NCBI GenBank assembly: GCA_016932965.1
Contig: JAFGBW010000154.1
Location: 1-24,981, forward strand
Origin: Candidatus Auribacterota bacterium
GTDB lineage: Bacteria; Auribacterota; JAFGBW01
Direction: 5' to 3'
Length of the DNA: 24,981 bases
Positions within the stretch are counted from its first letter, which is position 1, and each line of letters opens with the position of its first letter. Positions 1 to 24,981 of the stretch are shown in pieces. A model generated the notes under the pieces. The model was given only the letters and a program-made list of their open reading frames with translations. It was not told where the DNA came from and searched no databases. The translations under genes were made by a program, and so were the position numbers.

Positions 1-387
1 ATTGGGAAAATATATGTTCCGGCTGAAATACTGAGCAAACCGTCCAAACTGAATGATCTGGAAATGAACATCGTCAAGCTGCATCCTGAAATCGGACATG
101 AAATTTTAAGTTCCATTGAGTTTCCCTGGCCTATCACGCGCATTATTTTGGAGCATCATGAACGAATAGACGGTTCCGGTTATCCTCGCGGTATTAAAGG
201 CAGGGATATGCTTCTGGAATCGAAAATCCTTTCCGTAGCAGATGTTGTGGAAGCCATGGCTTCACACAGGCCGTACAGGCCTTCATTGGGGATGAAAAGT
301 GCGCTGGAGGAAATCTGCAAAAACAAAGGACGTTTTTACGACCGTGACGTCGTGGAGGCCTGCGTGAAAGTCTTAACTGAAGTCTAA
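1..387 (+). CDS. HD-GYP domain c-di-GMP phosphodiesterase, 3' part
   Basis: This is the C-terminal 128 codons of a gene that begins left of the window. The frame is open from base 1 and starts with IGK, the end of the family's DIGK motif. The diagnostic HHERxDGSGYP motif is at fragment residues 52-62, followed by the usual region with ADVVEAM and a short C-terminal helix. HD-GYP proteins hydrolyse cyclic di-GMP in the cytoplasm using a two- or three-metal centre. The upstream input domain, often a receiver or PAS domain, is not visible. An internal ATG at 64 is not a credible start because it would cut the HD-GYP fold. A PilZ protein at 16182 fits c-di-GMP signalling in this organism. The family is certain; the full domain layout is unknown. 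Confidence 0.93.
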   Translation: MGKIYVPAEILSKPSKLNDLEMNIVKLHPEIGHEILSSIEFPWPITRIILEHHERIDGSGYPRGIKGRDMLLESKILSVADVVEAMASHRPYRPSLGMKSALEEICKNKGRFYDRDVVEACVKVLTEV

Positions 388-389
388 AT

Positions 390-427
390 TGAATCCGGGT
401 GATCACCAGTCACTAGTTACGGATTCA
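390..427. other. Nested inverted repeat just after the HD-GYP stop
   Basis: Perfect 8-bp arms TGAATCCG (390-397) and CGGATTCA (420-427) enclose a 10-bp palindrome GGTGATCACC (398-407). It starts 2 bp after the HD-GYP stop codon, so it could form a transcript-end hairpin, but no T-run follows on the plus strand. It may act as an RNA 3'-end stabiliser or a protein site. Confidence 0.4.
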
Positions 428-458
428 GCGCTGTCGCTCGGAAGGCAACAAGTTTTCC

Positions 459-509
459 TGCAGAGGCGCGGAGAATGGTTGATAGTTGTTGGTTGTTGAT
501 TGTTGGTAA
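459..509 (+). repeat. Copy of a dispersed intergenic repeat
   Basis: The segment has CAGAGGCGCGGAGAAT (461-476) followed by a G/T-rich tract built from TTGATAGTTGTTGG-like units. The same order (GCAGAGGCGC, GAGAAT, then TGAATGG- or GTTGTT-like units) recurs in reverse complement at 18319-18365, and related pieces occur near 6528, 15922 and 19626. It is non-coding. The rest of the 388-580 gap shows nothing else beyond the flanking hairpins. Confidence 0.5.
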
Positions 510-510
510 A

Positions 511-533
511 TAGAAAATTTACTCCGAGCGGAG
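511..533 (-). terminator. Possible weak terminator of the receiver-rlmI unit
   Basis: Read on the minus strand, a short GC-rich hairpin (CTCC, loop, GGAG at 522-533) is followed by TAAATTTTCTA (511-521). It lies about 48 bases past the rlmI stop. The stem is only four pairs, so this is a weak call. Confidence 0.3.
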
Positions 534-580
534 CGAGGGGAGATCATCTTCGTGTTATAGACTATTATTCATACGGAATA

Positions 581-1774
581 TCATTTCATCCCGACTCTTG
601 CGTAAATGACTTTCAGGTATTTTCCTTCCGGAAAATCCGTGGAAACGGGATGGTCCGGACCTGCTCCGCTGATTTTGAATATCTGCAATGTCCGGTTTGC
701 TTCGTTTGCTGAACGGGTCACGATACTTTTAAACACCTCTTCGCTGATCAATCCTGAACAGGAACAACTAACGAGGATCCCTCCGGGTTTGATTGTCTGG
801 ACAGCCAGACGGTTCAGGTCTCCGTATGTTTTCATGGCGCGCGGAATCTCGTCTTTGACACCAGCAAGCTTGGCCGGGTCCAGAATGACCATGTCTGCGA
901 GTTCATTCTCCTGAATTTTGGAACGTAAAAAATCGAAAACATCCATGTGGATCCACTCCAGCGACTGGTGTTCTCCCGGAAGATGATTTAAAGCAGCATT
1001 TTTTTTTGCCAGGTGCAGGGCCTTTTCGTCCAAATCCAACGCCTTCACTTGTTTTGCCCCACCCAATAGGGCAGACAGGGCAAATCCGCCTGTGTAGCAG
1101 AAAAGATCAAAAAGGGTTTTACCTGCTGCCAGTTTCCGGACCAGCAGCCTGTTTTCCCTTTGATCCAGGAAATATCCTGTTTTATGTCCTGAAGTAAAAT
1201 CCACCAGCATATTCAGGCCGTTTTCGAGAATGGATGCGTTTTGCGGCAGCGGATAGGGTTCAACCAGGTCCTTGAAGCTGATTTTTTCCTTTTCCTCAAG
1301 CTTGGAGTTCACGTGAAAACCTATTCTGGCTCGTGGGTATAAACGCCGAAGTCCTGACACAAGCCAGTGTCCGACTGTTTTGACTCCGGCGCAGAAAGGC
1401 TCGATCACGATGACGTCAGCGAATTTGTCGATCACAATGCCGCTCAATTGATCCGCTTCGGCGTGGACCAGACGATAGGAATCAGAGTCAGTCTGGATCT
1501 GCAGAACATCCTCCCTTAAGATTCTGGCCTGTTCCAGCCGCCTGAAAATGAATTCTTCATTGATGATATCATCCGGATGTTGGGATATAATCCTTAACGC
1601 GATGGTTTGAAAGGGATGATAAAACCCTCTGCCTGCAAAACGACCTTCCCTTGTGCGGATTTCTACAAGTGTTCCGGGCTGAAGACGTTTTTCCGGGCGT
1701 CTGACCATTTTTGAAAAGATCCATGGATGACTGGATTTCCGGGTGGTTTTAAGACGGATGAGAGGAAAGATCAT
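581..1774 (-). CDS. rlmI: RlmI-like class I SAM-dependent 23S rRNA cytosine methyltransferase
   Basis: The 397-residue protein matches the RlmI/YccW family in length and order. An N-terminal PUA-like RNA-binding domain (about residues 1-80, with FAGRGFYHP) precedes a Rossmann methyltransferase. The SAM-binding motif is LFDLFCYTGGFALSAL and the acidic loop is KALDLDEKAL. The catalytic region has ILDPAKLAG and then SCSCSGLIS, which supplies the family's cysteine. Members make 5-methylcytosine in 23S rRNA using SAM. Many relatives read DPP where this has DPA. It is the last gene of a minus-strand unit, 15 bp behind a receiver gene. No clear Shine-Dalgarno precedes the ATG, which suggests coupling to the upstream gene. 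The family is secure; the exact target base is inferred from homology only. Confidence 0.88.
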   Translation of the reverse strand: MIFPLIRLKTTRKSSHPWIFSKMVRRPEKRLQPGTLVEIRTREGRFAGRGFYHPFQTIALRIISQHPDDIINEEFIFRRLEQARILREDVLQIQTDSDSYRLVHAEADQLSGIVIDKFADVIVIEPFCAGVKTVGHWLVSGLRRLYPRARIGFHVNSKLEEKEKISFKDLVEPYPLPQNASILENGLNMLVDFTSGHKTGYFLDQRENRLLVRKLAAGKTLFDLFCYTGGFALSALLGGAKQVKALDLDEKALHLAKKNAALNHLPGEHQSLEWIHMDVFDFLRSKIQENELADMVILDPAKLAGVKDEIPRAMKTYGDLNRLAVQTIKPGGILVSCSCSGLISEEVFKSIVTRSANEANRTLQIFKISGAGPDHPVSTDFPEGKYLKVIYARVGMK

Positions 1775-1789
1775 GCTGGAAAAGTTCGA

Positions 1790-2176
1790 TTATTTTTTCG
1801 CTTTTTCAAGAGTGACCCTGATCACATTTTTAATCTGGTCCATTTCAAAAGGTTTAGTGATATAATCCACCGCACCCAGCTTCATGGATTCCACGGCTGT
1901 TTCAACAGAGGCGTATCCCGTGATCATGATCACATAGGTATTGCTGTTCTGCTGCTTGACAGCCTTTAAAACATCAATGCCGGAAAAACCCGGCATTTTC
2001 AAGTCAGTCACGACCAGATCAAAATCCGATTTTTGAAGTAGGTTGATCCCCTCTTCGCCGCTGGCCACTGCCTGGACTTCGTATCCTTCATCACGCAGCA
2101 TGTCGGAAAGAAAATTCCGCATGATTTCCTCATCGTCAACCACAAGGATATGAATGTTCTTGTGGAATTTATTCAT
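1790..2176 (-). CDS. Stand-alone response regulator receiver domain protein
   Basis: The whole 128-residue protein is one CheY-like receiver with no output domain. Residues D14-D15 (VVDDEE) form the acidic pocket, D58 (VTDLKMPG) is the phospho-acceptor, T86 (MITGYAS) is the switch residue and K108 (ITKPF) is the conserved lysine. The sequence resembles receivers of NtrC-type regulators. The start overlaps the upstream receiver by 8 bp (ATGAATAA), and a GAGGAAG just before it lies inside that gene, so translation is probably coupled. It likely relays phosphate from a histidine kinase encoded elsewhere to a partner protein. No kinase is visible in this window. Confidence 0.9.
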   Translation of the reverse strand: MNKFHKNIHILVVDDEEIMRNFLSDMLRDEGYEVQAVASGEEGINLLQKSDFDLVVTDLKMPGFSGIDVLKAVKQQNSNTYVIMITGYASVETAVESMKLGAVDYITKPFEMDQIKNVIRVTLEKAKK

Positions 2177-2528
2177 CCATCTTCCTCAAGATATTGATTA
2201 TCACATCAGGTTCGAAAGGTTTTTCCATGATGAAATCGGCCCCCTTTTTTTTGATATTATTGATGTCGTCAGGTTTGAACAAGCCGGACATCAGAATGAT
2301 TTTGACCGATGGGTTTTGTATCCGGATGAGTCCCAACAGGTCCTGTCCCTGGATAAACGGCAGATTGTCGTCAAGAATGATGGCATCAAATTTGTTTTGC
2401 TGGAGGGATTTCAACGCGCCCTTGCCGTCCGCAATATTGACGACCTCAAAATCATTTTCCTGGAGGACCATTGTCAGGCTTTCGCGGAGGCAATTATCAT
2501 CTTCAACCAGCAGAATTTTTTTGTTCAT
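2169..2528 (-). CDS. Stand-alone response regulator receiver domain protein
   Basis: This 119-residue CheY-like receiver has no output domain. The acidic pocket is E9-D10-D11 (LLVEDD), the likely phospho-acceptor is D53 (ILDDNLP), the switch residue is S81 (LMSGL) and the conserved lysine is K103 (MEKPF). Serine at the switch site and LDDNLP distinguish it from its neighbour, so the two are not recent duplicates. It is the first gene of the minus-strand unit that continues into the second receiver and rlmI. The start follows a weak GGAAAG. The function, a phosphorelay or scaffold input, is inferred from domain content alone. Confidence 0.9.
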   Translation of the reverse strand: MNKKILLVEDDNCLRESLTMVLQENDFEVVNIADGKGALKSLQQNKFDAIILDDNLPFIQGQDLLGLIRIQNPSVKIILMSGLFKPDDINNIKKKGADFIMEKPFEPDVIINILRKMDE

Positions 2529-2542
2529 CGTGTACTTTCCAA

Positions 2543-2557
2543 GATAAATTCTTTATC
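2543..2557. promoter_or_regulatory. 15-bp dyad upstream of the receiver operon
   Basis: GATAAA-TTC-TTTATC is a perfect inverted repeat 15 bases before the first receiver start. It lies in the 124-bp gap shared with the divergent membrane protein gene at 2653. This is a plausible operator; the protein that would bind is unknown. Confidence 0.35.
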
Positions 2558-2652
2558 ACAAGATGGAATAGAAGTATATTACCCCACAAAACTGAAACTG
2601 GTCTATAAGAAAAAGTATGCAACCGTTTAATTTTTTAGTGTCATAACTGTCC

Positions 2653-4251
2653 ATGATGCAGGCCGTGAAGCAGACCCGCCTTTTATCCCTCTATCGCTTG
2701 CCGGATTTGTTCCTTTTTATTCTTTTGTTTCTCATCACCTTCACTCCCCTTTCCAATTTTGATTTTTTCTGGCATTTGAAAACCGGCGATCTCATGCTGG
2801 CCCAGGGGCATTTTTTTTATTCCGACCCTTTCAGCTATACGGCATTTGACGCGCCCTGGTTCAATTTCCATATTCTTTTTCAAGTGAGTGTCTCTTTGAT
2901 CCACAGGTACTTTGGATTCAACGGGCTCACTCTTTATCAGGTTTTTCTCTTTTTTCTTATTTTTACGGTCTGTTGTCATGACGGTAAAAACACCCTCGGT
3001 TCCAGGCTGCTGATTCTTTTTGCGCTTCTCTGCCTGAGTAAACGGCATATGCTCCGGCCTGAACTGGGAACGATCCTGTTTTTGGTTTTATATATCCGTA
3101 TCCTGCTCAGTCCTTCCAAAAAATTTTTTTTTCTCCCCCTGCTTCAGATCCTCTTTACCAACACGCACAGCGCTTTTTATCTGGGGCCTGTTTTGATCCT
3201 CTTTAAATTCCTGGAATCTTTTTTTCATCGTAAGCTTTTTTCCCCGGCTGTATCCGGACGCTACGGCATGATTCTGTTTTTCAGTGTGCTGGCCTGTGCC
3301 GTCTCCCCTTATGGTTTTAAAGGCATGCTTTTTCCGGTTGCGCTTGTTTCCAAGGTGACGGGTATGGAAGATGTCTATAAAAAGACGATTCTGGAATTCG
3401 CCTCACCGGATCTTCTGGGAAAAGACTGGATATACGGCCTGTATTTCGTCCTCTGCATTGCCTTTCTGGTGCGGTTTATAAAAGATAGAAATTACTTCGC
3501 ATCGCTGGTTATTCTATTCACGGGGTTTCTTGCTTTCAGTGCGGCCCGGAATTTCAACCTGCTTCTTTTCTGCTCCCTGCCGTTTTTACTGCAGAGTGAT
3601 CTGCAGGTCAGACTGGAGTCTTTGATGGGCTCCATTGCAAAAAAAATCATCCTTGCCGGCGTTGTCATGATTGCCGTTCTTTACGGCTATCTTTTTGCGA
3701 GCAACCGGTATTATCTTGAGCACGCACTGGTGGAACGGTCCGGATGGGGGATCAACAGGACTGTTTTTTCCGACTCTCTGCCGGATTTTTTAAAGGGGAT
3801 TCCTTCAACAGCTAGAATGTTCAACAGCATGTCGCTGGGAGGATATTTGATCTATCATGCTCCGCACTTGAAGGTTTTTTACGACGGCAGGCTGGATGTC
3901 TACTCCGAGGATTTTTATCGTTTGTATCTGAAAATGATCAGTGATCATGATGTGTTTACCGCGCAGGCAAAACGCTTCAGGATTGATTTAGTCATCCTCA
4001 ATCATTCCATCAATGAGGGCGCCCCTTTGATGAGGTTAAAAGATGATCCTGACTGGGAACTCGCGTATCTGGATTACCATACGGTTGTTTTCATGAAAAA
4101 AGGCTCTTTCCCCGGTCTGCAGCCGATCACGTCCGCAAACAAGGATGTTTACCTTGCCGCGCTTTTAAAGAGAACGGCTGATTTCGCACCCTGCGACAGG
4201 GAATTGATGAAAGAAGTTTTATTTCTGGCACTGGAAAAACTGTCCTTATAA
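2653..4251 (+). CDS. Polytopic GT-C-like membrane protein, function unknown
   Basis: The 532-residue protein has roughly ten hydrophobic helices. The first periplasmic loop carries FWHLKTGDLMLAQG and YSDPFSYTAFDAPW (about residues 38-75). This is the signature of a widespread family of GT-C-like integral membrane proteins that often read WHLxTGxxIxxxGxxPxxDPFS. The C-terminal soluble part has FNSMSLGGYLIYHAPHL, a DGRLDVY motif and an LVILN segment (about residues 392-455), also typical of this family. Members are thought to transfer sugars from lipid carriers, but I know of no assigned substrate. Adjacent ATGs at 2653 and 2656 are both possible, with no strong ribosome-binding site. The gene overlaps the convergent permease by 6 bp. 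The family call is moderately sure and the reaction is inference. Confidence 0.7.
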   Translation: MMQAVKQTRLLSLYRLPDLFLFILLFLITFTPLSNFDFFWHLKTGDLMLAQGHFFYSDPFSYTAFDAPWFNFHILFQVSVSLIHRYFGFNGLTLYQVFLFFLIFTVCCHDGKNTLGSRLLILFALLCLSKRHMLRPELGTILFLVLYIRILLSPSKKFFFLPLLQILFTNTHSAFYLGPVLILFKFLESFFHRKLFSPAVSGRYGMILFFSVLACAVSPYGFKGMLFPVALVSKVTGMEDVYKKTILEFASPDLLGKDWIYGLYFVLCIAFLVRFIKDRNYFASLVILFTGFLAFSAARNFNLLLFCSLPFLLQSDLQVRLESLMGSIAKKIILAGVVMIAVLYGYLFASNRYYLEHALVERSGWGINRTVFSDSLPDFLKGIPSTARMFNSMSLGGYLIYHAPHLKVFYDGRLDVYSEDFYRLYLKMISDHDVFTAQAKRFRIDLVILNHSINEGAPLMRLKDDPDWELAYLDYHTVVFMKKGSFPGLQPITSANKDVYLAALLKRTADFAPCDRELMKEVLFLALEKLSL

Positions 4252-5010
4252 TCTTTTCAGCATTTCCGAATGATGCTTGAGATGGAAGAGAACGCCGAAA
4301 TACAAAATGAGGACAGACGAAGCGATGATAGCGGCCCCTGCCAGCAAGGGGGGCAGGTAACTTTTCAGATTCAGGCCATGATGCATCAAATCAAGGATCC
4401 AGGCCAGGGGATTGATCAGACTGATCCATTTTAATTCTGCAGGCATGTCTGCTATGGAATAAAAAACTGGACTGAGCCACAGATAAAATAACAGTCCTGT
4501 TTCCAGCCCGTGGGAAAGGTCCGGATAAAAAACGGTCCAGGATGAAAAGAGATAAGTCAGGCCCATGGTCATCACGTATAAAAAAAACAGGGCCAGAAAA
4601 AACAGGAGCACGCCGGATGGCGAAAAGGACTTACTTATCCAGATAAAAACACAGACCAGGATAAGACCGGGAAGGTTCAGGATAAAACGAAAAGACACAA
4701 AACCGGCCAGGAAAAAATGGCGGTTACCGGAGAGCTGTTTGTAAAGATGGCGCTGGTCCAGCAAAAGGCGGTGACCCTGTGTAAGAGTGCCGGCAAAGAA
4801 CTGCCACGAAAGATAACCGACCAGGATCAAGTGAGGCAGAGCCGGATCATGGATCCGGAAGATCTCTTTGAACACACAGGCAATGGCGAGAGAAATGATA
4901 AGCGGCGTGAGAAGGACCCAGGCGAGTTTCAATCTGGAACCGGCAAAATGCACTTTGAGAAACCGGCTGATAAAAGACCGGATATGATGGTAAAAAGCCG
5001 ATGTGAGCAT
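4246..5010 (-). CDS. ABC-2 type transporter permease (polysaccharide-export-like)
   Basis: The 254-residue protein has about six transmembrane helices and the ABC-2 permease layout. An N-terminal cytoplasmic segment (RFLKVHFAGSRLKLAWVLL) resembles the start of Wzm/TagG/RfbA-like permeases. A conserved region near residues 170-205 (LSPVFYSIADMP, then SLINPLAWILDL) matches the LSPVxY and xNPLxxxxxxxR region of that group. Such permeases pair with an ATPase to export O-antigen, teichoic acid or similar glycans. No ATPase gene is adjacent: the upstream neighbour is the broken surface protein on the other strand and the downstream neighbour is convergent. The substrate cannot be read from this sequence. 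Confidence 0.82.
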   Translation of the reverse strand: MLTSAFYHHIRSFISRFLKVHFAGSRLKLAWVLLTPLIISLAIACVFKEIFRIHDPALPHLILVGYLSWQFFAGTLTQGHRLLLDQRHLYKQLSGNRHFFLAGFVSFRFILNLPGLILVCVFIWISKSFSPSGVLLFFLALFFLYVMTMGLTYLFSSWTVFYPDLSHGLETGLLFYLWLSPVFYSIADMPAELKWISLINPLAWILDLMHHGLNLKSYLPPLLAGAAIIASSVLILYFGVLFHLKHHSEMLKRL

Positions 5011-5222
5011 GATTCAATCCTTAATCATAATTCGTGAAGCCGTAATCTGAATACGGACTTTTTGACGGAATATATCCGGTATCGGTTATTATTACACGTT
5101 TATTTACAAAAATACTCCTGGATCACGCCAGTTGCATCAGCCAGATGATCTGGATCATATCGGTACAGCAGTACATCTCCGTCTTGCTTTTAACTGATGA
5201 ACAACTTGTGAAAAATGCATCC

Positions 5223-5873
5223 ATGTGGTATTCTCAAGACCTGAAACAGGCTGTGTTGGTGATAGTTATATCTGTTTTAGTGGTGCCTTCAGGATATGTG
5301 CAGGCATCACGGCAGAACTTGGTTTCCGGAAATAAAACGGTGTTTCACATGCTGGCACCGGAGAGTAATTTTCCAGTAAAAAAAAGACAATCGCAAAAAG
5401 CATCACAGGAAGTAATCAAATCGCAGAAACCCATGTCCACTGGAAAGATTCTGGCCCTGACGTTTGTTCTTTCCGCTGTCGTGTTACTTAGTCAGGGCGA
5501 TAGAAGCCGACCGGATTTCACGATTCCCATGGGAAGAAATATCATCTCGATTCAGAACAAGTCCGGTATTGAAGACCCGGATGAAATCATTTCCGAGGAA
5601 AATGACCTGGATGAACGTCTGTCCGAGCGGGGTGAAGCATTCAGGGACAGGGATTTGTCGCTGGAAGAAGCCGGTGAGGATACACCATCCCGGGATCCGG
5701 AACACGATGACATGACTCAGAGGGGGGCCGACAGGAAGCGGAGGAAAACAGCCTGGATGAGATCCCTTTTGTGCCTGACGGTGCCAGGGATGAGGATGAG
5801 TCCCCTGCTGATGCGGATGAGGACAGGGATGAACCGGTTCCCGATCCTGGAGGAGGTGATGAAAAGATTGTGA
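5223..5873 (+). CDS. N-terminal part of a frameshifted exported/anchored protein
   Basis: The preferred ATG at 5223 gives a normal signal peptide or anchor (MWYSQDLKQAVLVIVISVLV, ending near SGYVQA); the frame is also open from an ATG at 5145. Next comes T-x4-LAP-E-S, a Lys/Gln-rich stretch, a second hydrophobic segment (GKILALTFVLSAVVLLS) and then a strongly acidic linker (EDPDEIISEENDLDE). Past about 5727 the frame loses its acidic character and becomes basic and Met/Arg-rich, while the -1 frame continues the acidic linker into a globular domain. The gene is therefore probably continuous with the C-terminal part at 5771-6457, broken by one missing base in the G6 tract at 5722-5727. No homologue is recognised. 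Confidence 0.6.
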   Translation: MWYSQDLKQAVLVIVISVLVVPSGYVQASRQNLVSGNKTVFHMLAPESNFPVKKRQSQKASQEVIKSQKPMSTGKILALTFVLSAVVLLSQGDRSRPDFTIPMGRNIISIQNKSGIEDPDEIISEENDLDERLSERGEAFRDRDLSLEEAGEDTPSRDPEHDDMTQRGADRKRRKTAWMRSLLCLTVPGMRMSPLLMRMRTGMNRFPILEEVMKRL

Positions 5874-6457
5874 TATTGGGCAATTCATGGTCAGTGGCGC
5901 TGAATATGTTTATAAGCCGTGAACAAATCCCGACTGATTTGATTGTTGGAGATTCTGATCCAACAAATTCTTCAAAAATGTCATGCAGGCATTCTTCAAA
6001 GGGGTGTGATCTCTTTAATTGTTCAGGCAGGACTCTCAGAGACATCTACAACAGTATTGACATGATAACCCGGGAGATAAAGCTGACAGGCAGTAAAACG
6101 GTCATCATTTTTGAAGGGATCAACAGCATGACATTCAGCCGGAAAGGACTGCTTCTATATTATACGGAGATAGTCAGATCCTTAAAAACTATCGGATGCA
6201 GGGTTTACATCACAACAATTCCTAAAGACGTTGAAGGTGCCGGGGATGGACTGACAAGCAGAAATATTGATCGGCACAACAATGAAATCATCACGCAGGT
6301 AGGAGCTGACGGAATCGTTCCGCTGGAAGAAGTTCCCATGAAAAAAGGTCAACTTCACGGTTTTTTGAGGCAGACGCATTTGTTCATACTGGCCCAATTC
6401 AGGAATCTGATAGACATTCCCGGGCAGATATACCACGGGTTTACCCGGTCCGCGTGA
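5771..6457 (+). CDS. C-terminal part of the frameshifted protein, SGNH-hydrolase-like domain
   Basis: The frame is open from 5711, and the first usable codon is a GTG at 5771. It begins with the rest of the acidic linker (DEDESPADADEDRDEPVPDP) and leads into an alpha/beta domain. That domain has IVILGNSWS (like block I of SGNH/GDSL hydrolases), VIIFEGINSM (like block III) and RVYITTIP. No clear block V Asp-x-x-His is present in this frame. If one base is missing from the T6 tract at 6361-6366, the frame would continue as GFFEADAFVHTGP and stop at 6462, giving an Asp and a His close together. Such domains are often esterases or acyltransferases acting on glycans. Catalytic function is unproven. 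Confidence 0.5.
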   Translation: MPDGARDEDESPADADEDRDEPVPDPGGGDEKIVILGNSWSVALNMFISREQIPTDLIVGDSDPTNSSKMSCRHSSKGCDLFNCSGRTLRDIYNSIDMITREIKLTGSKTVIIFEGINSMTFSRKGLLLYYTEIVRSLKTIGCRVYITTIPKDVEGAGDGLTSRNIDRHNNEIITQVGADGIVPLEEVPMKKGQLHGFLRQTHLFILAQFRNLIDIPGQIYHGFTRSA

Positions 6458-6520
6458 ACTAAAACTGCCGTATCCAGATTTTTCAACCATTTTTTTTTCA
6501 CTGCCTTTTATGTATAATAA

Positions 6521-6715
6521 TCCCTTCCATTCACGACTCACAACTCCAATGCTCCTTTTCAGCGTTATTGCGGGACAAGCTTTTTTCTTGTCATTCCGAA
6601 TGGATGTAAGGAATCTTTTTCCATTCACTATTGGACTGCAGGCATCGTGCCCTTGCGGGCGATTCGAATCGACCTTCTTTGCTGTCCTGGATTCGAGTCT
6701 CAATTCTTAATTTAT
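6521..6715. repeat. Intergenic region with degenerate dispersed repeats
   Basis: The gap 6458-6736 holds no convincing gene. It contains CATTCACGACTCACAACTCC (6528-6547), CCATTCACTATTGGACTGC (6621-6639) and TCTCAATTCTTAATTTA (6698-6714). These resemble, in either orientation, pieces at 15922, 18291-18365 and 19626. Also present are hairpins GACAAG/CTTGTC (6574-6592) and GCCC/GGGC (6649-6660), and a perfect 12-bp palindrome CGATTCGAATCG (6660-6671). These look like remnants of non-coding repeat elements. Confidence 0.45.
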
Positions 6716-6736
6716 TTTACTCCCCTCCGGGGGTGA

Positions 6737-7069
6737 TTATTCCTTTATTTTTGTTAAATAGATCAAAGAGCTCAGAACGCTCAATATCAGAGGCGGTGAA
6801 ACGGAAACAAAAAGAACGGTATGGGAATTTGATCCGCGGCCAGTCAAACCGAAAAACACGAAAATACAGATGGACAGAATTGACGCCACGAGCATGGATA
6901 TTCCAGCGAACCTGTTTGCCTTATACCAAACGGTCTCATTCGAAAGGGTTTTCGGGGTTCTGAATCCATACCATCTGTTGGGTTTGACAACCCGGATGAT
7001 CAGCGGAACCGCGAGGGATATGATCAGGGACTGTATCAAAATGAATATGAGAATATCTTTTTCATCCAT
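6737..7069 (-). CDS. SdpI/YfhL-family small membrane protein
   Basis: The 110-residue product from the ATG at 7069 has three hydrophobic helices. Between the first two is the family signature PNRWYGFRTPKTLSNETVWY followed by KANRFAG (about residues 29-55). SdpI of Bacillus gives immunity to the SdpC toxin, but most bacterial homologues have no known role and simply share this membrane fold. A longer version from 7180 would add a 37-residue extension unlike the family, so the later start is preferred, though its ribosome-binding site is weak. It is the only minus-strand gene between the broken surface protein and the porin and seems separately transcribed. The family is fairly sure; the role is not. 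Confidence 0.8.
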   Translation of the reverse strand: MDEKDILIFILIQSLIISLAVPLIIRVVKPNRWYGFRTPKTLSNETVWYKANRFAGISMLVASILSICIFVFFGLTGRGSNSHTVLFVSVSPPLILSVLSSLIYLTKIKE

Positions 7070-7235
7070 GACGGATTTTCTCTTTTGATTCAGACAAGAC
7101 GGGACAGGTGGGTTCCGGTCCGGATAATAATAGGGAAAAAACAAGGAGACCGTCAAAGAGATATTGATTGATGCGATCAAAAAAAGAAATTTATTTTTTA
7201 TCTTTGCACAGACGGAGGGTACGATGAAGGCAAAC

Positions 7236-7267
7236 TCCGGGAAAAGGGCAAGTGCGCTTTTCCCGGA
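7236..7267 (-). terminator. Strong hairpin after the porin gene
   Basis: A perfect 11-bp inverted repeat, TCCGGGAAAAG (7236-7246) and CTTTTCCCGGA (7257-7267) with a 10-base loop, lies 19 bases past the porin stop. No clean T-run follows on the minus strand, so it may instead protect the 3' end of the amtB-glnK-porin message. Confidence 0.55.
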
Positions 7268-7285
7268 TGACCAGTTTACCGGCGA

Positions 7286-8038
7286 CTAAAAACCATAACC
7301 CAGACTGAAACCGAAATAAAAACGTTTCTCCTGGTTGCCGTCATTTTCATCTTTCAGATCACCCAGTGGAATGGCGTAATCGATATTCGGTGACAGGGTG
7401 CAGTTGTCATACAGCTTGATGGCCAGACCGGTGTTCAGGTGAACGTCCTGACCTTTTCCGCTGATGAAGAGTTCGTTGTTATAACCGTAATGTCCTCCGA
7501 AAGTGAGATCGACATATTCACCCAGGAAAACACTGTGTGAGAGGGTGAGGACAACATAATATCCATCTCCGCCTCCGTCCTCTTCCTCGCCGTAATCGTA
7601 ATAGACGGTCAGATTGGGGGAGAATAATAACTGGGTCAAAGTCATTCCGAGATAAAATTCCCTACTTTTGGCCTCAACTTCAGGTAATTCATAAAACGTA
7701 TGGCCGATGGAGAGGCGGATCTTTTCAAATTCCCTGGTGTAATCAACGACATAATCCATTTCATCTGAAGAAAAGACATCATTGTTTTCAACATCATAAC
7801 TTCCCCAGAAGGAAACCGTAAAACCGGCGTAACTGCATTTCACGCTGGGCTGAATGACCGCGTCCTCGTCAAGGGTGAATCCTCTCCATACGTACGATGA
7901 ATAGGCATCGAACGAGCCGGAGACACTCATGCCGCTGTCGGTTGCAAGGCCTCCTGCAAAAGCAGTCATGCCGTTCAGTGCCATGCTAAGGCCTGCGATG
8001 CAGATGATTTTGTTCAGGTTTACAAATTGTTTTTTCAT
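7286..8038 (-). CDS. TorF-family putative outer-membrane porin
   Basis: The 250-residue protein has a signal peptide (MKKQFVNLNKIICIAGLSMA, cleavage near TAFA-GG). The mature part is made of alternating beta strands and ends in FSLGYGF, the terminal Phe expected for outer-membrane barrels. The start of the mature part (VSGSFDAYSSYVWRGFTL) matches the TorF/Gcw_chp family, whose members begin with SxNxxxxSdYxfRGxs-like strands. A good AAGGAGA precedes the ATG. The gene is 87 bp behind glnK, and TorF porins are known in operons with P-II and ammonium transporter genes. It probably lets a small nitrogenous solute cross the outer membrane. That substrate link comes from context, not from residues. 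Confidence 0.82.
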   Translation of the reverse strand: MKKQFVNLNKIICIAGLSMALNGMTAFAGGLATDSGMSVSGSFDAYSSYVWRGFTLDEDAVIQPSVKCSYAGFTVSFWGSYDVENNDVFSSDEMDYVVDYTREFEKIRLSIGHTFYELPEVEAKSREFYLGMTLTQLLFSPNLTVYYDYGEEEDGGGDGYYVVLTLSHSVFLGEYVDLTFGGHYGYNNELFISGKGQDVHLNTGLAIKLYDNCTLSPNIDYAIPLGDLKDENDGNQEKRFYFGFSLGYGF

Positions 8039-8125
8039 GATGAATTTTCTCCTTGTTAATATTTGCTTCAGTTCAATTTTGGTTTATCTTTTATAGTTCA
8101 TATTCTCCTTTCCTGTTCAGACAGC

Positions 8126-8467
8126 TCAACCTATTGCCGAGCTTCCGGTATCTCCGGTACGGATCCGGATGCACTGTTCAAGAGTAACGACAAATATTTT
8201 GCCATCACCGATGTTCCCGCTTTTCGCACCCTGGATGATGGCTTTAATGGTTCTGTCGACAAAGTTGTCATTGACCGCAATCTCAATTCGAACCTTTTTC
8301 AGGAGATTCACCTCTTCCTCGACACCGCGATACACTTCGTGGAAACCTTTCTGCTGTCCGCATCCCAGAGAATTCGTGACGGAAATTTTGAACACCTCTT
8401 CAGCAAACAGGGCTTTTTTTACGTCCGTGAGTCTTTCAGGCTGAATATATGCAATGATCAATTTCAT
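8126..8467 (-). CDS. glnK: P-II family nitrogen regulator with altered T-loop
   Basis: The 113-residue length is typical of P-II. The order is normal: [13 protein letters not shown] at the start, the T-loop region [19 protein letters not shown] (residues 35-53), then KVRIEIAV and the C-terminal IGDGKIFV and IRIRTG nucleotide-binding segments. P-II trimers sense ATP/ADP and 2-oxoglutarate and can block Amt channels with the T-loop. Numbering aligns with E. coli GlnB without gaps up to residue 65. Residue 51, the tyrosine uridylylated in enteric P-II, is Glu here, and Arg38 is Gln. A strong AAGGAGG precedes the ATG. It sits 22 bp behind amtB, the usual glnK context. The family is certain; glnK is chosen over glnB by context. 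Confidence 0.93.
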
Positions 8468-8489
8468 GATGGTACTCCTCCTTTCTTAA

Positions 8490-9782
8490 TTACTTGCTGG
8501 TGAAAATTTGAAATTCGCTGTAGGCTTCCATTCCGTGCTCACCCACATCCAATCCTTTCAATTCCTCATGACGGTCCACTCTCAAACCGACTGTGGCGGC
8601 AATGACTTTGAATACGATGAGCATAAAAAAGAAGCTGAAGGCCACTCCGCTTAATGTCCCGATAGTTTGAACCATCAGCTGATGAAATCCTCCGCCGTTG
8701 AACAATCCGTCATGGGAAAGGCCCAGTGATTTCAAGCCGAATAATCCCACTGAAATGGTCCCCCAGATACCGTTCACCATATGGACTGAAACCGCCCCGA
8801 CCGGATCGTCGATATTGATGGAATCAAAAAATACGACACTGAAAACAACCAGCACACCAGCTACAAGGCCGATCATGGCTGAACTCAAAGGCGTGACGAA
8901 GGCGCAGGGCGCAGTGATGGCCACCAGTCCTGCCAGGACTCCGTTCATGGCCATGGAAGCATCCGGTTTTTTGAACTTGATCCATGTCACGATTAAAGCC
9001 GACAATCCTGCTACGGCTGCAGCAATATTGGTGTTGGCTGAAATGAGGGAAATGGCCACTCCATCGCCGACAGATAAAGTACTTCCGGGATTGAAACCGA
9101 ACCAGCCGAACCAGAGTATGAACACTCCGAGAGCAGCCAGCGGGATATTGTGTCCTGCAATGACATTGGCTGAGCGGTCCTTGTTATATTTTCCGATTCT
9201 GGGGCCTAATATGATGGCTCCGGCCAGTCCGGCCGCTCCTCCCACGGCATGGACAACGGTCGATCCGGCAAAATCAAACACTCCCATGCCCGCCAGGAAA
9301 CCTCCTCCCCAGATCCAGTGGCCCACAATCGGATAAACCACCGCACTGATGATAAAGGTGTAGATCAAATAGGAAGAAAATTTGATCCTTTCCGCAACTG
9401 CACCGGAAACGATGGTCGCGGCTGTTCCTGCAAAGACCAGTTCAAAGAAAAATTTGGCAAACAAGGGGATGCCCGCCCAGTTCAAAGCCGAATAAACTCC
9501 TCTATAGGCATCTCCAATGGCGGGAGAATTATCGGCCCCGTTTAAAAACCACAATCCATGGATTCCCATGAAACCGTTGCCGTCGCCGAACATGAGCCCG
9601 TAACCCACAGCAAAAAAGCAGATGGTTGCGATGGAAAAATCCAGAAGATTCTTCATGATGATGTTGACTGCATTTTTGGCTCTGACGAAACCGGCCTCGA
9701 CCATGGCGAAACCGGCCTGCATGAAAAAAACAAGAAAGCCGGCAACCAGCGCCCACAATGTATCTATTCCCACCTGATTCAT
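8490..9782 (-). CDS. amtB: Ammonium transporter (Amt family)
   Basis: The 430-residue integral membrane protein has about eleven helices and the Amt signature DFAGSTVVHAVGGAAG. The twin pore histidines are H178 (TVVHAVGG) and H334 (VSVHMVNG), and D170 matches the structural Asp of AmtB. QAGFAMVEAGFVRAKN near residue 22 is also typical. It conducts ammonium/ammonia across the inner membrane as a trimer gated by GlnK. No signal peptide precedes the first helix. A clear GGAGG lies 7 bases before the ATG. It is the first gene of the unit with glnK and the porin, and is divergent from the sigma-54 activator. An upstream GG-N10-GC element was too degenerate to call as a promoter. Confidence 0.96.
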   Translation of the reverse strand: MNQVGIDTLWALVAGFLVFFMQAGFAMVEAGFVRAKNAVNIIMKNLLDFSIATICFFAVGYGLMFGDGNGFMGIHGLWFLNGADNSPAIGDAYRGVYSALNWAGIPLFAKFFFELVFAGTAATIVSGAVAERIKFSSYLIYTFIISAVVYPIVGHWIWGGGFLAGMGVFDFAGSTVVHAVGGAAGLAGAIILGPRIGKYNKDRSANVIAGHNIPLAALGVFILWFGWFGFNPGSTLSVGDGVAISLISANTNIAAAVAGLSALIVTWIKFKKPDASMAMNGVLAGLVAITAPCAFVTPLSSAMIGLVAGVLVVFSVVFFDSINIDDPVGAVSVHMVNGIWGTISVGLFGLKSLGLSHDGLFNGGGFHQLMVQTIGTLSGVAFSFFFMLIVFKVIAATVGLRVDRHEELKGLDVGEHGMEAYSEFQIFTSK

Positions 9783-9922
9783 GATGAACCTCCTTTTCTG
9801 ATTCTGAATATAAATCTCTCTGCCTATGAACGCACCCTGAAGCCCTGAAGCAGGGCCTATTCAGCTGACCGTTCATGTTATTTGCGCGCTGATTGTATTA
9901 TTAACAAGATCCGTTCCTAAAT

Positions 9923-9962
9923 GAGATATTCGGCGTATCTCCTTATTTCGTAAGGAGATACG
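9923..9962. promoter_or_regulatory. Overlapping inverted repeats between amtB and the sigma-54 activator
   Basis: A perfect 12-bp inverted repeat, CGTATCTCCTTA (9934-9945) and TAAGGAGATACG (9951-9962) with loop TTTCG, shares its left arm with a second dyad, GAGATA (9923-9928) and TATCTC (9936-9941). ATGAGATA (9921-9928) recurs at 10053-10060, just before the activator start. The set could be operator half-sites or two mutually exclusive RNA hairpins. Nearby, TTGCAT/ATGCAA (9994-10012) forms a further dyad. Confidence 0.5.
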
Positions 9963-10075
9963 TTGAAGAAATATTTTTTTTCAAAAAAAAATATTGCATA
10001 AATTATATGCAAAATATTATTATTCCATTAATTATTCACATTTTTTATGCAAATGAGATAGCAAGGAATACATCC

Positions 10076-12112
10076 ATGAAAATCATTGAAAAACTGGAAC
10101 TGCTGGAAAGAATCGTGACGGACATGAATTCAGCCGTGTCCCCGGATGAACTGCTCAATCATCTCATGGACAAATGTCTTGTCATGACCGGTGCCACAAC
10201 CGGCAGTATCATGCTCATCAATCCTGAAACCCAGGTGCTGGACATCAGGGTTTCCAGAGGACTTGCACGAGAAAAAGTCCGTGAAACCAAACTCAAATTG
10301 GGACAGGGTGTGACAGGCCATGTCGCCCTGACCGGAAAACCGCTTCTCATCAATGATGCAGATAAAGTCCACTACTACGTCCGGGTCAGAGACGACCTCA
10401 AATCAGAACTGGCCTTTCCTTTGAAAACGGATAATCAAATCATCGGCGTTATCAGCGTCGATAGCGTCCGAAAAAATGCCTTTGGACAACAGGACATGGA
10501 TATTCTGCATACCTTGTCCCAGGTTTCGGTTCAGATCCTGCAAAAAGCCAATTTGATCGAGGATTTAAAATTAAAAATCAAAGATCAACAGCTCATCCTG
10601 AATATTGCTGAAATCATTGAAGAACAGACAGAGCCGAATAAGGTTTTCTCCCTGATCATGAAAACGCTTTCTGATGCCATGCCGGTCAAACGGGGATTCA
10701 TCGCCATGCTAGATGATATGAAAAATATCAAAATCTTTTACGGCTACCATTTGAGTGAAGAAGCCATGCAAAGGGGCATCTACAAAATCGGTGAAGGGGT
10801 CATCGGAACGGTGATGAATTCCGGCAAGATGACAGCCGTAAAAAATATTTCAGCCAGCCAGGAATTTTTAAACCGCATGAAGATAAAAAGGGGTAAAGAC
10901 GAGACTAATTCATTTTTTGCTTTGCCATTAAAGTATGAGAGGAAAATACTCGGCGTCCTGGGCATGGAGAAAAGTTATTCAGATGACAAGGATTTCAAAA
11001 GCACAAAAGAGCTTTTATCAGTCGTCAGCTCCCTGCTTTCCTACAAGGTACACAACTATGAACGGAACAGGCTTGAAAAGGACACCCTGCTCAGGCAGAA
11101 CAGGGAGCTGAAAGAAAAGCTGCTGGACAAGGAGTCCGGCGTTCATTACATCGGAAAAAATCAAAAAGTCAGGGAGATCCTGGAGATCATTCAAACCGTA
11201 GCCGACACTGAAGCGACCGTTTTGATCTCAGGTGAAACCGGAACAGGGAAGGAAATCCTGGCCAAAATGCTTCATTACAGAAGCCGGTTCCGTGAGAAAC
11301 CGTTCGTCAGCATCAATTGCGCCTCCATACCCGAAACCCTTCTTGAATCAGAATTGTTCGGATACAAAAAAGGCGCCTTCACAGGAGCCGTGTCCGATAA
11401 GAAGGGAAAATTTGTTCTGGCTGACGGAGGGAGTCTGTTTCTGGATGAAATAGGGGACATGAGTCTGCCCCTGCAGGCCAAACTGCTCAGGGCCCTGCAG
11501 GAGAAAATAATCGAACCTTTAGGGGATGAAAAATCGTTCAAGGTCAATGTCCGTATCATCGCCGCAACCAACCGGGACGTGGCCGCTCTGGTCAGGGAAA
11601 ACAAATTCAGGGAGGATTTGTATTATCGACTCAATGTCATCCCTGTCAGGGTCCCCTCCTTATCCGAAAGAAAAGAGGACATCCCCCTTTTGATCGAGCA
11701 CTTTATCGGGCTTTACAGGGAGAAATATCATAAAGAAATAACCGGTGTGACCGAACGAGCCGGAGAGGCCATGCTCCGATACAGATGGCCTGGAAATGTA
11801 CGTGAACTGGAGAATGTTATAGAAAGGGCTGTCATCCTTTCCAGGAGCACATGGATTGATATCCATGAACTAAATGAAAATATCATCCCTGAGATGAGTG
11901 ATGACGAAAGGGATTCATTTGGAAAAATCCTCCAGGAAGAAATCCATTCATGCGTACCCGGTAAAATATATAAAACAGTCGTTTCTAAAATGGAAAAACA
12001 CCTCATCCAGCATGCCCTCGTCCAAACCAGTCATAATCAGGTTGCAGCGGCCCGGTGGCTGGGAGTGCACAGGAACACCCTGCGAATCAAGGTGAAAGAT
12101 TATCAGTTATGA
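10076..12112 (+). CDS. Sigma-54-dependent activator, GAF-GAF-AAA+-Fis HTH (NifA-like)
   Basis: The 678-residue protein starts at the ATG at 10076, which has AAGGA eight bases upstream; a longer in-frame start at 10007 lacks this. Two GAF sensory domains (about 20-165 and 190-340) precede an AAA+ sigma-54 domain (about 365-600). That domain has Walker A GETGTGKE at 386, the sigma-54 contact loop GAFTGA at 433-438, and Walker B LFLDE with D457-E458. A Fis-type helix-turn-helix ends the protein (NQVAAARWLGVHRNTLRIK). Such proteins hydrolyse ATP to open sigma-54 promoters, and the GAF pair probably binds a small ligand or partner. Divergence from amtB-glnK suggests it controls that operon, but this is inference. 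It overlaps hydF by 6 bp at the 3' end. Confidence 0.93.
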   Translation: MKIIEKLELLERIVTDMNSAVSPDELLNHLMDKCLVMTGATTGSIMLINPETQVLDIRVSRGLAREKVRETKLKLGQGVTGHVALTGKPLLINDADKVHYYVRVRDDLKSELAFPLKTDNQIIGVISVDSVRKNAFGQQDMDILHTLSQVSVQILQKANLIEDLKLKIKDQQLILNIAEIIEEQTEPNKVFSLIMKTLSDAMPVKRGFIAMLDDMKNIKIFYGYHLSEEAMQRGIYKIGEGVIGTVMNSGKMTAVKNISASQEFLNRMKIKRGKDETNSFFALPLKYERKILGVLGMEKSYSDDKDFKSTKELLSVVSSLLSYKVHNYERNRLEKDTLLRQNRELKEKLLDKESGVHYIGKNQKVREILEIIQTVADTEATVLISGETGTGKEILAKMLHYRSRFREKPFVSINCASIPETLLESELFGYKKGAFTGAVSDKKGKFVLADGGSLFLDEIGDMSLPLQAKLLRALQEKIIEPLGDEKSFKVNVRIIAATNRDVAALVRENKFREDLYYRLNVIPVRVPSLSERKEDIPLLIEHFIGLYREKYHKEITGVTERAGEAMLRYRWPGNVRELENVIERAVILSRSTWIDIHELNENIIPEMSDDERDSFGKILQEEIHSCVPGKIYKTVVSKMEKHLIQHALVQTSHNQVAAARWLGVHRNTLRIKVKDYQL

Positions 12113-13387
12113 TTGAGCGGATGGATGGACGCCTTCATTTTTTCCGGATAGACTCAGGCGCTCAAATACATCCCAGGCGGCCGGAAATGGAGACAGGACC
12201 CTTTTCAGTACCCCATGCAGAAAGGAAATGCACAGTCCGTAATTGGTGACTCCAATCCCGTCCAGTTCCGCCCTCCGGATCCTCAGATGCATTTCCCTGG
12301 ATGTCAGCATGCATGCCCCGCAATGAATGATGAGCTTATAACCAGTCATATCAGACGGGTAGTCCCTGCCTGAGGAAATATCAACGGTCAAATCCATCCC
12401 GGTATACTGGCGGAGCCATCTTGGAATTTTAACCCGGCCGATATCATCCTGAAGGGCATGATGGGAGCATGCTTCTGCTATCAATACTTTATCGCCGGGT
12501 TTCAACCGGTCGATGACGGTGAGACCTTTTGTCAGGGTATTCAAATCCCCCTTGAAACGGGCGAACAGAATGGAGAAGGTTGTGCATTTGACGGATACCG
12601 GGGTGTCTGCGATCATTTTCTGGACAGCCTGTGAATCACACACCACCAGATCCGGGACACGTTTCAGATTTTCAAGGATGTGTGAATATTCCCTCTCCTT
12701 GACAATGATGACAGAAGCATCGTTATCCAGGGCATCCCGTATGGTTTGCACCTGAGGAAGAATGAGTCTGCCTTTGGGAGCTTCAAGATCGATGGGAACA
12801 ATGAGAATGACCATGCCTCCCGATGGTACGAGATCGCTGATCAGGGAGGGAGATGAAAGATGTCCTTCGGGCAGAATCTGCATCAATGCCGTCTTAAAAT
12901 CGGTTATATAATGTTCCCGATTTTTCATATCCAGGCAGGAACAGGAGATGACCTGTCCAATCGCGGATTTGATCTTCTCGATGAAGCTCGGCTCAGGAGG
13001 ACGGACATCGATCTTATTGAGGACGGCAATAACCGGAATGGTATTTTTACGGCACTCGGCGATTATTTTTTCTTCGAATTCACCGAAGATACCGGATTCG
13101 ATCACGATGACCGCGACATCGGCCCTGTGAAAAATCTTCATGGTTTTTTCCATTCTGTCGGCTGATAAAGTCGAATCATCATCCACACCGGCGGTATCCA
13201 GCAAAACGACCGGTCCGACGGGCAGAAGTTCCATCGTTTTTTCAACCACGTCGGTTGTCGTACCGGGATGACAGGAGGTGATGGCGGTTTTCTGGCCGCA
13301 GATCATGTTGAGAAAACTGGATTTCCCGACATTGGTCCTGCCGAAAATGCCTATCTGCAGACGCAATCCCTTGGGAACTTCATTCAT
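12107..13387 (-). CDS. hydF: [FeFe]-hydrogenase maturation GTPase HydF
   Basis: The 426-residue protein has an N-terminal GTPase domain: G1 GRTNVGKSS (residues 16-24), G2 TTTD, G3 DTAG (64-67) and G4 NKID (124-127). A dimerisation domain and a C-terminal iron-sulphur domain follow. The HydF-specific ligand pattern CxHx45HCxxC is complete, with C307, H309, H355, C356 and C359. HydF is the scaffold on which HydE and HydG assemble the 2Fe subcluster before transfer to HydA. Neither hydE, hydG nor a hydrogenase gene is in the window. It lies 43 bp behind aspA on the same strand, an arrangement also seen in other hydrogenase maturation clusters. No good ribosome-binding site precedes the ATG. Confidence 0.95.
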   Translation of the reverse strand: MNEVPKGLRLQIGIFGRTNVGKSSFLNMICGQKTAITSCHPGTTTDVVEKTMELLPVGPVVLLDTAGVDDDSTLSADRMEKTMKIFHRADVAVIVIESGIFGEFEEKIIAECRKNTIPVIAVLNKIDVRPPEPSFIEKIKSAIGQVISCSCLDMKNREHYITDFKTALMQILPEGHLSSPSLISDLVPSGGMVILIVPIDLEAPKGRLILPQVQTIRDALDNDASVIIVKEREYSHILENLKRVPDLVVCDSQAVQKMIADTPVSVKCTTFSILFARFKGDLNTLTKGLTVIDRLKPGDKVLIAEACSHHALQDDIGRVKIPRWLRQYTGMDLTVDISSGRDYPSDMTGYKLIIHCGACMLTSREMHLRIRRAELDGIGVTNYGLCISFLHGVLKRVLSPFPAAWDVFERLSLSGKNEGVHPSAQS

Positions 13388-13430
13388 GATCGGTCATCCG
13401 CGCAAATTTTTAACGGTTTTTTCTTCTGTT

Positions 13431-14834
13431 TCACCTTTTATACCCCAAAGCCATCAGTTGTTCCGGCGACAGTGCTTTCTGAATGATCTCCCTGCCGAGT
13501 TTATCCGAGAGAAACTGCAGGAACAGGATATGCGGATGCCCTGATCCTCGAAATTCCATGACGAGTTCCTCGGCCCGGTGGTATCCGATGTAGGGAAGAA
13601 AGGCAGTGATGATGGCCGGATTGTCCTCATGATTGGACTGATTATTTCCTGTCCGGGTAATCTGTTTCACGTGCTCTGAAAGGATTTCATCGGAGGTGGT
13701 GAGAATATCGAGCGATTCCAGAAGAGCCAAGGCAATCAGGGGGATGAATTCATTGATCTGAAAGGTTCCGGATGAGGAAGCCCGCTTGATCAGCGAATCA
13801 TTGTTTTCCGCTTTCATGGCGGATGAGATGCAGGCTTCCAGTATGACGGGATTGATCTTCCCCGGCATGATGGAAGAACCGGCCTGGACCGGCGGAAGCT
13901 GAATTTCCCCCAGATAATGGAGCATTCTCAGGTCGTTACAGACCTTGACAAGATTCGCACTGTGAGCCGAAAGCATTCCGGAGACTTCGACAAAAGAATC
14001 CGTATTGGCCGTTTCCCCCATGAGATGTTCCGATCTTGAAATTCCGAGTCCTGTGATTTCGCGAAGTTTTTCTATAACGAGAAAAATATAATTCCTGGGG
14101 GCCGCGAGCCCCGTGCCCACGGCGGTGCCTCCTATATTGACCGTCCGGATTCTTTCCTCGGCTTTGAACGTGCGCCATCGGTCCCTGCCGATGGGTTCGG
14201 CAAAAGACGCGAACTGGCTTCCCAATGTGATGGGGACTGCGTCCTGCATTTCGGTTTTACCCATGATGATGATCCCTGCAAACTCCTTTTCTTTCAACTG
14301 CAGGCTACCCTGCAATGCGGCGATGGCAGAAGACAATTTTTTAAGCTTCATGATCACGGCGATTTTTAATGCGGTAGGATAGGTGTCATTGGTAGACTGA
14401 TGAAGATTGACATGGAGCAGCGGATCCAACGCTTGGGGATGACGGCCTTTTTCATATCCGAGCAGTTCCAGACCCCGGTTGGCAATGACTTCATTGACAT
14501 TCATATTCAATGAGGTTCCGGCCCCGCCCTGAAGAGAGGACAGAATAAACTGGTCCGCGAATTTTCCCGCGATAAGGTCCTGACAGGCTGTCTCGATGGC
14601 GGAAGCTGTTTCCGGGTTTAAAAAACCCAGTTCATGATTTGCCCTGGCACAGGCCATTTTCACCTGGGCATAAGCCCTGATGAGGTCCTCCGATACTTTA
14701 GGGCAGGAAAAGGGGAAATTCTGTCTTGCCCGAAGAGTATGAATGCCCCAATAGGCATCCACAGGGATATTCACCTCACCCAGGATATCTTTTTCAATCC
14801 GGTAAGGTGCGGGTTTGCTTTCATGCTTATTCAT
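13431..14834 (-). CDS. aspA: Aspartate ammonia-lyase
   Basis: From the ATG at 14834 the protein has 467 residues, the normal aspartase length. It begins YRIEKDILGEVNIPVDAYWG, matching the usual xRxExDxLGxxxVPxxAYYG start. The fumarase/aspartase signature GSSIMPGKINP is present, as are TNDTYPTA and GTSLNMNVNEV. It converts L-aspartate to fumarate and ammonia in the cytoplasm. The frame is open further upstream to 14972, but those residues match nothing in the family; an AAAGGA lies 13 bases before the chosen start. The gene precedes hydF by 43 bp, so it may be part of hydrogenase maturation, where ammonia could feed the bridging amine of the H-cluster. That role is inference. Confidence 0.93.
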   Translation of the reverse strand: MNKHESKPAPYRIEKDILGEVNIPVDAYWGIHTLRARQNFPFSCPKVSEDLIRAYAQVKMACARANHELGFLNPETASAIETACQDLIAGKFADQFILSSLQGGAGTSLNMNVNEVIANRGLELLGYEKGRHPQALDPLLHVNLHQSTNDTYPTALKIAVIMKLKKLSSAIAALQGSLQLKEKEFAGIIIMGKTEMQDAVPITLGSQFASFAEPIGRDRWRTFKAEERIRTVNIGGTAVGTGLAAPRNYIFLVIEKLREITGLGISRSEHLMGETANTDSFVEVSGMLSAHSANLVKVCNDLRMLHYLGEIQLPPVQAGSSIMPGKINPVILEACISSAMKAENNDSLIKRASSSGTFQINEFIPLIALALLESLDILTTSDEILSEHVKQITRTGNNQSNHEDNPAIITAFLPYIGYHRAEELVMEFRGSGHPHILFLQFLSDKLGREIIQKALSPEQLMALGYKR

Positions 14835-14910
14835 CTTTGGTCCGGATTCCTTTCTCATCGATTTCAAGGTCATTAGTCGCCCTGTCTGATGACCCGATCC
14901 ATCATACTCT

Positions 14911-15186
14911 TTACACTTGATGGACATCCACAGGATTTCGACTGCCTGATAATTTGTTATAAATCCAGGCAAACAATCCTCCTCCGATCAGCCCGTCGGA
15001 AAAAGCCCAGACCAATCCGATGACGCTGCCTGAAGGAGTGATGGTGTAACCCCGGTACAGCCGTCCGATCAGTGTTGGTTGTGTTGTCGCCCCGTCAAAT
15101 GCAATGATCCACCAGGTGAGAAAAAAAAGTCCCAGTCCCCATACCAGACCGCAAGTGAGTGCGAATGATTTGATGTTCAGCTTCAT
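14911..15186 (-). CDS. Small membrane protein of the 'bacteriophage holin'-annotated family
   Basis: The 91-residue protein has two hydrophobic hairpins. The first is LTCGLVWGLGLFFLTWWIIA and the second SVIGLVWAFSDGLIGGGLFA, joined by a conserved-looking GRLYRGYTITPSGS. This resembles a small membrane protein family from anaerobic bacteria that databases often name holin, although no phage genes occur here. An excellent AAGGAGG eight bases before the ATG at 15186 fixes the start and rules out the upstream ATG. It lies between a broken membrane protein gene and aspA on the same strand. I regard lytic function as unlikely; the true role is unknown. Confidence 0.75.
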   Translation of the reverse strand: MKLNIKSFALTCGLVWGLGLFFLTWWIIAFDGATTQPTLIGRLYRGYTITPSGSVIGLVWAFSDGLIGGGLFAWIYNKLSGSRNPVDVHQV

Positions 15187-15235
15187 GTGTATTCCCTCCT
15201 TTATGATATCCATGCATGAACCTGAACCGGACGGT

Positions 15236-15879
15236 TCATGAAACGGGATTGACTTTGCTGTCGTGAATCAGATTTGTCCCCAGAATAAAACATCCTGCAG
15301 AAAGAATCAACACTCCTGTTATGGCGATGTAAACATGGATCATGGGGCCGACCGCATGAATCAAGGCACCGGTGAATATGAGAATACCGGCGGTTTTCAG
15401 GAATGCTCTGGATCTGACGAGGACCGTGCAGAATAAAAAAATACCCATAGAAATGGCTGTTTCGGCCAGTGTCCGGAACAGTTTCACCTGCGGATGGAGA
15501 AAGAATATTTTTTCACGGAACAAGGCGATGGAAGGCGCATGACTCACGATGGCCGGATAAACAAATATTTCCCACGTGACCTTGGAAACCTGGAAAATAT
15601 AGGCCAGTATGATGAACAAGTATCCGGTCAGCCCCAGTTTTCCTGCCTCCTCGTATATTTTTGAATACACGGCGGTGAAGCCGAAAATCATGAATATCAG
15701 GCCCGGAAAAGCCAGCGAGGAAATCCAGATCCAGCTGGAATCGAGAATCATGACCGAAGCATCTCTTGCCCTTTCTTGGACAGGTAGAAAAGATGTCCAG
15801 CACACGGCCCATGAGCTCAAAAAAACACACCCAGTATGAGGGCGATTCCACCCAGTTTCTGCAAGGTCGATGATTTCAT
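15236..15879 (-). pseudogene. Multi-pass membrane protein gene with a single homopolymer frameshift
   Basis: From an ATG at 15879, with AAAGGA nine bases upstream, the frame reads MKSSTLQKLGGIALILGVFF and then hits TGA at a run of seven T on the coding strand (15819-15825 as A on the plus strand). Adding one T restores a continuous frame, FFLSSWAVCW and onward, to the stop at 15236: about 214 residues with six hydrophobic helices. The C-terminal part has FPGLIFMIFGFTAVYSKIYE and a helix with HAVGPMIHVYIAI. No family is recognised. The break is either a base-calling error, a phase-variable tract or a true lesion. It precedes the holin-like gene by 49 bp and may share its transcript. Confidence 0.65.
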
Positions 15880-15921
15880 GACAGGGGATCCTTTCAATTA
15901 AGAGTTTTGAGTTGAAACAGT

Positions 15922-15960
15922 GAATGGTGAATGGTTGATGGTTGTTAGTCGACTGCGGTT
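15922..15960 (+). repeat. Intergenic repeat, inverted partner of 19626-19664
   Basis: TGGTTGATGGTTGTTAGTCG followed by ACTGCGGTT matches the reverse complement of 19626-19664 with few differences over about 39 bases. The rest of the gap 15880-16181 holds no gene; it contains the PilZ promoter at its right end. Confidence 0.6.
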
Positions 15961-16112
15961 AGGATGGTCTTTCCCTGCTGGAGCGCCCTTTTTTGATATT
16001 CTAAACGACAGTACAAGGATCTCAACTAAACAATCAATAACCAAGCACGAGCAACCCTAGTTCCGGTTTTTTGGACTCAGGAGTATGGATGGAATAATCG
16101 TTGTTTTTTTCA

Positions 16113-16140
16113 TTGCATCACAGGATGGTTTCCCTATAAT
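16113..16140 (+). promoter_or_regulatory. Sigma-70-type promoter of the PilZ gene
   Basis: A consensus -10 TATAAT (16135-16140) lies 16 bases after TTGCAT (16113-16118), a partial match to the -35 element. Transcription would begin near 16147, giving a leader of about 35 bases before the PilZ start. Confidence 0.5.
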
Positions 16141-16181
16141 TTAATCAATGTTTATTACTTTTAAACAGGAGGGGAGCCAAG

Positions 16182-16652
16182 ATGGGGATGTTTTCTTTTT
16201 TAAACCAGCAGGAAAAAAAATCAGAAAAAAAAATCACGGAGGAGCGGAGGCGTTTTCCGAGAAAAATCAAGGTATACATAGCCCAGTGTGAAACCGATTC
16301 CAGAAAATCGTACATGACCATATTCAATGTGTCCCAAAATGGTCTGGGTATATACCTGGAAGAGCCTCTTGAAAGAGGTGCCTGTCTCAACATCACGATT
16401 CAGCATGAATATAAAAAGGGCTGTTATGATGCTAATCCCATGAACCTGACTCTCCCGGCGAAAGTGGTCTGGATCAAGGAAAATATCAACGGGAACGGCT
16501 TTCATGCAGAGGAACTGCTCGGCCTGCCTGTGATGCAGGATAAAAAATACTGTGCAGGCGTTGAATTGCTTCCCATGGATACTGAAATTCATGAACGTTA
16601 CTGGCAGATCATGGATCAACTCAAAGACGCCCCCAGCCAACCGGTTGTTTAA
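16182..16652 (+). CDS. PilZ domain protein
   Basis: The 156-residue protein has the two c-di-GMP binding motifs of PilZ: RRRFPRK (RxxxR at residues 23-27) and NVSQNGLG (NxSxxG at 49-54). A beta barrel ending near VELLPM and a short C-terminal helix follow. PilZ domains bind c-di-GMP and change motility, adhesion or polysaccharide output. A short Lys/Glu-rich leader precedes the domain. AGGAGGGG eight bases before the ATG makes the start secure. The next gene overlaps its 3' end in another frame, so the two are probably translated together. The adjacent membrane glycosyltransferase suggests that surface glycan could be the target; this is inference. Confidence 0.92.
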   Translation: MGMFSFLNQQEKKSEKKITEERRRFPRKIKVYIAQCETDSRKSYMTIFNVSQNGLGIYLEEPLERGACLNITIQHEYKKGCYDANPMNLTLPAKVVWIKENINGNGFHAEELLGLPVMQDKKYCAGVELLPMDTEIHERYWQIMDQLKDAPSQPVV

Positions 16653-18237
16653 TTTATTGAGAATACGACGCCATCTTTTTTCTGAAGCTGTATGGATCCC
16701 GGTTCTTCTTCTGGCAGCGGGTTTTTTCAGCCATAGTCCCTCTTTAAAGGGCGGGTTTGTGTGGGATGATCTGACGCTCATCGTGAATCATTCATCCATT
16801 CAGGAAATCTCGCCTAAAAACATCCGATATATATTCACGCATTCCTATTTTTCCAATCCGGATATTCCTGAGACAAAAGAGACTGCCTTCAGAGGCGGAT
16901 ATTTTCGTCCCATGGCGAATTTGGGCTATGCTCTGCTGTATTCAATTTTTAAATTGAACCCGACAGGATGGCATATGACCAATATTTTCCTTCACTGCCT
17001 CAATGGTTTATTGCTTTTTGTTCTTTTTCAAAGAATGATTTCTGACAAAGCAGTTTGTTTTTTGTCTGCGCTTTTATTTACCCTCCATCCCTGTTTTCAT
17101 CAGGCTGTTGACTATTGCACAGGTTTCATTGATATATTGTCCTTATTTTTTACCCTGACTTCTGTATTATTTTTATTTAAATGGCTTGATGAAAAAGTAT
17201 TTTTATCTTTATCAGGCTTTTTATGTTTTACGAGCTTTCTTTTATGTTTATTGACAAAAGAAACAGGCCTATCCGCTCCTTTATTAGGGTTATGTTATTT
17301 ATTAAGTAAAAGACAAAAACTATTTTCAAATCAATTAGTTAAAATCTTAATCCTTTTCATTAACTTGATATTTATATTTATGTGGAGAAAATACGTCCTT
17401 TCATTGTCCTTACTGGATAATTCCGTATTGACACCAACCTGGCAGTATTATGCAACAGTCATTCATTTGTTGGTCAAATACATTTATAATTTTCTTGTCC
17501 CTTTCTGCCCGCTTTTCATGCAGCAATATCAGGCATTTATTCCTTTTCATACTGTCTTATGGGAAACAGCCGGAATCCTCTTTGTATTGACCGGGTTCTA
17601 TTACTTTTCATTGCCCGTTAAACTGGCTTTGCTCTGGTTTTTCATCAGCTGGATTCCTGTTTCCAATCTTTTCCCTCTTCACCCCAATATTTCCTCTTTT
17701 GCCCTGTATTATTCAGATCATCTTCTTTATTTTGCAGGCACAGGACTAAGCCTTTTGGTTGCGCTCTGCCTCTTATCCCCCGACCGATTCATTAAAAATC
17801 AGCTTATCCGGTTTTTGCTCATTTCTTTCATTGTTTTGCCCCTTATCTATTCATGGACCAGCCAAACAAGGAAAAACAGCTCCGTTTGGGGAAATCCTGA
17901 ACAGCTTTACCTGAAAGTCATCAGATCAAATCCCTGTAATGCAGGTGCATTCCTCAATCTGGGAGTTTATTACGCCATGAACAATAGACACGGGGAAGCT
18001 CTTCTTCAGTACAAGACCCTGTATGATGTTCTCATAAAAAACCAAATCCAGGAACCCGGCATGATTTCACAATGCCTGACGAACATGGGATACTCCTATT
18101 TTCAGTTGAATAACTGGCCCAAGGCAGCTCAATCCTATCAGGAGGCGCTTGACTGGCTTCCGACCAATTCTTTTGCCTCAAACGGTCTGGCAGAAAGCAG
18201 AAAAAGAATGAAGAAAGAGAGGTTTTTCTCTCGTTGA
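16552..18237 (+). CDS. GT39/TMTC-like membrane glycosyltransferase with C-terminal TPRs
   Basis: The protein (561 residues from the ATG at 16552) has about ten transmembrane helices and then a soluble tail. The first periplasmic loop has GGFVWDDLTLIVNH (W71-D72-D73), where GT-C enzymes keep acidic catalytic or metal residues. YFRPMANLGYALLY and TGWHMTNIFLHCLN follow, a pattern shared with TMTC and PMT-like O-mannosyltransferases. The tail has two TPR-like units (AFLNLGVYYAMNNRHGEALL and CLTNMGYSYFQLNNWPKAAQ, about residues 465-545). The start is uncertain: the first 37 residues lie over or beside the PilZ end, and the first helix begins near residue 45, so starts at 16591 or a TTG at 16645 are also possible. 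Donor and acceptor are unknown. Confidence 0.78.
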   Translation: MQALNCFPWILKFMNVTGRSWINSKTPPANRLFNLLRIRRHLFSEAVWIPVLLLAAGFFSHSPSLKGGFVWDDLTLIVNHSSIQEISPKNIRYIFTHSYFSNPDIPETKETAFRGGYFRPMANLGYALLYSIFKLNPTGWHMTNIFLHCLNGLLLFVLFQRMISDKAVCFLSALLFTLHPCFHQAVDYCTGFIDILSLFFTLTSVLFLFKWLDEKVFLSLSGFLCFTSFLLCLLTKETGLSAPLLGLCYLLSKRQKLFSNQLVKILILFINLIFIFMWRKYVLSLSLLDNSVLTPTWQYYATVIHLLVKYIYNFLVPFCPLFMQQYQAFIPFHTVLWETAGILFVLTGFYYFSLPVKLALLWFFISWIPVSNLFPLHPNISSFALYYSDHLLYFAGTGLSLLVALCLLSPDRFIKNQLIRFLLISFIVLPLIYSWTSQTRKNSSVWGNPEQLYLKVIRSNPCNAGAFLNLGVYYAMNNRHGEALLQYKTLYDVLIKNQIQEPGMISQCLTNMGYSYFQLNNWPKAAQSYQEALDWLPTNSFASNGLAESRKRMKKERFFSR

Positions 18238-18290
18238 GGATGAAGAATTGAAGATTTTTTCACCACGATGTACACGGAGAATGAAATCAT

Positions 18291-18365
18291 AAATTGAGAA
18301 TTAAGAATTTGGATTTCCCATTCACTATTTACAATTCTCTGCGCCCCTGCGCCTCTGCGGGAGCA
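18291..18365 (-). repeat. Copy of the dispersed intergenic repeat
   Basis: Read on the minus strand this gives CTCCCGCAGAGGCGCAGGGG, GCAGAGAATTGTAAATAGTG and AATGGG, which parallels 459-509. The left part has AAATTGAGAATTAAGAATT. It fills most of the 181-bp gap before nadA and does not code. Confidence 0.5.
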
Positions 18366-18381
18366 GTTAATTGAAAATCCA

Positions 18382-18408
18382 TTGGCAGGCGGGATGATCT
18401 GGTATAAA
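18382..18408 (+). promoter_or_regulatory. Candidate nadA promoter
   Basis: TTGGCA (18382-18387) and TATAAA (18403-18408) are 15 bases apart, shorter than ideal. The expected start site is near 18414, only about five bases before the nadA ATG. That agrees with the lack of a ribosome-binding site there, as for a nearly leaderless message. Confidence 0.3.
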
Positions 18409-18418
18409 CTGGCTTGTC

Positions 18419-19522
18419 ATGCTCACTCCCTATACAGATTCATCCCCCTTTATATCCTCTGAAAATGACTGGTCTGAGGAAAAAATTCTGGATTCCATCA
18501 GACAAATGAAAGAAGAACTCCGACAAAGAGTGGTTATACTGGCCCATCATTACCAGAGTGACCAGATCATTTCTTTTGCCGATGAAACCGGCGATTCACT
18601 GGAACTGGCCAAAAAGGTCTCCCGATACGCTGACAGGGAATACATCATCTTCTGCGGGGTACGTTTCATGGCTGAGACAGCAAAAATGCTGGCCGGGCCT
18701 CATCAAAAAGTGATTCTTCCTGATCTGGAGGCGCTTTGCTCGCTTGCGGACATGGCGACATCAAATGATGTGGAATCCGCCTGGGAGACGATTTTACAGT
18801 TCATCCCCCCTACTGTCATTCCCATTACGTACATCAATTCCTCATCAGATTTAAAGGCTTTTGTCGGAAGGAAAAACGGGTATGTCTGCACTTCGTCAAA
18901 CGCGGATAAAATAATCCGTCATGCGTTGCAGGAAGGCGAGAGGCTTTTCTTTTTTCCTGACCAGCATCTGGGAAGAAACACCTGTTATCAAATGGGGATT
19001 CCTCTGGAAAAAATGCCCGTTTACCATCCTCATCTGCCTTCAGGCGGCCTTTCGGAAAAACAGATCAAGGAATCCAGAGTGCTTCTCTGGCACGGATACT
19101 GTTCCGTGCATCAGGGTTTCAGCGTGCAGCAGGTGAAACAGGTCAGAAAAAAAGACCCGGACGCAAAAATCCTGGTGCATCCGGAATGTCCCTTTGACGT
19201 GGTAGAGGCCTCTGACATGGCTGGTTCCACCTCTTTCATCATCAACCACATTGACCAGGCTGCCCTGGGAACGCGTTTCGCAGTGGGCACGGAAATCAAT
19301 CTGGTCAACCGGCTGGCTATAAAACATTTTCCGGTCAAAACCGTATATTCCCTATCCCCGTTTCAATGCCTTTGTACCACCATGTACAGAATCCGTCCGT
19401 TCTGGCTCATGAAAAGTCTGGAAGCGGTCAGAGAGGAAAAGGAATTCAACCACATTACCGTCCCTGAAGAAACAGCAAGGATGGCACTCAAAGCGCTTGA
19501 AAACATGTTCAGACAATCCTGA
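18419..19522 (+). CDS. nadA: Quinolinate synthase A
   Basis: The 367-residue protein makes quinolinate from iminoaspartate and dihydroxyacetone phosphate in NAD synthesis, using a 4Fe-4S cluster. The expected three cluster cysteines are C107 (EALCSLADM), C228 (WHGYCSVH) and C319 (LCTTMYRI); C317 is an extra nearby cysteine. Other family marks are VILAHHYQSDQI near residue 38, FFPDQHLGRN near 178 and HPECPFDVV near 254. The triplicated domain length is normal. No nadB or nadC lies beside it, so it seems to be a single-gene unit flanked by repeats. The ATG at 18419 fits the family N-terminus, but no Shine-Dalgarno is visible. Confidence 0.95.
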   Translation: MLTPYTDSSPFISSENDWSEEKILDSIRQMKEELRQRVVILAHHYQSDQIISFADETGDSLELAKKVSRYADREYIIFCGVRFMAETAKMLAGPHQKVILPDLEALCSLADMATSNDVESAWETILQFIPPTVIPITYINSSSDLKAFVGRKNGYVCTSSNADKIIRHALQEGERLFFFPDQHLGRNTCYQMGIPLEKMPVYHPHLPSGGLSEKQIKESRVLLWHGYCSVHQGFSVQQVKQVRKKDPDAKILVHPECPFDVVEASDMAGSTSFIINHIDQAALGTRFAVGTEINLVNRLAIKHFPVKTVYSLSPFQCLCTTMYRIRPFWLMKSLEAVREEKEFNHITVPEETARMALKALENMFRQS

Positions 19523-19625
19523 AGATCAGTTGTGAATAGGGAATTAAACTTTATCACAGAATACGGAGGGGAGTTGCTCGCATTTACTTGCAAGGATATG
19601 ACTTCTGCAGAGGGAAAGACGTAGT

Positions 19626-19664
19626 AACCGCCGTCAACTAACAACCATCAACAATTCACTATCC
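19626..19664 (-). repeat. Intergenic repeat, inverted partner of 15922-15960
   Basis: AACCGCCGTCAACTAACAAC followed by CATCAACAATTCACTATCC is close to the reverse complement of 15922-15960. It lies in the 433-bp gap 19523-19955, which otherwise contains no gene, only the promoter and leader of the giant gene at its right end. Confidence 0.6.
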
Positions 19665-19768
19665 ATCCATTCCTTTTCGCTTTTGCGGGGGCCTATCAAT
19701 TTGCGAGCATATATACGAAGCAAATATTCTATCCTGATTCAATTTCATTTTTTTTTAAAAAACATTGT

Positions 19769-19803
19769 ACATGCATTGACAAATGCCTTGCATGTGGTAA
19801 ATA
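19769..19803 (+). promoter_or_regulatory. Promoter with flanking dyad upstream of the giant gene
   Basis: A perfect -35 TTGACA (19776-19781) is followed 16 bases later by TAAATA (19798-19803), a poor -10. A 7-bp dyad ACATGCA (19769-19775) and TGCATGT (19789-19795) brackets the -35 box, the usual place for a repressor or activator site. Confidence 0.45.
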
Positions 19804-19820
19804 CCTGTATGTTAATACAG

Positions 19821-19927
19821 TTGAAATTTCCAAACCTAAGGGATTATTAGGTCAAAAGATATGAAGATATATCATCCTGAAAAATATTCATTCCCTGGCT
19901 GCCATTGGGCAACTGGGGGATTTTCAA
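19821..19927 (+). promoter_or_regulatory. Possibly structured 5' leader of the giant gene
   Basis: Within the leader, TTGAAA (19821-19826) can pair with TTTCAA (19922-19927) and enclose three hairpins. These are ACCTAA/TTAGGT (19834-19852), GATAT/ATATC (19858-19873), and a longer arm TCCC plus TGCC pairing with GGCA plus GGGA (19892-19920). This is a multi-branch shape. No known riboswitch consensus was recognised. The ribosome-binding site GAGGAGGAAGG follows at 19939-19949. Confidence 0.35.
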
Positions 19928-19955
19928 ATTTTTAGATTGAGGAGGAAGGATTAAC

Positions 19956-22900
19956 ATGAACGATTTTCTCAAAAAATTAAAATGGATTCATATTTGCGTG
20001 ATCATAACCATGATGAGCCAATCCCTTGTGTATGGCCAGGGCGTGGTGAATGATCAAACCGCAGGCAGACATCTGGCCCCGAAATCACAGATTGAGTCCA
20101 TGCTGGATGAAGGCCGTTCTAGAGATGATAAGAAGAAAGCAGAGACCATTCTTACCCTTTTAGATCAGGAGGAATTTCAAGGCATACGTGATCTGATCAG
20201 GCAGAGGCAGCCAAAAATACTGCAGTCGGAGGATATGTATGAGGTGGAGGCGCAAGTAACAGAATTCCTGGTCAATGAGATGGAAAGAGGCAATCCGATG
20301 CAGGACGCCATTCTGTCTGAAAAAGCTGAATATGCCGTTTATAAAGATTTCAGGAAAGAGGCCGGCCTGGAGCAGACGGGCAGAGAAGCCAGCCTGGCAG
20401 GCAGAACCGGCAGGGTTGCTGAATATGAGTCCCATTACTCAAAACGCAGGACAGCTTATGAATCCATTTTTGTGAAGTCCCCGGATTCCCAGGAGAATGA
20501 CGGCGGATTAAATGCAGCTACGGCCGATAGATTTTTCACGGTCCTTGATAACGCGATGTTATATCATCAATTTTTTCAGGCACTTCTCACTCTACCAATT
20601 GAATTAAAAGGAAGGCAGGCTTTAAGATTCGAAAGAGACAGGGGAAGGAGAGAAAGCCGGCTCATCACTGTCATTATTAATGCAGTGCAAAAAATCCGGG
20701 AGGCCAACCAAGAGCTGGGTGAACAGGCTGTCCTGATTTCACAAGAAGTGCTGGGTGACATCATTCTTAAGGGCGTCAAGGCCCGCAACACGGAAGCAGC
20801 GGAACTGATAGAAGAGCTTGAGGCATTACAGCGGAAACTTCCCGGCGGAGAAAAAGAAGCGGATTATGAGGCGGCAAGACAGGCGGCGGAACTGGCTGAT
20901 ATTCACATCAGGGAAATTCAAGGTGTCGTCAGAAACGAGGATGGAAAAATTCAGGATCTGTTGATAAACAGCGCACAAATCATTGAAATAAAAACTCAAA
21001 TACAGACCTGGCGAACTGCACTCTCCACAAATGAGAGGGAACAACAGCAATATGCAGGGGTTCAATCTGAAGAAGCTGTTGCAGCAATGGGAACTCTGAA
21101 TGAAGCGCATCAGACTCTTTCAGGACTCATTACCTCTTTGGAAGCTTCATTAACGGCTCTGATGCAGACAGGCAATGAGTTTAATGACGCGCACCGGCAA
21201 TCCAGGACTTCTGTCGGCCTATATGATGAGCAAATCAGGCAGGCCTATAGTCTGGCTGAGAAATACCAGGGAAGCCCGGATGGATCAAGGGAGCTTGCAG
21301 TTTTCGAAAAAGCTCAAGAAGCCCTGCAGGCATTGGAAAAGGAACAACAGAATCTGTTATGGCTGGATCAGCTTGGTTCCAAACTCACAGGATTGTATTT
21401 CAATCTGAGTATGACCTTTGAGGCCCAGGCAGCTCTTGATGAACAGTTCAACCAGGCCTACTACGCCTTGTTAGAAACCTCCTTTATGCGGGAAACTGCT
21501 GAACAGACAGCCCAAGAAGTGAAAAAAAGGCTGGATGCGTTGAGTGCATGGTTCGCAAACAGCCTGCCGTTCCACGGAATTGCCGAGGGGATCAATCCGC
21601 TCGACGAAACAACCCCGCAGATCACGGATTTATTGAACCATCTTTATGGGCCGGACATGGCGACTGCAAATCCTGATATACACAGAGCGGCCCAGGACCT
21701 TTTACTGAATTATGAAGCCGTTGTTCTTCAGCCTTTTATGGCTGTCAGGGAAAGGGAAATAGCGTTCTGGGGAAGCACTGCTCATGCTCCTGTTGAGATT
21801 GCTCCGGCATTTGTATCCCTTTTTCAGGAAGCAGGCATTACGGTTGTGCCTATGGAAGATAATAAGGTTCAGATGGACTATCCGCATTGTCTGGACGATG
21901 CCGTGGCCTATCTTGTGCAAATGAACCGCTTGATCACTGAGGCACAAGGCTTATTCGTTGAAGGAAACCTGCCGCAGGAAAATGTTGAAAAATACAATGA
22001 GCTTGTATCCATGTATACGGTTCTTGCCCAGGGGGGCATCAATTTATTGAACTCCATTATCTTTTCCATCCGGTTTCGTTCTTTCAGTCCTGAAGTCATT
22101 CAAATGAAGGCCGAGGCCAGACCCATTGCAGTAAACCTGCTGGAGGAATTTTCACGCAGGCTCGCGGAAATAACCCAGATAACCGATCGTCAGGGGATCC
22201 AACCTCCAACAGTCGAATCCCCCTCCCCACTTCCCCAGGAGCCGGCTGAACCTACAGTACAGCCTTCTTCTGATACATCTACTGCGGAGCCGGCGCCTGC
22301 AGGTGAACCAGGCACTCCTCTTCCTGCTGAATCTCCTATTGCAGAGCCTGAAATACCCATTGATGTTGTGATAGATGCTGCGGTTGATACGGCACAAACT
22401 CTTGCTGACGAAGAGACCCAGGCTGATCAACAAGGTGGTACTGGAGCGCGGGCCAGGGTAAGGAATCTCATATGGAGAATTCTTGGCGGCGCAGGCATTG
22501 TTCTTCTGTGCATAGCCATTCCAGCAGGCGTCATAGCTGGTCCTGCCGCAGGAGGCGTTGCTGTATGGCTGACCTCCAATACCGTTTTTGTTTTCCTGCT
22601 CGTTGCGTTTGCAGCAGCTCTTCTATTCTATATTGCTTCGTATATAAAATTTAAAAAACTGCCGAGTCTTCGCGGCCTATTAGGTTCTATGTTTTTAGGC
22701 TCGGTCGCAGGAGGCATTGTCATTGGCCTGATAAAACTGTATGCCGCGTATCCCATCATTGGAGCTATACTCATCGGCGTTGCGGTGCTCTTTATACTCT
22801 GGCTTTTAGGAGTGGAAAAAGGCCTGTGGCGGATTTTGAGCAAATATGTGTTCACCCGGGCCAACCTGAAGCGTTTGATCTTTGTTGTTGCAGCGATAGC

Positions 22901-24981
22901 GATTGGCGCCTCATTAGGAGTGGGAGGGCTGACTGTTTGGAATTTATGGGCCATGAATAAAGCGTTTTCAATCGGGATGGGAGCGGCGCTTGCGGGTATA
23001 CTCATTCTGACAGGAATAGCCTATTTTAAGACATCTGAAACACCTCCTGACTGGATGGGAAGAATAGGCAGAGGGAGTCTTTGGCTGGCAAAAAAGAGCG
23101 TCACATTAGGTCTCATAGGCCTTATTGGATTCGGTGTTTTTAAAGTTTATGCGGCAGGCGGAATTCTTGCAGCATTAGGGGTTGGGGCGCCTGCATTGCT
23201 TGTTGCCATTGCACTTGTCTTCGGGATCTCAGGTCTCCGCACCTTCTTTAGAGGCATAGGCAGGTTTTTCAGGGGCGTTTCAAACGTCATATCATGGAAA
23301 GGCGCGGTGATTCTTCTGGGTTCTTTTGGAGTCCCTTTATTTTTAGGTTGGGTCGCCATTACTCATGCTTCGATACTGCCCTTTCTTGGTCTGGCTATAC
23401 TGGGAGCCGCGGTGCTTTTCCTGTTATGGAAATATCTTGGATTCAGCAGGACCCTGTTTGTTTTATCAGCCGCGGCCCTTTTGACAACAATCTTTGTGCT
23501 TTGGAGTATTCCTTCGTGGTATCTGGTTCCGGTGCTGGCCGTTGTATTGTTAGCGGCAATTTTATGGGATTATTTCAAGATATCGGACGCGATAAGAAAA
23601 TCCAGTCCCTGGGTCAAGTTTGGACTGGCTCTAACTGCCATCGGTGCACCGATAGCCCTGTTGGTGGCTCTGGGTCTACCCCAAGCCCCACCGGCAGGTA
23701 CAGGTGAAGAAGGCGGAGCAAAAGTGACCATGTCTTCCGCGGCACGCAAACAAATAGCTGAAAGACAGGCAGAGGAGACTAAAGCGGCGTTTGAACAATC
23801 TGCCCAGCAATTACCTGACCTCGGAATACCTGGTTATACATCCCCTCCGCCTGAAAAAGCGAATTACGCCGGAAACATCATCCTCACTTTTCTTGAAGAC
23901 AACGGTTTTCCTGAAAATCCTGAATCGCCAGAACTCGAGGATTTTCTGGATGGGATTGATAATCACATAAGGACCGGCGGAACATTCAATCATACTCCGG
24001 GTGATGATAACAGTGTTGATAATAAATTAACTTCATTTAGATCGCAGTTGGAAGCCAATAATCTGGCTCCGGATGTGGTTGAACAGGCAGTGGATGCGTT
24101 GGAAATTTATCTGAATCAGCATGTTCAGGATGAAGCGCCTGCTCCTGCGCCGGATGTAACGCCTTCGCCTGACCAGCCGGCCCCGCCGACTGCGGCTCCC
24201 ACGCCGGATCAGCCGCCGGCTCCAGAGGCCGCACCTGCGCCTGCTGCGCCGGTTGTGAAGAAAATAGTCACTTACGCTCCCACGGACCTGACAGATGCCC
24301 AGACTGCGGAAGCAGTCAGTGCTATCAATACTATACAGGCAGAATCCAACTCCAGCAGTAAACCTGTCTTGAATAATTATCTCAATATTCTAAAGGGTGA
24401 TATGGAGGCTTCCAACAATAAAGGCCAGGGTTTATATGAAGATCTGCGCCATTTTGAAGATAATCGTGAAACCTGGAAATTATGGGTACAGCAAAACCTT
24501 CGTTTGGCCAGGGATAAGGGAGAAATATCAGAGGATGAGATGATCAATCTCAAAGCTGAACTTTTTGGTATTTTGGGCAAACTGCCTGTACCTAATAGAT
24601 ATGTTAAAACCGTAACCGTTAATGCTCCCGCAGATGGAACCGCAGGCCCTGCCGCAGGGACCACCACAGCCAGAACACCAAGAGCCAAAGCTCCTGCGGA
24701 TACGGCGGCTCAGGCTGCTGCTGCGGCAAGAGTGATAACTGAAGGAGCTGCCGAGGCCAATGCCCAGGAGGCAGCACCTCAGCCAGCTCAGCCTGTGGTT
24801 GCACGGGTTGTATCTCCTACAGGAGCCGATAGCACCGCTACCGCTCCTGCGACTGAGCCTGAGGCAAAGCCGCTTAGTTATGCTCAACTGGAGAAACTCC
24901 GGCAGGAGGCTTTAAATACCTCTATTCCGGCACTGGTTCTGCAAATTCGAGATATATTGATTCCTGATCTGCAAATTGAAA
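19956..24981 (+). CDS. Giant coiled-coil/multi-pass membrane protein, 3' end beyond window
   Basis: The frame is open from the ATG at 19956 to the window edge (1675 codons, no stop), behind a strong GAGGAGGAAGG. Residues 1-31 look like a signal peptide (WIHICVIITMMSQSLVYGQG), followed by T-x4-LAP-K-S. Residues about 45-740 are charged and helical, with coiled-coil-like stretches around 270-475 (ELIEELEALQRKL). A Pro/Glu-rich linker spans 748-803. About 13 hydrophobic helices occupy 835-1245, arranged as recurring hairpins with similar loops (LIKLYAAYPI, VFKVYAAGGI). After them come a charged region, a Pro/Ala linker (about 1392-1435), another helical part and an Ala-rich linker (about 1549-1635). 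I recognise no enzyme motif or family. It could be a giant surface or envelope-spanning protein, but the function is unknown. Confidence 0.85.
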   Translation, partial: MNDFLKKLKWIHICVIITMMSQSLVYGQGVVNDQTAGRHLAPKSQIESMLDEGRSRDDKKKAETILTLLDQEEFQGIRDLIRQRQPKILQSEDMYEVEAQVTEFLVNEMERGNPMQDAILSEKAEYAVYKDFRKEAGLEQTGREASLAGRTGRVAEYESHYSKRRTAYESIFVKSPDSQENDGGLNAATADRFFTVLDNAMLYHQFFQALLTLPIELKGRQALRFERDRGRRESRLITVIINAVQKIREANQELGEQAVLISQEVLGDIILKGVKARNTEAAELIEELEALQRKLPGGEKEADYEAARQAAELADIHIREIQGVVRNEDGKIQDLLINSAQIIEIKTQIQTWRTALSTNEREQQQYAGVQSEEAVAAMGTLNEAHQTLSGLITSLEASLTALMQTGNEFNDAHRQSRTSVGLYDEQIRQAYSLAEKYQGSPDGSRELAVFEKAQEALQALEKEQQNLLWLDQLGSKLTGLYFNLSMTFEAQAALDEQFNQAYYALLETSFMRETAEQTAQEVKKRLDALSAWFANSLPFHGIAEGINPLDETTPQITDLLNHLYGPDMATANPDIHRAAQDLLLNYEAVVLQPFMAVREREIAFWGSTAHAPVEIAPAFVSLFQEAGITVVPMEDNKVQMDYPHCLDDAVAYLVQMNRLITEAQGLFVEGNLPQENVEKYNELVSMYTVLAQGGINLLNSIIFSIRFRSFSPEVIQMKAEARPIAVNLLEEFSRRLAEITQITDRQGIQPPTVESPSPLPQEPAEPTVQPSSDTSTAEPAPAGEPGTPLPAESPIAEPEIPIDVVIDAAVDTAQTLADEETQADQQGGTGARARVRNLIWRILGGAGIVLLCIAIPAGVIAGPAAGGVAVWLTSNTVFVFLLVAFAAALLFYIASYIKFKKLPSLRGLLGSMFLGSVAGGIVIGLIKLYAAYPIIGAILIGVAVLFILWLLGVEKGLWRILSKYVFTRANLKRLIFVVAAIAIGASLGVGGLTVWNLWAMNKAFSIGMGAALAGILILTGIAYFKTSETPPDWMGRIGRGSLWLAKKSVTLGLIGLIGFGVFKVYAAGGILAALGVGAPALLVAIALVFGISGLRTFFRGIGRFFRGVSNVISWKGAVILLGSFGVPLFLGWVAITHASILPFLGLAILGAAVLFLLWKYLGFSRTLFVLSAAALLTTIFVLWSIPSWYLVPVLAVVLLAAILWDYFKISDAIRKSSPWVKFGLALTAIGAPIALLVALGLPQAPPAGTGEEGGAKVTMSSAARKQIAERQAEETKAAFEQSAQQLPDLGIPGYTSPPPEKANYAGNIILTFLEDNGFPENPESPELEDFLDGIDNHIRTGGTFNHTPGDDNSVDNKLTSFRSQLEANNLAPDVVEQAVDALEIYLNQHVQDEAPAPAPDVTPSPDQPAPPTAAPTPDQPPAPEAAPAPAAPVVKKIVTYAPTDLTDAQTAEAVSAINTIQAESNSSSKPVLNNYLNILKGDMEASNNKGQGLYEDLRHFEDNRETWKLWVQQNLRLARDKGEISEDEMINLKAELFGILGKLPVPNRYVKTVTVNAPADGTAGPAAGTTTARTPRAKAPADTAAQAAAAARVITEGAAEANAQEAAPQPAQPVVARVVSPTGADSTATAPATEPEAKPLSYAQLEKLRQEALNTSIPALVLQIRDILIPDLQIE

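What the first reader, a model, noticed from the sequence alone, without database searches (positions are those of the whole stretch)
19956..24981. Giant envelope protein with coiled coil, repeated membrane hairpins and Pro-rich linkers
At least 1675 codons in one frame combine a signal peptide, a roughly 700-residue helical region, about 13 transmembrane helices and two further low-complexity linkers. A long exported coiled coil joined to so many helices in one chain is unusual and matches no family I know. It could bridge periplasm and inner membrane.
Basis: partly seen in the sequence, partly recalled or inferred. Interest (0 to 1): 0.72.

Follow-up and report, generated by a model that had tools for sequence, protein, structure and literature searches.

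The report
Giant membrane protein with export motif
The gene makes a very large, previously undescribed membrane protein, and it is one of more than 30 proteins found in about a quarter of this bacterium's genome that carry the same short tag (LAPxS) behind an export signal, which suggests an undescribed protein-sorting route.

Summary
The ORF at 19956-24980 is open to the contig end, with a strong ribosome-binding site, a signal peptide, a mostly helical region of about 700 residues, Pro-rich linkers and 13 hydrophobic segments (842-1241). Contig C295 overlaps the window end in frame (112 bp, 9 mismatches) and continues the protein to a stop at about 2456 residues. No Pfam, NCBIfam, PDB or fold match was found, and no homologue in 43 other genomes of the phylum. 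The long coiled coil is only partly supported. K/R counts in the loops (30 versus 3) put the N-domain on the cytoplasmic side, which conflicts with the signal peptide.

The larger result lies in the N-terminus. Just after the signal peptide comes HLAPKS. In 28% of this genome, 35 of 248 signal-peptide-like ORFs carry L[AST]Px[ST] there (shuffled mean 1.5, maximum 7 of 2000). Motif-bearing proteins include ATP-, SAM-, PLP- or acetyl-CoA-dependent enzymes. Motif-free exported proteins are porins, TonB receptors and binding proteins. I read the giant as a membrane-anchored helical member of an undescribed LAPxS-tagged export class. The class is well supported; the destination and the giant's function are inferred.

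The parts
19776..19803 (+). Promoter-like TTGACA-N16-TAAATA (in TTGAC...GGTAAATAC)
   Evidence: Read directly. A very similar box (TTGACAAGCTCCGTATATATGGTAAATAC) lies upstream of the HLAPKS protein in contig C34. TTGAC-N16-20-TAAATA is upstream of 5 of 39 motif genes against 4 of 213 other signal-peptide genes.
19940..19949 (+). Ribosome-binding site AGGAGGAAGG
19956..24980 (+). Giant ORF, 1675 codons in the window, open at the contig end; about 2456 aa when continued into contig C295
19956..20036 (+). Sec signal peptide (about residues 1-27), -3/-1 site V-Y-G
   Evidence: Sequence; hydrophobic core weaker than a TM helix (dG about +2.4)
20070..20087 (+). HLAPKS motif, residues 39-44
20088..22154 (+). 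N-terminal helical domain (residues 45-733), with short heptad-like stretches in 301-535
   Evidence: low-confidence model
22155..22409 (+). Pro-rich linker, residues 734-818
22479..23678 (+). Membrane region, 13 hydrophobic segments (residues 842-1241) as six hairpins plus one; basic loops all on one side
23841..23939 (+). Pro-rich stretch, residues 1296-1328
24090..24314 (+). Pro/Ala-rich linker, residues 1379-1453
24771..24884 (+). Pro/Ala-rich linker, residues 1606-1643
24870..24981 (+). Overlap with the end of contig C295 (L003, minus strand), which carries the remaining 781 residues and the stop
   Evidence: 112 bp, 9 mismatches, in frame
5223..5873 (+). Second protein of the LAPxS class in the window (216 aa; signal peptide, then HMLAPES)

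Best explanation
The ORF is a real, lineage-specific giant protein of probably 2456 residues. It is exported by a signal peptide and carries the short motif L-[A/S]-P-x-[S/T] (often with a hydrophobic residue at the next position but one) near its mature N-terminus. The motif defines a class of perhaps 120 proteins in this genome (extrapolated from 35 in 28%). I think it is a second sorting signal: after crossing the inner membrane, tagged proteins are separated from ordinary periplasmic and outer-membrane proteins and sent to a particular place. The cargo includes ATP-, SAM-, PLP- and acetyl-CoA-dependent enzymes, so that place should hold cytoplasm-like cofactors: another cell, or an internal compartment. 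Within the class the giant would be a structural part, a 12-13-helix membrane anchor with long flexible helical arms before and after it that tethers or spaces things at that membrane. Shown: the anatomy, and the motif's enrichment and association with a distinct protein set. Inferred: that the motif sorts, the destination, and the tether role.
For: Blind test: 248 signal-peptide-like ORFs in 890 kb of this genome; 35 hold L[AST]Px[ST] in the 45 residues after the hydrophobic core, against 1.48 expected (2000 shuffles, maximum 7). L.P.S/LAP.S is the top pattern in an unbiased search. Permuted motifs give 1-6 hits where the real one gives about 38. In 12 of 35 the L sits at a possible +1 of signal-peptidase cleavage, e.g. 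...VTLFA|LAPLS...NSHA|LAPRS...PVQA|LAPVS. Motif-bearing proteins match Radical_SAM (two), B12-binding, PRK+CYTH, AAA_5 (two), OKR_DC, Pkinase, PfkB, GNAT, methyltransferase, MBL, Amidohydro_2 and GH116. Several cofactor motifs are intact (CxxxCxxC, Walker A, SFHK). Motif-free exported proteins match OmpH, TonB receptors, porins, FadL, phosphate-binding and thioredoxin families. 10 of 13 versus 0 of 10 with cytosol-type cofactors, Fisher p = 0.00025. The giant and the C34 protein share only the signal peptide and motif (38% over 47 aa, E 7e-8), then diverge.
Against: No secretion machinery that reads the motif was found, and export was predicted only from hydrophobicity, with no dedicated signal-peptide predictor. 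The K/R bias puts the giant's N-domain on the cytoplasmic side, at odds with export. The giant is the only strongly polytopic member of those scanned. No homologue means no conservation test. The motif-free set of 20 was picked with a stricter signal-peptide filter than the motif-bearing set.
Confidence: 0.5

Rival explanations
1. An orphan inner-membrane envelope protein of ordinary kind: exported helical domain, polytopic anchor and a C-terminal domain. The LAPxS match is shared but has no sorting role, for example a signal-peptidase context or a composition habit.
For: In about a third of cases the motif sits at the presumed cleavage site, so it could belong to cleavage itself.
Against: Composition is excluded by the shuffles, and the motif is absent from the sampled motif-free exported proteins of the same genome that use the same signal peptidase. 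Most copies lie 5-25 residues beyond the core.
Confidence: 0.2
2. The tagged proteins, the giant included, are effectors delivered into another cell. The giant would insert in the target membrane from the target's cytosol, which would make its basic loops and N-domain lie on the same, cytosolic, side.
For: It reconciles the signal peptide with the K/R bias. The class contains WD40, protein kinase, AAA+ and other cytosol-type domains and more giants (L058, L091). Post-signal-peptide motifs mark exported proteins in Plasmodium (PEXEL, general knowledge) and effectors in oomycetes (RxLR; PMC3207932, abstract seen).
Against: No delivery system was identified. No ATP/ADP translocase was found, but that search rang nowhere, controls included, so it is uninformative. 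A 3.1 Mb genome with nadA, HydF and ammonium transport does not look like an obligate intracellular one. Metabolic enzymes are unusual effectors.
Confidence: 0.15
3. The N-terminal hydrophobic stretch plus LAPxS is not a Sec export signal. It anchors proteins to, or imports them into, an internal compartment or membrane while the body stays on the cytoplasmic side.
For: Fits the cofactor-dependent enzymes and the K/R bias of the giant.
Against: Most N-termini look canonical, with plausible SPase I sites, like those of the porins and TonB receptors in the same genome.
Confidence: 0.1
4. A mechanosensitive channel of the MscK/MscM type: signal peptide, long periplasmic coiled coil, about 11 TM helices, MscS domain.
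For: Same order of parts for the first three elements (from general knowledge).
Against: No match to any Pfam family at E up to 1 in 1675 aa, nor at E up to 0.001 in the C-terminal 818 aa, whereas the MscS domain is normally easy to detect.
Confidence: 0.02
5. An assembly chimera or a wrong join with C295.
For: The overlap has 9 mismatches in 112 bp, more than a clean k-mer join; the other end of the window overlaps contig C228 by 30 exact bases.
Against: The 1675 codons in the window are open with clear codon-position bias (GC1-3 59.5/42.4/44.9%). The overlap is end to end and in frame, with mostly synonymous changes, as for two strains.
Confidence: 0.05

Closest known systems
Giant ORFs of Omnitrophota (PMC10066038)
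   Same: Very large, poorly conserved ORFs with several predicted TM helices and few known domains in uncultured bacteria; the Velamenicoccus giant has 42 predicted TM helices.
   Different: Those are ORFs over 20 kb (the Velamenicoccus one 39,678 aa), some with adhesin or laminin-like domains. This one is about 7.4 kb with no known domain and a compact 13-segment membrane region. No post-signal-peptide motif is described there (the word 'signal' does not occur in that text). The phylum of this genome was not identified.
MscK / MscM mechanosensitive channels
   Same: Signal peptide, long helical exported domain, about 11 TM helices in one chain.
   Different: No MscS-type domain or related Pfam family found; longer N-domain; Pro-rich linkers; a C-terminal arm of about 1200 residues.
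PEXEL (Plasmodium) and RxLR (oomycete) motifs
   Same: A short motif a few to about 30 residues behind a signal peptide, shared by otherwise unrelated proteins sent to a special destination.
   Different: Different sequence, and a bacterium. No protease or translocon is known, and many cargos look like ordinary metabolic or regulatory enzymes.
Bacterial sorting tags (LPXTG, PEP-CTERM, YSIRK and others)
   Same: A short tag added to the Sec signal that defines a sub-class of exported proteins.
   Different: Those are C-terminal or lie inside the signal peptide (general knowledge). This tag follows the signal peptide at the N-terminus, and NCBIfam gave no tag model for ten tagged N-termini.

Membership tests
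MscK/MscM (MscS superfamily) | MscS pore and beta domain detectable by Pfam | tested here: not met
   0 families at E up to 1 for P0001; 0 for the continuation P0002
MscK/MscM (MscS superfamily) | Signal peptide, periplasmic helical domain, about 11 TM helices | tested here: inconclusive
   Signal peptide and 13 hydrophobic segments present, but topology conflicts with the K/R bias
Giant ORFs of Omnitrophota | ORF longer than 20 kb | tested here: not met
   About 7.4 kb joined
Giant ORFs of Omnitrophota | Genome belongs to Omnitrophota | not testable with these tools
LAPxS post-signal-peptide class (defined here) | Signal peptide followed within about 45 residues by L[AST]Px[ST] | tested here: met
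   HLAPKS at residues 39-44; 35 of 248 in this genome against 1.5 expected
LAPxS post-signal-peptide class (defined here) | Motif directs sorting or processing | not testable with these tools
   Needs an experiment
PEXEL / RxLR host-targeting signals | RxLxE/Q/D or RxLR sequence | tested here: not met
   Consensus is L-A/S-P-x-S/T
Type 9 secretion cargo | T9SS translocon SprA in the genome | tested here: inconclusive
   PF14349 not found, but the search rang in no control genome

The most novel reading that the evidence does not exclude
This lineage has an undescribed N-terminal protein-sorting system: a Sec signal peptide plus an LAPxSx(hydrophobic) tag that sends more than a hundred proteins, including cofactor-dependent cytosol-type enzymes and several giants such as this one, to a destination distinct from periplasm and outer membrane (an internal compartment or another cell).
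Probability: 0.5. Interest if true: 0.85.

Novelty: new variant of a known kind. Interest (0 to 1): 0.62.

Why it matters
A giant orphan membrane protein alone is a curiosity. A shared tag behind the signal peptide of a protein set full of radical SAM enzymes, kinases, AAA+ ATPases and PLP enzymes is different. Such enzymes need cofactors that the periplasm is not thought to hold, so either a bacterium keeps a second cofactor-filled compartment, or it ships these enzymes into other cells. Either would be surprising, and the motif makes the question directly testable with reporter fusions. It also gives a simple rule for finding the cargo in other genomes.

Tried and rejected
MscK-type channel: considered first from the order of parts, rejected for lack of any MscS-type match. 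Homologues: none by tblastn in genome contigs patterns or in 44 genomes of the phylum for either half; two weak hits to the C-terminal half (E 0.14 and 0.37) were dropped, the first after its ORF read as a sulfatase/HEAT-like protein. Wider searches of 300-400 genomes failed for technical reasons. Structure: AF2 without an alignment gave pLDDT 42 and 55; the PDB fold search gave nothing below E = 2. Naming the organism: HydF found only two Syntrophaceae relatives at 59-60%, too little to name the phylum. ATP/ADP translocase and SprA searches rang nowhere, controls included, so they say nothing. A common promoter for the class: TTGAC-N16-20-TAAATA in 5 of 39 against 4 of 213, suggestive only. 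HLAPxS by DNA pattern across the phylum: no clear excess in most genomes. Literature: 'LAPxS' in no paper of the held library; no paper found on a post-signal-peptide bacterial tag.

Full report
WHAT IS THERE. The frame from ATG 19956 is open to the last codon of the window (1675 residues), with a strong AGGAGGAAGG ribosome-binding site and a TTGACA-N16-TAAATA promoter-like box. The window ends where contig C229 ends. The reverse complement of contig C295 (8561 bp) starts with 112 bp that match the window's last 112 bp (9 mismatches, one residue change) and continues the same frame for 781 residues to a stop. The likely full length is 2456 residues. The mismatches suggest two strains in the assembly, so the join is inferred, not proven. 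The other window end overlaps contig C228 by 30 exact bases and completes a different gene there.

ANATOMY. Signal peptide about 1-27; HLAPKS at 39-44; a predicted helical domain to about 733 (AF2 without alignment, pLDDT 42); Pro-rich linker 734-818; 13 hydrophobic segments in 842-1241; then about 1200 residues of Pro/Ala-rich linkers and low-hydropathy sequence. Heptad-like stretches are short and lie between 301 and 535. The hairpins share a topology; sequence duplication is moderately supported for hairpin 2 vs 5 and for the two halves, but not by the ungapped test.

TOPOLOGY PROBLEM. Counting K/R in the loops gives 30 on one side, which includes the N-domain side of TM1, and 3 on the other. 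By the positive-inside rule the N-domain lies in the cytoplasm; by the signal peptide it lies outside. TM1 not spanning (leaving 12 TM helices), an unseen crossing in the N-domain, or insertion after export would each resolve it. Nothing here decides between them.

RELATIVES. No Pfam, NCBIfam or PDB family, no fold match, no homologue in the other 43 genomes of the phylum or in genome contigs by pattern. The protein is an orphan at the level of its order.

THE MOTIF. A second ORF in the window (5223-5873) has HMLAPES after its signal peptide. The DNA pattern for HLAPxS gave 5 hits in the genome and 0 for the reversed control; three of the other four lie just behind a signal peptide in unrelated proteins. 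I then took 890 kb of this genome. A gene and signal-peptide picker blind to the motif gave 248 tails; 35 hold L[AST]Px[ST], against 1.48 in shuffled tails (maximum 7 of 2000). LAP, L.P.S and LAP.S lead an unbiased pattern search. The consensus is L-A/S-P-x-S/T with F, V, I or L often two residues later. A few are false, such as the BtuF-like L102 and the short L052:3512. Motif-bearing ORFs lie on more than 20 contigs, so contamination of one or a few contigs does not explain them.

WHO CARRIES IT. Motif-bearing proteins match radical SAM (two, one with a B12 domain), PRK+CYTH kinase, OKR decarboxylase, AAA_5 with VWA-like sequence (L058, at least 2781 aa), AAA_5+WD40 (L091, at least 2866 aa), protein kinase, PfkB, GNAT, methyltransferase, MBL, amidohydrolase and GH116; many have no match. 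Active-site motifs are intact in several; for the protein kinase, PfkB and amidohydrolase my simple patterns did not find all the expected residues. Twenty motif-free exported proteins of the same genome match OmpH, TonB receptors, porins, FadL, phosphate-binding, thioredoxin and ankyrin families. Among proteins with a Pfam match, 10 of 13 tagged and 0 of 10 untagged need a cytosol-type cofactor (p = 0.00025). The picks were not perfectly matched, so treat this p-value as approximate.

HOW FAR IT REACHES. None of 123 signal-peptide-like ORFs of G001 and 19 of G002 (same order) have the motif. One protein of G006 (another family) does: 1022 aa, signal peptide, LAPETTF, starch-synthase catalytic domain, again a cytosol-type enzyme. 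So the class may be patchy in the phylum.

MECHANISM. Shown: anatomy, enrichment, and a distinct protein set. Inferred: tagged proteins cross the inner membrane by Sec and are then sorted by the tag, with or without trimming (12 of 35 motifs sit at a possible +1), to a place with cytoplasm-like cofactors. The giant is probably a structural member: a polytopic anchor with long arms. I hold the class as real at about 0.85, the sorting role at about 0.55, and the tether role at about 0.35.

COMPARISON. It works like PEXEL or RxLR systems in layout (tag behind the signal peptide), but the sequence differs and no machinery is known. NCBIfam gave no model for the tag, and 'LAPxS' is in no paper of the held library. 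Giant ORFs with TM helices are known from Omnitrophota (PMC10066038), but those are ORFs over 20 kb and no such tag is described there.

Noticed in passing
G000 contigs (e.g. L024, L044, L098): Signal peptide followed by L[AS]Px[ST] in about 35 proteins within 28% of the genome; contig C37 (L098) alone holds eight.
   Followed up: yes
L058:8166-16508 (+), G000:C16: Another giant (at least 2781 aa, open at the contig end): signal peptide, LSPSS, VWA-like MIDAS (DLSGS) and two AAA_5 ATPase stretches.
   Followed up: partly
L091:1171-9768 (+), G000:C29: A further giant (at least 2866 aa): signal peptide, LAPRS, AAA_5 and WD40 repeats.
   Followed up: partly
L166:838-3906 (-), G006:C71: In another family of the phylum, a starch-synthase-like protein with signal peptide and LAPETTF.
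   Followed up: partly
L023:1-1215 (-), G000:C34: HLAPKS protein sharing signal peptide and motif (SQSLVYGQ...HLAPKS) and a similar promoter box with the giant, but no similarity beyond; cut by the contig end.
   Followed up: yes
L003:3027-3347 (-) and L003:5405-5785 (-): Two similar small proteins (KEIKFGSKTL..., with CxxC pairs) next to the giant's 3' part.
   Followed up: no
window 12107-13387 (-): HydF-like GTPase whose only close relatives found were Syntrophaceae at 59-60% identity, possibly acquired from there.
   Followed up: partly
G000:C230: The contig reads entirely as N (withheld), so nothing could be said about it.
   Followed up: no
L100:5948-7540 (-), G000:C39: Exported ankyrin-repeat protein without the LAPxS motif.
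   Followed up: no
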